Below are positions 1-64,000 of a DNA stretch of 64,000 nt, piece after piece. The notes beneath the pieces are model-generated. The model was not told the DNA's origin. It was given only the letters and a program-made list of their open reading frames with translations, and did not search any database. The position numbers were made by a program, and so were the translations under genes. Each line of letters opens with the position of its first letter. Position 1 is the stretch's first letter. The stretch is from Roseicyclus sediminis (GTDB lineage: Bacteria > Pseudomonadota > Alphaproteobacteria > Rhodobacterales > Rhodobacteraceae), in the NCBI RefSeq assembly GCF_025515305.1, contig NZ_JAOPHT010000005.1, forward strand, positions 124,001 to 188,000, in the 5' to 3' direction.

Positions 1-595
1 CTGGCTCGGCCCGGCCTTCGCCCTCCTCGATTGATCGAACAGGCACGCCGCCCCGGCAAGGGGTGAACCGCGGCCTTGCCGGGCAGCTGCCGCGCGGGGC
101 CGGCGCACCGGCCCCGGCTGAAAACAAAGTCGACTGACGCCGGGCGCGAAACACCCTTTGTTCTGAGGCTCTCGCGGCGCATTTGAAAATTTCTTCACAA
201 CTTCTGCGTCGCGGCGTGAAGGATCACGACATAATCCTGAGCCGCCACTCCACGACATATTCTTTCGCAGGGGCAAACCTGCCATGTTGCCCACGGCGGC
301 GGAATCGGCATGCACAAGGTGCATCGCCACGCTGCCAGATGCGGCCGGCACCGGCTCATCCGCGAGGGGAACAGAGCGCGGATGCAGGGAACGCCCGGTA
401 ACGGCCCGCAGGAGGAGGTTGGGGGAGGCTGACCCGAAATCGTCATGCCCCGTAGCGGGCGACCAAGGCCCCGGCCGCGTGAAACATCGCATCGGGGCGG
501 GTCTTGCGGATCACGCGGGGGCACAGGGGCCCCGCGGACGGCCTGGTGTGGTCCGCTGATATGTTCGGGTCGTCGCATTCCGGAGGGGATATCAC
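1..595. other. Intergenic region upstream of acs
   Basis: No convincing gene is seen. The first 34 bases read in one frame as a short hydrophobic tail with high G/C at third positions, ending in TGA at 32-34, so they may be the C-terminus of an upstream plus-strand gene cut by the window edge. Bases 96-115 form an inverted repeat. Bases about 180-260 are less GC-rich than their surroundings and are the likeliest place for the acs promoter, but I cannot point to a clear -35/-10 pair. The short open frames here lack ribosome sites and recognisable products. Confidence 0.5.
96..115. repeat. Perfect 8-bp inverted repeat (hairpin)
   Basis: GGGGCCGG (96-103), loop CGCA (104-107), CCGGCCCC (108-115). 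No T-run follows on either strand, so it is not a classical intrinsic terminator. It could still end or stabilise the transcript of a gene lying left of the window. Confidence 0.4.
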
Positions 596-2539
596 GTGCC
601 CAAGGATACCCAGACCTCGCCCGCCCTGCTTGCCGACGCTCATATCGACGCCGCAGATTACAGCCGCATGTACGCAGACTCGGTCCGCGACCCGGAGGCC
701 TTCTGGGCCGAGCACGGGAAGCGTCTCGACTGGATCAAGCCGTACACCAAGGTGAAGGACACGTCCTTTGCCCATGACGACGTGCATATCCGCTGGTTCG
801 AGGACGGCACGCTGAATGTCGCGACCAACTGCATCGACCGCCATCTTGAGAAGCGCGCCGACCAGACCGCGATCATCTTCGAGGCGGACGATCCGAAAGA
901 GCCGTCCCAGCACATCAGCTATCGTCAGCTCCACAACGAGGTCGGCCGCTTCGCCAACGTCCTGAAGGAACTGGGCGTCGAGCGCGGCGACGGCGTCGTG
1001 CTCTACCTGCCGATGATCCCCGAGGCGGCCTATGCGATGCTGGCCTGCGCGCGGATCGGCGCCATCCATTCCGTCGTCTTCGCCGGCTTCTCGCCCGACG
1101 CGCTCGCCAACCGGGTGAACGACAGCGAGGCCAAGGTGGTCGTCACCTCCGACGGCGCGCCGCGCGGCGGACGGGTCACCGAACTGAAGGACAACGTCAA
1201 CAAGGCGCTCCTGCATTGCGACGACCACGTGAAGTGCCTCGTCGTGAAGCGCACCGGCCAGCAGGTCGCATGGGTGGCCAACCGGGACGTCTGGTACGAC
1301 GACATCGCCTCGACCGTCGGCACCGAATGCCCGGCCGAGGAAATGGGCGCGGAGGATCCGCTGTTCATCCTCTACACCTCGGGCTCGACCGGCAAGCCGA
1401 AGGGCGTGGTTCACACGTCGGGCGGCTATCTCGCCTATGCGGCGATGACCCACCAGTACACGTTCGACTACAAGGACGGGGACGTCTTCTGGTGCACGGC
1501 GGACGTCGGCTGGGTCACCGGGCATTCCTATATCGTCTACGGCCCGCTGGCGAACGGCGGAACGACCCTGATGTTCGAGGGCGTGCCCACCTACCCCGAC
1601 GCTGGCCGGTTCTGGGCGGTGTGCGAGAAGCACTCCGTCAACCAGTTCTACACCGCGCCGACGGCGATCCGCCTTCTCATGGGCCAGCCCGACGAGTTCG
1701 TGACGAAATACGATCTCTCCAGCCTCAAGCTGCTCGGCTCGGTCGGCGAGCCGATCAACCCCGAAGCCTGGAACTGGTACAACGAGGTCGTCGGCAAGGG
1801 GAAATGCCCCATCGTCGACACATGGTGGCAGACCGAGACGGGCGGCCACCTCATCACGCCGCTGCCGGGCGCGACGCCGACCAAACCGGGCTCGGCCACG
1901 GTGCCGTTCTTCGGTGTGCAACCCGTGCTGCTCGATGCCCAGACCGGCGCCGAGATCCACGAGACCGCTGCCGAGGGCGTCCTGTGCATCAAGGACAGCT
2001 GGCCCGGCCAGATGCGCACGCTCTGGGGCGATCCCGAACGCTTCGTCAGCGCCTACTTCTCCGACTACAAGGGCTACTACTTTACCGGCGACGGCTGCCG
2101 CCGGGACGAGGATGGCTATTACTGGATCACCGGTCGGGTCGATGACGTCATCAACGTCTCGGGCCACCGGATGGGCACTGCCGAAGTCGAAAGCGCGCTG
2201 GTGGCCCACGATGCCGTGGCCGAGGCCGCCGTGGTCGGCTTCCCGCACGAGCTGAAGGGCCAGGGCATCTACTGCTACGTCACGCTCATGGCCGACGAGG
2301 AGCCCACGGAAGAGCTGAAGAAAGAGCTTCAGACCTGGGTCCGCAAGGAGATCGGGCCGATCGCGAAGCCCGACGTCATCCAGTTCGCCCCCGGCCTGCC
2401 CAAGACGCGCTCCGGCAAGATCATGCGCCGCATCCTGCGCAAGATCGCCGAGAACGACTTCGGCGCGCTCGGGGACACGTCCACGCTGGCGGACCCGTCT
2501 GTCGTGGACGACCTCATCGCCAACCGCGCGAACACGTGA
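596..2539 (+). CDS. acs: Acetyl-CoA synthetase (AMP-forming)
   Basis: Cytoplasmic ligase that converts acetate, ATP and CoA to acetyl-CoA, AMP and PPi. The 647-aa product is full length for the family. The adenylate-forming P-loop motif [11 protein letters not shown] lies near residue 259. The C-terminal [11 protein letters not shown] motif carries Lys608, equivalent to the lysine whose acetylation switches off Acs in other bacteria. The start is GTG at 596, preceded by GGAGGGG at about 582-588; an upstream ATG in another frame is not used. adk follows 10 bp downstream and a symporter pair comes after it, so the operon imports acetate (or a related short acid), activates it, and recycles the AMP formed. 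Confidence 0.97.
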
Positions 2540-2549
2540 GGGCGGAGCG

Positions 2550-3239
2550 ATGAAGGACACAGCGACCGAGACCCGCCCCGTGAACCTGATCCTGCTGGGC
2601 CCGCCCGGCGCGGGCAAGGGCACGCAGGCGCGGATGCTGATGGAGCAGTTCGGCCTCGTGCAGCTGTCGACCGGCGACCTCCTGCGGGGGGCCGTCGCGG
2701 CGGAGACCGAGGCTGGTCTGGCGGCAAAGGCCGTGATGGAGACGGGCGCCCTCGTCTCCGACGAGATCGTGCTGGCCGTCCTGAAGGAACGGCTCGACCA
2801 GCCGGATGTGGCCGCTGGGACGATCCTCGACGGTTTCCCGCGCACCGCCGCGCAGGCCGAAGCACTCGACGCCCTGCTGGCCGAACGCGGACAGCGGATC
2901 GACGCCGTCATCAGCCTCGAGGTGGACGACGCGGCGATGGTGGAGCGCGTCTCGGGCCGCTACACCTGCGCCGCCTGCGGCGAGGGCTACCACGACAGCT
3001 TCAAGATGCCGGCCGTGGCCGGCGTCTGCGACAAGTGCGGCGGGACGGAGATGAAGCGCCGTGCCGACGACAACGCCGAGACGGTGCGCACGCGGCTTCA
3101 GGCCTACCATGCCGAGACCGCGCCGCTCATCGACTACTACGCCGCCCGCGGCACCCTCACCGGCATTCCCGCGATGGGAGAGATCGGCGAGATCGCGGAA
3201 CGGATGTGCGCGATCGTGACAGGCGTCACGACCGCATGA
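2550..3239 (+). CDS. adk: Adenylate kinase with zinc-binding LID
   Basis: Interconverts AMP plus ATP with two ADP. The 229-aa protein has the P-loop GPPGAGKGTQA near residues 12-22, the DGFPRT motif, and a long LID containing a Cys-x2-Cys / Cys-x2-Cys set (in YTCAACGEGY and CDKCGG), which is the metal-binding LID type known from Paracoccus and Gram-positive enzymes. It sits directly after acs, whose product AMP it would recycle. Housekeeping adk in this group usually lies among ribosomal protein genes, so this may be a second, acetate-dedicated copy; that is an inference because the rest of the genome is not visible. Confidence 0.95.
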   Translation: MKDTATETRPVNLILLGPPGAGKGTQARMLMEQFGLVQLSTGDLLRGAVAAETEAGLAAKAVMETGALVSDEIVLAVLKERLDQPDVAAGTILDGFPRTAAQAEALDALLAERGQRIDAVISLEVDDAAMVERVSGRYTCAACGEGYHDSFKMPAVAGVCDKCGGTEMKRRADDNAETVRTRLQAYHAETAPLIDYYAARGTLTGIPAMGEIGEIAERMCAIVTGVTTA

Positions 3240-3329
3240 CCAGATCTTCCGGCGGGGTCGCACCCTGCCGGAGGACGATGTCGGCCGGACCAGGAGGGGC
3301 CGGTCGGCGGACCTCGAAGGGAGAGCTAA

Positions 3330-3587
3330 ATGGCTGAAAAATCTGATAACAATGCCTATTGGGCCGCGAATATCCGCCTGGTCACCATCTCGCTGGTGAT
3401 CTGGGCATTCGCGTCCTACGGCTTCGGGATCCTGCTTCGGCCGCTGATCAGCGGTATCGCGGTGGGTGGCACGGATCTGGGCTTCTGGTTTGCCCAGCAG
3501 GGATCGATCCTCGTCTTCCTTGTCCTGATCTTCTTCTATGCCTGGCGCATGAACAAGATCGACAAGGAACATGGCGTGGACGAGTAA
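3330..3587 (+). CDS. DUF4212 small subunit of sodium/solute symporter
   Basis: The 85-aa protein has two predicted membrane helices: about residues 15-38 (containing VTISLVIWAFASYGFGILL) and about 50-72 (containing SILVFLVLIFFYAWRM). Its C-terminus, KIDKEHGVDE, is typical of DUF4212 proteins. These are encoded immediately before SSS-family symporters of the VC_2705 type, as here (15 bp gap), and are thought to be a partner subunit. A GGGAGAG ribosome site precedes the ATG. Confidence 0.9.
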   Translation: MAEKSDNNAYWAANIRLVTISLVIWAFASYGFGILLRPLISGIAVGGTDLGFWFAQQGSILVFLVLIFFYAWRMNKIDKEHGVDE

Positions 3588-3602
3588 GGGGCAGACCAAG
3601 TC

Positions 3603-5393
3603 ATGGATCAGACAACACTCAACATCATCGTCGTGGGGCTGTCGTTCGCGCTCTACTTCGGTATCGCGATCTGGGCCCGCGCGGGCTCCACGTCGGAATT
3701 CTACGCCGCCGGCCGGGGTGTGAACCCCGTCGTCAACGGGATGGCCACCGCCGCTGACTGGATGTCGGCGGCTTCGTTCATCTCGATGGCCGGCCTCATC
3801 GCCTTCTCGGGCTACACCAACTCGCTGTTCCTGATGGGCTGGACCGGCGGCTACGTGCTCATGGCCATGCTTCTCGCGCCCTACCTGCGGAAGTTCGGCA
3901 AGTACACGGTGCCGGAGTTCATCGGCGACCGCTACTACTCGAACACCGCACGCGTCGTGGCGGTCGTTTCGCTCATCGTCATCTCGGTCACCTACGTTAT
4001 CGGCCAGATGACTGGGGCGGGCGTTGCCTTCTCGCGCTTCCTCGAGGTGGAATCGACCACCGGCCTGTTCATCGCCTCGGCGGTGGTTTTCGTCTACGCG
4101 GTTCTCGGCGGCATGAAGGGCATCACCTACACGCAGGTGGCCCAGTATGTCGTTCTGATCATCGCCTACACGATCCCGGCCGTCTTCATCTCGCTGCAGC
4201 TGACCGGCAACCCGATCCCGGGTCTCGGCCTGTTCTCGACCATGGCCGAAGGCCAGGTCGGCGCGGGGCAGCACCTGCTGGTGACGCTGGACGGCCTGCT
4301 GACGGATCTCGGCTTCAACGAGTACACCGCCGGCACGAACGCCTGGCTCATGGCGCTCTACACCCTGTCGCTGATGATCGGCACCGCGGGCCTTCCGCAC
4401 GTCATCATCCGCTTCTTCACGGTGCCGAAGGTGGCCGACGCTCGTTGGTCCGCAGGCTGGGCGCTGGTGTTCATCGCGCTGCTGTACCTCACCGCTCCCG
4501 CGGTCGGTGCAATGGCTCGCCTGAACATCACCACGCAGTTCTGGCCCGAGGGCATCCAGGGTGAGGCCGTGTCGCTCGAGACGATCGAGAACGACGACGC
4601 CTACGACTGGATGGCGACGTGGCAGGCAACCGGCCTTCTGGGCTGGGAAGACAAGAACGGCGACGGCCGCATCCAGTACTACAACGACGCCAATGCCGAC
4701 ATGCAGGCCCTGGCGGCGGAGCGTGGCTGGGCCGGCAACGAGTTGACCAACTTCAACCGGGACATCCTGGTTCTGGCCAACCCGGAAATCGCCAACCTGC
4801 CGGGCTGGGTCGTCGCACTCATCGCGGCGGGCGGCATCGCGGCGGCACTGTCCACCGCGGCAGGCCTTCTGCTCGCCATCTCCTCGGCGATCAGCCACGA
4901 CCTCATCAAGTCGGTGATCAACCCCAACATCTCGGAGCGGGGCGAACTTCTCGCGGCCCGTATCTCGATGGCGGGCGCGATCGTGCTGGCGACGTACCTG
5001 GGTCTCAACCCGCCGGGCTTCGCGGCGCAGGTTGTGGCACTGGCCTTCGGTCTTGCCGCGGCCACCCTGTTCCCGGTGCTGATGATGGGGATCTTCTCCA
5101 AGCGGATGAACTCCGCCGGTGCGACCTGGGGCATGCTGGCCGGTCTGATCTCGACCTGCCTGTACCTGTTCCTCTACCTCGGCTGGTTCTTCATCCCGGG
5201 TACGAACATGCTGACCGCAGACCAGTACCTGTTCGGCATCCCGCCGACCCACTTCGGCCCGATCGGCGCTGTGTTCAACTTCGCAGTCGCCTACCTCGTG
5301 TCGAACGCAACGGCCGCTCCGCCCAAGGAAATCCAGGACCTCGTCGAGAGCGTCCGGATCCCGCGCGGCGCCGGCGCGGCGATCAACAAGTGA
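3603..5393 (+). CDS. Sodium:solute symporter, VC_2705 subfamily
   Basis: Inner-membrane SSS-family Na+ symporter of 596 aa with about 13 hydrophobic helices; the conserved sodium-site region is near AADWMSAASFISMAG (residues about 50-65). It is paired with DUF4212 and linked to acs, so acetate or another short carboxylate is the likely substrate. It resembles ActP, but E. coli ActP partners with a DUF485 protein, so I do not use that name. A long non-membrane segment (residues about 305-395) interrupts the helices and contains DKNGDGRIQYYND near residue 350, close to an EF-hand calcium loop. The ribosome site is weak (GGGGCAG). A terminator follows. Confidence 0.9.
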   Translation: MDQTTLNIIVVGLSFALYFGIAIWARAGSTSEFYAAGRGVNPVVNGMATAADWMSAASFISMAGLIAFSGYTNSLFLMGWTGGYVLMAMLLAPYLRKFGKYTVPEFIGDRYYSNTARVVAVVSLIVISVTYVIGQMTGAGVAFSRFLEVESTTGLFIASAVVFVYAVLGGMKGITYTQVAQYVVLIIAYTIPAVFISLQLTGNPIPGLGLFSTMAEGQVGAGQHLLVTLDGLLTDLGFNEYTAGTNAWLMALYTLSLMIGTAGLPHVIIRFFTVPKVADARWSAGWALVFIALLYLTAPAVGAMARLNITTQFWPEGIQGEAVSLETIENDDAYDWMATWQATGLLGWEDKNGDGRIQYYNDANADMQALAAERGWAGNELTNFNRDILVLANPEIANLPGWVVALIAAGGIAAALSTAAGLLLAISSAISHDLIKSVINPNISERGELLAARISMAGAIVLATYLGLNPPGFAAQVVALAFGLAAATLFPVLMMGIFSKRMNSAGATWGMLAGLISTCLYLFLYLGWFFIPGTNMLTADQYLFGIPPTHFGPIGAVFNFAVAYLVSNATAAPPKEIQDLVESVRIPRGAGAAINK

Positions 5394-5410
5394 TCGCCTG
5401 AACGGATCGG

Positions 5411-5481
5411 ACAGGGCCTGCGACACCGCGGGCCCTGTTCAAGACACCGGCGCATCCCGACACCTTCGGGGTGCGCCTTTC
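5411..5481 (+). terminator. Tandem hairpins ending the acs-symporter operon
   Basis: The first hairpin pairs ACAGGGCC (5411-5418) with GGCCCTGT (5431-5438). The second pairs GGCGCATCCCG (5449-5459) with CGGGGTGCGCC (5467-5477), including one G-T pair, around a 7-base loop, and runs into TTTCT. The second has the shape of an intrinsic terminator with a short T-tract. It separates the symporter from the next gene at 5502. Confidence 0.65.
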
Positions 5482-5501
5482 TACTTAACGGGAGCGGACC
5501 G

Positions 5502-7316
5502 ATGAGCCTCGACATCGCAGCCACGCTGGCCGGCACGCATCCCTACGACGCCCTGCCCGATGCAGATCGCGCGGCGCTCGCCGCCCAAGTCGACCTGCAG
5601 GAAATCGACGCCGGGGCGACGCTCTACAGGGTCGGCGATCCGCAGACACACCTGTACCTGATCCTCGAAGGTCGCATCGACATCACCGACGAGGGCGGCG
5701 AGGTCCTGTCCATCCTCGGGCCCCGCAACTCCTTCGGCGAACGCGGGCTGATGAAGGACGGCACCGCCGTCGTGACCGCCACCGCCGCCGAGGACAGCCG
5801 GCTTCTGCGCATTCCCGCCGCGGCGTTCCACGCGCTCCTGCGCGACCATCCCCGCGTGATGCGCTTCTTCGACCGGACGCGGCCGGCCGCAAGGCGCCGC
5901 CAGGACATCACCACCATCGCGCTCGCCGACCTGATGACGCGCGACCCGCTGACCTGCCCTCCCGAGACCCCGCTGATCGAGGCGGCGCGGAAGATGCGCG
6001 AGATCCACGTCTCCTGCATCATCGCCGCCGAGGAAGGTACAGTGAAGGGCATCCTGACCACCGGCGACATCGCCAGCCGCGCGGTCGCCGAAGGCGTGCC
6101 CTTCGACACGCCGGTGGCCAGCGTCATGACGCCCGATCCCATCACCCTGCCCCCCACCGCCCTTGTCGCCGACGTCCTGCACACGATGGTCGAACGCGGC
6201 ATCACACACATGCCCGTGGTCGAGGCCGGCAAGCTCGTGGGCATCCTGACCCAGACCGACCTGACGCGGTTCCAGGCCACGTCCTCGGCCGCGCTGATCC
6301 AGGAGATCGCATCGGCCCCGGACAGCGCGACGCTGGCGAAGATCGTGGGCCGCATCCCCGAGCTTCTGGTGCAGCTCGTCGCCGCCCAGAACCCCCACCA
6401 GGTCGTGACGCGGCTGATCACCGATATCGGGGACGCGACGACGCGGCGCCTTCTTGCGCTCGCCGAGGCGAAGCTCGGGCCGCCACCCGTGCCCTACCTT
6501 TGGCTCGCCTGCGGCAGCCAGGGGCGACAGGAACAGACCGGGGTCTCGGACCAGGACAACTGCCTTATCCTCGACGATGCCGCGACGCCCCCCGACGACG
6601 CCTATTTCGCGGAGCTCGCCAAGTTCGTGTCCGACGGGCTGAACGAGGCGGGTTATTTCTACTGCCCCGGCGACATGATGGCGACGGCGGTCCGCTGGCG
6701 GCAGCCGGTGCGCGTCTGGCGGCAGTACTTCGCGGGCTGGATCGCCACGCCGAACCCCGAGGCACAGATGCTCGCCTCCGTCATGTTCGACCTGCGGCCC
6801 ATCGGCGGGAACTTCGGCCTCTTCGCCGACCTGCAGGAAGAGACGCTGGCGGCCGCCTCGAAGAACTCGATCTTCGTGGCGCACATGATCTCCAACTCGC
6901 TGAAGCATCAGCCGCCGCTGGGGCTTTTCCGAGGCTTCGCCACGGTCCGCTCGGGCGAGCACAAGAACACGATCGACCTCAAGCACAACGGCGTCGTGCC
7001 GGTCGTGGACCTCGGCCGCGTCTACGCGCTGAAGGGACGTCTGACCGAGGTGAACACGCGCGCGCGGCTCCTGGCCGCGATCGAGGCGGGTGCGGTGTCG
7101 ACAACCGGGGGGCGCGACCTGATCGACGCCTATGACATGATCGCGCAGACCCGGCTCGAACATCAGGCGGAACTGATCAAGTCCGGCGAGAAGCCCGACA
7201 ACTTCATGACGCCCGCGGATCTTTCTGATTTCGAGCGCAGCCACCTGCGCGACGCGTTCGTCGTCATCAAGACCATGCAAAACGCCGCCGGCTCCGGCCG
7301 CGGCTACCTGAGTTGA
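5502..7316 (+). CDS. cNMP-binding/CBS/DUF294 nucleotidyltransferase-like protein
   Basis: Predicted cytoplasmic signalling protein of 604 aa. Residues about 15-130 form a cyclic-nucleotide-binding fold (LYLILEGRIDITDEGGEV, GPRNSFGERGLM). Two CBS domains follow (about 140-260, starting LADLMTRDPLTCPPETPLI), then a DUF294 nucleotidyltransferase core with the GlnD-like signature GSQGRQEQTGVSDQD near residue 345, and a DUF294 C-terminal domain. Proteins of this architecture are commonly encoded beside VC_2705-type symporters, so it may modulate acetate uptake in response to nucleotides; target and reaction are unproven. An ACGGGAG site precedes the ATG. Confidence 0.88.
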   Translation: MSLDIAATLAGTHPYDALPDADRAALAAQVDLQEIDAGATLYRVGDPQTHLYLILEGRIDITDEGGEVLSILGPRNSFGERGLMKDGTAVVTATAAEDSRLLRIPAAAFHALLRDHPRVMRFFDRTRPAARRRQDITTIALADLMTRDPLTCPPETPLIEAARKMREIHVSCIIAAEEGTVKGILTTGDIASRAVAEGVPFDTPVASVMTPDPITLPPTALVADVLHTMVERGITHMPVVEAGKLVGILTQTDLTRFQATSSAALIQEIASAPDSATLAKIVGRIPELLVQLVAAQNPHQVVTRLITDIGDATTRRLLALAEAKLGPPPVPYLWLACGSQGRQEQTGVSDQDNCLILDDAATPPDDAYFAELAKFVSDGLNEAGYFYCPGDMMATAVRWRQPVRVWRQYFAGWIATPNPEAQMLASVMFDLRPIGGNFGLFADLQEETLAAASKNSIFVAHMISNSLKHQPPLGLFRGFATVRSGEHKNTIDLKHNGVVPVVDLGRVYALKGRLTEVNTRARLLAAIEAGAVSTTGGRDLIDAYDMIAQTRLEHQAELIKSGEKPDNFMTPADLSDFERSHLRDAFVVIKTMQNAAGSGRGYLS

Positions 7317-7329
7317 GGAAGGAGACGCC

Positions 7330-7863
7330 ATGTTCTGGGCGCTGATCACCGCCGTGGTGGCCGGCTTCGCGGGGGCCGGGATCGGCCTGCTGCTGCGGTC
7401 GCTGTCGCGCAAGCGGCTGCCCCAGGGCATCATCCCGATCTGCGCGGGCCTCGCCATGCTCGCCGCCACCGTGGGCACCGAGTACGGCTGGTATCCCAAC
7501 GTGTTGCGGAACATGGCGGCGGATACGGTCGTCGTTTCCACCCGCGAGCAGCAGACATGGTATCAGCCCTGGACCTATGTCCGGCCCTGGGTGCGCGGCT
7601 TCATCGCCTATTCGCCGTCCGAGACGGTCGAGACCGCGCCCGGTTCCGGGATCCAGGTCGTGCAGATCCGCCGCCAGGAACGCTGGCAGCCGCAATTCGT
7701 CCTGCCTGTCCTCGTGGATTGTGACGGCGCACGCCGGGCCGAGATCACGCCCTCGACCACCTTCACCGAAACCGGGGCACCCGTGGATGCCGGCTGGCTG
7801 AGCCCCGGCCGCGATGACCCGATCCTGAATTCCGTCTGCAGCGGGGGGGCTGCAGGCGGCTGA
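7330..7863 (+). CDS. Conserved hypothetical membrane protein
   Basis: The 177-aa protein has two membrane helices near the N-terminus (about 3-22 and 34-52) and then a soluble part rich in Trp and Tyr (TWYQPWTYVRPWVRGF). I recognise no enzymatic motif. AAGGAG precedes the ATG by 6 bases. It lies between the DUF294 protein (13 bp gap) and the exonuclease fusion and is probably co-transcribed with both. The C-terminus ends in a Gly/Ala/Ser tail. Confidence 0.75.
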   Translation: MFWALITAVVAGFAGAGIGLLLRSLSRKRLPQGIIPICAGLAMLAATVGTEYGWYPNVLRNMAADTVVVSTREQQTWYQPWTYVRPWVRGFIAYSPSETVETAPGSGIQVVQIRRQERWQPQFVLPVLVDCDGARRAEITPSTTFTETGAPVDAGWLSPGRDDPILNSVCSGGAAGG

Positions 7864-7939
7864 CGAAACCGCCCGCCCGGCGCCGCGCGACCGCCGGGAG
7901 AGGGCACCAAGTGACGGGGCAAGGAGGAGGCCCCGAAAG

Positions 7940-9943
7940 ATGTTCACCACGCTATCCCTGCGTCTGCGCATATTCCTGTTCTTCGCCTTTCTCGCGGCCG
8001 CGACATCGGCCCTTGCCGTCGCGGGCCTCGTGCTGGGCTATGTCCGCCTGGGCGAGGACCATGCCCTTTCGGCCTTCGTCATCTCGGGCGTCATCGCGGT
8101 GCTGGCGATCTTCGCCCTGACGACCTGGATCTGGGTTCTCTTCGATGAGAATGTCGCCAAACCGGTCGAGCGACTGGCCGCCGAGATGCGCGCGCGGGCC
8201 CATGCCGATGTCGACGACGTGATCGACCACGCCCCCGCGAAGTACCTGGGCGATCTGGGCACCGCTGCCGCGGCCGTGACCACGAACCTCACCGAGACGC
8301 GCAACGCCATGGCGCTGGCCGTGGGCCGCGAGACCGCGCGCCTGACGACCGAGAAGACGCGGCTCGAGGCGCTTCTGGCCGAGGTTCCCGACGGTGTCCT
8401 CTTCTGTACGCCGGGTCATTCCATCGCGCTCTACAACGCCAATGCCCGCGGCATCCTTGGCGCCTCCGAGGCGCTGGGACTGAACCGGCCGCTGCGCGGG
8501 CTGCTGCGCATGGGCCCGGTGGAACAGGCCTATGAGCGCCTAGTCGGCAAGGACGGCGACGAGGGAACCGACATCCTCGTGACGACGCGCGAGGGGGCGC
8601 GGCTTCTGGAGGCCAGGATGCGGCTTCTCCGGCTCGAAGGGCAGGAGACGGAGCGGCCGGGCTATGTCCTGACGCTGCGCGACGTGACGGAGGACATGGC
8701 CACCCACATGGAGCGGACGCACCTGCTGGAGACGTTGCTGAAGGGCGTGCAGGACGCCCTTCCCGGCATTCAGGGCGACGCCGCCGCGAGCCTCGCCACG
8801 CTCGCCGAGGCCACCGAGACGCGAAAAGGCGCCACAGACACCGGCTGGTGGCCGATGGAGCATATCGCCGCCGAGGACCTAGGCGCGGCGCTGACCGCGC
8901 GCCTCTCCCGCAAGGGCGTAGCGCTGGCATCGGACCTCGGGGCGACGGCGCTCCGCTGCGACGGTTTCGCGGTCACGCGGCTGATGGAGCGGCTGGCGCT
9001 TGACTGGTCGGGCGACGGCGCGCGCGAGTTCGCGTTGACGATCGCCTCCGAAGGCGACCGGGAGGCCATCGTCAGCCTCGAGGCGTCGGGCGACATCCCG
9101 ACGGCCGAGGCGGTCGCGGGCTGGCTCGCCACACCGCTATCGCCGGGGATGAGCGGCTTCACCGGGGCAAATGTTGCGCTGGCCCACGGCACGGCCATCC
9201 TGCGCGAACCGGCGGGACCGGGGCGGAGCGCGCTGCGCTTTGCGCTGCCGCTGGCCGAGGCGCGGCCCGCGCGGCCCAAGCGCGCGGTCCTCTACGACTT
9301 CGACCTCCTCAACGCCGAGATCCCCGAGGACCTCGCCGCCGCCGCGCTGCGCGAGCTGAACTTCGTCATCTTCGACACCGAGACCACCGGCCTGAACCCG
9401 CAGGTGGACGAGATATGCCAGATCGCCGCCGTCCGCGTGGTGAACGGCAAGCTCGTGGGCGCGGAACGGTTCGACATGCTGGTGAACCCCGGGCGCGGCA
9501 TCCCCGCGGCTTCGACCGCCGTCCACCACATCACCGACGCGATGGTGGCAGACGCACCCGGCGTGGCCGAGGCGATCCGGCGGTTTCACACCTTCGCCGA
9601 CGGTGCGGTGCTGGTCGCCCACAATGCACCCTTCGACATGTCGTTCCTCCGGCGCCGCGAGCGTGAGATCGGGCGGCGCTTCGACCAGCCGATCCTCGAC
9701 ACGGTCCTGTGCTCGGCGATCCTTTTCGGGCAATCGGCGGAGCACACGCTCGACGCGCTGTGCACGAGGCTCGGCGTCGCCATCCCCGAAGCCGACCGGC
9801 ACACAGCCATTGGCGATGCGATCGGCACCGGCGAGGCCTTCCGCAAGATGATCCCGATGCTGGAAGCGGCAGACCTGCCCAATCTCGGGGCACTCATCCA
9901 GGCCTTCGACCGCCATTCGCGGCTGATCGAACACCTGAATTGA
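7940..9943 (+). CDS. Membrane sensor-kinase-like protein fused to DnaQ-type 3'-5' exonuclease
   Basis: The 667-aa protein has two N-terminal helices (about residues 9-36 and 46-68) followed by a HAMP-like stretch (FDENVAKPVERLAAEM), a PAS-like region (EVPDGVLFCTPGHSIALYN) and a degenerate kinase-like ATPase region without a clear phospho-acceptor His box. The C-terminal 190 residues are a DEDDh exonuclease as in the DNA polymerase III epsilon subunit: VIFDTETTG (first Asp and Glu), AHNAPFDMSFL (Asp), and HTAIGDAIGTG (His, Asp). All catalytic residues are present. It is not the replicative epsilon subunit. Its place after the symporter/DUF294 genes suggests a sensory role; the substrate is unknown. 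Confidence 0.85.
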   Translation: MFTTLSLRLRIFLFFAFLAAATSALAVAGLVLGYVRLGEDHALSAFVISGVIAVLAIFALTTWIWVLFDENVAKPVERLAAEMRARAHADVDDVIDHAPAKYLGDLGTAAAAVTTNLTETRNAMALAVGRETARLTTEKTRLEALLAEVPDGVLFCTPGHSIALYNANARGILGASEALGLNRPLRGLLRMGPVEQAYERLVGKDGDEGTDILVTTREGARLLEARMRLLRLEGQETERPGYVLTLRDVTEDMATHMERTHLLETLLKGVQDALPGIQGDAAASLATLAEATETRKGATDTGWWPMEHIAAEDLGAALTARLSRKGVALASDLGATALRCDGFAVTRLMERLALDWSGDGAREFALTIASEGDREAIVSLEASGDIPTAEAVAGWLATPLSPGMSGFTGANVALAHGTAILREPAGPGRSALRFALPLAEARPARPKRAVLYDFDLLNAEIPEDLAAAALRELNFVIFDTETTGLNPQVDEICQIAAVRVVNGKLVGAERFDMLVNPGRGIPAASTAVHHITDAMVADAPGVAEAIRRFHTFADGAVLVAHNAPFDMSFLRRREREIGRRFDQPILDTVLCSAILFGQSAEHTLDALCTRLGVAIPEADRHTAIGDAIGTGEAFRKMIPMLEAADLPNLGALIQAFDRHSRLIEHLN

Positions 9944-9993
9944 CCGAACCGTCCCGAAGCCGCAGAGGGGAAGGGACAAGGAAGGGACAGACC

Positions 9994-10683
9994 ATGGCGC
10001 GCACGCCGCTCTACAAGGCCGCCGAGGCCGAGATGATCCGCCGGATCGAGGCCGGAACATGGGAGGTCGGCCGCCGCCTGCCCAACGAATTCGTGCTGGC
10101 CGAGGAATTCGGCGTCAGCCAGGGCACGATGCGGCGCGCGCTCATGACGCTGGAGGGCATGGGGCTTCTCAGCCGCAAGCCCGGACGCGGCACCATCGTG
10201 GCCGAGACGGTCGAGACCCCCGAGGCCCCGACCGCTGCGCGGACCGCCGCTCAGCTCCGCGATGCCGACGGCCAGCCGGTCGCCTTCGAGGTCCACCGCG
10301 CGAAATCCGCCACGCGCGGTGCCGACGAGGCGGAACTCGCGCTTTTCGGCAAGCCGCGCCTCGCCGCCGTGGAGCGGCTGCTGAAGCGGAACGGCGAGCG
10401 CGCGGCGCTGGAGGAAACCCTGATTCCGGAGACGCTGATCCCGGCACTCGACGAGGACGCGCCCGTCGATCTGGAGGCCTTCCTGATCGCCCATGGCCTC
10501 GACCCGGCCGGGACGGAGGCCTCGGTCTCCGCCGGGATCACCACGATGGCGGATTCGGTGGCGCTGTCGTGCGACCGGCATACGCCCCTGCTGGTGATCC
10601 GCCGCGTCGCGCGCGATGGCAAGGGGCGGGCCATCGCGCTGCAGGTCATGCGGGTCGCCGCCGAAGACGTGACCTGGGGCTAG
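9994..10683 (+). CDS. GntR-family transcriptional regulator (UTRA type)
   Basis: The 229-aa protein has an N-terminal winged helix: IRRIEAGTWEVGRRLPNE, then EEFGVSQGTMRRALMTLEG and GLLSRKPGRGTIV at residues about 14-68. The rest resembles a UTRA ligand-binding domain of HutC-like regulators. I chose the ATG at 9994 because AAGGGACAG precedes it and the conserved LYKAAEAEMI starts just after; the open frame upstream overlaps the exonuclease gene. It ends 6 bp from the convergent gabD. Ligand and targets are unknown; it could govern the acetate/exonuclease block or gabD. Confidence 0.85.
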   Translation: MARTPLYKAAEAEMIRRIEAGTWEVGRRLPNEFVLAEEFGVSQGTMRRALMTLEGMGLLSRKPGRGTIVAETVETPEAPTAARTAAQLRDADGQPVAFEVHRAKSATRGADEAELALFGKPRLAAVERLLKRNGERAALEETLIPETLIPALDEDAPVDLEAFLIAHGLDPAGTEASVSAGITTMADSVALSCDRHTPLLVIRRVARDGKGRAIALQVMRVAAEDVTWG

Positions 10684-10689
10684 TCCCCG

Positions 10690-12138
10690 TCAGATCCCGT
10701 CGATGCAGACGTATTTCGTGTCGAGGTAATCCTCGAGCCCCTGGCTGCCGCCCTCCTTGCCGAGGCCGCTTTCCTTGACCCCGCCGAAAGGTGCCTCGAC
10801 GGTGGTGATAAGGCCCGAGTTGATGCCGATCATCCCGTACTGAAGCTTTTCGTTCAGCCGGAAGGCCCGGCCGAGATCGCTTGTGTAAGCGTAGGAGGCA
10901 AGGCCGAAGCGCGTGGCATTGGCCATCTCGATGGCCTCCTCCTCGGTCTCGAAGCGGAAGACGGGGGCGAGAGGCCCGAAGATCTCCTCGGTTGCGAAGG
11001 CCATGTCCTGCGTCGCTCCGGTCACCACGGTCGGCTGGAAGAAGGACCCACCCAGCTGGTGCCGCGAGCCGCCAAGCGCGACCTGCGCCCCCTTGGCCTT
11101 GGCGTCGTCCAGCAGTTCCTCGACCTTGGCGACCGCGTCCTTGTCGATCAGCGGCCCCTGCGCGACGCCCGCCTCGCGTCCGTCACCCACCTTCAGCGCG
11201 CGGGTCTTCTCCACGAGCTTTTCGACGAAGGCATCGTAGACGCCCGCCTGCACGTACATCCGGTTCGCGCAGACACAGGTCTGGCCGGAATTGCGGTACT
11301 TCGACACGATGGCCCCCTCCGCCGCCGCATCGAGATCGGCGTCATCGAAGACGATGAAGGGCGCGTTGCCGCCAAGTTCCATCGACACCTTCTTCACCGT
11401 GTCGGCCGATTGACGGATCAGCTCCTTGCCGACCTCGGTGGAGCCGGTGAAGGTGACCTTCCGCACTTCGTCCCGCGCCATCATGGCGCCCGCGATGGCG
11501 CGGGCCGAGCCGGTCAGCACGTTCACCGCACCGGCGGGATAGCCCACTTCCTCGGCCAGCGCGGCCCAGGCCAGGCCCGAATAGGGCGTCGCCGTCGCGG
11601 GCTTGGCGACCACGGTGCAGCCCACGGCGAGCGCAGGCGCCACCTTGCGCGCCAGCATCGAGGACGGGAAGTTCCACGGCGTGATCATGCCGACAACGCC
11701 CACGGGATGCTTCGTCACGAGAATGCGGCGCCCGTTCACGCCGGCGGGCACGATCTCGCCCTTTGCGCGTCGCGCCTCCTCGGCGAACCAGCGCACGTAT
11801 TGCGCGCCGATGGCGATCTCGCCCATGGCCTCGGTCAGCGGCTTGCCCATCTCGACGGTCAGCAGTTCGGCCAGCGCCGCCTGGTTGTCCATGAGCGCGT
11901 CGTGCAGCTTCCACAGAAGGCCCACGCGCGCCATCAGGCCCATGCCGGCAAGCTCGGGGAAAGCGGCGGCGGCGGCATCGATGGCGCGCATCGTTTCGGC
12001 CTCGCCGCAGGCGGGAACCGTGCCGATGACCTCACCGGTGGCCGGGTTCGTGACGTCGATCGTCTGCCCCGAATCCGCTCCGATCCATTCACCTGCGACG
12101 TAGTTCGCCTGCCGCATCCATCCCTGCCAGTCCGCCAT
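10690..12138 (-). CDS. gabD: NAD(P)-dependent succinate-semialdehyde dehydrogenase
   Basis: Oxidises succinate semialdehyde to succinate, the last step of GABA breakdown. With the ATG at 12138 (AAAGGA seven bases upstream) the product has 482 aa, the same as E. coli GabD. Aldehyde dehydrogenase landmarks are present: TPWNFPSSMLARKVAPAL, the catalytic Glu in MELGGNAPFIVF and the catalytic Cys in SGQTCVCANRMYV. The open frame extends further upstream, but that part has no ribosome site and lies in the intergenic region. It is divergent from the UDP-glucose dehydrogenase gene. Confidence 0.93.
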   Translation of the reverse strand: MADWQGWMRQANYVAGEWIGADSGQTIDVTNPATGEVIGTVPACGEAETMRAIDAAAAAFPELAGMGLMARVGLLWKLHDALMDNQAALAELLTVEMGKPLTEAMGEIAIGAQYVRWFAEEARRAKGEIVPAGVNGRRILVTKHPVGVVGMITPWNFPSSMLARKVAPALAVGCTVVAKPATATPYSGLAWAALAEEVGYPAGAVNVLTGSARAIAGAMMARDEVRKVTFTGSTEVGKELIRQSADTVKKVSMELGGNAPFIVFDDADLDAAAEGAIVSKYRNSGQTCVCANRMYVQAGVYDAFVEKLVEKTRALKVGDGREAGVAQGPLIDKDAVAKVEELLDDAKAKGAQVALGGSRHQLGGSFFQPTVVTGATQDMAFATEEIFGPLAPVFRFETEEEAIEMANATRFGLASYAYTSDLGRAFRLNEKLQYGMIGINSGLITTVEAPFGGVKESGLGKEGGSQGLEDYLDTKYVCIDGI

Positions 12139-12433
12139 GTCGTGATCCTTTGCTTCTTGCGCGGCGCATCTTGGCGGCCGCCATCCCGTGCCGAACATGT
12201 CGCATCGGCGCAGGGGTGTCCGCAAGGTCCGGCGGGTTTTCGCGTTCGGAACGGACGCGGCACGCACCGGCATGGTTTCCATGAGTGCTGCATTGCAGTA
12301 TGACGCGCACGGCGGCGATACTGACCGCCGGCAGACCTCGGGCGACGCGGGCCTTTTCCGCGCCGTCCCGCGCAGCCATGGTATTGCAACGAACGGACCG
12401 CGACGGGCGCGTCCCTGCGATTGGAGAGCATCC
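12139..12433. promoter_or_regulatory. Divergent intergenic region, gabD / UDP-glucose dehydrogenase
   Basis: This 295-bp gap must hold both promoters. I see an 11-bp palindrome CTGCATTGCAG at 12288-12298 and a related ATTGCA at about 12383-12388, which could be regulator sites. No -35/-10 pair is clear enough to call. A TTGGAGAG site lies just before the ATG at 12434. Confidence 0.35.
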
Positions 12434-13777
12434 ATGAAGATCACGATGATCGGCACGGGCTATGTCGGCCTTGTCTCGGGGGTCTGTTTCTCGGATTTCG
12501 GCCATGACGTTGTCTGCGTCGACAAGAACCCCGCCAAGATCGAGATGCTCGAACGCGGCGAGGTTCCGATCTTCGAGCCGGGGCTCGACCAGCTGATGGC
12601 CAAGAACGTGGAGGCGGGACGCCTGTCCTTCACCACCGATCTCGCCAGCGCGGTCGCCGGGGCGGACGCGATCTTCATCGCCGTCGGCACGCCGACGCGG
12701 CGCGGCGACGGGCACGCGGACCTGAGCTACGTCATGGCCGCCGCCGAGGAGGTCGCGAACGCGCTCACCGGCTATGCCGTGATCGTCACCAAGTCGACCG
12801 TGCCGGTCGGCACCAACCGCAAGGTCAAGCAGGTGGTCACCAAGGCCAACCCCACGGCCGAGTTCGACGTCGCCTCGAACCCCGAGTTCCTGCGCGAGGG
12901 CGCGGCCATCGACGACTTCATGCGCCCCGACCGTGTCGTGGTCGGCGTCCAGACCGAGCGCGCGGCAGAGGTCATGGCCGAGGTCTACCGCCCGCTGTTC
13001 CTGCGCGATTTCCCGATCATCACCACCGACCTGGAGTCGGCCGAGATGATCAAGTACGCGGCCAACGCCTTCCTCGCCACGAAGATCACCTTCATCAACG
13101 AGATCGCCGCGCTGTGCGAGCGGGTCGGCGCCGACGTGAAGGAAGTGTCCAAGGGCATCGGCCTCGACGGACGGATCGGCAACAAGTTCCTGCACGCAGG
13201 CCCCGGCTATGGCGGATCGTGCTTTCCCAAGGACACGAGCGCGCTGGCCCGGATCGGGCAGGAACACGCCGTGCCGCAGAGCATCGTCGAGACGGTGATC
13301 CGCGTGAACGATGCCGTGAAGGCGCGCATGATCGAGAAGCTGCGCGATCTCTGCGACGGGTCCTTCAACGGCAAGACGATCGCTATTCTCGGCGTGACGT
13401 TCAAACCCAACACCGACGACATGCGCGACGCGCCCTCGCTGACCATCGTGCCAGCGCTGGTGGGCGGCGGCGCCAAGGTGCGTGTCGTGGACCCGCAGGG
13501 CCGGCGCGAGGGCGAGACGCTCCTGCCCGGCGTGCACTGGACGGACGATCCCTACAAGGCGGCGCAGAATGCCGATCTCGTGGTGATCCTTACCGAGTGG
13601 AACGAGTTCCGCGCGCTCGACCTCAAGCGACTGGCCAAGAAGATGGCGACCCCGCGCATGGCGGACCTTCGCAACGTCTACTCCGCGAAGGACGCGAAGA
13701 AGGCCGGCTTCGAGGCCTACGACGCGGTCGGCCGCGGCGGCCTGAACCCCGACGCCAGCAAGCTCGCCGCCGAGTAG
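12434..13777 (+). CDS. ugd: UDP-glucose 6-dehydrogenase
   Basis: NAD-dependent oxidation of UDP-glucose to UDP-glucuronate for surface polysaccharides. The 447-aa protein has an N-terminal Rossmann motif MIGTGYVGLVSGVCFSDFG, a middle segment TKSTVPVGTNRKVKQV, the catalytic cysteine (Cys263) in GPGYGGSCFPKDTSAL, and a C-terminal UDP-binding domain beginning near AILGVTFKPNTDDMRDAPS. Several in-frame starts lie upstream; ATG 12434 is chosen because it directly begins the Rossmann strand and is preceded by GGAGAG. No other polysaccharide genes are in the window. Confidence 0.95.
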   Translation: MKITMIGTGYVGLVSGVCFSDFGHDVVCVDKNPAKIEMLERGEVPIFEPGLDQLMAKNVEAGRLSFTTDLASAVAGADAIFIAVGTPTRRGDGHADLSYVMAAAEEVANALTGYAVIVTKSTVPVGTNRKVKQVVTKANPTAEFDVASNPEFLREGAAIDDFMRPDRVVVGVQTERAAEVMAEVYRPLFLRDFPIITTDLESAEMIKYAANAFLATKITFINEIAALCERVGADVKEVSKGIGLDGRIGNKFLHAGPGYGGSCFPKDTSALARIGQEHAVPQSIVETVIRVNDAVKARMIEKLRDLCDGSFNGKTIAILGVTFKPNTDDMRDAPSLTIVPALVGGGAKVRVVDPQGRREGETLLPGVHWTDDPYKAAQNADLVVILTEWNEFRALDLKRLAKKMATPRMADLRNVYSAKDAKKAGFEAYDAVGRGGLNPDASKLAAE

Positions 13778-13780
13778 GGA

Positions 13781-13984
13781 TCAGCCCGTGTAGCTGCGGG
13801 CGGTCTCGATCAGTTCGAGCACTTCGTGGGCATTGCCGATCCGGTTCGCGAGCAAGAGGACGAGGCGCGCGTTCAGAGCCTCGCTTTCGGCCTCGCTCAA
13901 CCCTTTGTGCGCCTCGAGAAGCGCGGCGTAGATCTCGTCGCCGCTCCCGCCCAAGCCGCTTTCATAGAGCCTGCGCGCACCCAT
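13781..13984 (-). CDS. DUF2783 small protein
   Basis: A 67-aa acidic, helical protein (GDEIYAALLEAHKGLSEAES, then a Leu/Ala-rich segment). Its ATG at 13984-13982 overlaps the TGA of the upstream FAD monooxygenase (TGATG), indicating translational coupling; a GTG one codon upstream is an alternative start. DUF2783 proteins are typically encoded directly after aromatic-ring FAD monooxygenases, as here, and may be a partner or stability factor. Function is not established. Confidence 0.75.
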   Translation of the reverse strand: MGARRLYESGLGGSGDEIYAALLEAHKGLSEAESEALNARLVLLLANRIGNAHEVLELIETARSYTG

Positions 13985-15597
13985 CACACGGCCTCCTGCA
14001 TCGCGGGGATACGCCCCAGCGCCCGGTCGCGGGCCGCGCCGACCTGCGCCGCCGTCGGCGCATCGAAGACGGCGGCCACGTGGCCGTCGGGCCGGAAAAG
14101 ATAGGCCAGCCCCATCCCGTACCGGCCCAGCGCGAACCCCTCCGCGTCGCCATGACAGGGATAGTCGCCCCTCTGGTCCACACCGATCCGCCTTATGCCC
14201 GGCACCGCCGGCAACCGGACATTGCCGAACCCCACCAACGTGAAGTCGCCCTGGACGAGCGAGATCAGCCAGTCCCCGCCAAGGGGCGCGTCCGGCATCG
14301 CGGTTCCCGGCACCACCGGCCCGCCGCCCGGCGTCTGGAGCGGAAAGCCCGCCAGCGAGCAGGGCCGTGATAGCCGCCCCGAATTGATGAGTTCCCGCGC
14401 GAAGGGTTGGTCATGGGCGAGGCGCAGCGTCTCGGCCCGGAACAACGCCTCGGCCGGGGTCTTCGGGGTCATGAAGTTCGTGGCGCGGGACGAGTTCAGG
14501 ATGTTCTCCTCCGCCCCGTGCCGGCGCTCCTCGTCGTAGCTGTCGATCAGGCTCTCGGGGGCCTCGCCCTTGAGAACGGCGGCAAGCTTCCAGCCGAGGT
14601 TGTCGACGTCCTGGATGCCGCCGTTTCCGCCGCGCGCTCCGAAGGGCGACACGACGTGAGCGCTGTCGCCCACGAAGATCACATGGCCATGGACGAAACG
14701 GTCCAGCATCATGCAGCGGAAACGGTAGACCGACAGCCAGTCGATCCGGAAAGGCTTGTCGCCGACGATGGCGCGGAGTCGGGGGACCACGCGGTCGGGC
14801 GCGACCTCCGCCTCGGGGTCCGCGCCCGCGTCGAGTTGCAGGTCGATCCGGTAGATGTCGTCCGGCTGCTTGTGCAGAAGCGCCGACTTGCCCGGATGGA
14901 AGGGCGGGTCGAACCAGAACCAGCGTTCGGGCGTGTCATGGTCGCCGAAGGGGCTGCCCTTCATCTCGATGTCGCAGATCAGGAACCGCTCCTCGAAAGT
15001 CTGCCCGGAGAAGTCGAGGCCCATGCGTGTTCGTGTCGGCGAGTTCGCCCCGTCGCAGGCCAGCATATAGCGGGCGTCGAGGGTGTAGGTGCCTTCCGGC
15101 GTCTCGACCGACAGCCGCACGCCGTCGCCCCCGTCCTCGTGGCCCGTGACCTTGTTGAGGAACCGCACGTCGATGAGGTCCGGAAACTCCCGCGCACGCT
15201 CCAGCAGGTATTCCTCGACGTAGTATTGCTGAAGGTTGATGAACGCGGGGTACTTGTGCCCGGCCTCGGGCAGCAGATCGAAGGAATAGACCTCGTCCCT
15301 ACCGTGGAAATTGCGCCCGACCTTCCACGTCACGCCCTTCTCCAGCATCCGTTCGCCCACGCCGAGTCGGTCGAATATCTCCAGCGTCCGTTTTGCCCAG
15401 CAGATCGCGCGGGAGCCGACGGAAACCACGTTGTTGTCGTCGAGCACGACCGTTTTCACGCCCTTCAGCGCAAGGTCGATGGCCATTGACAGGCCGATGG
15501 GACCCGCTCCGACGATGGCGACGGGGGCGTCCGTCCTGCCGCCGTCGAGCTCGGGCGGGCGGATGAAGGGCTGTTCGGCATAGGGATAGGCTGGCAT
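13984..15597 (-). CDS. FAD-dependent aromatic monooxygenase (MhpA-like)
   Basis: Class A flavoprotein hydroxylase of 537 aa. It has an N-terminal FAD-binding GxGxxG in VAIVGAGPIGLSMAIDLALKG region, a central DGANSPTR motif and the GDSAHVVSPFGARGGNGG motif. It resembles 3-(3-hydroxyphenyl)propionate hydroxylases. Start at 15597 is supported by AAGGAGG six bases upstream; the open frame continues further but into the DinB gene. It belongs to the hmgA operon with MBL, DinB and DUF2783 genes, so it probably hydroxylates an aromatic acid feeding into, or related to, homogentisate breakdown. The exact substrate is unknown. Confidence 0.87.
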   Translation of the reverse strand: MPAYPYAEQPFIRPPELDGGRTDAPVAIVGAGPIGLSMAIDLALKGVKTVVLDDNNVVSVGSRAICWAKRTLEIFDRLGVGERMLEKGVTWKVGRNFHGRDEVYSFDLLPEAGHKYPAFINLQQYYVEEYLLERAREFPDLIDVRFLNKVTGHEDGGDGVRLSVETPEGTYTLDARYMLACDGANSPTRTRMGLDFSGQTFEERFLICDIEMKGSPFGDHDTPERWFWFDPPFHPGKSALLHKQPDDIYRIDLQLDAGADPEAEVAPDRVVPRLRAIVGDKPFRIDWLSVYRFRCMMLDRFVHGHVIFVGDSAHVVSPFGARGGNGGIQDVDNLGWKLAAVLKGEAPESLIDSYDEERRHGAEENILNSSRATNFMTPKTPAEALFRAETLRLAHDQPFARELINSGRLSRPCSLAGFPLQTPGGGPVVPGTAMPDAPLGGDWLISLVQGDFTLVGFGNVRLPAVPGIRRIGVDQRGDYPCHGDAEGFALGRYGMGLAYLFRPDGHVAAVFDAPTAAQVGAARDRALGRIPAMQEAV

Positions 15598-15616
15598 CGG
15601 GTCCTCCTTCCTCTCG

Positions 15617-16135
15617 TCAGTCGAGATAGGCGGCGGCGTCGGGGTGGCGGTCGAAGACCGGAAAGAACTCGTCGAGTTGCGGCGGCGCGACATCCGTACC
15701 CGCCAGCATGGCGTGCGCCTGCCCGCGATGGTGCACCTGGTGCTGGAAGAGATGGAGCAGCACGTCCTCCACAAGTTCGGTCGCCGGACCTCCCGTCCAG
15801 CCCACCGAGACGGTGTCCTCGGGCCCCACGCCCGCATCGCAGAAGGCGATCAGTCGCCGGTCGGCCTCGGCCTGTTTCGCGGCGAGGTCGGTGGCGGTGT
15901 CGGGCATCTTTTCCACTTGGAAGATCGCGCGCCCGCGTCCACCGCGCTCCAGCGCATCGAGATAGAAAAGGTCCACAAGCCAGATGTGGCCCAGCGTCTC
16001 CTTCAGCGAGGGGAAGAAGCCGGTGCGCTCCGCCTCGAACTCCGCTTGGGACAACTCCGCCACTGCGCCGAGGAGCCGGGCATTGGCCCAGGCGTTGTTG
16101 CGCGCCATGCGCGAAAAGAGGGAGTGCCCGCTCAT
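15617..16135 (-). CDS. DinB-family metal-binding protein
   Basis: A 172-aa four-helix-bundle protein of the DinB/YfiT type. Likely metal ligands are His in KETLGHIWLVD (about residue 50) and the HQVHHRGQAH motif near residue 136. The ATG at 16135 overlaps the TGA of the upstream MBL gene by 4 bp, so the two are co-translated. Members include thiol-dependent isomerases and transferases such as maleylpyruvate isomerase. In this locus a glutathione- or other thiol-linked isomerisation of a ring-cleavage product would fit, but that is inference. Confidence 0.8.
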   Translation of the reverse strand: MSGHSLFSRMARNNAWANARLLGAVAELSQAEFEAERTGFFPSLKETLGHIWLVDLFYLDALERGGRGRAIFQVEKMPDTATDLAAKQAEADRRLIAFCDAGVGPEDTVSVGWTGGPATELVEDVLLHLFQHQVHHRGQAHAMLAGTDVAPPQLDEFFPVFDRHPDAAAYLD

Positions 16136-17082
16136 CCCTGCAGGTCCGCCCACATCTTCGCATCGCGCTCGGCCGTCCAGATCCGCGGCGTCTCGATGCC
16201 GCGCGCCTCGTCCCAGGCGCGGGAGACGTTGAAGGGCAGACAGTGCTCGTAGATGGCGAAGTCGGAGAACTTCGGGTCGCAGGCCGCGCGCACGGCGTCC
16301 CACGCATCCTTGAGCGAGCCGCCCCGAGCCGCGACCCGCGCCGCGGGGCGATAGGTGCTCTCGACGAAGTCGCGCGTGCTCTCGATGGCGGCGGCGACCA
16401 TGTCCGGACCGACCAGGGCCGCGCCCCGTCCCGGCGCGATGGCCTGCGGCTCGAACGAGGCGATCACGTCGAGCGTGCCGCCCCACTCGGTCAGGTAGCC
16501 GTCGCCGCAGTAACAGGCGGAGTGGTACTCCACGATATCGCCGGTGAACATCACGTCGCAGTCGGGCACCCAGATCGCGGCATCCCCTGCCGTATGGGCA
16601 CGGCCCGGGCGGAAGATGTCGATGCGGCGGTTTCCCAGATAGATCGTCATCGCCTCGGAGAAGGTCGTGGTGGGCCAGGTGAGGCCGGGGATTTCCTCGT
16701 GCCCCTCGAAAAGGCGCGGGAAGCGAGCGAATTCGCTCTCCCAGTCTTCCTGGCCGCGCTCGGCGACCATCGCACGGGCGGCATCCGACATGATGATCTC
16801 CCGCGCGCCATAGGCCGAGGCGCCGAGAACACGGACCGCATGGTAGTGCGTGAGGACGAGGTGGCTGATCGGCTTGTCGGTGACCGAGCGGACGCAGTCG
16901 ATGACCTTCCGCGCCAGGCGCGGCGTCGCCTGCGCCTCGATGATCATCACACTCTCGTCGCCGACGATGACGCCCGTGTTCGGGTCGCCCTCGGCCGTGA
17001 AGGCGTAAAGGCCGGGGCCGATCTCCTCGAAGGTGATCCTCTTCTCCGCAGTGTCGCCCGCGCTTGCGAATGTCTTGCTCAT
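16132..17082 (-). CDS. MBL-fold metallo-hydrolase-like protein with altered metal motif
   Basis: A 316-aa protein of the metallo-beta-lactamase superfamily; later motifs HTAGDAAIWVPDCDVMFTGD are recognisable. At the place of the usual HxHxDH metal motif it reads THYHAVRVLGASAY, so the Asp and third His are missing. It follows hmgA by 70 bp in the same direction and overlaps the DinB gene. The family is often found near homogentisate genes. Whether it still binds two metals or hydrolyses anything cannot be told from sequence. Start ATG 17082 gives MSKTFASAGD with an upstream GGGAG. Confidence 0.8.
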   Translation of the reverse strand: MSKTFASAGDTAEKRITFEEIGPGLYAFTAEGDPNTGVIVGDESVMIIEAQATPRLARKVIDCVRSVTDKPISHLVLTHYHAVRVLGASAYGAREIIMSDAARAMVAERGQEDWESEFARFPRLFEGHEEIPGLTWPTTTFSEAMTIYLGNRRIDIFRPGRAHTAGDAAIWVPDCDVMFTGDIVEYHSACYCGDGYLTEWGGTLDVIASFEPQAIAPGRGAALVGPDMVAAAIESTRDFVESTYRPAARVAARGGSLKDAWDAVRAACDPKFSDFAIYEHCLPFNVSRAWDEARGIETPRIWTAERDAKMWADLQG

Positions 17083-17152
17083 GCCTCTGCTCCCTCGATG
17101 CCGGATCCGCCCGCTTTTCCGGCCCGGACCCCTCGGCGTTTCCGGTGCCGCC

Positions 17153-18514
17153 TCACTTCTTGCCCGGCGTCCCGTCGAATTTCTTTTCCAGCGACGTCCA
17201 GCAATCGATGTAGTCGTCCTGCAGGGGCGCCTCCTTCGCGGCGAATTCCGTCAGGTGCTGCGGAAACCGCGTCTCGAACATGAAGGACATCGTGTTGTCG
17301 AGCTTGTGGGGCGCGAGCTCGGCGTTCGACGCGCCCTCGAAGGCCTCCCGGTCGGGCCCGTGCGGCAGCATCATGTTGTGAAGGCTCATGCCGCCGGGCA
17401 CGAAGCCCTGGGGCTTCGCGTCGTACTGGCCGTAGATGTTGCCCATCAGCTCGGACATGATGTTCTTGTGGTACCACGGCGGGCGGAACGTGTCCTCGGC
17501 CACCATCCAGCGTTCGCGGAAGAGCACGAAGTCGATGTTGGCCGTCCCCGGTACCCCCGAAGGCGCGGTGAGCACGGTGAAGATCGACGGGTCGGGGTGA
17601 TCGAAGAGGATCGCCCCCACGGGGCAGTAGGTCTTCAGATCGTACTTCACCGGTGCATAATTGCCGTGCCACGCCACAACGTCGAGCGGGCTGTGCCCGA
17701 TCTCGGTGACATGGAACTGGCCGCACCATTTCACGGTCACGGTCGATGGCACCTCGCGGTCCTCGTAGGCCGCCACCGGCGTCTTGAAATCGCGGCGGTT
17801 CGCCATGCAGTTGGCGCCGATGGGACCACGGCCCGGAAGCTCGAACTTCTGGCCGTAATTCTCGCACACGAACCCGCGCGCGGGGCCTTCGACGACCTCC
17901 ACCCGGTAGAGGAGCCCGCGCGGAATGACCGCGATCTCCTGCGGCTCGAGGTCGATGATCCCGAGCTCGGTGAAGAACCGGAGTTTCCCCTCCTGCGGCA
18001 CGATCAGCAATTCACTGTCGGCGGAGTAGAAGTACTCGTCCTCCATCGAGGCGGTCACGAGGTAGATGTGGCTCGCCATGCCGACCTGCGTGTTCACGTC
18101 GCCGGCCGTCGTCATCGTCCGCATCCCCGTAAGCCAGGTCAGCGGCTCGGAGGCCTGCGGCACCGGGTCCCAGCGATACTGTCCGAGCGAGATCACGTCC
18201 TCGACGACGTGAGGCGCGGTCTTCCAGTAGGGGATGTCGATCTTTCTGTAGCGCCGCGAATGCTTCACCGAAGGGCGGATGCGGTAGCACCACGTCCGCT
18301 CGTTCTGATGCGACGGCGCGGTGAAGGCGGTGCCCGAAAGCTGCTCGCCGTAAAGGCCGTAGTTGCATTTCTGCGGCGAGTTCATCCCTTGCGGCAGCGC
18401 ACCCGGAAGCGCCTCGGTCTCGAAATCATTGCCGAAGCCCGGCATGTAGCCGGGATGCGTGCCCTGGGCGTTGCGGTCCTGGACCATGGGGCGCGATGGC
18501 GACTGGTCGGTCAT
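17153..18514 (-). CDS. hmgA: Homogentisate 1,2-dioxygenase
   Basis: Fe(II) ring-cleavage enzyme that converts homogentisate to maleylacetoacetate in tyrosine/phenylalanine breakdown. The 453-aa product is of normal length. Iron ligands are recognisable in YHKNIMSE (His and Glu, around residues 347-353) and in [12 protein letters not shown] (His near 386). The start at 18514 gives [20 protein letters not shown] soon after it and has GGGAGG eight bases upstream. It is divergent from a MarR regulator, with an operator-like palindrome between them, and heads the operon hmgA-MBL-DinB-monooxygenase-DUF2783. Confidence 0.96.
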
Positions 18515-18558
18515 CTGGGCATCCTCCCTTTCCGGCGGGTCTTTCCGGGGGCAAGGTG

Positions 18559-18576
18559 TATAGTTACTTTTGTAAC
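18559..18576. promoter_or_regulatory. Palindromic operator/promoter between hmgA and marR-type gene
   Basis: GTTAC (18563-18567), TTTT, GTAAC (18572-18576) form a perfect inverted repeat of MarR-site style in the 87-bp divergent gap. It overlaps TATAGT (18559-18564), a plausible -10 box for the plus strand, and is AT-rich in an otherwise very GC-rich stretch. Binding by the adjacent MarR protein would block one or both promoters; this is inferred from position and symmetry. Confidence 0.55.
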
Positions 18577-18601
18577 CAACAAGGGCGGCGGAGGCAAAAC
18601 A

Positions 18602-19033
18602 ATGGCCCCGGACGACGACTTCGAGCTGACGGATTTCACTCCCTACCTGCTGAACGCCGCGGCCGAGGCGCAGTCGCAAGAGTTCTCCCGCGTCTACCGC
18701 GACCGATACGGGATGCTGCGGACCGAGTGGCGCGTCCTGTTCCATCTCGGGCGCTATGGCGAGATGTCGGCGCGGGAGATTTCCCGCCGCGCCTCGATCC
18801 ACAAGACGAAGGTATCCCGCGCGGTCTCGGCGCTGGAGGCCAAACGGTTCCTGCAACGCCGCCCGAGCGAGGAGGACCGACGGGTCGAGCTTCTGGCATT
18901 GCGCCCGCCGGGTCGCGCGGCTTTCGACGACCTGTCGCGTGCCGCCGCGGCGCATGAAGCGGAGCTGGAGGCGCGGTTGGGCACGCAACGCCTGGGCGAA
19001 CTGCGCCTGCTGCTGCGCGAGCTTGCGATGTAA
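18602..19033 (+). CDS. MarR-family transcriptional regulator
   Basis: A 143-aa protein with a winged helix: [20 protein letters not shown], then [20 protein letters not shown] and the wing [15 protein letters not shown] (residues about 40-100). It is divergent from hmgA, so homogentisate-gene control is likely, as for HmgR-type MarR repressors in other bacteria. The ATG at 18602 follows GGCGGAGGC. It may also govern fahA, which lies just beyond rbsK on the other side. Confidence 0.88.
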
Positions 19034-19082
19034 GCGGACGAATGGCGGGCAGGAGCGGGAACTCCGCCGGACAACGAGACCC

Positions 19083-20009
19083 TCAGCCGCGGGCCAGAAG
19101 CGCCTCGATCTCCGCCCGCGAGGGCATGGACGGTGCCGTCCCCGCGCGGGTCACCGAAATCGCCGCCGCCGCATTGGCGAACCTCAGCGCCGGTTCGGGC
19201 GCCATGCCCTCGGCCAGCGCCACGGCGAACGCGCCGTTAAAGGCGTCTCCCGCCCCCGTCGTCTCGACCACGGGCCCCGCATTCATCGCCGGGACGTGCA
19301 GCGCGCGGACCCCGTCGAACCAGAGGCATCCCTGCTCGCCAAGGGTCACGATGACCGCCTTGCCGACCCCGCGCTCCAGAAGCGCCGCGGCGGCTTCCCG
19401 CGCGCTCGCGGCATCGGTCACGGCGATCCCGGTCAGTTCCGCCGCCTCGGTCTCGTTCGGTGTCGCGTAATCGCAAAGCGCGAGCATCTCGTCGGGGATC
19501 GCCGCCGCTGGTGCGGGATTGAGGATCGTCGCCGCCCCGCCCCCCCGGGCCAGGGCCAGCGCACGCATCGCGGCCTCCTGCGGCTGCTCCAGTTGCGTGA
19601 CGAAGACCTTCGCAGCGCCGATGGCGGCCGCCCGCGCCTCCACATCCGCGGCCGAGATCGTGGCCGCCACCCCCGGGCTGATGATGATGGCGTTATCCCC
19701 GGATGCGGCATCGATGTAGATGAACGCGGCGCCGGTGAAGCTGTCGGGATGCCGAGTGGCAAGCGGCGTCACGCCGGCATTCTCCCATGTCGCAAGCGCC
19801 ATCTCCGCGAAGGTGTCGGCCCCCAGTTTCGTGACGAAACCGACGTCGCCGCCCGCCATCGCGGCGGCGACCGACTGGTTCGAGCCCTTGCCGCCCGGAC
19901 CCAGCGCGAAGCCGTGGCCGAGGATCGTCTCGCCCATGCGCGGCATACGGTCCGCCCGGAAACTGGCATCGGCGACGAAAACGCCGAGGATCACGATGTC
20001 ATGGGCCAT
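19083..20009 (-). CDS. rbsK: Ribokinase (PfkB family)
   Basis: Phosphorylates ribose (or a related sugar/nucleoside) with ATP. The 308-aa protein has the PfkB signature [15 protein letters not shown] near residue 40 and the anion-hole/catalytic motif [13 protein letters not shown] near residue 250. Start at 20009 (GGAGGC upstream). It is 10 bp after fahA in the same direction and so in the soe-fah operon, an odd neighbour for a sugar kinase; another PfkB substrate is possible. No ribose transporter is nearby. Confidence 0.85.
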
Positions 20010-20019
20010 GCCGCCTCCT

Positions 20020-21288
20020 TCACTTCCGCCATTCGGGCGCGGGCCGGATCGTCCCCGCGCACGCCCCGAAGCCCACGCGGTATCGCCGTTGGCACCAGCC
20101 GCGCAACGTGACCGTGTCGCCGTCCTGCAGGAAGGTTCGTGTGCCGCCCTCGACCTGGACCGGGTCACGCCCGTTCCACGTCAGTTCGAGGAGCGAGCCC
20201 CAGCTGTCCTGTTCCGCGCCCGAAATCGTTCCGGAGCCGAGGAGGTCGCCCGTCTCCATGGCGCACCCCGACAGGCTGTGATGCGCAAGCTGCTGCGCGG
20301 CGGAGTAGTAGAGCCAGCGCGCATTGGTGCGCAGGATCGTCCGGGGCGCGCATCCGTCCGGGGCGAGATCGCCCTCGATGACGATGTCGAAGTTGTTCGG
20401 GCCCGCCTCGGACAGGTAGGGCAGAAGTGGTTTCACCCGTGACGGCGGCTGGGTGCGAAACGGCTCGAGCGCGGCGCGGGTCACGACCCAGGGGCTGATG
20501 GTTGTGCCGAAGGCCTTGGACTGGAAGGGCCCCAGCGGCTGGTATTCCCAGACCTGGATATCCCGTGCCGACCAGTCGTTGAGAAGGACGTAACCGAAGA
20601 TCGCGTCGAATGCCTCGGCGGTGGTCATGGGCTGGCCCATCGCGTTGCCCGTCCCGACAAGCGCGCCCAGTTCCACCTCGAAGTCGAGCCTCTCCGATGG
20701 ACCGAGACGCGGCGCTTCGTCATCGGGCGCCTTCAGTTGACCGAGCGGACGCGTGATCTCCGTCCCCGACACGACGACCGTCGAGGCGCGGCCGTTGTAT
20801 CCGATGGGGACATGAAGCCAGTTCGGCAGAAGCGCGTTCTCGGGGTCGCGGAACATGCTGCCGACATTGGTGGCATGCTCGCGCGAGGCATAGAAATCCG
20901 TGAACCCGCGGATATAGGCCGGCAGGTGCATTTCCACGTCGCCCTGCGCGACCATCGGCAGATCGCGTGCGCCGGCCCTTTCGTCGAGAAGCCCGGCGAT
21001 GCGCCGGCGCATCTCGTCCCAGTCCGCCTGCGGCCTCGCCATCAGCGGGTTCAGGACACCCTCGCCGAAGACGGGCGCGCCGGGCCCGAGCCGCCCCTGC
21101 GCCTCGGTCGCGGTGAGGTCGAGGATCATGTTCCCGATCGCGACGCCGACCCGCCGGGCTCCGCCCCCTTCGGAGAAGACGCCATAGGGCAGGTTCTGGA
21201 TCGGGAAATCGCAGTCGGGCGCATTGGCACTCTCGACCCAGCTGCGTCGCGCTGGATCGTGCGTTTCGTCGAGGCGCGGTGCGCTCAT
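20020..21288 (-). CDS. fahA: Fumarylacetoacetase
   Basis: Hydrolyses fumarylacetoacetate to fumarate and acetoacetate, the last step of tyrosine breakdown. The 422-aa length is normal. Recognisable family segments are FPIQNLPYGVFSEGG near the N-terminus, the metal-site region DFYASREHATNVGSMFR, NDWSARDIQVWEYQPLGPF and METGDLLGSGTISG. The ATG at 21288 overlaps the TGA of soeC by 4 bp, so it is translationally tied to the sulfite dehydrogenase genes. hmgA lies 1.5 kb further on. maiA and hpd are not in the window. Confidence 0.96.
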   Translation of the reverse strand: MSAPRLDETHDPARRSWVESANAPDCDFPIQNLPYGVFSEGGGARRVGVAIGNMILDLTATEAQGRLGPGAPVFGEGVLNPLMARPQADWDEMRRRIAGLLDERAGARDLPMVAQGDVEMHLPAYIRGFTDFYASREHATNVGSMFRDPENALLPNWLHVPIGYNGRASTVVVSGTEITRPLGQLKAPDDEAPRLGPSERLDFEVELGALVGTGNAMGQPMTTAEAFDAIFGYVLLNDWSARDIQVWEYQPLGPFQSKAFGTTISPWVVTRAALEPFRTQPPSRVKPLLPYLSEAGPNNFDIVIEGDLAPDGCAPRTILRTNARWLYYSAAQQLAHHSLSGCAMETGDLLGSGTISGAEQDSWGSLLELTWNGRDPVQVEGGTRTFLQDGDTVTLRGWCQRRYRVGFGACAGTIRPAPEWRK

Positions 21289-22238
21289 GACACCTCTCCT
21301 CCCCTACCACCGGGCGTGGCGCCGTAGTAGAGCATGGAGAGGTGCCGCGCCTCCGCGAAGAACAGCCAGCGCTCGACCCAGACGCCCACGCCCGCCGCCG
21401 CGACGGCAAGCGCGAGGAAGGCGATGGCAAGGCCGGGCAGCAGCGCCGCGAGGATCAGCCCGGCGATGGGCACCGTCAGCAGCAGCGTCAGCGCCCAGAG
21501 ACGCAGCTTGACCGCATGGCGGCGGGCAACGGCATATCCCATCTCGCGCATCACGAAGTTCGGCCGCGTGTGCGGCGGGTCGAGGACCCGGATGTTCGCA
21601 GCGCCGGGGATACCGAGGGCTTCGGCCATGCCGAAGGGCGCCTCCGCCCCGTCGATGCGCCGCCAGTAGACCCATTTGAGCGCCGCCGCCGCAGGCAACA
21701 CGAGGCCCGCAACGACACCCATGACGCCGTCCACACCGGCGACGGCATCGACAAAGGCCAGGACGAGCGCGCCGGTGCCGCCCGCAAGCCCGAGGTAGAG
21801 CACCGGAACGATCCCGTGGTTCCACTCCGGCACCGTGCGGAGTGCCGCGTAGATCATGCCGGTGCACCAGACGGTCATGGACGCGCCCAGCGCAAGGAGC
21901 AGACCCAGCACGGCCACGCCCGGAAGGCCGCCGGGCAGGACCAGACCGAGAAACAGGAGCCCTGCGGGCACATAGGTCGCCACCGCCGCCACGCCCTCGC
22001 GCGAGAGCCAGGAACTGCGCCATTGCGACAACGCGCGCCAGGCGCGTTCGGGGTGGCCCAGATGGAACGTGGAGGAGAAAAGGCCGAAGGTGACCAGGAC
22101 GCCGCCAACGATGAGTGCGGCCAGCGCCGCACCATCCGCTGCACCACCGGCCAGCAGTCGAAGGCCAAGCCAGAACCACAGGCCGTAGCCCGCTCCGGAG
22201 GCCGTGGTGAAGAAGATGACGGAATAGGCCGGGTGCAT
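21285..22238 (-). CDS. soeC: DmsC-family membrane anchor (probable SoeC)
   Basis: A 317-aa integral membrane protein with about eight hydrophobic helices, similar to DmsC. It anchors the catalytic and iron-sulfur subunits to the inner membrane and passes electrons to or from quinone. The N-terminus MHPAYSVIFFTTASGAGYGL is family-like. It lies 7 bp after soeB, and its stop overlaps the fahA start. The assignment as SoeC rests on the partner subunits. Confidence 0.82.
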   Translation of the reverse strand: MHPAYSVIFFTTASGAGYGLWFWLGLRLLAGGAADGAALAALIVGGVLVTFGLFSSTFHLGHPERAWRALSQWRSSWLSREGVAAVATYVPAGLLFLGLVLPGGLPGVAVLGLLLALGASMTVWCTGMIYAALRTVPEWNHGIVPVLYLGLAGGTGALVLAFVDAVAGVDGVMGVVAGLVLPAAAALKWVYWRRIDGAEAPFGMAEALGIPGAANIRVLDPPHTRPNFVMREMGYAVARRHAVKLRLWALTLLLTVPIAGLILAALLPGLAIAFLALAVAAAGVGVWVERWLFFAEARHLSMLYYGATPGGRGGEVS

Positions 22239-22245
22239 CTTCGTC

Positions 22246-22989
22246 TCAGGCGCTCAGCTTCGCATCGACCCAGGCAAACAGCCTTTCGAGCCGGTCCCGG
22301 GGTGCCGGGATCGTCTCCGCATCGGGCTCGGGGGCGGTTGGCGCCTCGCTGGGGGCGCGGGGCGGCAGATACTTGTTCACCGGCTTGTAGCCGAATTCTT
22401 GCATAAGATCGAAACCGCCCCGTTCGGCCACGAGGGCCGACACGTCGCTGTCGGGGTCGCCGAGATCGCCGAAAGCCCGGGCGCCGGTGGGGCAGGCGCG
22501 GACACAGGCGGGCACACGATCCTCCTCGGGGATCGTGTCGTTGTAGATCCGGTCGACGCAGAGCGTGCATTTCTTCATCACGCCGTCGTCGTGGTCATAT
22601 TCCCGCGCGCCGTAGGGGCAGGCCCAGGAACACAGCTTGCAGCCGATGCAGGTGTCGGGGTTCACCAGAACGATCCCGTCCTCGGCCCGTTTGTAGCTCG
22701 CGCCCGTCGGGCAGACCGTGACGCAGTCGGGCTCCTCGCAATGCAGGCAGGAACGCGGGAAATGCACGGTCCGCCCGGCACCCCCGATCTCCATCTCGTA
22801 GCTGTGCACGCGGTTGAGCCAGGCGCCGGATGGGTCGGCGCCATAGGGGTCATGGTCGGACAGCGGTGCGGAATATCCGCCGGTGTTCCACTCCTTGCAG
22901 CTTGTCACGCAGGCATGGCAGCCGACACAGGTGTCGAGGTCGATGACGAGGCCGAGCTTCTTCGGCGTCGCTCCGGGCAGGTTGGTCAT
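22246..22989 (-). CDS. soeB: Four-cluster ferredoxin subunit (probable SoeB)
   Basis: A 247-aa electron-transfer subunit with Cys sets for four [4Fe-4S] clusters: CVGCHACVTSC, CLHCEEPDCVTVC, CIGCKLCSWAC, and CTLC paired with CVRAC. This is the DmsB/SoeB pattern. Start ATG 22989 overlaps the stop of soeA by 4 bp; the open frame upstream is soeA shadow. It links the molybdenum subunit to the membrane anchor. Confidence 0.88.
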   Translation of the reverse strand: MTNLPGATPKKLGLVIDLDTCVGCHACVTSCKEWNTGGYSAPLSDHDPYGADPSGAWLNRVHSYEMEIGGAGRTVHFPRSCLHCEEPDCVTVCPTGASYKRAEDGIVLVNPDTCIGCKLCSWACPYGAREYDHDDGVMKKCTLCVDRIYNDTIPEEDRVPACVRACPTGARAFGDLGDPDSDVSALVAERGGFDLMQEFGYKPVNKYLPPRAPSEAPTAPEPDAETIPAPRDRLERLFAWVDAKLSA

Positions 22990-25853
22990 TCCGCGGGCTC
23001 CCCGAGCTTGGCGCCATAGGCGATCCTGTTCGGCGCGTCGGGCAGTCCGCCCCGACCGAGCGGCTCGAACCGCGGCTCGCTCTCGCCGCCCGCCTCGGCC
23101 TTCTCGATCGACACGCGCAGGTCGAACCAGGCCGCCTGCCCCGTGATCGGGTCCGAGTTGGAATAGCGGTAGCCGCCACCGCCCTTCGGAAGAAGTTCCG
23201 ATATAAGATGATTGAGCAGGAAGCCCTCCGTCGCCTCGGGCGCGTCCTTCGACAGGTTCCACGCCCCCTTGCGCTTGCCTATGGCGTTCCAGGTCCAGAC
23301 GGTGTGCGGGTTGACGCCCTCCATCAGCCGCACCTGGCATTTCACCCGGCCCAGATGCGATGAGATCCAGACCCAGTCGTCGTCCATGGCGCCGATCCGC
23401 GCGCCGAGATCTCGATGGATGTAAAGCCGGTTGGCCGCCGTGATCTGCCGGAGCCAGGCATTCTGCGAGCCCCAGGAATGATACATGTGCATCGGCCGCT
23501 GGGTGATCGCGTGAAGCGGATACGCCCCGCCATCGATCATCTCGCCCTCGAAGGGCGGATACCAGAAAGGCAGCGGATCGAAGTGCCGTTCGATCCGGTC
23601 GCGGGCGTGGTCGGGCGGCTGACGCTCACCATGCCCACGCGCGGCGAGGCGGAAACGCTGCAGCGGCTCGGAGTAGAGCTGGAAGATCGTGGGCTCGGGC
23701 GACAGGCGGATGCCCTTGGCGATGCCCCAGTCGAGATAGCCTCGGTTGGCATGCTTGAAATAGGCATGTTCCGGCGCGATATGCGCGGCGGACCAAGCCC
23801 CGTTCGCGGCGTAACGGTCAAGCTGATCGGGGTTGGGCGCGCCGACGCCGAACTCGGTCCCGTCCCCGCGCCAGCCCGCCAGCGGCCCGATCCCCGGCTT
23901 GCGCTCGTGGTTCACCATGTAATCGGGATAGCCGCCGGGAAAGGCCGCGCTCCCGTCCTCCTTCACGAACCCCGGCAGACCGAGGCGCGCGCCGAGGTCG
24001 ATCAGCACGTCCTGGAAGGGCCTCACATCGCGGTCGGGCGGCACCACCGGGACGCGGATCGCGTCGGCGACCATGTCGGGCTCCGAGATCGGCCGGTCGA
24101 GAAGCGAGATGCAGTCCCAGCGTTCGAGATATGTCGTGTCAGGCAGGATCAGGTCGGCGTAAGGCACCGTCTCGGAATAGTAGGCGTCCGAGTAGATGAT
24201 CTTCGGGATCACGTAGTCGCCGTTCCCGTCCTTGGCGGTCAGCGCCTCCAGCGTGCCCTTCACGTTCATGGAAGAGTTCCACGCCATGTTCGCCATGTAG
24301 AGGAACAGCACGTCGATGCCGTAGGGGTCCCGCGTGGCCGCGTTGTTCAGGACCATGTGCATCAGCCCATGGGCCGAAAGCGGCGCGTCCCAGGAGAACC
24401 CCTTGTCGAGGCGCGAGGGATTGCCCTCTGCGTCGATCAGGAGGTGATGCGGCCCGTGCGGGAAACCGAGGTGCGGTCCTCCGAGCGGCATCTCGGGACG
24501 GATTTCCTCGGGCAGGCCGTGCGGCAGCAGGTTCGGCGGCGTCTGCTTGGGGTATGGCGGCTTGTAGCGGAAGCCGCCCGGGCAATCGATGGAACCCAGC
24601 AGGATCTGCAGGACATGAAGCGTCCGGCAGGTCTGGAAGCCGTTCGAATGGGCCGAGATCCCCCGCATCGCATGCATCGACACGGGGCGGCCGATCATCT
24701 TCTCGTGCCTGCGCCCCCATGCATCGATCCAGGGACGATCGAGAACGATCTCCTCGCGGAAGGCCACATGCGCCATCTCGGCGGCGATCCGGCGGATCTG
24801 ATCCGCCGGTATACCGGTTTCGGCGGCGACGGCCTCGGGAGAGTACTCCTCGCCGAGGAACCGCTCTGCCATCAGCTCGAACACGGGCCGCGCGCGGCGG
24901 CCGTCGGGCAGCGTACGCGCCCCGGTCAGCGACACCGACAGATCGCCCGACTTGCCGCTGACAGGGCTGCCCGCGTCGCGCGACCAAGCGAGGGGATTGC
25001 CGTCGCCGTCGCGGGCGAAAAGACCGTCCTCTGCCGTCCCCGGCGCGTCGATCACCAGCCAGGGCGCGTTGGTATAGCGGATGAGGTAGTCGAGATCGAT
25101 CTGCCGGGTCCGGAACAGCTCGTGGATCAGCGCGCCGACGAACAGCCCGTCGGTGCCCGGCCTGACCCCGACCCATTCGTCCGCCACCGCGTTGTAGCCG
25201 GTCCTCACCGGGTTGACCGAAACGACCTTCGCGCCACGCGCCTTGAGCTTGCCGATACCGATCTTGATCGGGTTCGAGGCGTGGTCCTCGGCAACGCCGA
25301 AGAGGAGGAAATACTTCGTCCGGTCCCAGTCGGGATCGCCGAATTCCCAGAAGGAGCCACCGAACGTGTAAAGCCCGCCCGCCGCCATGTTGACCGAGCA
25401 GAACCCGCCATGGGCCGCGAAATTCGGCGTGCCGAACTTCATCGCCCAGAACCCCGTCAGGCTCTGGCTCTGGTCGCGCCCGGTGAAGAAGGCGAGCCGC
25501 TTGGGGTCGCGCCGGCGCACCTCGCCCATCCATTCGGTGGCGAGCCGCAGCGCCTCGTCCCAGGAGATCTCCTCGAACTCGCCCGATCCACGCGGTCCCA
25601 CGCGCTTCATCGGCGCGCGAAGGCGGGCGGGCGAGTTGTGCTGCATGATCCCCGAGGCGCCCTTGCCGCAGATCACGCCCCGGTTCACGGGATGGTCACG
25701 GTTGCCCTCGATATAGCGCACCTCGGCGCGTCCGCCGGGGACGTCGTTCAGGTGCACGTCGATCCCGCAACGACAGGCGCACATGTAGCACGTCGTCTTG
25801 GCGACCCTGTCCGCAACCGGCGCGTTCAGGTCGATCCGGGGCTCGGGTGACAT
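22986..25853 (-). CDS. soeA: Molybdopterin oxidoreductase, probable sulfite dehydrogenase SoeA
   Basis: A 955-aa bis-MGD enzyme of the DMSO reductase family. The N-terminal iron-sulfur motif is C22-x2-C25-x3-C29 (TTCYMCACRCG), with the fourth Cys near residue 62 (VICGKG). The N-terminus has no twin-arginine signal, so the protein should be cytoplasmic. That fits SoeABC, the cytoplasm-facing membrane sulfite dehydrogenase known in Allochromatium and roseobacters, better than exported DmsA or PsrA types. It forms an operon with soeB and soeC. Oxidation of sulfite (for example from taurine or other sulfonates) to sulfate is the likely role. Polysulfide or thiosulfate chemistry is the main alternative. 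Confidence 0.85.
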   Translation of the reverse strand: MSPEPRIDLNAPVADRVAKTTCYMCACRCGIDVHLNDVPGGRAEVRYIEGNRDHPVNRGVICGKGASGIMQHNSPARLRAPMKRVGPRGSGEFEEISWDEALRLATEWMGEVRRRDPKRLAFFTGRDQSQSLTGFWAMKFGTPNFAAHGGFCSVNMAAGGLYTFGGSFWEFGDPDWDRTKYFLLFGVAEDHASNPIKIGIGKLKARGAKVVSVNPVRTGYNAVADEWVGVRPGTDGLFVGALIHELFRTRQIDLDYLIRYTNAPWLVIDAPGTAEDGLFARDGDGNPLAWSRDAGSPVSGKSGDLSVSLTGARTLPDGRRARPVFELMAERFLGEEYSPEAVAAETGIPADQIRRIAAEMAHVAFREEIVLDRPWIDAWGRRHEKMIGRPVSMHAMRGISAHSNGFQTCRTLHVLQILLGSIDCPGGFRYKPPYPKQTPPNLLPHGLPEEIRPEMPLGGPHLGFPHGPHHLLIDAEGNPSRLDKGFSWDAPLSAHGLMHMVLNNAATRDPYGIDVLFLYMANMAWNSSMNVKGTLEALTAKDGNGDYVIPKIIYSDAYYSETVPYADLILPDTTYLERWDCISLLDRPISEPDMVADAIRVPVVPPDRDVRPFQDVLIDLGARLGLPGFVKEDGSAAFPGGYPDYMVNHERKPGIGPLAGWRGDGTEFGVGAPNPDQLDRYAANGAWSAAHIAPEHAYFKHANRGYLDWGIAKGIRLSPEPTIFQLYSEPLQRFRLAARGHGERQPPDHARDRIERHFDPLPFWYPPFEGEMIDGGAYPLHAITQRPMHMYHSWGSQNAWLRQITAANRLYIHRDLGARIGAMDDDWVWISSHLGRVKCQVRLMEGVNPHTVWTWNAIGKRKGAWNLSKDAPEATEGFLLNHLISELLPKGGGGYRYSNSDPITGQAAWFDLRVSIEKAEAGGESEPRFEPLGRGGLPDAPNRIAYGAKLGEPAE

Positions 25854-26040
25854 GGTGCTGCGCGTCTCCTCCTGCCGCGCGGTTCACTTCCTGCCACGCG
25901 GTCCCGCGGGCCACGTTAGCGGCCATATCCCGATTGTGCGAGAGTGGATTGTGCCCGACGGAATCCCTCGCCGAGGTTGCCTAAAGGGAAGACGCGGATA
26001 GACTTTCCCGCGAGAGTATCTTTCCGAGGCCCACCGTACG

Positions 26041-27882
26041 ATGAGACTGCGTTTCGTTTCCGATCACCGGGTTGTCCGGCGCCTCTGCGCCGCGCTCCTG
26101 TCCGCCGCGAGCCTGCTTTTCGCCATGGGGCCCGGTGCGGCCGATGTCCCGGTGCTGCGCCCCGCCCTCCCGGTCGACACCCAGGCGGGCCTGCCCGGTC
26201 CCGGCGAGTTCCGCGAGATCACACAGCTCGTCTGGCGCGGGGACGAAAACCGGCTTGCGCGCGAGACGGTGTCGGTTCTCGACATCCTCGCGCAGGAGGG
26301 CCTCGATCTGGCCTGGGAAGCAAGCGATCCCGAGGGCCACCTGACCGGGGCCGCGCGCCCCTCTGTGCCCGGTGTCCTGCGCTGGCGCCTTCCCGGCAGC
26401 GCGCCCTACGACGCGGCGGCACAGGTCGCGGAATACGAGGGGGAACTGCGCGACGGGCGGCCGCATGGCGAAGGCCGCTTCCGGCACCGCGCGGGCGTGA
26501 CCTACGCGGGCTCATGGCGCGACGGGCTCTTCCACGGCGAGGGGCGTCTGCAATGGGCCGATGGGCGCGAATATCTTGGCCAGTTCGTCGCCGGCCGGCC
26601 CCAGGGTCGCGGCGAGCTCTACCGTGCCGACGGCACGATCCATGCCGGCTGGTTCGAGGATGGTCTGCCCGAGGGCCCCGGCCTCGTCTACCCGCTTCAT
26701 GCACGCGCCTTCATCGCGGAATGGCGCGCGGGCGCCGAGGTCGCAGGCACGCGCCTCTCGCTCGGCGGGGACGAGGGCATGGCCCATGTCACGCGGGTGC
26801 AGCAGGACCAGTTCGCCGATGTGCGCGTGACCGTGGCGCTCGATCCCGGGATGACGCTCGATCGGCCACAAATGAACCGTCTCAGCTACACCAGCCGAAG
26901 CGAGGGACAGGTGTTGTCGGTGTTTCCACAATCGGAGGCCTTTCTCGCGCGTTGGCAGGGCGACGCTCCCATGGGGCGTCTCCTGCCGCCGGAAGACCAT
27001 CAACCGCAGTTCCACGTGAATGACAAAAGGCTGTCCTTCAACATCGGACTGGAGAATACGGGAACGCTGATTCAGCAGGTCGTGGGGGGCTACCTGGAAG
27101 TAACCCGGAGCCGCTCGGATCTTCGACCGGTGCTGGAGACGTTGAACAGTCTTGAGTGCGCAGCCGACCGTACCGTGCGGCAGTTCACCTTCGCGAACTA
27201 CGGGTGGTCGCAACCCACAGACGCCACCTTCGAAGGGGGCTTCGTCGACCCCGACGACGGGCGGACAATCCTTCCGGTTTCCCAGGCACTTGCGGGAGGG
27301 TGGCCGTTTCCCGTCGTCGACTTTGGACCCTTCATCGACTCGCTCGGTGGTCAGTTGGCGGTTTTCCCGGACCGCTCGGTGACATGCGTCGGAGGCGATC
27401 TTGCCGCGTGTTTCGAGGCGCTCCGCTCCCAAGGGGCCTTCGGTGCATTGACGGATGCCGTCTACCCCCGCCTCGACCTCGGCAACGAAAGCGGTGCGTT
27501 CACGGATTTCGAAGGACGGCTTTCCTATGGCTGGACGGATGTCGATGGAATACAGCGCACCGAAACCAGGGACTTCCGAGTGACCTTCCGGCTTGCCCTG
27601 TTCGATGATGTTATCGGCTGCGGCGAAGGCGGAACCGGGCTGACGCCGATACCCAATACGCTCGTCTTCGCCCTCGACCGCGGACCCTACCGCCTGCCCT
27701 TCGCCGTGGCAGCCGCCGTGCGCCCCGGTTTCGTTCAGCGCTGGCAGATCGAGGTCGAGGCGCCGCGTTCCTCGACGCACGAGTTCCAGATTGTCCTGCA
27801 ACTCGCCGACGGCCGCGAGGTGCGGTCGCGCCCGGTGGACCTGCTCTATTTCCGGTCGGCGCAACCGCGGGAAGACTTCTGA
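26041..27882 (+). CDS. Secreted MORN-repeat protein, function unknown
   Basis: A 613-aa protein with an N-terminal signal-like segment (RRLCAALLSAASLLFAMGPG, residues about 13-32), so probably periplasmic or exported. Residues about 130-225 hold roughly four MORN repeats (for example YEGELRDGRPHGEGRF and YAGSWRDGLFHGEGRL). The remaining 390 residues match nothing I recognise; they contain a few Cys and a Tyr/Phe-rich C-terminal part. It faces soeA across a 187-bp gap and converges with the MEMO-CapA gene (4 bp apart). G/C at third positions drops after about 26.83 kb. The ribosome site is weak (CCGAGGCCC), so the start is uncertain. Confidence 0.78.
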   Translation: MRLRFVSDHRVVRRLCAALLSAASLLFAMGPGAADVPVLRPALPVDTQAGLPGPGEFREITQLVWRGDENRLARETVSVLDILAQEGLDLAWEASDPEGHLTGAARPSVPGVLRWRLPGSAPYDAAAQVAEYEGELRDGRPHGEGRFRHRAGVTYAGSWRDGLFHGEGRLQWADGREYLGQFVAGRPQGRGELYRADGTIHAGWFEDGLPEGPGLVYPLHARAFIAEWRAGAEVAGTRLSLGGDEGMAHVTRVQQDQFADVRVTVALDPGMTLDRPQMNRLSYTSRSEGQVLSVFPQSEAFLARWQGDAPMGRLLPPEDHQPQFHVNDKRLSFNIGLENTGTLIQQVVGGYLEVTRSRSDLRPVLETLNSLECAADRTVRQFTFANYGWSQPTDATFEGGFVDPDDGRTILPVSQALAGGWPFPVVDFGPFIDSLGGQLAVFPDRSVTCVGGDLAACFEALRSQGAFGALTDAVYPRLDLGNESGAFTDFEGRLSYGWTDVDGIQRTETRDFRVTFRLALFDDVIGCGEGGTGLTPIPNTLVFALDRGPYRLPFAVAAAVRPGFVQRWQIEVEAPRSSTHEFQIVLQLADGREVRSRPVDLLYFRSAQPREDF

Positions 27883-27886
27883 TCCG

Positions 27887-29641
27887 TCACGGACGCCAAT
27901 GCGCGCCCATCTCGAAGAGGTTCGGGATGGGCAGGAGCCGTAACGCCATCGTGCCGCGCTCGAAGACGCGCACCTCGACGAGGGCGCCGCTCGCGCGGTC
28001 GGACCGCTGGTCGAACAGGAAATTGCCCGTCGAATAGACCCAGGGCATCCGCCCTCCGGCAAGCTCGACTTCCGCCGAGGCCTGGTGGCTGTGCGTTCCC
28101 ACGACGGCCGCGAAACCGCAGGCGGCCAGACGCTCGGCCAGCGCGGTCTCCCCGGGGCCCGGCAGGGGCGTGTATTCCGCGCCCCAGTGCAGGAAGGCGA
28201 TCACGGGCGGGCGGGCATCGGTCCGGCAGGCGGCTTCGATCTCGGCCTCAGAGGCGGTGGGGCCCCGGTGGGACACGAGGTTCAGCGCCACGACGCGGAC
28301 CGGCCCGAGGTCGGCCACCTCGCCATGGCCCAGCGCGGCGATCCCGGCATCCTCCAGCGCGACACGCGTCGCGGCGAGGCCGTCGGGCCCGAGGTCCCAG
28401 GCGTGGTTGTTGGCCAGACCCGCCGCCGCGACACCCATTCCTCCGAGCAGGGACAAGGCCACCTCCGCCGGCATGACATGCGCACGCGGCGGCGCGCCGA
28501 CCACCGCCCCCGGCAGGACCACGCCCTCGAGATTGGCGAGGACCGGCGCGCCACCGGTATGCACCCGCACCGCGTTCAGGATCCGCGCCTGCGCCTCGGC
28601 ATCGCCGAGAACCGGCAGCATGAAACGGCCCAGCATGACGTCGCCGGCAAGGTGGATCACGGCGTGGTCGTCGTATCGGAACCCCGACAGGACGGCGGGA
28701 TCGCGGTGGAAGACGCTGACAATGTAACTCGTGATGTCGTCGGGCGCGCCGCCGTAGTCGGCCGAAGTCCGGTTGGCGACGACCACGCCCCGCGCCGGAC
28801 CCATGCGCGCCTGCAGCGCAAGCATGATCGCCTGCGCGCCCGTCGCGTCGAGATGATCGGGCTGGCGCAACAGCGCGACGCGCGCGGGATCGCCCGTGGC
28901 CAGCACGCCCAGCGTCTCCTGGTCGCGCAACGCGGCCGCGGCGGCGTCGAGGAAATGGACGTAGTCGGTCGACTGGACGACCAGCGTCCGCCCGGTCAGA
29001 AGCGGGGCGAGATGCTCGGCCATCTCCGCCCAGTCTTCTGCCCCCGCGCGCATCGACGTGACCACAGGCAGAACCGGCGTTCCGGGAAAAAATCTCGCGG
29101 CGAAGGGCAGAAGCGAGGTCACGCCGTGTTCCCGCGCAAGGTCGGGATGGGTCGAGAAGGGGCCACCCTCCGCCAGAAGCCGCGCCGCGCCCGCCGGGTC
29201 GAGAGGCACGCGGCCGAAGACCGTCTCCACGCAGCCGCGCGCGGTGGCCGCGCCCTCCCCGACAAGGCCATGGTGATCGGGAGCCAGCAGGATGATCCGG
29301 TCATAGGAGCCCGCCGACGCGGCCCAGAAACCGCGCGCGATCAGGTCCGGGGCGAGAAGGTGATGGGGAACCGTGATCCCGGTCACGCCCACGGGCGGCG
29401 GGCTGTCGGGACGCTCGGCGGCGATGGCCTGTGTCAGGGCGACGGGATCGGGTTCGGGCAGATGGGCGAGATCCGGGTGGAGCGCGCCACCGGCCGGCAT
29501 CGCCAGGGAGGGCGGCGGCACACAGCCGGGCGACATCGGCTCTGCCGAGGCCGCCCCGCATCCCACAGCAAGCGCCAGCACCGCGCCGATACCGCCCCGC
29601 ACGGCGCCGCCCCTCCCCATCCATGTCGCGATCCTCGCCAT
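27887..29641 (-). CDS. Secreted MEMO-like / CapA-like fusion protein
   Basis: A 584-aa protein. Residues about 10-33 form a signal peptide (AVLALAVGCGAASA). Residues about 60-290 resemble the MEMO/AmmeMemoRadiSam protein B fold (GITVPHHLLAPDLI, ILLAPDHHG, STDYVHFL). Residues about 330-580 resemble the CapA/PgsA metallophosphatase-like family (HLAGDVMLGR, ANLEGVVLPG, GLANNHAWDLG, HWGAEYTPLPG, GTHSHQA, YSTGNFLFDQ). Fusing the two is unusual. CapA relatives act on polyglutamate capsule export or in cell-envelope processes. MEMO proteins bind metals and pair with radical SAM and AMMECR1 proteins elsewhere, and none is here. The role is unknown. Confidence 0.82.
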   Translation of the reverse strand: MARIATWMGRGGAVRGGIGAVLALAVGCGAASAEPMSPGCVPPPSLAMPAGGALHPDLAHLPEPDPVALTQAIAAERPDSPPPVGVTGITVPHHLLAPDLIARGFWAASAGSYDRIILLAPDHHGLVGEGAATARGCVETVFGRVPLDPAGAARLLAEGGPFSTHPDLAREHGVTSLLPFAARFFPGTPVLPVVTSMRAGAEDWAEMAEHLAPLLTGRTLVVQSTDYVHFLDAAAAALRDQETLGVLATGDPARVALLRQPDHLDATGAQAIMLALQARMGPARGVVVANRTSADYGGAPDDITSYIVSVFHRDPAVLSGFRYDDHAVIHLAGDVMLGRFMLPVLGDAEAQARILNAVRVHTGGAPVLANLEGVVLPGAVVGAPPRAHVMPAEVALSLLGGMGVAAAGLANNHAWDLGPDGLAATRVALEDAGIAALGHGEVADLGPVRVVALNLVSHRGPTASEAEIEAACRTDARPPVIAFLHWGAEYTPLPGPGETALAERLAACGFAAVVGTHSHQASAEVELAGGRMPWVYSTGNFLFDQRSDRASGALVEVRVFERGTMALRLLPIPNLFEMGAHWRP

Positions 29642-29702
29642 GACCCGACGCTTGCGGTGCCGCGCCGGCTTGTCAACGCAGGCTGCAAGACGTCCGAAGC
29701 GG

Positions 29703-29732
29703 TTGATCGGGGCGCGGACCTGCCGCTAGGCT
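29703..29732 (+). promoter_or_regulatory. Possible promoter of the STAND/VirD4/SLOG operon
   Basis: TTGATC (29703-29708), 18 bp, TAGGCT (29727-29732) in the 126-bp gap between the divergent MEMO-CapA and STAND genes. It is of sigma-70 style and correctly placed about 35 bp before the GTG at 29768, but the -10 match is imperfect. Confidence 0.35.
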
Positions 29733-29737
29733 GACGG

Positions 29738-29759
29738 CGCGCCGGTCTTTTTCGGCGCG
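29738..29759. repeat. Inverted repeat in the leader of the STAND gene
   Basis: CGCGCCG (29738-29744), loop GTCTTTTT, CGGCGCG (29753-29759). This is a perfect 7-bp stem ending 8 bases before the GTG at 29768, so a hairpin in the mRNA would sit against the start region. It could be an operator, a translation control hairpin, or a terminator-like structure read from the other side. Confidence 0.45.
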
Positions 29760-29767
29760 GTCAAGGT

Positions 29768-32700
29768 GTGGCGCGGTTTCGGAACGGACAGGATCAACCG
29801 GTGGTCTATCGCGTCTTTCTGTCCTCACCGGATGACGTCGCCCCCGAGCGCCAGGCCTTCCGCCGCGTGGTCGACCGGATAAACCTCGACCGTGCCGCGG
29901 AGGACCGGCTGGAGGCCGTCCTCTGGGAAGAGAGCTTCTACCGCGCCGATTCCACCTTCCAGGCGCAGATCCCGCAGGCCTCGGCCTGCGATATCGTTGT
30001 CTGCGTGCTGTGGCGCAGCCTCGGAAGCGAGCTTCCCCCCCACTACGCGCGGGCTGACGGCACGATACCCACCGGCACGGAATACGAGTTCGAAACGGCC
30101 CTCGAAAGCGCCCTCTCCTCGGATGTGCGGGTGCCCGACGTCTTCGTCTTCCGCAAGAAGGCCGACGTTACGATGCCGGTCGCCGAAATGGAGGAGCGCG
30201 CCCGGCAGTTCGGAATGCTCGAACGCTTCTGGACGCGATGGTTCCGCAACGAACAGGGCCATTTCGTCACCGCCTTCAACTGGTTCGACGACACCGGGGA
30301 TTTCGAGACGCGGATCGAGGCCGCGCTCCGGGCTTGGCTGGTCGAGCGTGACGGGGACGCCGACTGGCAGGGCTCGCCTTTCCGCGGCCTCGACGCCTTC
30401 GGGCCCGAGGACGCGCCGGTGTTCTTCGGGCGCCGCGATGAGACCGACCGCGCGCGCGCCCGTTTCCTCGCCAATGCCAAGCGCGGGCACCGGGCATTGT
30501 TCATCCTCGGCCCCTCGGGCAGCGGGAAATCCTCGCTTCTGCGCGCGGGCCTCCTTCCTCGCCTGCAGAAGACCGGGGGGACGGTGGACCTGCCGCGTCT
30601 GGACCGATGGGTGGCGCGCACGCCCTCTGCCCTTGCAGCCGACGGCGGGCCGGCCCTCGGCCTCGCGCGGGCGCTCTTCGATGCCGAAGCGATCGGCGAG
30701 GAACTGTCACGGGGCGACTTCGCCACGCCCGAGGCGCTGTCGGCACTGTTCACGGCGCCCGGACCGGCCCGTGCGGCGCCCTTGGCCGCCGCGCTCGGGC
30801 GTGCGGGGCGCGGCGGGCCGGAACAGGGCCTGATCCTCGTGCTCGACCAGTTCGAGGAAGTGTTCCAGTGGAGCGCGCCGAAGCGTGAGGCGCTGGCCGG
30901 CCTTCTGAAGGATCTCAGCGCCGGCGCGGCGCTGTTTCTCGTCGCGACCATGCGTTCGGAATTCCAGCACCGGCTGGCCGAGAGCGACGCACTCGACGAA
31001 CTGGCCAACGGCCCGGCGATCAAGGGCCCGGATGCCCCGGTGCCAAGCCTCGTCCTTCGCCCACCGACGCAGGCCGACATCCGCGAGATGATCCGTGGCC
31101 CCGCGCGCAAGGCGGGCCTCGCCCATGAAGGCCCGGATGGGGAGCGGCCAGATCTCGCAACGCGGATCGAGGCCGAGGCTGGGCCGGACACGCTGCCTGC
31201 GCTGCAACTCCTGCTCAGCGGGCTTTGGGACGCGCGCGAGGGCAACGTCCTGACCCATGCGGCCTACGATGCGCTGGGCGGCGTGGGTGGCGTCATGGCG
31301 ACACGAGGCGACGCGGCGCTGGCGGCGCTGTCGGCAAGCGACAGGGCGGCGTTTCCCGCCCTCGTCAGGCTGCTTGTCGACATGCGCGGGCGCGAAAGCC
31401 CCGTGGTCGCCCGGCGCCTGCCACACCAAGACCTCCCGCCCGACAGCGCGCTGGAGCGCGTCGCCAATGCGCTGCGCGACGCGCGGCTCCTCGTTGCCGA
31501 CGACCACGGGCTGCGCCTTGCCCACGAGTCCCTGATCCGCGGCTGGGGCGAACTCGACCGTGTGGTGGAGGAAGAGGCGCGCCGCTTCGCGCTGCGCAGC
31601 TACCTCGCCGCGATGGCCGAACGCCACAGGGATGCCGCGAGGACGTCCCGCCGGGCCGGGCGCGAGACGCTCCTGCGCGGGCTGCCCCTGCGCGAGGCCC
31701 GCGACCTCCAGCGCAACTGGGGCGATGCCGCTCTGGAAGCCGCCGCGCCAGACCTGCCGGGGTTCATCCGCCGCTCGGTCGCGGCCCGCCGGCTCCGCGC
31801 AATCTGGCAGGCGGGCACCGCGGCCGCCGTCGTCGCGGCGTTGGGCTTCGGCGGCCTCTTCGTGCAGCGGGTCGGACTTCAGGGCACGGTACAGGACGGG
31901 CTGGCGGCGCTGGAGTCCGGCGACGTGGCGGCCGCGCTCGACGCCGCGGAGCGCGCCCTTCGCCGGAACGAAGGGGTGGCCTCGCTGTCTCTGGCCGCCG
32001 CCGTTCTGCGCGATTTCGGAGGCGGCGGGCGGGTCGGTGGACGTCCCGATGTCATCGCGCTCGCCGCGCCCCGCCCCGGCACCGGCCCGGCACCCGTGAC
32101 CCTGTCATCGGGCGGCCTACTCTCGGACGGTAGTGGTGGCACAAGGCTCTGGCCGGAAGGCGATCCGGCCCTTCCTGTCGCCGGGCTCGAGACACTGGGC
32201 GGCGGCAGCCTTCTCGTCGTCACGCGGGACGGGCGCGCGGGGCGCGTGCCGTCGCCGGGCGGCGGCTTGGCCGACATCGCCTGGGCCGAGTTGCAGCGCG
32301 CGGCCTTCATCCGGCCAAGCCAGTGGTCGGTCGCGGCGCTGTCCGACAGAAGCCTCGCCGCGCTGGCCGACGGCGGGCCGGACGCCGGCCTCCTTCTCGA
32401 CTGCCCGGACGACAGCACCTCGTGCGAGGTCATGCCCGCCCTGCCACCGGGCAGCATTGCCACGGCGCTCTCCGCGGACGGCGCGCGCATCGCATGGGCG
32501 ACGTTTTCCGGAACCGTCGGACAGGGCAGGACCGGAGATGCGGCTGAGGAGGCGACCGGGACCGACATGAATGCGGCGGGCCTTGCCTTTCTCGGCGATG
32601 GCTCGCTCGCGGTGGCGATGAGCGATGGCGGCATTGCCCACCTCGGGTCCGATGGGGTGGAAGCCGCGCCCAGGTTCCGGAGAACGCTGGCCGAAGCCCT

Positions 32701-33898
32701 GCCGGCGCTGCCCCTGGCTGCCTCGGACGACGGGACGGCGCTGGCCTTCCGCTGCGGTGGCGAGGTCGTGTGCGCAGGTGAACCTGACGGGCCTTTCTCG
32801 CTGTTCTACCCCGTGCCGCGCGACCTGGCGGACCTGTCGTGGGATGCCGCCGGCGCAAGCGTCTACGGCGTCATGTTCGGCGGTGGGGCCCTGCGCTGGC
32901 AGATGCGGGCGGACACGGGTTTCGGCCTGCCGCTGAGCTTCGGGGCGGCGATGACGGCGCTTGCCCGCGATCCCGACCGCTGGGCAGGGCTTGCCGCCGG
33001 CGACGCCGAGGGGCGCGTGCACTTCCTGCTTCCGGGCGCCCGCGACGGGGCCCGGAGCATTGCGGCGGACAGTGCACCCATCCTGCATCTCGCGATCTCG
33101 GGGCCGGAGGAGGCGGCGGCCGTGACCGCCACGAACAGGGTGGTCCGGATCGGTGCCAGCGGCGAGATCAGCGCCTGCACCGCACCCGACACGTTGCAGC
33201 GCGTTGCCACGGCAACCCCGGGATCGGGAGGAACGCTCTACGCAACGTCTGCCCGCGCGATCTACCGCCATGCCCCGGAGGGCGCTTGCCCGCGCGTCGC
33301 GCTCCTTCCGGGGGGTGACGGCGCGACGCTCGGCGGGATCGCCGTGGCCGGGGACGGAACGGTCATCGTCTCGCGGAGCGACGGCGCCCTTCTGGCCGTG
33401 GCGCCGGGCAGCGATGCCTTCGTCCCCGCGATACCGCCCGACCAGTCGCGGGACACGGCATCGGCGCTGTCGCTCGACATACATCCCGCGGGACGCTGGA
33501 TCGCCACCAGCCGGAGCGATGGCCGCGTGCTGATCCTCGACCTTGCCCGAGACGCGGGGCCGGTCGCGCTCGACGCCGCCGAGCGGGAGACGCGGACGGT
33601 CGCCTTCTCGCCGGACGGGCGCCATCTCGCGGTCCTTGGGGCGACCGGCGCGATCGACATCGTCGCCTTCGACGCGGACGGGGCGGAGGCCACGGCGGTC
33701 CTGCGGCTCGATACCGGCCTGCCGCGCGCCTTGCTTGCGGGCGGCACCGCGCGCGAGGTGGCCTGGATCGCCTGGACCGGACCGGACGAGCTTGCCGTGG
33801 CCACGGCCGCCGGCGATGTCGTGTCGCTGCCCGTGACCGGGGCAGCGATTGCCCGGGACCTCAGCGCGCTGAGGACGGCCCTCGCCGCCGATCTCTGA
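29768..33898 (+). CDS. Membrane-anchored STAND (nSTAND1-type) NTPase with DUF4062/TIR-like N-terminus
   Basis: A 1376-aa multidomain protein. Residues about 12-200 begin VYRVFLSSPDDVAPERQAF and resemble DUF4062/TIR-like (SEFIR-like) domains. An AAA-like STAND core follows: FRGLDAFGPEDAPVFFGR, Walker A LGPSGSGKSSLL near residue 247, Walker B LILVLDQFEEVFQW near 355, and a winged-helix tail. A single membrane helix lies at about 678-700 (AAVVAALGFGGLFVQRVG). The last 650 residues have repeated DG-rich segments of beta-propeller (WD40-like) character (for example TVAFSPDGRHLAVLG). STAND proteins are sensors that oligomerise on binding a trigger, many of them in antiviral defence. Start: GTG 29768, or GTG 29801, which has a better spaced AGGA site. 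Confidence 0.87.
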   Translation: MARFRNGQDQPVVYRVFLSSPDDVAPERQAFRRVVDRINLDRAAEDRLEAVLWEESFYRADSTFQAQIPQASACDIVVCVLWRSLGSELPPHYARADGTIPTGTEYEFETALESALSSDVRVPDVFVFRKKADVTMPVAEMEERARQFGMLERFWTRWFRNEQGHFVTAFNWFDDTGDFETRIEAALRAWLVERDGDADWQGSPFRGLDAFGPEDAPVFFGRRDETDRARARFLANAKRGHRALFILGPSGSGKSSLLRAGLLPRLQKTGGTVDLPRLDRWVARTPSALAADGGPALGLARALFDAEAIGEELSRGDFATPEALSALFTAPGPARAAPLAAALGRAGRGGPEQGLILVLDQFEEVFQWSAPKREALAGLLKDLSAGAALFLVATMRSEFQHRLAESDALDELANGPAIKGPDAPVPSLVLRPPTQADIREMIRGPARKAGLAHEGPDGERPDLATRIEAEAGPDTLPALQLLLSGLWDAREGNVLTHAAYDALGGVGGVMATRGDAALAALSASDRAAFPALVRLLVDMRGRESPVVARRLPHQDLPPDSALERVANALRDARLLVADDHGLRLAHESLIRGWGELDRVVEEEARRFALRSYLAAMAERHRDAARTSRRAGRETLLRGLPLREARDLQRNWGDAALEAAAPDLPGFIRRSVAARRLRAIWQAGTAAAVVAALGFGGLFVQRVGLQGTVQDGLAALESGDVAAALDAAERALRRNEGVASLSLAAAVLRDFGGGGRVGGRPDVIALAAPRPGTGPAPVTLSSGGLLSDGSGGTRLWPEGDPALPVAGLETLGGGSLLVVTRDGRAGRVPSPGGGLADIAWAELQRAAFIRPSQWSVAALSDRSLAALADGGPDAGLLLDCPDDSTSCEVMPALPPGSIATALSADGARIAWATFSGTVGQGRTGDAAEEATGTDMNAAGLAFLGDGSLAVAMSDGGIAHLGSDGVEAAPRFRRTLAEALPALPLAASDDGTALAFRCGGEVVCAGEPDGPFSLFYPVPRDLADLSWDAAGASVYGVMFGGGALRWQMRADTGFGLPLSFGAAMTALARDPDRWAGLAAGDAEGRVHFLLPGARDGARSIAADSAPILHLAISGPEEAAAVTATNRVVRIGASGEISACTAPDTLQRVATATPGSGGTLYATSARAIYRHAPEGACPRVALLPGGDGATLGGIAVAGDGTVIVSRSDGALLAVAPGSDAFVPAIPPDQSRDTASALSLDIHPAGRWIATSRSDGRVLILDLARDAGPVALDAAERETRTVAFSPDGRHLAVLGATGAIDIVAFDADGAEATAVLRLDTGLPRALLAGGTAREVAWIAWTGPDELAVATAAGDVVSLPVTGAAIARDLSALRTALAADL

Positions 33899-34045
33899 AG
33901 CACCAGACCGGCATGGGAGGCGACGAACGGGGGACTTCCGCATTGACCTCGGCCCGGGTGACCGGCACCAATGCGAGGCCTTGTCGCCCGACGGGCCCGA
34001 TCGCATGTACGCCCGAAGCACCCGCAACGACACGCCCCGCCCGCC

Positions 34046-34744
34046 ATGGACATCCGAGCCACAACACCAGAGCCCGCCGATTTCGGCCTGCCGCCGGTCC
34101 TGCCCGGGGACTGGCGCGCCTTGCCGGACGAACTGGAACAGGCGCTGCGTCAACGGCTTGCGGCCTCCAACCTGATCGATGAAGGCCGCGCCATCGAGAT
34201 GGTGCGGGTCCTGCCGCTGGGGTTCTTCGAGGGCTGGATGCTGTGCGATTTCCTGCTCGGCGAGGTCGGACCCAGTGCCGACAGCGAGCTGGCCGCCCTC
34301 GTGATGCTCTACGGTCCCGACGGGTTCACGCCGCTGGACGACTACCGCCGGATAGAGCGGCATGTCGAACTCCACGGTGTCCGCCTCGAGGGCGTGGACC
34401 TGTGCCTGTCCTTCGTGCGCTTCGCGGCGGCCTTCGGGGCATTGGGCGAGGCGCCGCATTTCATCGCGCAAGGCGACGGCGACGCGATCGCGCCGCCTGA
34501 CGTCGCGCTGGCCGCCACATCGCCTTCCGTGCTCGATGGCGTCCGCGCGCCCGAGGCGGCCCGCATCTCCGCGACCATGATCTGCGAGGACGAGCTGCAT
34601 CGGCTGGAATTGCGGCTGGCGAGCGACGGCATGATCACCGTCCTGGCCCGGGAGACGCTCGGCCCCGCCGCAACGGTCGAGGCGGTGCGCCGCGAAGGAT
34701 CGATGCGCTATGGTCCCCGGGAACGGGCGGAGGATGCGCAATGA
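34046..34744 (+). CDS. Hypothetical protein in the STAND/VirD4 cluster
   Basis: A 232-aa soluble, acidic protein with no motif I recognise and no signal peptide or clear membrane helix. It has a helical N-terminal half (WRALPDELEQALRQRLAASN, LPLGFFEGWMLCDFLLGEVG) and a possible beta-rich C-terminal half (HRLELRLASDGMITVLARET). Its stop overlaps the VirD4-like start by 4 bp (ATGA), so the two proteins are made together and probably interact. Start ATG 34046 is the best of weak choices; there is no good ribosome site and an upstream ATG at 33971 is possible. Codon use matches the neighbours. Confidence 0.7.
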   Translation: MDIRATTPEPADFGLPPVLPGDWRALPDELEQALRQRLAASNLIDEGRAIEMVRVLPLGFFEGWMLCDFLLGEVGPSADSELAALVMLYGPDGFTPLDDYRRIERHVELHGVRLEGVDLCLSFVRFAAAFGALGEAPHFIAQGDGDAIAPPDVALAATSPSVLDGVRAPEAARISATMICEDELHRLELRLASDGMITVLARETLGPAATVEAVRREGSMRYGPRERAEDAQ

Positions 34745-36267
34745 ACGGTCCGGGGATCGCGCGCCTCTCGCCGCAGTCGGCGCTGAGAATGCCCCGGGAC
34801 CTTGGCGGTCCCGGCCTGCTGGTCGGCTGGTCGATGGAGCGAGAGCATCTGCGAACGCCCGTCGGTTTCAGCTTCGGCGCCGCCGATACCTCGCCCGAGA
34901 CCGGTTTCGTCGATCCGATCCTCCTGAACCGCGAGGGCCACCTGCTGACCGTCGCGCCCACCGGCGCGGGCAAGGGCGTCGGCTGCATCGTGCCGGCGCT
35001 CCTGCACTATGACGGCCCGGCCATCGTGGTGGACCCCAAGGGCGAGAATGCCGCGATCACGATGCGGCGCCGGCGCGAGATGGGCCAGGAGGTCGTGGTG
35101 CTGGACCCGATGGGCCTGGTCGAGGGATCAGACGGGCAGTTCAACCCGCTCGACCTGATCGACCCGCGCTCGACCTCGGGCGTGGACGAGGCGGCGGCGC
35201 TCGTGCATGCGCTCCTGCCCGACGATTCCGACGATGGCAAGAACCTCTACTGGGTCAGCCGGGGGCGGCAGCTTCTGTTGGCGATCGTGCTGCATGTCGT
35301 GACCGACCTGCCGCGCAAGAAGCACACGCTGACCGAGGTGCGGCGCCTCGCCAATGCCGCGGCCTCCGATCCCGGCGCACTTGCGAAAACCTTCCTCGCG
35401 TCGCGCCACCCCGAGGTGCGGATGATCGCCGGCAACCTGCAGATCGGCGCGGACACGACGCTTGGCGGCATCCTGTCCTTCGCGCAGGAGGGAGTCGACT
35501 TCCTGCGCGGCCCCTCGCTGCAGAAGGCGATCGAGCGGACGAGCTTCGACATCGATCGCGTGGTTTCGGGCGCGCCGCTCACGATCTACATCGTCCTGCC
35601 ACCGCATATGCTGGGCAGCCACGGACGGTTCCTGCGGCTGTGGATCAGCGCGCTGATGTCGCTGATCATGCGGCGGCGGCGGCGGCCGGAAAAATCGACG
35701 CTCTTCATCCTGGACGAGGCCGCACAACTCGGTCCGCTCGACGAACTGCGCACCGCCGTGACGCTGATGCGAGGCTACGGGCTTCAGACCTGGACCTTCT
35801 GGCAGGACCTCAGCCAGTTGCGCATCCTCTATCCCGCCGACTGGCAGACCATGCTCAACAACTGCGCCGTGCTGCAGGCCTTCGGGCCGAACAACCTGAG
35901 CGCCGCCTCCGACGTGGCCGAGGTCTTCGGGGCGCTCGACGGCCGCGAGTTCCTCGCGCTCGAGGCCGACGAGATGCTTCTGCAGATCGCCGGCGACGAG
36001 GCGGTCGTCGCCGCGCGCCCGAACTACCTTCGCGACCCGCCGTTTCACGGGCTCCACGACGAAAACCCGTTCTTCGACACCGACCTCGACCCGGTGCCGC
36101 GCCCGGTGATCGACCGGACCTACCTGCGCGCCGCGCCGCCACCGTCGGCGGCAAGGTCCGAGGGCCGGAGCAAGGTGCGCCGTGGTCCGGGCCCGATCGA
36201 TCCGATCGACGACCTCGTCTCGCGCGAGATCCTGCGCCGGCTCGCGAATGCCAGCGATGACGCCTGA
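34741..36267 (+). CDS. VirD4/TraG-like ATPase without membrane anchor
   Basis: A 508-aa P-loop ATPase of the FtsK/HerA/VirD4 superfamily. Walker A is APTGAGKGV at residues 72-80, followed by AIVVDPKGENAA, and Walker B LFILDEAAQLG lies near residues 323-333. The C-terminal part resembles the TraM-recognition/TraG region (TWTFWQDLSQLRILY). Conjugative coupling proteins normally carry N-terminal membrane helices; this one has none. No relaxase, pilus or other type IV secretion gene is nearby. It is coupled to the 232-aa gene upstream and overlaps the SLOG gene by 11 bp. A DNA- or protein-translocating motor within a defence-like system is more likely than true conjugation. Confidence 0.87.
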   Translation: MNGPGIARLSPQSALRMPRDLGGPGLLVGWSMEREHLRTPVGFSFGAADTSPETGFVDPILLNREGHLLTVAPTGAGKGVGCIVPALLHYDGPAIVVDPKGENAAITMRRRREMGQEVVVLDPMGLVEGSDGQFNPLDLIDPRSTSGVDEAAALVHALLPDDSDDGKNLYWVSRGRQLLLAIVLHVVTDLPRKKHTLTEVRRLANAAASDPGALAKTFLASRHPEVRMIAGNLQIGADTTLGGILSFAQEGVDFLRGPSLQKAIERTSFDIDRVVSGAPLTIYIVLPPHMLGSHGRFLRLWISALMSLIMRRRRRPEKSTLFILDEAAQLGPLDELRTAVTLMRGYGLQTWTFWQDLSQLRILYPADWQTMLNNCAVLQAFGPNNLSAASDVAEVFGALDGREFLALEADEMLLQIAGDEAVVAARPNYLRDPPFHGLHDENPFFDTDLDPVPRPVIDRTYLRAAPPPSAARSEGRSKVRRGPGPIDPIDDLVSREILRRLANASDDA

Positions 36268-36769
36268 GCGCATCGGCATCACCGGACACCGCTGGAACCG
36301 GTTGCGGCGCAGCGCCGAGGCCGAGATCGTCGCGGCACTGGCGGTCGCTTTCGCGCAAATCGACGCGCGGGACGTGTCGAGACCGCGCCTTCTGGTGTCC
36401 GGCATGGCCGAGGGCACCGACCTGCTCGCCGCGCGGCATCGCCCGGCATCCTGGTCCCTCGAGGCCGTCCTGCCGCTGCCGGTCGATGCATGGCGGGCCT
36501 TCGTCGCGGAGCAGGAGGGCGTCACGGCGGCCGACATCGGACGGTTCGACGCGCAGCTGGCGCAGGCATCGACCCTTGTCCTTCCATCGATTGACGACGC
36601 CCCCGATTTCGACGGCCTCGCCCGTCACATCGCGAAAACCTGCCACAGGCTGATCGCGGTCTGGGACGGGACGGCAGGCCAACCGGGCGGAACCGGAACG
36701 GTCGTCTCGCTCGCCCGCGCGCGCGGCGTGCCGGTCCACGTCATCGGGGCCGGGGACTGGATGCGCTAG
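36257..36769 (+). CDS. SLOG-like (LOG/DprA-type Rossmannoid) protein
   Basis: A 170-aa cytoplasmic protein. IGITGHRWNRL at residues 6-16 and LLVSGMAEGTDLLAARH around residues 45-61 fit the SLOG superfamily (DprA, LOG, DUF1273 relatives), in which this pocket binds nucleotides or their derivatives. The end, VVSLARARGVPVHVIGAGDW, closes the Rossmann-like fold. SLOG proteins are proposed sensors or processors of nucleotide signals in bacterial conflict systems. The start (36257) lies inside the end of the VirD4-like gene. The stop overlaps the convergent 229-aa gene by 4 bp. Confidence 0.75.
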   Translation: MTPERIGITGHRWNRLRRSAEAEIVAALAVAFAQIDARDVSRPRLLVSGMAEGTDLLAARHRPASWSLEAVLPLPVDAWRAFVAEQEGVTAADIGRFDAQLAQASTLVLPSIDDAPDFDGLARHIAKTCHRLIAVWDGTAGQPGGTGTVVSLARARGVPVHVIGAGDWMR

Positions 36770-37455
36770 AACGGGATCTCGTCGTCGTCCCGGTCGGGAT
36801 GTGGCCCGTCAAGAGAGAGGGGCGCGTCGATGTCCGGCAGCGTGCCGGTGTCGAGCGGGTCGTCGTCCAGCATCTCCACCATGCCCGTGGGCTGAATCCG
36901 GAAATGCGCCGCGAAGGCGCCCTTGCCGTATTGCAGGACGGCGGCGGCATGGAGCGCCCCCTCGCGGTCCCGGCCGAGCAACTCCGGCGGCACCATCAGC
37001 GGCGCCAGGGCATCCCGGCCCGCCTCGGGCAGGAGCGGCAGCGATCGTTCGTCCAGAACGAAGAACGGCCCTTCCTCGCCGCGCACGAAGAAGCAGAAGA
37101 ACCGCATGTAGGGCAGCGCGACGCGGTCTTCGACGACGAGGCCGCTCTTGCGGTTGAGATCGTGGATCGCGGCCGAGCGCCCGTCGAGCCGCCAGAAGTC
37201 CCCGCCGAGCCAGAGCCAGCACGCGAGCACGCCCGTGGGTTTCCACGACGCATCCGCCGCCACGACAAGGCGGGCCTTCGCGTAGAATGGAAGCGTGTAG
37301 ACAAGGACCTCCGTGCCCTCGCCGATCCAGCCAAGCCCGTCCACCGGCGAGAGGTCGGAGACCAGCTTCGCCCGCTCCTCGTCCGTGGCGGGGCAGCCTG
37401 CGTCCTCGGTCACGCCGATCGCCGCGATGCGGGCCGCCATCTCGCTCATGCCCAT
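36766..37455 (-). CDS. Hypothetical protein downstream of patatin gene
   Basis: A 229-aa soluble protein with no domain I recognise. It has a compact alpha/beta look, aromatic-rich centre (YMRFFCFFVRGEEGPFFVLD) and an acidic tail ending DRDDDEIPF. The start ATG 37455 has GGAGG six bases upstream and overlaps the end of the patatin gene by 10 bp; an ATG at 37449 would give a standard 4-bp ATGA overlap. It is thus co-translated with patatin and may regulate or chaperone it. No signal peptide. Confidence 0.7.
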   Translation of the reverse strand: MGMSEMAARIAAIGVTEDAGCPATDEERAKLVSDLSPVDGLGWIGEGTEVLVYTLPFYAKARLVVAADASWKPTGVLACWLWLGGDFWRLDGRSAAIHDLNRKSGLVVEDRVALPYMRFFCFFVRGEEGPFFVLDERSLPLLPEAGRDALAPLMVPPELLGRDREGALHAAAVLQYGKGAFAAHFRIQPTGMVEMLDDDPLDTGTLPDIDAPLSLDGPHPDRDDDEIPF

Positions 37456-38501
37456 GGCAAGACCTCCCCCGGAGCCATATCCGACAAGATGCGCTCACCC
37501 GCGCGCGCACCGATTTCCCAGGCCACATCCGGCAGCGTCGTATCGTCCATGCGGCGCAAACGGTTCAACACCCTGTCCGAGAGCGTCATCCCCAATTCCC
37601 GTTTCAGCCACTCCCGTTCCAGCCGCACGTCGAGGCGAAGCACTTCGAAAAGAGGATCGGGAAGAAAGGCGGTTCCGTCCCGCACGTCGCGGCCCAGAAG
37701 CCTGAGCATGTCGTCGATCATCTGCCCGCCATGCCGCACCGATGACAGGAGCGCATTGAGCGCGAGCGTGCCGGAGGTCATCGACATCAGCCGGTCGGGG
37801 GACTGCTGATTGCGGTAGGCGCCGGTCCCCACGGACACGATCCGGAGCTGCCCTGCCCGGAGCGGCCAGCCGAACCCCTGCGCGGGCATCGCGACAAGCT
37901 GCAGGAGCGCGAGGGCGGGATTGTTGTAGGGCGTAACGCCGGCGTCGATGAAGATGCCGTGATCGTCGCGCGCCACGGGGATCGGTTCGGGCTCGAAATA
38001 ATGCGGCGCGGCGGTCGCGGCCCGAACGAGGTCGGCAAGGAGATAGTGCCGGTTGCCGATGTAGCTGCCATCGGGCGGATCGTCCCAGAAGGGGGCCGCC
38101 GGGTTGTTGGTGACCGTCCAGACGCTGTCGGTATCGAGCCGCTTGACGAAAAGTGCCAGATGCGTGGCGAGGTCGGACGTCTCGAGCGTGCGGTCGCCGC
38201 AGATGTCGCGGATATGCGCCTCCATCGGCTCTTCGTCGAAAAGGGCGTGGATGCCCGGCAGACGAAATCCCGTGCGGCGGAAGACCTGCGGCGCGAGGTC
38301 CGTGTAGAAGCGCAGGATCTCGGGCACGGGCAGGCCCAGGGCGAGCCCCGTGGCGATCACCGCACCGGTGGAGGTGCCGCCGATCAGGTCGAAGCGCGAC
38401 GCGAGCGGCCCGCCGCCGAGCCGCTCCTCGAGCTGCGACAGAAGGCCAAGCGCGATCACCCCGCGCAGACCACCACCGTCGAGCGAAAGGATCGTCCTCA
38501 T
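37446..38501 (-). CDS. Patatin-like phospholipase (CapV-like)
   Basis: A predicted lipid acyl hydrolase of 351 aa. All catalytic parts are present: the oxyanion-hole DGGGLRG at residues 8-14, the nucleophile elbow GTSTG at 42-46 (Ser44), and the DAG motif at 186-188 (Asp186). AATAAPHYFEP at about 161-171 is family-typical. There is no signal peptide. Patatins serve as membrane-degrading effectors in CBASS and other nucleotide-signalled immune systems. No CD-NTase is seen here, but SLOG, RyR and STAND proteins flank it. Start 38501 is chosen because the patatin fold begins at once and AAGGGGG lies upstream; ATG 38555 is an alternative. Confidence 0.88.
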   Translation of the reverse strand: MRTILSLDGGGLRGVIALGLLSQLEERLGGGPLASRFDLIGGTSTGAVIATGLALGLPVPEILRFYTDLAPQVFRRTGFRLPGIHALFDEEPMEAHIRDICGDRTLETSDLATHLALFVKRLDTDSVWTVTNNPAAPFWDDPPDGSYIGNRHYLLADLVRAATAAPHYFEPEPIPVARDDHGIFIDAGVTPYNNPALALLQLVAMPAQGFGWPLRAGQLRIVSVGTGAYRNQQSPDRLMSMTSGTLALNALLSSVRHGGQMIDDMLRLLGRDVRDGTAFLPDPLFEVLRLDVRLEREWLKRELGMTLSDRVLNRLRRMDDTTLPDVAWEIGARAGERILSDMAPGEVLPWA

Positions 38502-38744
38502 CGCGCGCCGCAGCCCCCTTTCCTGTCGGCCGGCGCTCGGGCGGGACGCGGCCATCCTGGTTCAGCCGTGCATCACGCCGGCCCGGGGGGCACCGTCGCG
38601 CGGCTTGAAACCGATGGCAACCTTCCGGTGACCCGGGCAGGAAGCATTTGATTTCGGTGGCCTTCCCCCGAATACTGTTGCGCAGCAACCAGCGCCGGGA
38701 CCCTTGCAGCATCACGTCGTCACCAGTTTAGCCCCCGAGGCGCA

Positions 38745-41294
38745 ATGCAGCAGGCGGTCCAACACTGCCGCACGCGGCTTCTTCCGCCCGCGCGGGCGCG
38801 CGATGCCATGAGCCTGAACTCCCAGCGTCCGGGGCGCGTCCGGCGAGGCCTTCTTTTCCGGCAATGGCTGTGGCTGTGCTCGATCCTCTTCGTCGTCGTG
38901 ATCCTTTGCCTCGGCACGGCGGGCTACATGGAGGTCTGGGGACACGCGTTCTGGACCGGTGAGCCCTGGAAATCCCGGCCCGATGGCGTGGCCTTGCTGG
39001 ATTCCTTCTACAAGGCCGTCCAGCTTTTCGGCCTGAACCTCGAACTGCCCGACGCGGCGGGCGCCGACCCCACCGCGCCTGCCCAGGTCCGGCTTCCCTG
39101 GACGTTGGAGGTGGCGCGCATGTTCGCCCCCGGTGTCCTGATCGCGGCGGTCGTCAAGCTTCTGGCCAACGATTTCGGGCTCTGGGTGCAGCGGCGCCTT
39201 CACACGCGTCGGGCCAATGCACCTCGTGACGTGGTCATCGGCTTCGGCCCCGTCGGCCGCGAGATCGGCCGGCGTCTTCTCAGGCGGGGCCGCGCCGTCA
39301 CCTGGATCGACCGGGTCGAGGGCAGCGACGAGGACATCCGCGAGGCACGCGAGGCCGCCGAAAGGATGGGCGGTTTCCTCGTGACCGGCGACCCTTCGGG
39401 CAGGCGACAGCTTCGGGCCGCGCGCATCCGGCGCGCCGCGCGCGTCTACGTGGCACTGGGCGACGAGCTTGCAGGGTTCGACGCCGCCGAGGCCGTGCAG
39501 GCCGCTGCCCCCAGACTGCGCGACATCCGCATGTTCACCGAGAACCCGGTCGTCGCCACGACCCTGTCGACGGCGGCCAGCGCGGGCTTCGCCACGGGGC
39601 GCGGCGTGGAACTCTTCAACCTCCGCGCCGAGGCCGTGCGCCGCCTCGTCCTGACGGCACGCTGGGACCGGACCGCGATGCTGCTGGGGCAGGACCGGGT
39701 GCACCTGGTGATCGCGGGCTTCGGCTGGCAGGGCGAGGCGCTGCTGGAAGAGACCCTGACACTGTCCAACAGGGCCGGCCTGAAGCCGCCGCTCGTCACC
39801 GTCATCGACACCGACGCCGAGGCGGCGCGCAGCAGGTTCACGCGCCGCAGCCCCGCCCTTCTGTCGGACGCGAATGCACTCGGTGTCCACGACTGGCTGC
39901 CGCCGCGCTTCGTGACGGCGGACCTCGAAACGGTCGACTTCGCGTCGCTCGACCTGCGGGAGGCGGAGGGACAGGCCGCGATCCCGGTCACCGCCTGGGC
40001 GATCTCGACCGGAGACGACGACCTCAACCTGCGCGCGGCCCTTGCCCTGCAGGCCGCGATCCAGACCTGCCGGCTCGATGGCGCGCCGATCCACGTGCGG
40101 GTCTGGGCCGGGCACGGCGGCGAGGCGCACGCGCTCGGCACCGACGGGATCACGCTCAGCACCGCCTTCGGCAGCCTCGACGACGGCCTCGACCAGACAA
40201 CCGCCCTCGATGGCGACCCCGATCGGCTGAGCAAGGCGCTGCACCGCGCCTACGAGGCAGCGCAGGAAGACCTGAAGCGCGCCGAGGCAGGTGACGCGGA
40301 CGGCGACGGCGGACCGGACGTTCCGGACTGGAACGGCCTTTCGGAATCCAAGAAGACCGCAAACCGTCGGGCGCATCGCCATGCGGCGATGAAGTTGGCC
40401 GATCTCGGCATGGACTGGCGCGCGTCGGGGGCCTGGGACCTGCCGCTCTTCTCCGCCGAAGACGCGGCGCGGTTCTCGGAGGCCCAGAACGGGCTTGCCC
40501 GGCACGGCTTCGCCGACATCGCGGCGGCGACCACGGACGCGACCCTGTTTCTCTCGGCGATGCGGAACGAGCATGACCGCTGGGTCATCGACCGGGCACT
40601 CGACGGATGGCGCCATGCCGGCAGCACAGAGGCGTCCGCGCGGGACGAGACCCGCATGCTGCACGAGAACATGGTCGCATGGGAGAAACTCGGCACGGTC
40701 CGCCAGAATGACGGGGTCCTTCTTCGTGCGCTGCTGTCGTTCCGGTCGGGCAACAGGCCCCCCGCGGCATTCCCCTCGAAGGTGATCCACGTGGCGCTGT
40801 CGTATGGCGATGCGTCCGGCGCAGCGGGGGCGGTGGTCCGGGCCGAAGCGCCCCCGCGTGAATGGGCCACGGCCACCGAGCTTCGCATCCTGCTGCCACA
40901 AGGCGACCGGGCCCGCCCGGAGAACACGAGGCTCGACCCCGACACCTACCCCTATCTGCAACTGGCGGACACGCTCATCGCGGTCGCGCGCGCCGGTCGC
41001 CTCTGTCGCCTGACATTGCTATTCCCGGCGCCGCCCGTGCCGAAGATACTCGCGCTCGCCAACACGCTCGCCGGGGCCGTCGCGGGGCACGGCGTCACGG
41101 TCCATCCCGTCTGGGCCTGGAATGCAGGCGGCGGCGCGGAGCCCAGAGGCGGCGAACCCTTCGCCAGGCTGCAATACGAGATCGAACCGTCGCAATGGCT
41201 TCCCCCCGATCCCGTTATCGCCCGGCTCAGGCATGACACCGCCGTCTGGGGCCGCGTCCTGCCGCCTCGCGGGGGTCTCAAGACGCCCGAGTAA
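38745..41294 (+). CDS. Two-helix membrane protein with TrkA-N (RCK-like) and RyR domains
   Basis: An 849-aa protein. Membrane helices lie at about residues 43-66 (WLWLCSILFVVVILCLG) and 126-145 (MFAPGVLIAAVVKLLAN). The segment between contains SFYKAVQLFGLNLELP in place of a potassium-filter sequence. A TrkA-N Rossmann domain begins at about 161 (DVVIGFGPVGREIGRRL), and a second NAD-binding-like fold begins at about 318 (VHLVIAGFGWQGEALLEE). At about 603-672, RNEHDRWVIDRALDGWR, RMLHENMVAWEKL and NDGVLLRAL match the bacterial RyR domain. Such proteins are predicted nucleotide-gated channel-like effectors. Start 38745 has GAGG close by; ATG 38808 is possible. Confidence 0.83.
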   Translation: MQQAVQHCRTRLLPPARARDAMSLNSQRPGRVRRGLLFRQWLWLCSILFVVVILCLGTAGYMEVWGHAFWTGEPWKSRPDGVALLDSFYKAVQLFGLNLELPDAAGADPTAPAQVRLPWTLEVARMFAPGVLIAAVVKLLANDFGLWVQRRLHTRRANAPRDVVIGFGPVGREIGRRLLRRGRAVTWIDRVEGSDEDIREAREAAERMGGFLVTGDPSGRRQLRAARIRRAARVYVALGDELAGFDAAEAVQAAAPRLRDIRMFTENPVVATTLSTAASAGFATGRGVELFNLRAEAVRRLVLTARWDRTAMLLGQDRVHLVIAGFGWQGEALLEETLTLSNRAGLKPPLVTVIDTDAEAARSRFTRRSPALLSDANALGVHDWLPPRFVTADLETVDFASLDLREAEGQAAIPVTAWAISTGDDDLNLRAALALQAAIQTCRLDGAPIHVRVWAGHGGEAHALGTDGITLSTAFGSLDDGLDQTTALDGDPDRLSKALHRAYEAAQEDLKRAEAGDADGDGGPDVPDWNGLSESKKTANRRAHRHAAMKLADLGMDWRASGAWDLPLFSAEDAARFSEAQNGLARHGFADIAAATTDATLFLSAMRNEHDRWVIDRALDGWRHAGSTEASARDETRMLHENMVAWEKLGTVRQNDGVLLRALLSFRSGNRPPAAFPSKVIHVALSYGDASGAAGAVVRAEAPPREWATATELRILLPQGDRARPENTRLDPDTYPYLQLADTLIAVARAGRLCRLTLLFPAPPVPKILALANTLAGAVAGHGVTVHPVWAWNAGGGAEPRGGEPFARLQYEIEPSQWLPPDPVIARLRHDTAVWGRVLPPRGGLKTPE

Positions 41295-41396
41295 AGGGCC
41301 GCGCGTTCGGCCGATCGACGATCCGAGGATTTCCGGCGACGCACCCTGTTTTTCCGGCCAAGAACATGTCTTGATGGAAGGGGGACATTCCAGATC

Positions 41397-42947
41397 ATGG
41401 ACAGCGTTCGCTTCGCCGATTTCACCTTGCACCGACGCACGCGCCGGCTGACCCGCGATGACGAGGATCTCGCCATCGGGGCAAGGGCCTTCGATCTCCT
41501 CGACCTCCTGATCGCCGGACGCGACCGCGTGGTCAGCCGGGACGAGATCATGGCGACCGTCTGGCCCGAAACGGTGGTGGGCGACAATAACCTGAACGTC
41601 CAGGTCGCGAACCTGCGCCGGATCATCGGGGCGGAGTCGATCGTGACGGTTGCGGGACGCGGGCTTCGCTTCACGCTCGAGATCGCGGCGGAGGGGCCGC
41701 TCGCGCTCGGGCTGCCCGACAGGCCGTCCGTGGTCGTACTGCCATTCTCGGATCTCGGCGGCGATCCGGAGCTCGCATGGCTCGCCGACGGTTTCGCCGA
41801 GGATATCACGACCGAGCTGTCCCGCTTCCGCGATCTCTTCGTGGTCGCCCGGAACTCGGCCTTCGTCTACCGCGACATGCCGCGGGACCTTCGGAGGGTC
41901 TCGCGCGAACTCGGCGTCCGCTATGCCGTGGAGGGGAGCGTGCGCGCGACACCCCACCAGGTGCGTGTGACGGCCCAGCTGATCGACGCAACCACGGGCG
42001 GCCAGGTCTGGGCGGAGAACTTCGACCGGGGCCTCGGCAGGCATTTCGACACGCAGGCCCGCGTCGCGCGCGCCATCGTCACCTGCCTTGCGCCCCAGAT
42101 CGACCGGGTCGAGGCGGAACGGATCCGCACCGCCGCGCCCGGCGACCTCACGGCCCACGGCCTTGCGCTCCGGGGCTGGTCGGTCATCTCGGCGGGCGAC
42201 ATGGCCTACGACCGGGGACCCCGGGACAAGGCCGCGGACCTCGCACGGCAGGCACTCGCGCTTGACCCGAATTCCGCGCTCGCCTGGCGGGTGCTGGCCT
42301 GGGTCGCGTGGTGGAACGCGTATCATGTCACGACGCCGTCGGTGCCGCGGACCCTCGCCGAGGGGATCGAGGCTGCGACCTGCGCCATCGCCGCGGATCC
42401 GACCGACCACCACGGTCGCCGGCTTCGCGCGCTCCTGCATTTCCTCAACCAGGACCCTGAAACCGGACTGCCCGAGCTGCGCCAGGCCCACGAGATGAAC
42501 CCCAATTGCGCCGTGACGCTTGCATGGCTCGGACTCTACGAGGGGTTCCATGGTGAAGCCGACCGGGGCGTTCCATTGGCCGAGGCCGCCCTGCGACGCA
42601 GCCCGCGCGATCCGTCCCGCGGATCGATGCTCGTCGTTCTGGGCTTCGCGCAGTTCGCGGTGCGGAACTACGCCGCCGCCGCCGAGGCCGCGGAGGCCGC
42701 GCTGTCGGAATCCGCGGGCAGCGCGACACCCCTCATCCTCGCGGCCATCGCCTGGGTGGGTGCGGGGCGCACCGACCGGGCCGCGGCCGCCTTCGCGCGG
42801 GTCGCGACAATCGCACCGTCGCTCGTCGAGGCGAGGCTGGCGGGGCGTTGGCTGACGTCCAACCCCGACTACCTCGCGCGGGCGCATACCTTCTTTCGCA
42901 TCGCCGGCGGCCTTGCCCCTGCCGATGCAGCAGCGGCACTGCGGTGA
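41397..42947 (+). CDS. Winged-helix (OmpR/CadC-type) regulator with TPR-like C-terminus
   Basis: A 516-aa protein. Residues 1-100 form a Trans_reg_C winged helix (FDLLDLLIAGRDRVVSRDEI, NNLNVQVANLRRIIG). Residues about 110-230 match the TolB/FlgO-like region common in adenylate-cyclase-like regulators (VVVLPFSDLGGDPELAWLAD, YAVEGSVRATPHQVRVTAQL). The rest is helical repeats of TPR type. No receiver domain, cyclase domain or membrane helix is visible. GGAAGGGGG lies upstream but rather far from the ATG. It lies 102 bp after the RyR protein on the same strand and could regulate that cluster or the following small genes. Confidence 0.82.
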   Translation: MDSVRFADFTLHRRTRRLTRDDEDLAIGARAFDLLDLLIAGRDRVVSRDEIMATVWPETVVGDNNLNVQVANLRRIIGAESIVTVAGRGLRFTLEIAAEGPLALGLPDRPSVVVLPFSDLGGDPELAWLADGFAEDITTELSRFRDLFVVARNSAFVYRDMPRDLRRVSRELGVRYAVEGSVRATPHQVRVTAQLIDATTGGQVWAENFDRGLGRHFDTQARVARAIVTCLAPQIDRVEAERIRTAAPGDLTAHGLALRGWSVISAGDMAYDRGPRDKAADLARQALALDPNSALAWRVLAWVAWWNAYHVTTPSVPRTLAEGIEAATCAIAADPTDHHGRRLRALLHFLNQDPETGLPELRQAHEMNPNCAVTLAWLGLYEGFHGEADRGVPLAEAALRRSPRDPSRGSMLVVLGFAQFAVRNYAAAAEAAEAALSESAGSATPLILAAIAWVGAGRTDRAAAAFARVATIAPSLVEARLAGRWLTSNPDYLARAHTFFRIAGGLAPADAAAALR

Positions 42948-43074
42948 AGCGCTTCGACGCTGCCCGCTTTAGATCGTTTTAGGCGCATTGGTAGACGCCT
43001 CTCGGCGGATCGTAACAGTCTTCTCCGGGACGGGGCGGCAACGGAGCCGGCACCCCGCCGAGGAGGATCGAACC

Positions 43075-43407
43075 ATGCCGTTCTATTTGTACCAGCTCGC
43101 CTATTCCGGGGACGCCATCAAGGCGATGGTGGCCGATCCGACAGACCGCGAGGCCGCGGCGCGCAAACTGGTCGAGGCGCTCGGCGGCAAGCTGCACCAC
43201 ATGTTCTTCGCCTTCGGACAATATGACGTCGTCTGCCTGATCGAGGGGCCGGACGACATGTTCATGATGGCCGGCGCGGCGTCGGTCGCATCGGCCGGAA
43301 CGGTTTCCGCCTCGGCGACGACCAAGCTGATGACATCGGCCGAGGCGATGGCAGCCCTGAAGAAGGCTGGCGAGGTCACGGGCGCCTACAAGGCCCCGCA
43401 TGGCTGA
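43075..43407 (+). CDS. GYD-domain protein
   Basis: A 110-aa ferredoxin-like alpha/beta barrel protein of the GYD family (MPFYLYQLAYSGDAIKAMV, then FFAFGQYDVVCLIEGPDD). Function unknown; members often occur as small stress- or metabolite-related proteins. AGGAGG lies 9 bases before the ATG at 43075. The 127-bp gap upstream includes an AT-richer stretch (about 42968-42982) likely to contain its promoter. Confidence 0.82.
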   Translation: MPFYLYQLAYSGDAIKAMVADPTDREAAARKLVEALGGKLHHMFFAFGQYDVVCLIEGPDDMFMMAGAASVASAGTVSASATTKLMTSAEAMAALKKAGEVTGAYKAPHG

Positions 43408-43580
43408 GCCGGCGCGGGCGACCCCAGGGCCGCCCGCATCTCGGCATCCTGCAATTTCCGAAGACGTGAAGACATGACACCCACATCCCGGGCGCGCTGC
43501 GCCGTCCGAAACACGCCGCCGTCGGAACCTGTCCCCGGTCATGCTTCGGCTGTCCGGGGAGTGGCGTGGAGACTGACCTC

Positions 43581-44321
43581 ATGACATCCGCCCGCCACGA
43601 CTGGATCACGCTGCACCGCATACGGTTTCCCGTGCCCGTCTCGGTCACCGAGCGGTCGTTCCCGACCGCGCCCGGGGCATCCGTATGGCGGTTCTGCCCA
43701 CACCAGTCGGTCGGCGCGGACGGGCTGCTGACCCGCCGTTCCGACGTCTGGGGCGCATTCGGCATCTGGCCCGAGCGGGATGCGGCCGAGGCGGTGATCG
43801 ACGATCCCGCAACAGCCATGCCCTGGCTGTCGGAGACGGTGGCCGCATGGCACTGCCTCGCGGTGCCGATCTCGCACCGGGGTAAGGTCAACTGGCGCGG
43901 CGAAGTCGAGGACGGAACGGCCATCCGGGCGACCGCGCAAGACCCCGGCGGGGCGATGATGATCGTCACGACGGCGGGTTTCGACAGCGTGACGGACGAG
44001 GTGCTGCCGCGCATCAAGCGCTTCATCGCGGGCGTGTCGGAGGTGCTCGACTGGTACGGCACGCTGCCGTCCAACCTGCGACGCGCGGTGTTCAACGGGG
44101 GGCATGACGGGCGCGAGGGCTTCACCCTGTCGCTCTGGAGCTCGGACGAGGCGATGCTGGAAGCGGCCTACCATCCCGGACGTCACCGCGCGCGGATGGA
44201 CGACAGTCGCGCCGGTCTTCTCATGGATCGTTCGTCCTTCACGCGTCTGCGGGCCGTTCGCAGCCACGGCGACTGGAACGGCGACCCTTTCGCCGAACTT
44301 GAGGAAGGACTTCTCACATGA
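43581..44321 (+). CDS. CrtA-like (spheroidene monooxygenase-related) protein
   Basis: A 246-aa protein resembling the CrtA family: ASVWRFCPHQSVGADGLLTR, VWGAFGIWPERDAAEAVIDD, AAWHCLAVPISHRGKVNW and the late GFTLSLWSSDEAMLEAAYH follow the order of conserved segments in spheroidene monooxygenase, which is a haem enzyme of carotenoid synthesis. No other carotenoid or photosynthesis genes are nearby, so a different substrate is likely. Start ATG 43581, or GTG 43566 five codons upstream. The stop overlaps the NTF2-like gene by 4 bp, indicating joint expression. A CCCCGG/CCGGGG hairpin (43533-43559) precedes it. Confidence 0.7.
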   Translation: MTSARHDWITLHRIRFPVPVSVTERSFPTAPGASVWRFCPHQSVGADGLLTRRSDVWGAFGIWPERDAAEAVIDDPATAMPWLSETVAAWHCLAVPISHRGKVNWRGEVEDGTAIRATAQDPGGAMMIVTTAGFDSVTDEVLPRIKRFIAGVSEVLDWYGTLPSNLRRAVFNGGHDGREGFTLSLWSSDEAMLEAAYHPGRHRARMDDSRAGLLMDRSSFTRLRAVRSHGDWNGDPFAELEEGLLT

Positions 44322-44701
44322 CCCACGACATCGAGGCGATCGCCGCTGCCTACACCGCTGCGTGGAACAGCGGGTCGCCCGAGGCCGTCGCCAGCTTCTA
44401 CGCCGAGACCGGACGGATCGTCATCAATCGGGGCACGCCCTGGGAGAACCGCGAAGGCGTCGCCGCGATGGCGGCGGGGTTCTTCGCGGACGTGCCCGGC
44501 CTGAGTCTGACATGCGACGGGATACGGGGCGCGGGCGATCATGCCGTCTACACCTGGACCTTCACCGGACAGGACGCGAAGACCGGCCATCCCCTGCACA
44601 TCACGGGCTGGGAGGAATGGGACCTCGACGAACACGGCAAGGTCGCGGCCTCGCGCGGCTGGTTCGACGCTGTGGACTACGCGCGCCAGGCAGCGGGATG
44701 A
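44318..44701 (+). CDS. NTF2-like (SnoaL/DUF4440) protein
   Basis: A 127-aa cone-shaped alpha+beta-barrel protein: IAAAYTAAWNSGSPEAVASFY, then GRIVINRGTPWENREGVAAM and HAVYTWTFTGQDAKTG. These bind small hydrophobic molecules and include isomerases and cyclases; many have no known reaction. Its ATG overlaps the CrtA-like stop (ATGA) and its own stop overlaps a further possible small ORF. Working with the CrtA-like protein on one substrate is plausible. Confidence 0.82.
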   Translation: MTHDIEAIAAAYTAAWNSGSPEAVASFYAETGRIVINRGTPWENREGVAAMAAGFFADVPGLSLTCDGIRGAGDHAVYTWTFTGQDAKTGHPLHITGWEEWDLDEHGKVAASRGWFDAVDYARQAAG

Positions 44702-44988
44702 GCGGAACGGCCATGCACCTCGCCCGCGTGAAACGGGCGACCTGCTGGCCGGCTTCAACCGCTTCCACCTGGACGATCGCCCCGCTCTCGGTCCGGGAGG
44801 ACACCTCGGCGCCGCAGCACTTCATCGGCAAGACGGACCGCGGCGCCGTCTTCGGGGGCAGCAGGAAAGCGGGCCGCACGCTCTGGCCCGAGCGACGCGG
44901 GCATCTCGCCCGACACGGCCCGGGCCGCGAGGCTTGCGACTTGGACTGCATTCGACCCGGCACAGGTGGTGACCATTCATGGCGATGA
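44698..44988 (+). CDS. Possible small ORF of 96 aa
   Basis: The frame opens with ATG at 44698 in an ATGA overlap with the NTF2-like gene and runs to 44988, overlapping the methyltransferase start. Third codon positions are mostly G or C over the first two thirds, as in real genes here, but the sequence (MSGTAMHLARVKRATCWPAS) matches no family I know and looks low in hydrophobic structure. It could be a real small protein, the remnant of a gene, or chance. Confidence 0.35.
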   Translation: MSGTAMHLARVKRATCWPASTASTWTIAPLSVREDTSAPQHFIGKTDRGAVFGGSRKAGRTLWPERRGHLARHGPGREACDLDCIRPGTGGDHSWR

Positions 44989-45764
44989 CATCCGAAAAAA
45001 ACGGCCAACTCTGGGGCGCGCGCGCCCGCGACTGGGCCGAGGTGCAGGAGGGGCAGTTCGCGGCCGCCTTCCACGCGGTCCTGGCACGGGCCGCTGTCGG
45101 GCCGGGCACCCGGCACCTCGATGCCGGGTGCGGTGCCGGCATGGCGGCCGCCCTTTCGGCCAGCCTCGGCGCACGTGTCACAGGGATCGATGCAGCGGAA
45201 GGGATGCTTCAGATCGCGCGGGAGCGAACGCCCAACGGGGACTTCCGGCACGGGGACCTGGAAGACCTGCCCTTCGCGGACGATGCCTTCGATCTTGTCA
45301 CCGGGTTCAATTCCTTCCAGTTCGCCGGCGACGCGGCAAAGGCCCTCAGCGAGGCGCGCCGCGTGACGAAACCGGACGGCAAGATCGTCATCATGACATG
45401 GGGCGATCCCGCAGGCATGGAGGCCGTCACGCTGGTGACGGCGACAAGACCCCTGATGCCGCCGCCACCGCCGGGCGCGCCGGGCCCCTTCGCCCTGTCC
45501 GACGAGTCGGCACTCAGGTCCTTTGCGGCGGCAGGCGGGCTGGTTCCCGTCGACGTGTTCGACGTCGAGACGCCATGGGCCTACCCGGATGAACGCACCG
45601 CCTTGCGTGGGCTTCTCTCGGCGGGAGTCGCTGTCGCGGCCATCGCCCACGCGGGCGAGGAAGCCGTTGCAAAGGCGACCCGGGAGGCACTTGCCCCGTT
45701 CCGTCGGCCGGACGGCAGTTTCCGCATCGGCGCCCGGGCCCGCTGTCTTGTGGCGACGCCCTGA
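44979..45764 (+). CDS. Class I SAM-dependent methyltransferase
   Basis: A 261-aa methyltransferase with motif I HLDAGCGAGMAAALSASLGA near residue 47, the acidic motif VTGIDAAEGML near 67, DLEDLPFADDAFDLVTGFNS near 95 and a post-motif strand KPDGKIVIMTWGDP. It belongs to the Methyltransf_11/UbiE-like group; substrate unknown. An ATG two codons downstream is an alternative start. Confidence 0.87.
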   Translation: MAMTSEKNGQLWGARARDWAEVQEGQFAAAFHAVLARAAVGPGTRHLDAGCGAGMAAALSASLGARVTGIDAAEGMLQIARERTPNGDFRHGDLEDLPFADDAFDLVTGFNSFQFAGDAAKALSEARRVTKPDGKIVIMTWGDPAGMEAVTLVTATRPLMPPPPPGAPGPFALSDESALRSFAAAGGLVPVDVFDVETPWAYPDERTALRGLLSAGVAVAAIAHAGEEAVAKATREALAPFRRPDGSFRIGARARCLVATP

Positions 45765-45915
45765 ACGGGAGGCGCGGGCCCCATGAGGGCCGACGCCCAT
45801 CCCGTCGTGAGGCCGGACACCGGGGCGACGCCGGACCGAATACCGTGGACCCCACGACCGGAATACAGGACCCTGAAGACCATACCGAGCAGGGCGAACA
45901 ACGAAGGACCGAGCG

Positions 45916-46077
45916 ATGCCAGACACTGCCGCCACAAACATGCCCGTCCTCCACCTGACCGAGGATGCCGGGGGGATTTCGCATCTCCCGAACCCGTTCG
46001 CGGCGCTGCGCGACGAGGCCTTCGCCCCGCCCGCAACCGCCACCCATGTCTGCATGGAAGATGATGCGCGCCGATGA
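45916..46077 (+). CDS. Possible small protein upstream of chaC
   Basis: A 53-aa frame (MPDTAATNMPVLHLTEDAGG start, ends HVCMEDDARR) with GAAGGA seven bases before the ATG, mostly G/C third positions, and a TGA that overlaps an ATG of the following chaC frame (ATGA at 46074-46077). These are good signs of translation. I do not recognise the sequence; it could be a leader peptide coupling chaC translation or the remnant of a longer protein. Confidence 0.45.
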   Translation: MPDTAATNMPVLHLTEDAGGISHLPNPFAALRDEAFAPPATATHVCMEDDARR

Positions 46078-46097
46078 CACCTGACAGGAATGAGGCA

Positions 46098-46849
46098 ATG
46101 CCCGATGCCGACGATCCCTTCGCCCGCCACCCCGAGTTGCGCGACCGCATCACCGACCCCGAAACGTCGTTCTTCCGAACCTTCAGCATCGAGGCGCTGA
46201 TCAACCTCCACCCGCACATGGAAGACATTTTGGAGTGGACCCATACCGACGAGGTGCGCGAAGCGATCCGGGCCGATACGCTGGCCGGGCATTCGGGCGA
46301 TCTGTGGATCTTCGCCTATGGTTCACTGATCTGGGACCCGGCTCTCAGGTTTGCCGAGGTGCGCCGCGCCCATGCCCCAGGCCATGCCCGGCGCTTCATC
46401 CTGCGCGACGACAATGGCGCGCGAGGCACGGCCGAGGCGCCGGGTCTGATGGCGGCACTGGACACCGGCGAGGGTTGCGAGGGGCTGGCGTACCGGATCC
46501 GGGAAAGGGATGTGGACACCGAAACCGAGATCCTTTTTTTCGCCGCGAGATGATCGGGCCGGCCTATATCCCCGCCTTCGTGCCGATCGAGATCTCCGGC
46601 AGCCGGACCACCGCCCTGACCTTCCTGGCCAATCATGATCATCCCGAGATCATGGGCGACATCACCCCCGCCGAGCAGATCCGCTGCATCGCCACCGGAG
46701 AGGGCTTTCTCGGCACCAGCCACGAATACCTCGCCAATATCGTCGATCACTTCGACCATCTCGGCATCGCCGACGCCGCCTGCACCGATCTCCTGCGGGA
46801 GGTGGACCTGTTTCTTGCCGGGCAGGCCGCGAGGGAGCCCGACCAATGA
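46098..46849 (+). pseudogene. chaC: ChaC-like gamma-glutamylcyclotransferase, frameshifted
   Basis: Degrades glutathione to 5-oxoproline and Cys-Gly in the ChaC family. The first frame (to 46553) has the substrate-loop motif WIFAYGSLIWDPALRF and GTAEAPGLMAALDTGEGCEG, and then stops. The family continues in the -1 frame (REMIGPAYIPAFVPIEISGS, then ANHDHPEIMG) up to 46849. The switch lies at seven T's (46534-46540); an eighth T would restore one frame reading LFFRREMIG, which fits the family. It is a sequencing slip, a genuine disabling mutation, or a -1 ribosomal slip on T-TTT-TTC. Start 46098 (AGGA upstream), or 46074. Confidence 0.8.
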
Positions 46850-47910
46850 CCGCGACCATTCCGTTCTTCGACGGCCACAACGATTTCCTGCTGCGCCTCA
46901 TGATGACGCCGGCACCGCGCGAGGAGACCTGGCTCGGGACCGGCGCGATGGGCCATCTCGACCTCGCGCGCATGAAGGCTTCGGGTTTCGCCGGGGGGCT
47001 TTTCGCGATCTTCGTGCCGCCCGCCTCCGGCGGGCCACCGCCCGACTTCAAGGCGCTGATGGCAAACCCGCCCTACGATCTGCCGATGCCGCCCGAGATG
47101 ACGCATGCGCAGGCGCAGCCCGTCGCACTGACGATGGCGGGTCTCCTGCACTGGATGGAACGCGCGGCGCCGCAGGACTTCCGCGTTTGCCGTTCGGTCG
47201 CCGAGATCAGGGCATCGATGGCGGCGGGCCGGATCGCGGGCGTGATGCACATGGAAGGCGCCGAGGCGATCGGCCCCGATCTCGACGCGCTCTACCTGTT
47301 TCACCAGATGGGCCTGCGCTCGCTCGGGCCGGTCTGGAGCCGTCCGACAATCTTCGGATACGGTGTGCCCATGGCCTTTCCCGGCACTCCGGATATCGGT
47401 CCGGGCCTCACGGAAAAGGGGCGTGACCTCGTGCGCCTTTGCGACGAGTTGAGAATCCTGATCGACCTGTCGCACCTGAACGAAAAAGGCTTCGACGACG
47501 TGGCGGCCCTCTCGACCGCGCCGCTGGTCGCAACCCATTCGAATGCCCACGCGCTCTGCGAAAGCCCGCGCAACCTGACCGACCGGCAGCTTCACACGAT
47601 CCGCGAGCGTGGCGGCATGGTGGGCTTCAACTACGCCGCCTTCTACCTCAACGCCGACGGCACCGCCGACCAGGGCACGGGCTGGGATGTCATGCTGCGC
47701 CACCTCGACCATCTCATCAGCGAGGCGGGGGAGGACAACGTCGGCCTCGGCTCGGACTTCGACGGATGCGTCCCGCCGTACCTGATCGGCGACGTCACCG
47801 GGGTGCCGCGCCTGTTCGAGAGGATGCAAGCCCACGGCTATGACGCCCCGCTGATCGAAAAACTCGCGCGCGGGAACTGGCTCCGCTGCCTCGAACGATG
47901 CATCGGTTGA
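46846..47910 (+). CDS. Membrane dipeptidase (peptidase M19, renal dipeptidase family)
   Basis: A zinc dipeptidase of 354 aa. Metal-site motifs are FFDGHNDFLLRL (His-x-Asp, near residue 10), MHMEGAEAIG (Glu near 130), THSNAHALCESPRNL and GLGSDFDGCVPPYL. Its ATG overlaps the chaC stop by 4 bp. The Cys-Gly dipeptide produced by ChaC from glutathione is a natural substrate for an M19 dipeptidase, so the two genes make a plausible glutathione-breakdown pair. No signal peptide is seen, so it is likely cytoplasmic. Confidence 0.9.
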   Translation: MTATIPFFDGHNDFLLRLMMTPAPREETWLGTGAMGHLDLARMKASGFAGGLFAIFVPPASGGPPPDFKALMANPPYDLPMPPEMTHAQAQPVALTMAGLLHWMERAAPQDFRVCRSVAEIRASMAAGRIAGVMHMEGAEAIGPDLDALYLFHQMGLRSLGPVWSRPTIFGYGVPMAFPGTPDIGPGLTEKGRDLVRLCDELRILIDLSHLNEKGFDDVAALSTAPLVATHSNAHALCESPRNLTDRQLHTIRERGGMVGFNYAAFYLNADGTADQGTGWDVMLRHLDHLISEAGEDNVGLGSDFDGCVPPYLIGDVTGVPRLFERMQAHGYDAPLIEKLARGNWLRCLERCIG

Positions 47911-48026
47911 CCCGGTCGTCGGGGCACACGGCCTGAAGGATTGAAGGCGGCGACGCTCCGGTCCCAAACGTGAACACCGGGTGACTTTCGCCGAAGGTCC
48001 CGCTTCCGGAAATCCCCTGAGGGCCT

Positions 48027-48320
48027 TCACATCTCGTGCTGGATCGCGGCGAGCTTCGCTGTCACGTGGCGCGCATGGTTTTCGACGTAGGCCTTGTGCT
48101 TCTCACCGGCGATATAGCGGCGGAAAGCATCGATATCCTCGAAATCGGCGACGAGCGCGGCATCATGGTGGTTGGGTCCGCTGCCGACATTCTTGCCGAG
48201 GGAAAACGAGAGGACTTCGGAACTCGACGCGCACATGTCGGTCACGGCATCGCTCCATGCCACGATCTGCTCGGCCGACGCTTTGGGCTTGAAGGACACG
48301 AGCACGATATGGCGGAGCAT
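48027..48320 (-). CDS. Dabb-family (stress-responsive alpha/beta barrel) protein
   Basis: A 97-aa protein: MLRHIVLVSFKPKASAEQIV, VLSFSLGKNVGSGPNHHDAA, and FRRYIAGEKHKAYVENHARH. It is a dimeric ferredoxin-like barrel; function unknown in most bacteria. Start 48320 is preferred because AAGGAC lies seven bases upstream; the ATG at 48338 would place that ribosome site inside the gene. Confidence 0.83.
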   Translation of the reverse strand: MLRHIVLVSFKPKASAEQIVAWSDAVTDMCASSSEVLSFSLGKNVGSGPNHHDAALVADFEDIDAFRRYIAGEKHKAYVENHARHVTAKLAAIQHEM

Positions 48321-48534
48321 GGGAACGTCCTTTTTCATGAACCCGAAGCGTCCGCCTTTTGGCGCGCATAATCAAGCGCCGTTCCGACTGCGATCCGGCG
48401 CACCCCGTCGGATCCGCAATCACGGGAACGTCACCGCCGAAGGCACTGGCGCGGCCGCAATCGCCGACGGCATGACCGTTGCGGGCAGAGAGAAGATGCC
48501 GTTCGGGCCGGTTCAGGGATTTCGAAGGGGGAAG

Positions 48535-48611
48535 TGGTAGCGGAGGAGGGACTTGAACCCCCGACACGCGGATTATGATTCCGCTGCTCTAACCAACTGA
48601 GCTACTCCGCC
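48535..48611 (-). tRNA. tRNA-Met (anticodon CAT), elongator type
   Basis: A 77-nt cloverleaf on the minus strand with encoded CCA. Acceptor arms are GGCGGAG and CTCCGCT, the D arm AGCTCAGTTGGTTAGAGC, the anticodon stem GCGGA/TCCGC with loop ATCATAA, and the T arm GGGGGTTCAAGTCCCTC. Position 1 pairs with 72 (as a G-T wobble), so this is not the initiator tRNA, which has C1/A72. A tRNA-Ile with lysidine-modified CAT is the alternative, but the sequence looks like alphaproteobacterial elongator Met. Confidence 0.93.
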
Positions 48612-48680
48612 ACAAGCGCGGTGGGCGTATGACAAGCGGCCCGCCCCGTCAACCGAAAATCGGATGTGTTCCGTCAGGGA

Positions 48681-49097
48681 TCAGCGGGTCGGCAGGCGGG
48701 CGGCCGTGACCTCGACCTCGACCTTGAATTCGGCGCGCGTGAACCCCGACACGATGACCAGCGTCGAAGCCGGAAGGCGGCCCATCCCGGCACACCAGCG
48801 ATCGCGCGCCGCCATGTATCCCGGCATGTGGGCGCGGTCCGTCACGAAGGCGTTGATCCGGACCGTGTCCGCGCGGTCGAAACCGGCATCCGCGAGGATG
48901 GCGTCGATCGCGGCGAAACAGAGATCGGCCTGCGCCTCGGCGCTCTCGGGGACGGTGTCGGACGGCGTGATGCCAAGCTGGCCCGAGGTGAAGACGAACT
49001 CCGCGCCCGCAGGCACAAACGTGCCGTGGGAATAGGCCGCGAAAGGGGGCCGGATGCCGTCCGGCACCAATGCCTCGAGACGTCGTGGATCTTTCAT
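48681..49097 (-). CDS. RidA/YjgF-family protein
   Basis: A 138-aa protein of the Rid family, which hydrolyses reactive enamine/imine intermediates. Segments include VFTSGQLGITPSDTVPE, ADTVRINAFVTDRAHMPGY and ASTLVIVSGFTRAEFKVEVE; the conserved Arg in RINAFV is present. It is divergent from the ABC-transporter gene at 49353. Rid proteins often accompany nucleobase or amino-acid breakdown (for example RutC in pyrimidine catabolism), which fits the gene block to its right. Confidence 0.88.
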   Translation of the reverse strand: MKDPRRLEALVPDGIRPPFAAYSHGTFVPAGAEFVFTSGQLGITPSDTVPESAEAQADLCFAAIDAILADAGFDRADTVRINAFVTDRAHMPGYMAARDRWCAGMGRLPASTLVIVSGFTRAEFKVEVEVTAARLPTR

Positions 49098-49352
49098 GGA
49101 AGTGCCTTCATCGCTGCCGCCGCGCCGCCGAACTTCGACACCCCAGGGCGGTCTGTCCAGTGGCGGGCCGAACCCCGCCCGGGCAAAATTTCGCCTTGCG
49201 CACAATTTTTGGGCATATCGCTTGGATCCATGGCGTTTCCCCCGGTGCTTGCTGCAACCCCGCGTCTGCGGTGGCGCCCCGCCCTTTCGCACCGGATCGC
49301 CCCCCCTACCCTGCCATCCACAACCAACCACCTTCGGGGAGAATCCAGTCTC

Positions 49353-50348
49353 ATGCTTCGCACGTCCCTCATCGCGCTGTCAGCCGCGCTCGCCGCGAGC
49401 GCCGCACAGGCGCAGGACCTGACGCCCGTCGTCTTCGGAACCAACTGGCTCGCCCAGGCCGAGCACGGCGGCTTCTACCAGTCGGTCGCCGACGGCACCT
49501 ATGCCGAGTGCGGCCTCGACGTCGAGATCATCTCGGGCGGGCCGCAGGTGAACAACCGCGCGCTCCTGCTGGCCGACCGCATCCAGTTCCACATGGGCGG
49601 CGACATGCTGCAGGCGTTCAACGCCGTGGCCGAGGACATTCCGGTCGTGGCCGTCATGGCCACGTTCCAGAAACACCCGCAGGTCATCCTCGCACATCCC
49701 GGCGTCGCCGATACCTGGGAAGAGCTGAAGGACCTGACGCTCCTGATCGGGGACAACGGCTTCACCTCCTATTACCAGTGGATGATCGCGGCCCACGGTT
49801 TCACCGTCGAGCAGCGCCAGCCCTACACCTTCAACCCCGCGCCCTTCCTCGCCGACGATCAGCTTGGCATGCAGGGCTATCTTTCGTCCGAGCCCTACCT
49901 CGTCGAGACGACGGGCGGCTTCGTTCCCAACGTCTTCCTGATCGCGGACAACGGCTTCGGCTCCTACGCCACGACGGTCGAGACGATGGCCTCTACCATC
50001 GAGGAACGCCCCGAGGTCGTGGAATGCTTCGTCAACGGGTCGATCCTGGGCTGGTACAACTACCTCTACGGGGACAATGCCGCGGCCAACGCGATGATCC
50101 TCGAGGCCAACCCCGACATGACCCAGGACAAGATCGACTACGCCATCGGCAAGATGATCGAGTGGGGCATCGTCGATTCGGGTGACGCCCTGACCATGGG
50201 CATCGGCGCGATGACCGACGAGGTCATCGGCGGCTTCTACGCGGACATGGTCGCGGCCGGCGTGATCGAGGACGGCATCGACTGGCAGGCCTCCTACACG
50301 ACTCAGTTCGTGAACCAGGGTCTCGGGATGGACCTGCGCCCGCAGTAA
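49353..50348 (+). CDS. ABC transporter substrate-binding protein (NMT1/THI5-like)
   Basis: A periplasmic binding protein of 331 aa with a signal peptide at residues 1-21 (LIALSAALAASAAQA, cut before QD). The mature part fits the NMT1/THI5-like family (FGTNWLAQAEHGGFYQSVAD, then IISGGPQVNNRALLLADRIQ), which includes binding proteins for pyrimidine thiamine precursors and for taurine/nitrate-like ligands. The partner cytosine-deaminase-like gene suggests a pyrimidine or related ring compound. A strong hairpin follows the gene. Confidence 0.9.
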   Translation: MLRTSLIALSAALAASAAQAQDLTPVVFGTNWLAQAEHGGFYQSVADGTYAECGLDVEIISGGPQVNNRALLLADRIQFHMGGDMLQAFNAVAEDIPVVAVMATFQKHPQVILAHPGVADTWEELKDLTLLIGDNGFTSYYQWMIAAHGFTVEQRQPYTFNPAPFLADDQLGMQGYLSSEPYLVETTGGFVPNVFLIADNGFGSYATTVETMASTIEERPEVVECFVNGSILGWYNYLYGDNAAANAMILEANPDMTQDKIDYAIGKMIEWGIVDSGDALTMGIGAMTDEVIGGFYADMVAAGVIEDGIDWQASYTTQFVNQGLGMDLRPQ

Positions 50349-50372
50349 GGCGAAAGTGACGCAACGCGAACC

Positions 50373-50400
50373 GGACGGCCCGCGATGGCGCGGGCCGTCC
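50373..50400 (+). repeat. 12-bp perfect hairpin after the binding-protein gene
   Basis: GGACGGCCCGCG (50373-50384), loop ATGG, CGCGGGCCGTCC (50389-50400), starting 24 bp after the stop codon, with no T-run. Such hairpins between a binding-protein gene and its permease/ATPase genes typically protect the upstream mRNA or cause partial termination so that the binding protein is made in excess. Confidence 0.7.
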
Positions 50401-50476
50401 CTGGCGCGGGGGTGGGACATGTTCCGCCCCGCGCCGCATGAATGACGGGCGGCGCCCGGACCTTTGCGGAGACATC

Positions 50477-51271
50477 ATGGCCGTTCATCACCACGACACG
50501 CTGCCACTGGGGCAACGCCCGCCGCTGCTGAAGCTGCGCCATGTCGACAAGGTCTTTTCCGGCGACGTGGTCGCCCTGAAGGACATGAACCTGCAGGTGA
50601 ACCAGGGCGATTTCATCTCGCTTCTGGGTCCCTCGGGCTGCGGCAAGTCCACGGCACTGCGGATCATCTCGGACCTGATGCACCCCACGCGCGGCCGCGT
50701 CGACTGGGAAGGCGGGCACGGTCGTGGCGATCTCGGCGTCGTGTTCCAGGAACCGACCCTGATGCCCTGGGCGACGGTTTCGCAGAACGTCTGGCTGCCG
50801 TTCCGCCTTGCCGGGAAAAGCTATGGCGAGGTGAAGGACGACGTGCTCGAGGTGCTGCGCCTCGTCGGCCTCGAGAAATTCCAGAATTCCTATCCACGCG
50901 AGTTGTCCGGCGGCATGAAGATGCGCGTTTCCATCGCGCGCGCCATCGTCACGAACCCGCGCCTGATCCTGATGGACGAACCCTTCGCCGCGCTGGACGA
51001 GATCACGCGGCACAAGCTCAACAACGACCTCCTGAAGCTGAAGGCTCAGATCGGCTGTACCGTGATCTTCGTGACCCATTCGGTCTTCGAGAGCGTGTTC
51101 CTCTCGGACCGGATCGTGGTGATGGCGGCGCGCCCCGGCCGGGTCCTGACCGAGCTCGAGGTCGACGCCCCCTATCCGCGCGGAGAGGAGTTCCGGACCT
51201 CCGCCGAATATGCCGCGCATGCGCGGCGCGCCTCCGAGGCGCTGAAGGAAGCCATGGGAGAACCGGCATGA
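50477..51271 (+). CDS. ABC transporter ATP-binding protein
   Basis: A 264-aa ATPase: Walker A GPSGCGKS at residues 51-58, Q-loop VVFQEPTLMPWATV, signature ELSGGMKMRVSIARAI and Walker B LILMDEPFAALDE. It belongs to the nitrate/sulfonate/taurine (SsuB/TauB/ThiZ) group. The start at 50477 is chosen for GGAG five bases upstream and the conserved beginning; ATG 50438 is in frame but less well placed. The stop overlaps the permease start by 4 bp. Confidence 0.92.
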   Translation: MAVHHHDTLPLGQRPPLLKLRHVDKVFSGDVVALKDMNLQVNQGDFISLLGPSGCGKSTALRIISDLMHPTRGRVDWEGGHGRGDLGVVFQEPTLMPWATVSQNVWLPFRLAGKSYGEVKDDVLEVLRLVGLEKFQNSYPRELSGGMKMRVSIARAIVTNPRLILMDEPFAALDEITRHKLNNDLLKLKAQIGCTVIFVTHSVFESVFLSDRIVVMAARPGRVLTELEVDAPYPRGEEFRTSAEYAAHARRASEALKEAMGEPA

Positions 51272-52131
51272 GCCTCGCCGACGACCAGACCCTCGGTGCC
51301 GCCGCGGCGCGCGACGAGGACGAGATCCGCCGCGCCCGCGCCGCCCGGATCGAGAAGATTGCCAAGTGGGCGCTTCCCGTGGCGATCATGGCGCTGGCCA
51401 TCATGGGCTGGGGCTGGATCGTCAGGGCGAACGAGATCCCGCACTACATCCTGCCGGGGCCGAACCTTGTCTGGGACAGCCTGGTGAACGACTGGGCGAT
51501 CCTGATCGACGCGGCCTATCTTACGGGCTGGATCACGCTTCTTGCCTTGCTGCTCGCGGTCGTCGGCGGCGCCGGCCTTGCGATCCTGTTCAACCAGTCG
51601 AAGATGCTGGAACTCAGCTTCTACCCATACGCGGTGATCCTGCAGGTGACGCCGGTCGTCTCCATCGCGCCGCTGATCTTCATCTACGTGGACAGCAAGG
51701 TGGCGGGAATGCTGCTCTGCGCCTGGCTCGTGGCCTTTTTCCCGGTGCTGTCGTCCACGACGCTCGGCCTGAACTCCGTCGACCACAACCTGCGCGACCT
51801 TTTCCGTATCTACGGGGCGACGCGCTGGCAGAGGCTGCGGTTCCTGCAGCTTCCCTCGGCACTGCCGTACTTCCTCGGCGGCCTGAAGATCGCAGGCGGC
51901 CTCAGCCTCATCGGCGCGGTGGTGGCCGAGCTTGTCGCCGGCACCGGCGGCATCGGCTCGGGCCTCGCCTTCCGCATCCAGGAGGCGGGGTATCGCCTCA
52001 ACATCGCACGGATGTTCGCGGCGCTGGCGCTGGTCGCGGCGATGGGCGTCTTCATCTTCGCGGCGCTCAGCTTCCTGTCGCACCTGCTGCTGAAGAACTG
52101 GCACGAAAGCGCGGTGGCGCGCGAGAAATGA
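51268..52131 (+). CDS. ABC transporter permease (SsuC/ThiX type)
   Basis: A 287-aa inner-membrane permease with about six helices and the ATPase-contact loop RDLFRIYGATRWQRLRFLQL at about residues 178-197. It belongs to the family that works with NMT1/THI5-like binding proteins. ATGA overlaps join it to the ATPase before it and the hydrolase after it, so transporter and enzyme are strictly co-expressed. Confidence 0.92.
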   Translation: MSLADDQTLGAAAARDEDEIRRARAARIEKIAKWALPVAIMALAIMGWGWIVRANEIPHYILPGPNLVWDSLVNDWAILIDAAYLTGWITLLALLLAVVGGAGLAILFNQSKMLELSFYPYAVILQVTPVVSIAPLIFIYVDSKVAGMLLCAWLVAFFPVLSSTTLGLNSVDHNLRDLFRIYGATRWQRLRFLQLPSALPYFLGGLKIAGGLSLIGAVVAELVAGTGGIGSGLAFRIQEAGYRLNIARMFAALALVAAMGVFIFAALSFLSHLLLKNWHESAVAREK

Positions 52132-53411
52132 GCGACTTCACCAAGCTGCCGCACGACACCGTCACCCTGGCCAACGTGACCATTCCCGCCTGCCTTCTGG
52201 GGCAGGAGGGCGACCTTCTGCGCACCGACATCGCCATATCGGGCGGCCGGATCGCCGAGGCCCGTGACATTGCGCTGTCCGTCGACATGGCCGGTGCCAT
52301 GGTCTTTCCCGCCTTCGTCGACATGCATACGCATCTCGACAAGGGCCATATCTGGCCGCGGAGCCCGAACCCCGACGGGAGCTTCATGGGGGCGCTCACC
52401 ACGGTGCGCGCCGACAGTTCCGCACGCTGGTCGGCCGAAGACCTGCGCCCCCGGATGGAGTTCTCGCTCCGCTGCGCGCTGGCCCATGGGACACGGGCAA
52501 TCCGCACCCATCTCGACTCCATCGCGCCGCAGGACGGCATCACGTGGCCCGTCTTCCGGGAACTGCAGGAGGACTGGGCCGACCGGATCGACCTGCAGGC
52601 CGTATGCCTCATCGGGTGCGACAAGTGGACGGACGATGACGGGCCGTTCGGCCATACCGCCGATCTGGTGGCCGGGACACGCGGCGGCGTGCTGGGCATG
52701 GTCACCTACCCGATGGACGACCTGCGCGACCGTATCCGGGGTTTCTTCGCCCAGGCCGCGAAACGTGGTCTTGATGCCGACTTCCACGTGGACGAGACGA
52801 TGGACGCCAGCGTCGAGACCCTGCGCGACATCGCCGAGCTGAAGATCGAGACGGGCTTTCCGGGCCGCGTCGTCGTGGGACACTGCTGTTCGCTTTCGGC
52901 GCAGGACGAGACGCGCGCGCTCGACACGCTCGACCTCGTGGCGAAGGCCGGGATCGACGTGGTCAGCCTGCCGATGTGCAACCTCTATCTCCAGGACCGG
53001 GCGGAGGGCGGGGCGCGGACCCCGCGGCGGCGCGGCATCACGCTGGTGCACGAGATGCGCGAACGGGGCATCGCCGTCAGCTTCGCCTCCGACAACACGC
53101 GCGATCCGTTCTACGCCTATGGCGACATGGACATGCTGGAGGTCATGCGCGAGGCGACGCGGATCGGGCATCTCGACCATTCACGGACCGACTGGGTGGA
53201 GAGCTTCCTGACGGCGCCCGCCGCGACCTGCGGCTTCGACGCGCCGTCGCTGGCGCCCGGCGCACCCGCCGACCTCGTGATCGTGAAAGCCCGGTCCTGG
53301 ACCGAGCTTTTCGCCCGCCCGCAATCCGACCGCATCGTGCTGAGGGAAGGGGTTCAGATCGACCGAACCCTGCCCGATTACGCCGAGCTCGACCCCCTTA
53401 TGACGACCTGA
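52128..53411 (+). CDS. Cytosine-deaminase-like amidohydrolase
   Basis: A metal-dependent hydrolase of 427 aa, CodA-like. Metal and catalytic motifs are DMHTHLDKGHIWPR (His-x-His, about residue 65), DADFHVDETMD (His), VVGHCCSLSAQ (His), and SFASDNTRDPFYAYGDMD (Asp). Cytosine deaminase relatives deaminate cytosine, hydroxypyrimidines, isoguanine or other ring amines. It overlaps the permease gene by 4 bp, so it likely acts on the imported compound; the substrate is not known. Confidence 0.87.
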   Translation: MSDFTKLPHDTVTLANVTIPACLLGQEGDLLRTDIAISGGRIAEARDIALSVDMAGAMVFPAFVDMHTHLDKGHIWPRSPNPDGSFMGALTTVRADSSARWSAEDLRPRMEFSLRCALAHGTRAIRTHLDSIAPQDGITWPVFRELQEDWADRIDLQAVCLIGCDKWTDDDGPFGHTADLVAGTRGGVLGMVTYPMDDLRDRIRGFFAQAAKRGLDADFHVDETMDASVETLRDIAELKIETGFPGRVVVGHCCSLSAQDETRALDTLDLVAKAGIDVVSLPMCNLYLQDRAEGGARTPRRRGITLVHEMRERGIAVSFASDNTRDPFYAYGDMDMLEVMREATRIGHLDHSRTDWVESFLTAPAATCGFDAPSLAPGAPADLVIVKARSWTELFARPQSDRIVLREGVQIDRTLPDYAELDPLMTT

Positions 53412-53421
53412 CGAGGACCAC

Positions 53422-54837
53422 ATGCAGCCCAATGTTGCCGCCGCCAAGGCCGCCCTTGCCCATATCGAGCAGGACGAGAACCCCGCCACGATCCGCTCGA
53501 AGAGCCGCGATTTCTTCTGGTACTCGCCCGTCCTGAAGGACGCGATGGACCATCTCCAGGCCGATTTCGTGGTGAACCCGAAATCCGAGGAGGAGGTGGT
53601 CGAGGTTCTGCGCGCCTGCTACGCCCATGACGTCCCGGTCACGACGCGGGGCGCGGGGACGGGCAACTACGGCCAGGCCATGCCGATGCGCGGCGGCTGC
53701 GTCATGCACATGAAGAACATGGCCGAGGTGAAGGAGATCGCCCCCGGCCGCGTCGTCACCCAGCCCGGCATCGTCATCAAGGACCTCGACGCCCAGACCC
53801 GGGCCCATTCGGGCCAGGAATTGCGCATGATGCCCTCGACCTTCGCCACCGCCACGATCGGCGGCTTCGTCGCGGGCGGCTCGGGCGGGATCGGCTCGTG
53901 CACTTGGGGGGCGCTCCGGGACTTCGGCAACATCATCCGGCTGCGCGTCGTGACGATGGAGGAGGAGCCGAGGGTGCTCGACCTGACGGGGGACGAACTG
54001 CCCCGGGTCAGCCATGCTTTCGGAACGAACGGGATCATCACCGAGATCGAGATGCCGCTGGCGCCGGCCTACGACTGGACCGAGCTTCTCGTCGCCTTCG
54101 ACGATTTCAAAGCGGCGGCGACCTACGCGCAGGACGTGGCGAACGAGGACGGCATCCTCATCAAGCTCGCCACCGTGATCGAGGCGCCGATCGGCAAGAG
54201 CTACTTCCAGCGCATCGCACCGCATCTCTCGGAGGGGACGCACCTCGTCATTCTCCTCGTCGCGCCGCATTCCTTCGAAGGGCTCAAGACCTTCATGAAG
54301 GCGCACGGGACGCAGGGCGACATCATCTACAACTCCGCCGACAACGACTGGCCCAAGACGCCGGGCGCGCTGGCGGAATACACGTGGAATCACACGACGC
54401 TGCGCGCTCTGAAGGTGGACCCGTCGGTCACCTACCTGCAGGTCCGCTACCGCTATCCCGACCACATGGAACTGGTCGAGAAGGTCCGCGCCGAGTTCGG
54501 GACCGAGGTCCTGCAGCACCTGGAGGTCATGCGCGAGAACGGCAAGGTGATGTTCGCGGGCCTGCCCATCGTGGCCTTTTCCACGCCCGAGCGGCTCGAC
54601 GAGATCGTCGCGATCCACGAGGAGATGGGCTGCATGATCTTCAATCCGCATCGCTATACGCTGGAGGAAGGCGGGCGGCAGTCGACCGATGCGCGCCAGC
54701 TGAACTTCAAGCGCGAGGCGGATCCCAAGGGCCTGTTGAACCCCGGCAAGATGATCGCCTGGGACAAGCCCGATTTCGACTATTCGGCGATGTACGAATA
54801 CCCGGGCATGACCCCGAAACCGGAGGCGGCCGAGTGA
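53422..54837 (+). CDS. FAD-binding oxidoreductase (PCMH/GlcD type)
   Basis: A 471-aa flavoprotein with an FAD-binding PCMH domain (TTRGAGTGNYGQAMPMRGG at about residues 74-92; GGFVAGGSGGIGS near 149-161) and a C-terminal FAD-oxidase domain ending QLNFKREADPKGLLNPGKM, as in glycolate oxidase/lactate dehydrogenase relatives. GAGGACC precedes the ATG. It follows the hydrolase by 10 bp and probably catalyses an oxidation step in the same breakdown pathway. No iron-sulfur motif is seen. Confidence 0.88.
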   Translation: MQPNVAAAKAALAHIEQDENPATIRSKSRDFFWYSPVLKDAMDHLQADFVVNPKSEEEVVEVLRACYAHDVPVTTRGAGTGNYGQAMPMRGGCVMHMKNMAEVKEIAPGRVVTQPGIVIKDLDAQTRAHSGQELRMMPSTFATATIGGFVAGGSGGIGSCTWGALRDFGNIIRLRVVTMEEEPRVLDLTGDELPRVSHAFGTNGIITEIEMPLAPAYDWTELLVAFDDFKAAATYAQDVANEDGILIKLATVIEAPIGKSYFQRIAPHLSEGTHLVILLVAPHSFEGLKTFMKAHGTQGDIIYNSADNDWPKTPGALAEYTWNHTTLRALKVDPSVTYLQVRYRYPDHMELVEKVRAEFGTEVLQHLEVMRENGKVMFAGLPIVAFSTPERLDEIVAIHEEMGCMIFNPHRYTLEEGGRQSTDARQLNFKREADPKGLLNPGKMIAWDKPDFDYSAMYEYPGMTPKPEAAE

Positions 54838-54900
54838 GCGGGCCCGCCGCCTGCCGCGGCGACAGGGTTTCCCTTCCGTCGCCGCGCAAGCGCGCCGAGC

Positions 54901-54954
54901 CGGGCGGGGGGCAAGCCCCCCGCACCCCCCGTGTGTATTTGGAGAAAGATGAAG
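54901..54954. repeat. GC-hairpin plus conserved tail, probable dispersed intergenic repeat
   Basis: GGGGGGC (54906-54912), AA, GCCCCCC (54915-54921), followed by CGCACCCCCCGTGTGTATTT and GGAGAAAGATGAAG. From memory, very similar hairpin-plus-tail elements occur many times between genes in Rhodobacterales genomes. It lies between the FAD oxidase and the first flavodoxin-fold gene. Only one copy is present in this window. Confidence 0.5.
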
Positions 54955-54964
54955 GGGCCCGCCG

Positions 54965-55546
54965 GTGAAGCGGGCGCTGGTTCTGTTCGCCCATCCCTGC
55001 CCCGAGAGCTTTTCTGCGGCGCTGCACGGGACGGTGGTCGAGCGGTTGTCGGCCTCGGGCTGGGACGTGGACGACTGCGACCTCAACGCCGAAGGATTCA
55101 GCCCCGTCCTGACGGAAGCCGAGAGGCGCGGCTATCACGAGGAACCCGCCAATATCGGGCCCGTCGCGGATTACGTCGAGCGGCTGAGGGCCGCGGAGGC
55201 GCTGGTGATGGTCTTCCCCGTCTGGAACTTCGGTTATCCGGCGATCCTGAAGGGGTTTCTCGACCGGGTCTTTCTGCCCGGGGTCTCGTTCAAGCTGGTC
55301 GATGGCAAGGTGAAGCCGAACCTCACGCAGATTCGTCGCCTGGCGGCGGTCACGACCTATGGCGGCTCGCGGACCCGGGCGCTGCTGGTGGGGGACCCGC
55401 CGCGGAAATGCGTCACGCGGGCGGTCTGGCACGTGTGCCGGCCGGAGAAGATGAAGTATCTCGCGCTCTATGACATGAACCGGGCGACCGACGGAAAGCG
55501 CGCGGCGTTCCTGGAGAGGGTCGGACGGGAAATGGAGGCGTTCTGA
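54965..55546 (+). CDS. Flavodoxin-fold NAD(P)H oxidoreductase 1
   Basis: A 193-aa protein of the NQO/MdaB type: LVLFAHPCPESFSAALHGTV at the FMN/FAD phosphate loop (residues about 5-24), then VMVFPVWNFGYPAILKGFLD and a flavin-ring loop TTYGGSRTRA. Start is GTG at 54965 with AAGGGG upstream. It is followed 3 bp later by a second gene of the same kind; the two look like an ancient tandem duplicate and may supply reduced flavin or reduce a quinoid intermediate. Confidence 0.87.
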   Translation: MKRALVLFAHPCPESFSAALHGTVVERLSASGWDVDDCDLNAEGFSPVLTEAERRGYHEEPANIGPVADYVERLRAAEALVMVFPVWNFGYPAILKGFLDRVFLPGVSFKLVDGKVKPNLTQIRRLAAVTTYGGSRTRALLVGDPPRKCVTRAVWHVCRPEKMKYLALYDMNRATDGKRAAFLERVGREMEAF

Positions 55547-55549
55547 GAG

Positions 55550-56182
55550 ATGCGGGCGCTGGTCGTCTATTGCCATCCGCGGCGCGGCAGCTTCACCGAA
55601 GCGGTGCGCGACGTGGTCATGCGCAAGCTCGAAGCGGCGGGGGCGGAGGTCCGGCTTCGCGATCTCTATGCCGAAGGGTTCGACCCGGTCATGAGTGCGC
55701 GGGACCATGAGTTCTACGAGGACGAGGCGCAGAACCGCATGCCGGTCGCATCCCATTGCGCCGACATCGCCTGGTGCGACACGCTGATCTTCGTTTACCC
55801 GACCTGGTGGTACGGGCTGCCGGCGATGATCAAGGGCTGGCTCGACCGGGTGCTGGTGCCCGGCCTCGCCTTCCTGATGCCCGACGCACAGCACCCGGAT
55901 ATCCGGCCGGGTCTGACCCATGTCACGCGATTGGGCGTCTTCACCACTTGCGGCGCGAGTTTCTGGCTGACCCGTGTAATCGGCGCGCCGGGAAAGCGGA
56001 CGCTTCTGCGCGGCGTGCGGCTTCTCTGCGCGAAACGCTGCCGGACGGTCTTCGCCGCGCATTACCTCATGGACAGTTCGACCGATGAGAGCCGGGCAAG
56101 GCACCTTGCCCGCGTCGCGGCGAAGATGGACAAGCTGACCGGGCCCCTGCCCCGATCGCTGGCGAAGGAGGCCACCGCATGA
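55550..56182 (+). CDS. Flavodoxin-fold NAD(P)H oxidoreductase 2
   Basis: A 210-aa paralogue of the preceding gene: LVVYCHPRRGSFTEAVRDVV, then LIFVYPTWWYGLPAMIKGWL and TTCGASFWLTRV. It has a longer middle segment and a basic C-terminal region. Its stop overlaps the oxygenase start by 4 bp, so they are translated together; reduced flavin or quinol supply to a neighbouring enzyme is possible. Confidence 0.87.
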   Translation: MRALVVYCHPRRGSFTEAVRDVVMRKLEAAGAEVRLRDLYAEGFDPVMSARDHEFYEDEAQNRMPVASHCADIAWCDTLIFVYPTWWYGLPAMIKGWLDRVLVPGLAFLMPDAQHPDIRPGLTHVTRLGVFTTCGASFWLTRVIGAPGKRTLLRGVRLLCAKRCRTVFAAHYLMDSSTDESRARHLARVAAKMDKLTGPLPRSLAKEATA

Positions 56183-57102
56183 TCCCGGTTCTCGATTTCA
56201 CCCGCTTCTCCGAAGGCACCGACCGCGAGGGCTTCGTGGCCGATCTCGGCGCGGCGGCGCGGGGGCCGGGGTTCTTCTTGCTGAAGGGCCACGGCATCGA
56301 CGAGGCCTTGCGCGCGGCGGTCTTTTCGCAGGCGGACCGGTTCTTTTCTCTGCCCATGGCGGAGAAGGAGGCGGTGTCGATCCTGAAGACGCCGCATTAC
56401 CGCGGATGGGCGCATGACGGGCTGGAAAGCCTCGACGAGAATTCCGGGCAGAAGGATCGGAAGGAAAGCTTCAACATCGGGTTCGACCTGTCCCCCGGCG
56501 ACCCGCGCGTCATCGCGGGGGAGCCGTTCCGGGGCGTGAACCAATGGCCGGATCTGCCCGGGTTCCGCGACACGATGCTGGCCTATTACGACGCCGCCCT
56601 CGATCTCGGCATCCGTCTGTCTCGGGCCATCGCGCTCGACCTTGGGCTGCCGGAGGATTACTTCGACTGCGCGTTCATCGAACCGCTCGCCGCGCTGCGC
56701 GTCCTGCACTACCCGCCAGGCACGGGCGCCGAGGGCGAGATCGGGGCGGGCGCGCATTCCGACTACGGGGTCGTGACACTGCTCATGACCGACGGCGAAC
56801 CGGGGCTTCAGGTGAAACCGCGCGGCGGCGACTGGATGGATGTTCCCAGCGTGGAAGGGGCCTACGTGGTCAATATCGGCGACTGCCTGATGCGATGGAC
56901 GAACGACATCTACGTCTCGACCCCGCATCGGGTGCTGCCTCCGAAACGTCAGCGGCGCTCGGTCGCGATGTTCGTGGAGGCGAACCCCGACGTCATGGTC
57001 GAGGCGCTGCCGGGAACGGGCGCCCCGAAGTACCCGGCCGTGCGGGCGGCGGATTACCTGATGAGCCGGCTCAACGCGACCTACAACGAAGAGGTCGGCT
57101 GA
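56179..57102 (+). CDS. Isopenicillin N synthase-like Fe(II)/2-oxoglutarate oxygenase
   Basis: A 307-aa non-haem iron oxygenase. Iron ligands are GAHSDYGVVTLL (His-x-Asp, about residues 192-203) and the distal His in STPHRVLPPKRQRRS, with the Arg of the RRS motif for 2-oxoglutarate. The N-terminal DIOX_N segment (VLDFTRFSEGTDREGFVADL) is present. In plants and bacteria the family hydroxylates or opens small rings. As the last gene of the transporter/deaminase operon it probably oxidises the same heterocycle. It ends 4 bp before the convergent GH42 gene. Confidence 0.87.
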   Translation: MIPVLDFTRFSEGTDREGFVADLGAAARGPGFFLLKGHGIDEALRAAVFSQADRFFSLPMAEKEAVSILKTPHYRGWAHDGLESLDENSGQKDRKESFNIGFDLSPGDPRVIAGEPFRGVNQWPDLPGFRDTMLAYYDAALDLGIRLSRAIALDLGLPEDYFDCAFIEPLAALRVLHYPPGTGAEGEIGAGAHSDYGVVTLLMTDGEPGLQVKPRGGDWMDVPSVEGAYVVNIGDCLMRWTNDIYVSTPHRVLPPKRQRRSVAMFVEANPDVMVEALPGTGAPKYPAVRAADYLMSRLNATYNEEVG

Positions 57103-57106
57103 GCCG

Positions 57107-59014
57107 TCATCCTCCCTGCCAGGCTACCCCGGCGGGGGGCAGGACGAGGCCCTCGAAGCGCACCTCCTGGGGGCCGTGGTTGAAGACGAAGCGCGTGGCG
57201 CCCGATTGCCGGACGCGAATGTCGGGGGGGAGATCGGACGTTTCCACTCCCGCATCATCGCAGGCGCGGATCAGGAGGTGGCGCAGGAAATCCGGATCGG
57301 GCCATCCGCCGAGATAGGTCATGTGGCCCGAACGCATCGTCACGGGCCGCCCCTCGGCGTCGCGGTCGATGACCTCCGCCGTTCCTTCCAGTTCCTCGCG
57401 CCAGAGCGTGACGTGGCCGGCTCCCTCCATTGCGATGGGCATGTCGGGCCGGATCGTCTCGACCCGTGCCACGGTGACGTCGAGACCCGGCAGCGCGGGC
57501 GGAAGCGGCAAGGGGATGGCGAGCGCGGGCGTCTTGGCGTTCGTCCGGGGGCCGAGGAGGACCTGCGCCGGAGTGTCCGCCAGCGCGCGCTTGAGCGGAT
57601 CCGACAGGGCGACAAGACCCGGGACGAGGACGAGGCGATACCCTCCGAGGTCGTCCGTGTCGGGCGGCAGGATATCGACGGAGAGCCCGAGTTTCCTGAG
57701 CCCGCGATACACCTCGAACACCAGCCGGAAGTAGTCGCATCCAAGTCCCTGGGGCTGCACCTGCCAGGCCCAGACGGAGGCATAGTCGAAGATCAGGGCG
57801 ACGGGGGCCTGCGCCGTCTCGACCTCCGGCATCCCGGCGATTTCGCGGGCCACCTGCGCGGCTTCGGCGAAACCGGGCGCCTCGACGCTGTCGGGGCGGA
57901 GAAGGCCCGCGTGGTGTTGCTCCTGCCCGAAGGGCGCCTGCCGCCACCGGAAATAGCTGACGACCTCGGCGCCGTGTGCGAAGGCCTCCCATGTCCAGAA
58001 GCGGACCATGCCGGGAAGGGGCGCGGGGTTGTGGGGGGCCCAGTTCACCGGGCCCGGCTGCTGCTCCATCACCCACCAGCGGCCATGCCCCACGGCGCGG
58101 TAGAGGTCGTGATGGAAGGCCTGGAAATCGGGGTCGCCCTGTCTGGCATAGCGGCGTTTGTGCTCGGGCGGCTCCTCGAGCCGGTCCTCGAGAAAGCCCA
58201 GCGGATAGCTGTCCCAGGTGGCGATCTCCATCTGCCGGCCCAGTGCGAAATGGTCGAACTGGGTGATCCGGCCCATGTAGTTGTGGCTGATCGGGGCATC
58301 GGAGTGGCGACGGATGGCCTCGACCTGGGCCGCGTTCCAGCGCGCGACCTGGTCCGACGAGAAGCGGCGGAAGTCGAGCGCGTGGGAGGGGTTCGGCTCG
58401 GTCACGGTCAGGTTGGGCAGGTCCACCTGGTCGAAGCTGTCGTACTCCATCGACCAGAAGACGTTGCCCCAGGCGCGGTTCAGCGCCTCGGCGCTCTGGT
58501 ACTTCCGGGCGAGCCAGTCGCGGAAAGCGGCGCGGGCGGCGGGCGAATAGCTGATGGTGGTGTCATGGCAGCCATATTCGTTGTCCGTCTGCCACGCGCC
58601 CAGCGCGGGGTGCCGGCCATAGCGTTTCGCCATCGCTTCGGCGATGCGCGCCGCCTCGGCGCGGTAGCCCTCGTGGCTGAAGCAGTAATGCCGGCGCGAG
58701 CCGAAGCCGCGCGGCCGCCCCTCGGCGTCATGGGCCAGCATGTCGGGGTGCCGGTCGAGCATCCAGCGCGGCGGCGTGGCGGTGGGTGTGCCGAGGACGA
58801 TCTTCAGGCCCGCCTGACCCAGCACCTCGAAGGCGCGGTCCATCCAGCCCCAGTCATGGCGGCCCGGTTCCGGCTCAAGTCTGGACCAGGCGAATTCACC
58901 GATCCTGACCCAGGTGAGGCCGAGCTCGGCCATGCGGCGCGCGTCCTCGGGCCAGATGTCCTCGGGCCAGTGTTCGGGGTAATAGCAGGTGCCGAGCGCG
59001 CGCGTGAGGCTCAC
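57107..59014 (-). CDS. Beta-galactosidase, GH42 family
   Basis: A 635-aa glycoside hydrolase: N-terminal GTCYYPEHWPEDIWPEDARR, the acid/base Asn-Glu in WQTDNEYGCHDT (about residue 143) and the nucleophile Glu in WWVMEQQPGPVNW (about 310). There is no signal peptide, so it acts inside the cell on imported galactosides. GTG start at 59014 overlaps the SMP-30 stop (GTGA). It is the last gene of the galactoside operon seen here. Confidence 0.92.
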   Translation of the reverse strand: MSLTRALGTCYYPEHWPEDIWPEDARRMAELGLTWVRIGEFAWSRLEPEPGRHDWGWMDRAFEVLGQAGLKIVLGTPTATPPRWMLDRHPDMLAHDAEGRPRGFGSRRHYCFSHEGYRAEAARIAEAMAKRYGRHPALGAWQTDNEYGCHDTTISYSPAARAAFRDWLARKYQSAEALNRAWGNVFWSMEYDSFDQVDLPNLTVTEPNPSHALDFRRFSSDQVARWNAAQVEAIRRHSDAPISHNYMGRITQFDHFALGRQMEIATWDSYPLGFLEDRLEEPPEHKRRYARQGDPDFQAFHHDLYRAVGHGRWWVMEQQPGPVNWAPHNPAPLPGMVRFWTWEAFAHGAEVVSYFRWRQAPFGQEQHHAGLLRPDSVEAPGFAEAAQVAREIAGMPEVETAQAPVALIFDYASVWAWQVQPQGLGCDYFRLVFEVYRGLRKLGLSVDILPPDTDDLGGYRLVLVPGLVALSDPLKRALADTPAQVLLGPRTNAKTPALAIPLPLPPALPGLDVTVARVETIRPDMPIAMEGAGHVTLWREELEGTAEVIDRDAEGRPVTMRSGHMTYLGGWPDPDFLRHLLIRACDDAGVETSDLPPDIRVRQSGATRFVFNHGPQEVRFEGLVLPPAGVAWQGG

Positions 59015-59871
59015 GGGATCACCCGATGTTCCACCTGTCCCCGCGCGCTTGTCGCGACCGACAGCGTCATGCCCGAGCGTGGCGCGCCATCCATCGCGTC
59101 CGACGGCATCCCCTGCCGGGCCGACGTGACGTGGAGTGTCGAGAGGTCCGGGCCACCGAAGGCGGGACAGGTCGGCTGCGGCACGTCGAGCGGGATTTCT
59201 TCCACGAGATCACCGGACGGCGCGTAGCAGGCCACGCGCGAACCGCCCCATTCCGCGCACCAGAACCGCCCGTCGGCATCGACCACGGCGCCATCCGGGT
59301 TGATGCCGCTTTCCCTGTGGTCGAGGAAGACCTCCCAATCGTCATCGGGCCATCCCTCGGGATCGAGCGCTATCCGCCAGACGACGTGAGCGGCGGTGTC
59401 GGCGAAAAAGGCGGTCCGGCCATCCGGCGTGAAACAGGTCGCATTCGGGATCGTGATCCCGTCGCGGAGTTGCACCACCTTCCCCCGAAAGTATCGGTAG
59501 AGCGCGCCGGCCCCCGTCTCGCCGTGCTTTCCCATCGTCCCGATCCAGAAGCCGCCGAAGGGGTCCGCGCGACCGTCGTTCGACCGCGTGGCGGGATTGC
59601 TGGCCTCCAGGTCCGCAAGACGCTCCGCGGCGCCGGTCACGAGATCGAAGCGGACGAGGTCCGTCTCGCTCGCGATCATCAGGGTGTCTCGGTCGATCCA
59701 GCCCGCCGCGCTAACGTGACGGTCGAAGCGCCACTCGCGCGGGCCGTCTTCGTCGCGCGTCATCAGGCGCTTGCCCATGATGTCGAACCAGAAGAGCTGC
59801 CCGCGTTCGGGGTGCCAAAGCGGCCCCTCGCCCAGGATGCAGGCGCGGTCGTCGAAGGTGTCGATGTTCAT
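59011..59871 (-). CDS. SMP-30/gluconolactonase-family lactonase
   Basis: A 286-aa six-bladed propeller enzyme with metal-site segments [16 protein letters not shown] (Glu near residue 15), [16 protein letters not shown] (Asn) and [20 protein letters not shown] (Asp). In this operon it most likely opens galactono-lactone to galactonate, the second step of the De Ley-Doudoroff route. It overlaps both neighbours by 4 bp. Confidence 0.9.
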
Positions 59872-60485
59872 ACGGCGATGCCCTTGGTCGCGTCGTCCCA
59901 GGCCGCAACGATCCGGCGGGCGCGCTTGCCCACCTCATCGGCGGTCATGCCCGGCTTGTAGAGCGCGGTGCCGATGCCGAAGCCGTCGGCGCCGGCCTCC
60001 AGCCACTCGCCGAAATTCTCCGGCCCGGCCCCGCCCACGGCGAAGACAGCCGCATCATGCGGCAGGACCGCCCGCATCGCCTTCAGGCCCGCGGGACCGA
60101 TGAGCGTGGCGGGAAAAAGCTTCAGCCCGTCAGCCCCGGCCTTCAGCGCCGCGAAGGCCTCCGAGGGGGTGAAGACGCCCGGCCAGCTCTGCAGCAGCAG
60201 GCGCTTGGTCTCGATCACGACATCCTCGTCGAAGTTGGGCGAGACGATCAGCCGTCCGCCCGCATCCGCCACTTCGCGCACCTCGTCCGTGGCGGTAACG
60301 GTGCCCGCCCCGATCAACGCATGTTCGCCGAAATCGCGCGACATCGCCGCGATGCTTTCCAGCGGCTTGGGCGAGTTAAGCGGCACCTCGATCCTGTCGA
60401 TGCCCGCAGAGATCAGCGCCTCGGTCACGGGGCTGGCCTCGGGCGGGGTGATCCCGCGAAGGATGGCGATGATCGGGCGGCTCAT
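59868..60485 (-). CDS. dgoA: 2-Dehydro-3-deoxy-6-phosphogalactonate aldolase
   Basis: A class I aldolase of 205 aa, which splits KDPGal into pyruvate and glyceraldehyde 3-phosphate. Family motifs: [28 protein letters not shown] (catalytic Glu), [11 protein letters not shown] and the Schiff-base Lys in [18 protein letters not shown] aldolase (Eda) is the near alternative, but the adjacent galactonokinase supports DgoA. It has 4-bp overlaps on both sides. Confidence 0.92.
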
Positions 60486-61399
60486 GTGATGGTCTCCCGC
60501 AGCGTGGCCCAGGCCCGCGCCAGGCCGAGGCGGGTGAGCGGATCGGCGTCGAGGCGGCGCGCGGACACACCCTGTGCCTCGAGCGCGCTGGCGTAAAGGT
60601 GCACGAGCGCGGGCGCACCCGCGACGGCGACCTCCTGGCCCAGCCAGTAGGGTCTTGCCCCGGCCAGTTCCGCGCCGATCAGGAACCCCGAAAGGCGCGC
60701 GCGCGCGGCCTCTGCCCCAAGGCCCGACAGCACGCTTTCGGCCCGGATCGTGAAGAGCCGCTGCGCAAGGCGCTCGGGGCGCGAAAGGGTCTCGGAAACG
60801 GCCTCGGCGAAGGCGCCCTCGTCAATCGACTTCGCGCCGACCGAATGGCGCAGAACGGAGTGTTCGGACAGAAGTTCGAACATCTCCCCGGTCATGAAGG
60901 ACTGGAAGCTCACGACCTCCTCGGCGCTGATCCGAACCCATTTCGTATGGGTGCCGGGCAGGCACAGGACGCCGTCGAAGCCGGGCGACTGCGCGAGGAA
61001 CCCCGCGATCTGTGTCTCTTCCCCGCGCATCACGTCGGCGGGGCTGGCCTGGCTGAGGCCGGGCAGGATCGACACACGGATGCGGGGGTCGCGCGTGGCC
61101 ACGGTCACGGGCGGCAGTTCGGCGGGCCTGGCCGGCACGCTCGCATAGGGCGCTTCGGCCCAGCCCTGGCGCGAGCCGACCATGCCGCAGGCCAGAACAG
61201 GCACAGTCCCCGACCCGAGCCATGGCTCGATCAGGCGCAGAAGCGCGGGCTCGAACCCGTCGCGGCCGAGCGTGCCCATGCCGTCGTCCGACACGGCCTC
61301 GGCCCGGAGCGTCCCGTCCTCGCCCATGGCCCAGACGCGCAGATGGGTGGTGCCCCAGTCGACCGCGATCCAGTCGGCATATGTCGCCCGCGCGCTCAT
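60482..61399 (-). CDS. dgoK: 2-Dehydro-3-deoxygalactonokinase
   Basis: Phosphorylates 2-keto-3-deoxygalactonate with ATP. The 305-aa protein has the phosphate-binding motif [15 protein letters not shown] at about residues 11-25, [15 protein letters not shown] and [11 protein letters not shown], all typical of DgoK. Start 61399 overlaps the SDR stop by 4 bp; the longer open frame upstream is a shadow of the SDR gene. Confidence 0.94.
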
Positions 61400-62166
61400 C
61401 CCGTCACGACCACCCCGCCGTCGATCACCAGAGCCTGCCCGGTCATCATGCGGCTGGCCGCCGAGGCGAGAAACAGCGTGCCGCCAGTGATGTCGGACGG
61501 CTTGAGATGCTCCTTCAGGCACATCTTCTCCATGTGCGCGGCGAGGTCCTCGGGGCTGGCCCACATCTCGAGCTGCTTGTCGGTCAGGACCCAGCCCGGC
61601 ATGAGGGCGTTGACGCGAATGTTGTCGGGCCCGAATTCCCGCGCGAGGCTCCGGGTCATGGCGGTGATGCCGCCGTTCGCCGTGGTGTAGGACGGGTAGC
61701 CCGCGTTTCCCATCATGTAGGAGATCGAGGAGAAGTTCACGATCGACCCGCCCCCCGCCGCCCGCATGCCGGCGACGACGGCCTGGCACGCGAAGAAATA
61801 GGCCTTCAGGTTGATCGCCTGCGACCAGTCCCAGAAATCCTCGGTCACCTCCTCGGTCTTGTGGCGCTTGTCGTTGGCGGCGTTGTTCACCAGCACCGTC
61901 GACGGACCGTGGGCCTGCGCCGCCTTGCCGATGGCGTCCTGCAGCGCTGGGATATCGGTGATGTCGCAGGGAAGGAACAAGGGCCGGTTGCCGGTGAGGT
62001 CGGCCATCTCCTCGACGAAAAGCGATGCGTCCGAGCGCTGCACGAAGGCGACCTTCGCGCCCTGCCGCAGGAACGCCTCGGTCAGCGAGGCGCCGATGCC
62101 CGAGCCGCCGCCGGTGATGAAGACCGAGGCGCCGGAGAGGTCGGGGAAAACGGGGTCGTGGCTCAT
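61396..62166 (-). CDS. SDR oxidoreductase, probable galactose (sugar) dehydrogenase, with altered active site
   Basis: A 256-aa short-chain dehydrogenase with the NAD-binding motif FITGGGSGIGASL at about residues 14-26 and the strand VLVNNAANDKR. The catalytic region reads NFSSISYMMGNAGYPSYTTANGG in two parts: Ser and Tyr are present, but the usual YxxxK Lys is Asn (YTTAN, codon AAC). In the operon it should oxidise galactose to galactonolactone, the first De Ley-Doudoroff step. The missing Lys makes the activity uncertain. It overlaps both neighbours by 4 bp. Confidence 0.82.
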   Translation of the reverse strand: MSHDPVFPDLSGASVFITGGGSGIGASLTEAFLRQGAKVAFVQRSDASLFVEEMADLTGNRPLFLPCDITDIPALQDAIGKAAQAHGPSTVLVNNAANDKRHKTEEVTEDFWDWSQAINLKAYFFACQAVVAGMRAAGGGSIVNFSSISYMMGNAGYPSYTTANGGITAMTRSLAREFGPDNIRVNALMPGWVLTDKQLEMWASPEDLAAHMEKMCLKEHLKPSDITGGTLFLASAASRMMTGQALVIDGGVVVTG

Positions 62167-63503
62167 GCCGCCTTCCTCACCCGGGCGAAGGCGGGCAGCA
62201 TGTCGCCATGGGCTGCCAGCAGGTCCGTCACGAGGCTTCGGATCTGGCGCAGGTCAAGCTCGGCGGCGGTGTGCGGGTCCATGTAGGCGGCATGGTAGAT
62301 ATGATCGACGTTCTCGTCGACCAACGCGCGCACCACCAGCTCCTGCACGTTCACCTGGGACCGCATCAGGGCGATCAGCTGCGGCGGGATGTCGTTCACC
62401 GTGGTCGGCTGGCAGCCGTTGGCATCGACGAGGGTCGGTGTCTCCACCGCGGCGCCCAGGGGCAATTGCGGCATCTGCCCCCGGTTGGGAAGGTTCGCAT
62501 AGGCGACGTAGGGCGTGTCGGTCACGATGGCGTTCATCATCTCGGCGGCGAATTCGTGGGACTTCTTCACGTCGATCCCGGCCGCGGCCTTGAGCGACTT
62601 GGCCTGCTCGGCCCAGCCCTTGGCCTGCTCGACGCAGCGGAGCGGGTATTCATCCAGCGGGATGCGGAATTCCTCCAAAAGATCCTCGCGGCCGTCCTTG
62701 ATGAACCACGGAACATACTCCGCCAGGTGCTCGGAGCTTTCGGTGCAGAAATGGCCGAGGTGGTCCATCACCTCGTAGCGCACCTTGTTCCAGCAGCGCG
62801 GCATCAGGAGCGGGGGCTTGGGCAGCCGGCCGGAGCGATACCCGTCGCGAAGCGCCGGATAGAGGTCGCGGCCTTCATGCTCCAGCCTCAGGAAGAAGGC
62901 GACATGGTTCACGCCCGCGACGCGGTAACGGATTTCGTGGGCGGGAAGGTCGAGGTCGTGGGCGATCTCCTCGACCGTGTTCTGCACCGAATGGCAGAGG
63001 CCCGCCTGTTTCAGATGCGGAAAGCGCTCGGCCAGCGCCCAGGTGTTGATCGCCATGGGGTTCACGTATTGCAGGAGCGTGGCGTCGGGGCAGAGGCGCG
63101 CCATGTCCTCGGCCACGGCCCAGAGATGCGGGACTGTGCGAAGCCCCCGCATGATCCCGCCCACGCCCAGCGTGTCGGCGATGGTCTGGCGCAGGCCGTA
63201 TTGCCTGGGGATGTCGAAGTCGATCACGGTCGAGGGGCGGTAGCCGCCGATCTGGAAGGCGGTCACCACGAAATCCGCCCCGTCCAGCGCACGCGCGCGG
63301 TCGGTCGTCGCCGTCACGGTCGCGCCGGTGCCCAAGGTGGAGATCATCTTCTCCGCGACCATGCGGCTTTCGTCGAGCCGCACCGGGTCGATGTCCATGA
63401 GCGAGATCTCGGCGTCCTTGAGCGCCTCGAAATGCAGCATGTCTCCGACGATGTTCTTCATGAAGATCGTCGATCCCGCGCCGATGAAGGCGAGTTTCGT
63501 CAT
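62163..63503 (-). CDS. GH4 family glycosidase, alpha-galactosidase-like
   Basis: A NAD- and metal-dependent glycosidase of 446 aa: N-terminal LAFIGAGSTIFMKNIVGD, NPMAINTWAL, metal-site Cys in GLCHSVQNTVEEI and His in VAGVNHVAFFLRLE. The CHSV form resembles MelA-type alpha-galactosidases, and the galactose pathway around it agrees; alpha-glucuronidase and other GH4 activities are less likely. It hydrolyses imported alpha-galactosides inside the cell. Start 63503 overlaps the permease stop by 4 bp. Confidence 0.87.
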   Translation of the reverse strand: MTKLAFIGAGSTIFMKNIVGDMLHFEALKDAEISLMDIDPVRLDESRMVAEKMISTLGTGATVTATTDRARALDGADFVVTAFQIGGYRPSTVIDFDIPRQYGLRQTIADTLGVGGIMRGLRTVPHLWAVAEDMARLCPDATLLQYVNPMAINTWALAERFPHLKQAGLCHSVQNTVEEIAHDLDLPAHEIRYRVAGVNHVAFFLRLEHEGRDLYPALRDGYRSGRLPKPPLLMPRCWNKVRYEVMDHLGHFCTESSEHLAEYVPWFIKDGREDLLEEFRIPLDEYPLRCVEQAKGWAEQAKSLKAAAGIDVKKSHEFAAEMMNAIVTDTPYVAYANLPNRGQMPQLPLGAAVETPTLVDANGCQPTTVNDIPPQLIALMRSQVNVQELVVRALVDENVDHIYHAAYMDPHTAAELDLRQIRSLVTDLLAAHGDMLPAFARVRKAA

Positions 63504-64000
63504 TTGACGGCTCCGAGTGTGAGGCCAGCGATGAAGTGGCGCTGCATCAGGAAGAACATGGCGACCGGCGGGATCGCCGCGACGATGCTGCCCGCGCTCA
63601 TCAGGTGATACTGCGCCACGAATTGCGAGTTGAAGGACGTGATCCCCGCCGTCACCGGTTGCGCGTTCGGCCCCTGCGTCAGGACGATGGCCCAGAAATA
63701 GTCGTTCCAGATGAAGGTGAAGATCAGGACGCTGAGCGCCGCGATGGCGGGACGCATCAAGGGCAGGACGACGTACCAGAAGATCCGCCACTCCGCGACG
63801 CCTTCGACCCGCGCCGCCTCGATCAGTTCGTAGGGCAGCGCGCGGATGAAGTTGCGCATGAAGAGCGTGCAGAACCCGGTCTGGAACGCGATGTGGAAGA
63901 GGACGAGGCCGAGCTTGGTGTCATAAAGACCGATGTTCACCGTCAGGTCGCGCACGGGCACCATGAGGATCTGGAACGGCACGAAGTTGCCCGCGATGAA
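63500..64000 (-). CDS. Carbohydrate ABC transporter permease (MalG-like), partial
   Basis: The 5' part lies beyond the window; the frame remains open to 64000, reading FIAGNFVPMPFQILMVPV at the visible start, typical of the inner third of MalG-type permeases. The ATPase-contact EAA loop is EAARVEGVAEWRIFWYVVLP, and the end is FFLMQRHFIAGLTLGAVK, the usual C-terminus. It delivers alpha- and/or beta-galactosides to the enzymes that follow; the binding protein and first permease should lie just outside. Confidence 0.93.
   Translation of the reverse strand, partial: FIAGNFVPFQILMVPVRDLTVNIGLYDTKLGLVLFHIAFQTGFCTLFMRNFIRALPYELIEAARVEGVAEWRIFWYVVLPLMRPAIAALSVLIFTFIWNDYFWAIVLTQGPNAQPVTAGITSFNSQFVAQYHLMSAGSIVAAIPPVAMFFLMQRHFIAGLTLGAVK

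Follow-up and report, generated by a model that had tools for sequence, protein, structure and literature searches.

The open reading frame studied here lies in a window that comprises the whole 64,000-nucleotide stretch of DNA analysed, and it encodes a predicted inner-membrane exonuclease carried on a dead histidine-kinase scaffold. The pseudokinase-exonuclease family to which it belongs is widespread in Pseudomonadota, and its exonuclease is near-obligately associated with a DUF294 nucleotidyltransferase. Together, the associations of the exonuclease, DUF294 proteins, and receivers suggest a previously undescribed means of switching the use of acetate and pyruvate. The preliminary description of this DNA had pictured a membrane-tethered nuclease under a sensory module. 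Our analysis bears this out in part, as a membrane-tethered DEDDh exonuclease with intact residues on a sensor-kinase scaffold, encoded in an operon with acs, adk, a symporter pair, and a DUF294 gene (Table 1). Since full-length homologues with 47 to 84% identity occur in nine other genomes among the 31 searched, the architecture is not a matter of chance. The DUF294-exonuclease operon is already known in Pseudomonas; no account of the pseudokinase-exonuclease architecture or of its receiver link was found in the open-licence literature searched.

Table 1. The operon and the parts of the exonuclease open reading frame, with positions in the window
Feature	Position	Strand	Length or basis
Acetyl-CoA synthetase (acs)	596..2539	+	
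Adenylate kinase	2550..3239	+	
Symporter small subunit (DUF4212)	3330..3587	+	
VC_2705-family sodium/solute symporter	3603..5393	+	TIGR03648 E 4e-239
DUF294 protein: cNMP-binding, two CBS, nucleotidyltransferase, DUF294_C	5502..7316	+	
177-aa operon protein	7330..7863	+	no Pfam/NCBIfam match
Pseudokinase-DEDDh exonuclease open reading frame	7940..9943	+	667 aa
Membrane helix hairpin, residues 7-88 (helices 7-37, 42-88)	7958..8203	+	AF2 secondary structure, hydropathy
Signalling helix after HAMP-like connector, residues 106-147	8255..8380	+	AF2 model
PAS-like domain, residues 148-250	8381..8689	+	PAS_4 E 3e-4 (below cut-off), AF2 fold
DHp-like helix hairpin without phospho-His (K268; Q271 at His+3)	8687..8851	+	
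CA/ATPase-like fold, DxG Asp replaced (A382 in window)	8852..9259	+	hhalign, AF2, residue counts
Conserved YDFDLL motif, linker ahead of exonuclease	9293..9310	+	
DEDDh exonuclease domain, residues 472-645 (D479 E481 D566 H621 D626)	9353..9874	+	
GntR/UTRA regulator, downstream of exonuclease	9994..10683	+	start codon placed by eye

An AlphaFold2 model of the whole protein, built on a 53-sequence alignment (pLDDT 86.6, pTM 0.66), resolves a hairpin (7-88), a signalling helix (106-147), a PAS-like domain (152-248), a DHp hairpin (250-303), a CA-like fold (307-438), and the exonuclease (463-666). The top Foldseek matches of this model are sensor kinases (WalK 9a5d, E 2e-14; 4gcz, E 8e-13; 4i5s, E 2e-11); by type, the leaders are WalK, LOV-HK, and VicK-type kinases, and PolC/epsilon exonucleases are also among the matches listed. 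The two helices and the complete DEDDh exonuclease reported at the outset are thus recovered, the former as the modelled hairpin and the latter with all five residues present. Profile matches are weaker for the HAMP-like and PAS-like regions. The PAS_4 profile stays just under the Pfam cut-off in the window protein (21.4 versus 23.1 bits) and is found at E<=0.01 in 30 of the 53 family members, and the modelled fold is consistent with PAS; a HAMP profile matches in only two of the 53.

The exonuclease domain is recognized by RNase_T (PF00929) over residues 476-630 with an E value of 5e-36 (125.1 bits against a cut-off of 24), and D479, E481, D566, H621, and D626 are invariant in all 53 aligned rows. 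All catalytic residues of a 3'-5' exonuclease are present, and activity is predicted. Among solved structures, PolC and Pol III epsilon are closest to it, with RNase T and other DEDDh RNases also listed.

The degenerate kinase region of the preliminary description is real and can be refined to a pseudokinase. Residues 252-440 align by hhalign with the kinases encoded beside relatives at a probability of 99.0 (E 8e-18), while the controls remain low (REC 0.9, exonuclease 0.2, and reversed kinase 5.9). When a profile of the region (48 sequences) was compared with the PDB, histidine kinases were found by sequence, DivL (4q20) ranking fifth with an E value of 6.5e-7. The pseudokinase of an Azoarcus relative (L097), modelled alone, gave histidine-kinase cores and kinase-like proteins among the 50 matches listed. 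It superposes on DivL 4q20_B with Z 13.7 and an rmsd of 11.7 over 204 residues, and its CA part alone on 1ys3 with Z 16.5 and an rmsd of 2.4 over 134. These controls, and the fold of the Azoarcus relative, rule out a weak-profile artefact.

The signature residues of a working kinase are gone. HATPase_c has a Pfam match in none of the 53 members and HisKA in two. The phosphoacceptor His occurs in none of the 98 scored rows, the window included, and Asp or Glu stands at that position in 78 of 100 rows. The DxG Asp at column 382, a column assigned through the hhalign alignment to neighbour kinases, is absent from all 100 rows, where Trp (89), Ala (9, including the window), Leu (1), or Ser (1) is found instead. 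At the N-box column 355, Asn is kept in three of 100 rows, and the window has Asp. A DHp-CA fold is present by prediction, and the kinase is dead as judged from its sequence; the missing His, DxG Asp, and N-box Asn, with no HATPase_c match, rule out an active sensor kinase. The family shares the DivL-type feature of a histidine-kinase core in which the phospho-His is replaced.

The gene order acs, adk, symporter, DUF294, small gene, exonuclease is shared by 10 of the 15 stretches that were read in other genomes (L021-L029 and L031); an eleventh (L030) starts at adk, and the remaining four differ in order. Conservation of the locus with the DUF294 and symporter genes had been proposed as a check, and it holds: among 141 dereplicated loci, the stretch around the locus has DUF294 in 120, the symporter in 104, and an L097-like kinase in 49, these counts being lower bounds where contigs or stretches end. 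The 141 comprise 80 loci, chosen as nearest the window exonuclease and biased to that extent, 57 from a genome sample (an arbitrary line of E<=1e-40, with up to seven candidates scored per genome), the window, and 13 relatives, minus ten rows. Left out were L031 (judged by length and place to be on the contig of L056), L035 with further generic DnaQ hits, five near-duplicates, and the truncated or split open reading frames L047, L079, L094, L087, and L180. The gene of the 177-aa protein, between DUF294 and the exonuclease, is found mostly in alphaproteobacterial operons. The adenylate kinase gene sits directly 3' of acs, as if handling AMP from acetate activation.

The proposed link to acetate genes stands as far as the operon with acs goes; the closest partner of the exonuclease is DUF294, and not acetate metabolism in general. 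Among 398 evenly sampled Pseudomonadota genomes, the exonuclease is found at E<=1e-40 in 59 and DUF294_C above the Pfam cut-off in 154. DUF294_C is present in 58 of the 59 exonuclease-positive genomes (55 of 56 rechecked, plus the window's genome and two others from its genus) versus 96 of the 339 exonuclease-negative ones (Fisher 2e-26, uncorrected for relatedness). In the sole exception (G113), the exonuclease groups with DnaQ epsilon in the tree. The window's genome has a single DUF294_C match, which is the gene of this operon, separated from the exonuclease gene by one small gene. Furthermore, five open reading frames (L034, L206, L208, L210, and L211) fuse a DEDDh exonuclease to CBS/DUF294, and the one scanned by Pfam (L208) has RNase_T, two CBS, DUF294, and DUF294_C. 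The nucleotidyltransferase motif is kept in 118 of 120 DUF294 proteins.

Upstream sequence was available for 140 loci, 100 with the pseudokinase and 40 without. Of the 100 pseudokinase forms, 77 have a gene for a stand-alone receiver as their direct upstream neighbour, versus none of the 40 others; for the short forms (hairpin, PAS, and exonuclease) the count is 0 of 29. With kinship ignored, the Fisher values are 6e-15 against the short forms and 5e-19 against all 40. Because a receiver gene stands directly upstream in so many pseudokinase rows, the scaffold resembles a platform for docking and signalling. The phospho-Asp is conserved in 76 of these 77 receivers and the Lys in all 77, and their genes end a median of 30 nt ahead of the first membrane helix of the exonuclease. 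The receivers of L086 (6118-6534) and L108 (4958-5356) look degenerate (acidic pocket, or Glu in place of the phospho-Asp). An L097-like kinase gene is in the stretch of 44 of the 77 receiver-bearing loci; in the other 33, no kinase gene was seen there. Of the 23 pseudokinase forms that have none immediately upstream, one (L075) has receivers at other places in its locus.

Arg occupies the His+3 position (residue 271) in 74 of 77 receiver-bearing versus 7 of 23 receiver-less rows. An Arg at His+3 belongs to the normal HisKA motif, and therefore its retention may be ancestral. Correction for phylogeny left three independent pairs on the starred branches for pseudokinase versus receiver (2.6 the same way, 0 opposite, p 0.25), as did a first run on 80 rows. 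The corrected comparisons of the receiver with Arg-271, acidic-268, and Trp-382 gave no significant result. The receiver associations are thus strongly clustered on the tree with few independent changes, which counts against receiver docking, and the corrected tests are too small for significance.

The window itself belongs to a clade in which this partnership is absent. No receiver gene adjoins its exonuclease, and Q271 replaces the putative docking Arg; the receiver, Arg-271, and Trp-382 are missing in nine of nine window-clade rows. Without an adjoining receiver and without the putative docking residues, the window protein gives no ground for a claim of receiver control. The DHp spacer could be measured by motif in 12 of the 77 rows with a receiver and in 11 of the 23 without one. 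It is 54 to 58 residues in eight window-clade rows versus 73 to 81 in the 12 receiver-bearing ones, so that the DHp hairpin of the window is about 22 aa shorter than in the measurable receiver-bearing relatives. Three other measured rows, likewise without a receiver but from outside the clade, have a full-length spacer (73 to 81).

The window's own genome contains 32 receiver matches, and the REC HMM was scored on 12 loci, the best being G000:C1:30039. This best match lies in a locus outside the window (L251, G000:C1:27500-33500), where another copy of acs, with 66% identity to that of the window in the part that matched, is divergent from a stand-alone receiver and a 930-aa kinase with an intact HELRTP motif. 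As a lead only, this receiver/kinase pair could be a trans-partner of the window exonuclease. The 930-aa neighbour kinases scanned by Pfam (those of L097 and L251) have HisKA and HATPase_c only, and a label of SLC5-type sensor kinases, given by eye, was dropped.

Our preferred reading, to which we give a little under an even chance, is that an exonuclease working against the DUF294 enzyme is gated by a dead, DivL-like kinase. Some target, which may be a protein, an RNA, or a small molecule, would receive a nucleotide from the DUF294 enzyme, whose CBS and cNMP domains would control the reaction. The exonuclease would be the remover that reverses this addition, and the pair may tune organic-acid uptake or use. 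In receiver-bearing relatives, a phosphorylated stand-alone receiver would dock on the dead-kinase DHp, as DivK~P does on DivL, and so switch the exonuclease. In the window clade, this input appears lost, which would leave a membrane/PAS input or a constitutive enzyme. The full circuit, running from a membrane kinase through the receiver and the pseudokinase to an attached exonuclease that erases the DUF294 mark and controls organic-acid uptake, is a tentative proposal that we consider somewhat unlikely.

For the window clade, a serious contender, on which we are doubtful on balance, is that what is left of the pseudokinase is decaying and that the exonuclease acts constitutively. The shortened DHp of the eight measured rows and the loss of receiver, Arg-271, and Trp-382 throughout the clade favor it. 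So do the short forms without the pseudokinase region (29 of 140 usable loci); on this reading, relatives without the whole region show it to be dispensable. Among pairs with 80 to 88% exonuclease identity, DHp identity is 0.46 in the window clade (21 pairs) versus 0.58 in receiver-bearing members (56 pairs), with PAS identity at 0.72 versus 0.68. However, the CA-like fold is still confidently predicted, and the reading frame is open in nine window-clade rows. Moreover, the DHp difference is small in the 70 to 80% bin (0.46 versus 0.49), and CA identity differs little in the 80 to 88% bin (0.57 versus 0.60), the pairs not being independent. Three further readings concern what the exonuclease acts upon. 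It might trim or degrade RNAs at the membrane, either uptake/TCA mRNAs or tails added by DUF294, with the scaffold gating access. RNase T and other DEDDh RNases do appear among the fold matches, a profile of Rv2179c-like exoribonuclease matches five of the 53 members, and mRNA decay has been a speculation of Henriquez et al. for PP_0353, in the part of their article cited here (PMC9927547). We nevertheless consider RNA turnover unlikely, as the Pfam matches include no RNA-binding domain and the near-obligate pairing with a nucleotidyltransferase would go unexplained unless that enzyme tails RNA.

Less likely still, in our estimate, is a version close to the preliminary description, which had the nuclease turning over a nucleotide signal: DUF294 would make a small nucleotide signal and the exonuclease destroy it. 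DEDDh oligoribonucleases cleave dinucleotides, the DUF294 protein carries cNMP-binding and CBS domains, and writer and remover are sometimes fused. Against this, an excerpt of PMC3710099 lists DUF294_C among GlnD/GlnE-type domains, which places it with protein modifiers and not with known signal synthases. An ordinary DNA proofreading or repair exonuclease is hardly credible. It would agree with PolC and Pol III epsilon as the best solved relatives, but the window protein reaches 100.3 bits against the 222.7-bit cut-off of the dnaQ equivalog TIGR01406, which rules out an identity as DNA Pol III epsilon. A separate epsilon-like gene, named from homology hits and the tree, is present in the same genome, and the membrane anchor and the operon context argue against such a role as well.

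If the preferred reading of a gated exonuclease opposing DUF294 is true, it would provide a functional handle on DUF294 proteins, which occur in so large a share of the sampled Pseudomonadota genomes, by naming their counter-enzyme. The DivL principle, by which a dead kinase serves a receiver as its receptor, would then also cover the control of an enzyme on the same polypeptide. In the full circuit, the output of a two-component system would be a nuclease, and a regulatory nucleotidylation cycle would have an exonuclease as its eraser. Besides, the unexplained pyruvate phenotype of PP_0353 would gain a testable epistasis prediction.

In Pseudomonas putida, PP_0353 and PP_0354 pair a DEDDh-type exonuclease gene with a CBS/DUF294 gene, as in the window locus. 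According to the portion of PMC9927547 used here, this operon is under MxtR/ErdR and linked to actP and organic-acid growth; deleting the exonuclease gene pp_0353 slows or delays growth on pyruvate, deletion of pp_0354, which encodes the DUF294 partner, has no such effect, and growth on pyruvate is also impaired when ActP-I is lost. These genetics fit what an unopposed inhibitory writer would be expected to give, single mutants not being proof of epistasis. Ten Pseudomonas loci in 9 of 21 genomes were chosen, two through a DUF294 hit and eight through an exonuclease hit, with PP_0353 not among them; in all ten, the DUF294 gene is directly upstream of the exonuclease gene. Unlike the window protein, these ten exonucleases have no apparent membrane hairpin, PAS, or pseudokinase. 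Nine of them form a long separate branch in the tree, and Pseudomonas exonucleases score below DnaQ epsilon against the family HMM. As they are scaffold-less, long-branched, and low-scoring, the pp_0353 phenotype transfers by context only. One genome (G425, Pseudomonas sp. MMS21 TM103) encodes a membrane pseudokinase-exonuclease and two separate DUF294/exonuclease pairs (L100, L238, and L239).

Caulobacter DivL resembles the pseudokinase family, by sequence and by fold, in its histidine-kinase core with a replaced phospho-His; it is not known to carry an exonuclease. In the part of PMC4211667 cited here, DivK~P docks on the DivL pseudokinase, R553A disrupts DivK binding, and DivL acts on CckA. 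We place R553 at Tyr550+3 and equate it with the His+3 Arg of the receiver-bearing relatives. Whereas DivL and DivK are known to bind, the receivers of these relatives are candidate partners by gene adjacency, and the window gene has no adjoining receiver. With PolC-type exonucleases and Pol III epsilon, the window protein has the exonuclease fold and all five catalytic residues in common; in contrast to them, it is joined to no polymerase and fails the epsilon equivalog cut-off. GlnD and GlnE, which combine a Pol-beta-type transferase with an opposing removal activity, are the model for a writer and its eraser. For removal, GlnD uses an HD domain and GlnE a second transferase domain, whereas the candidate remover of the window locus is a DEDDh exonuclease.
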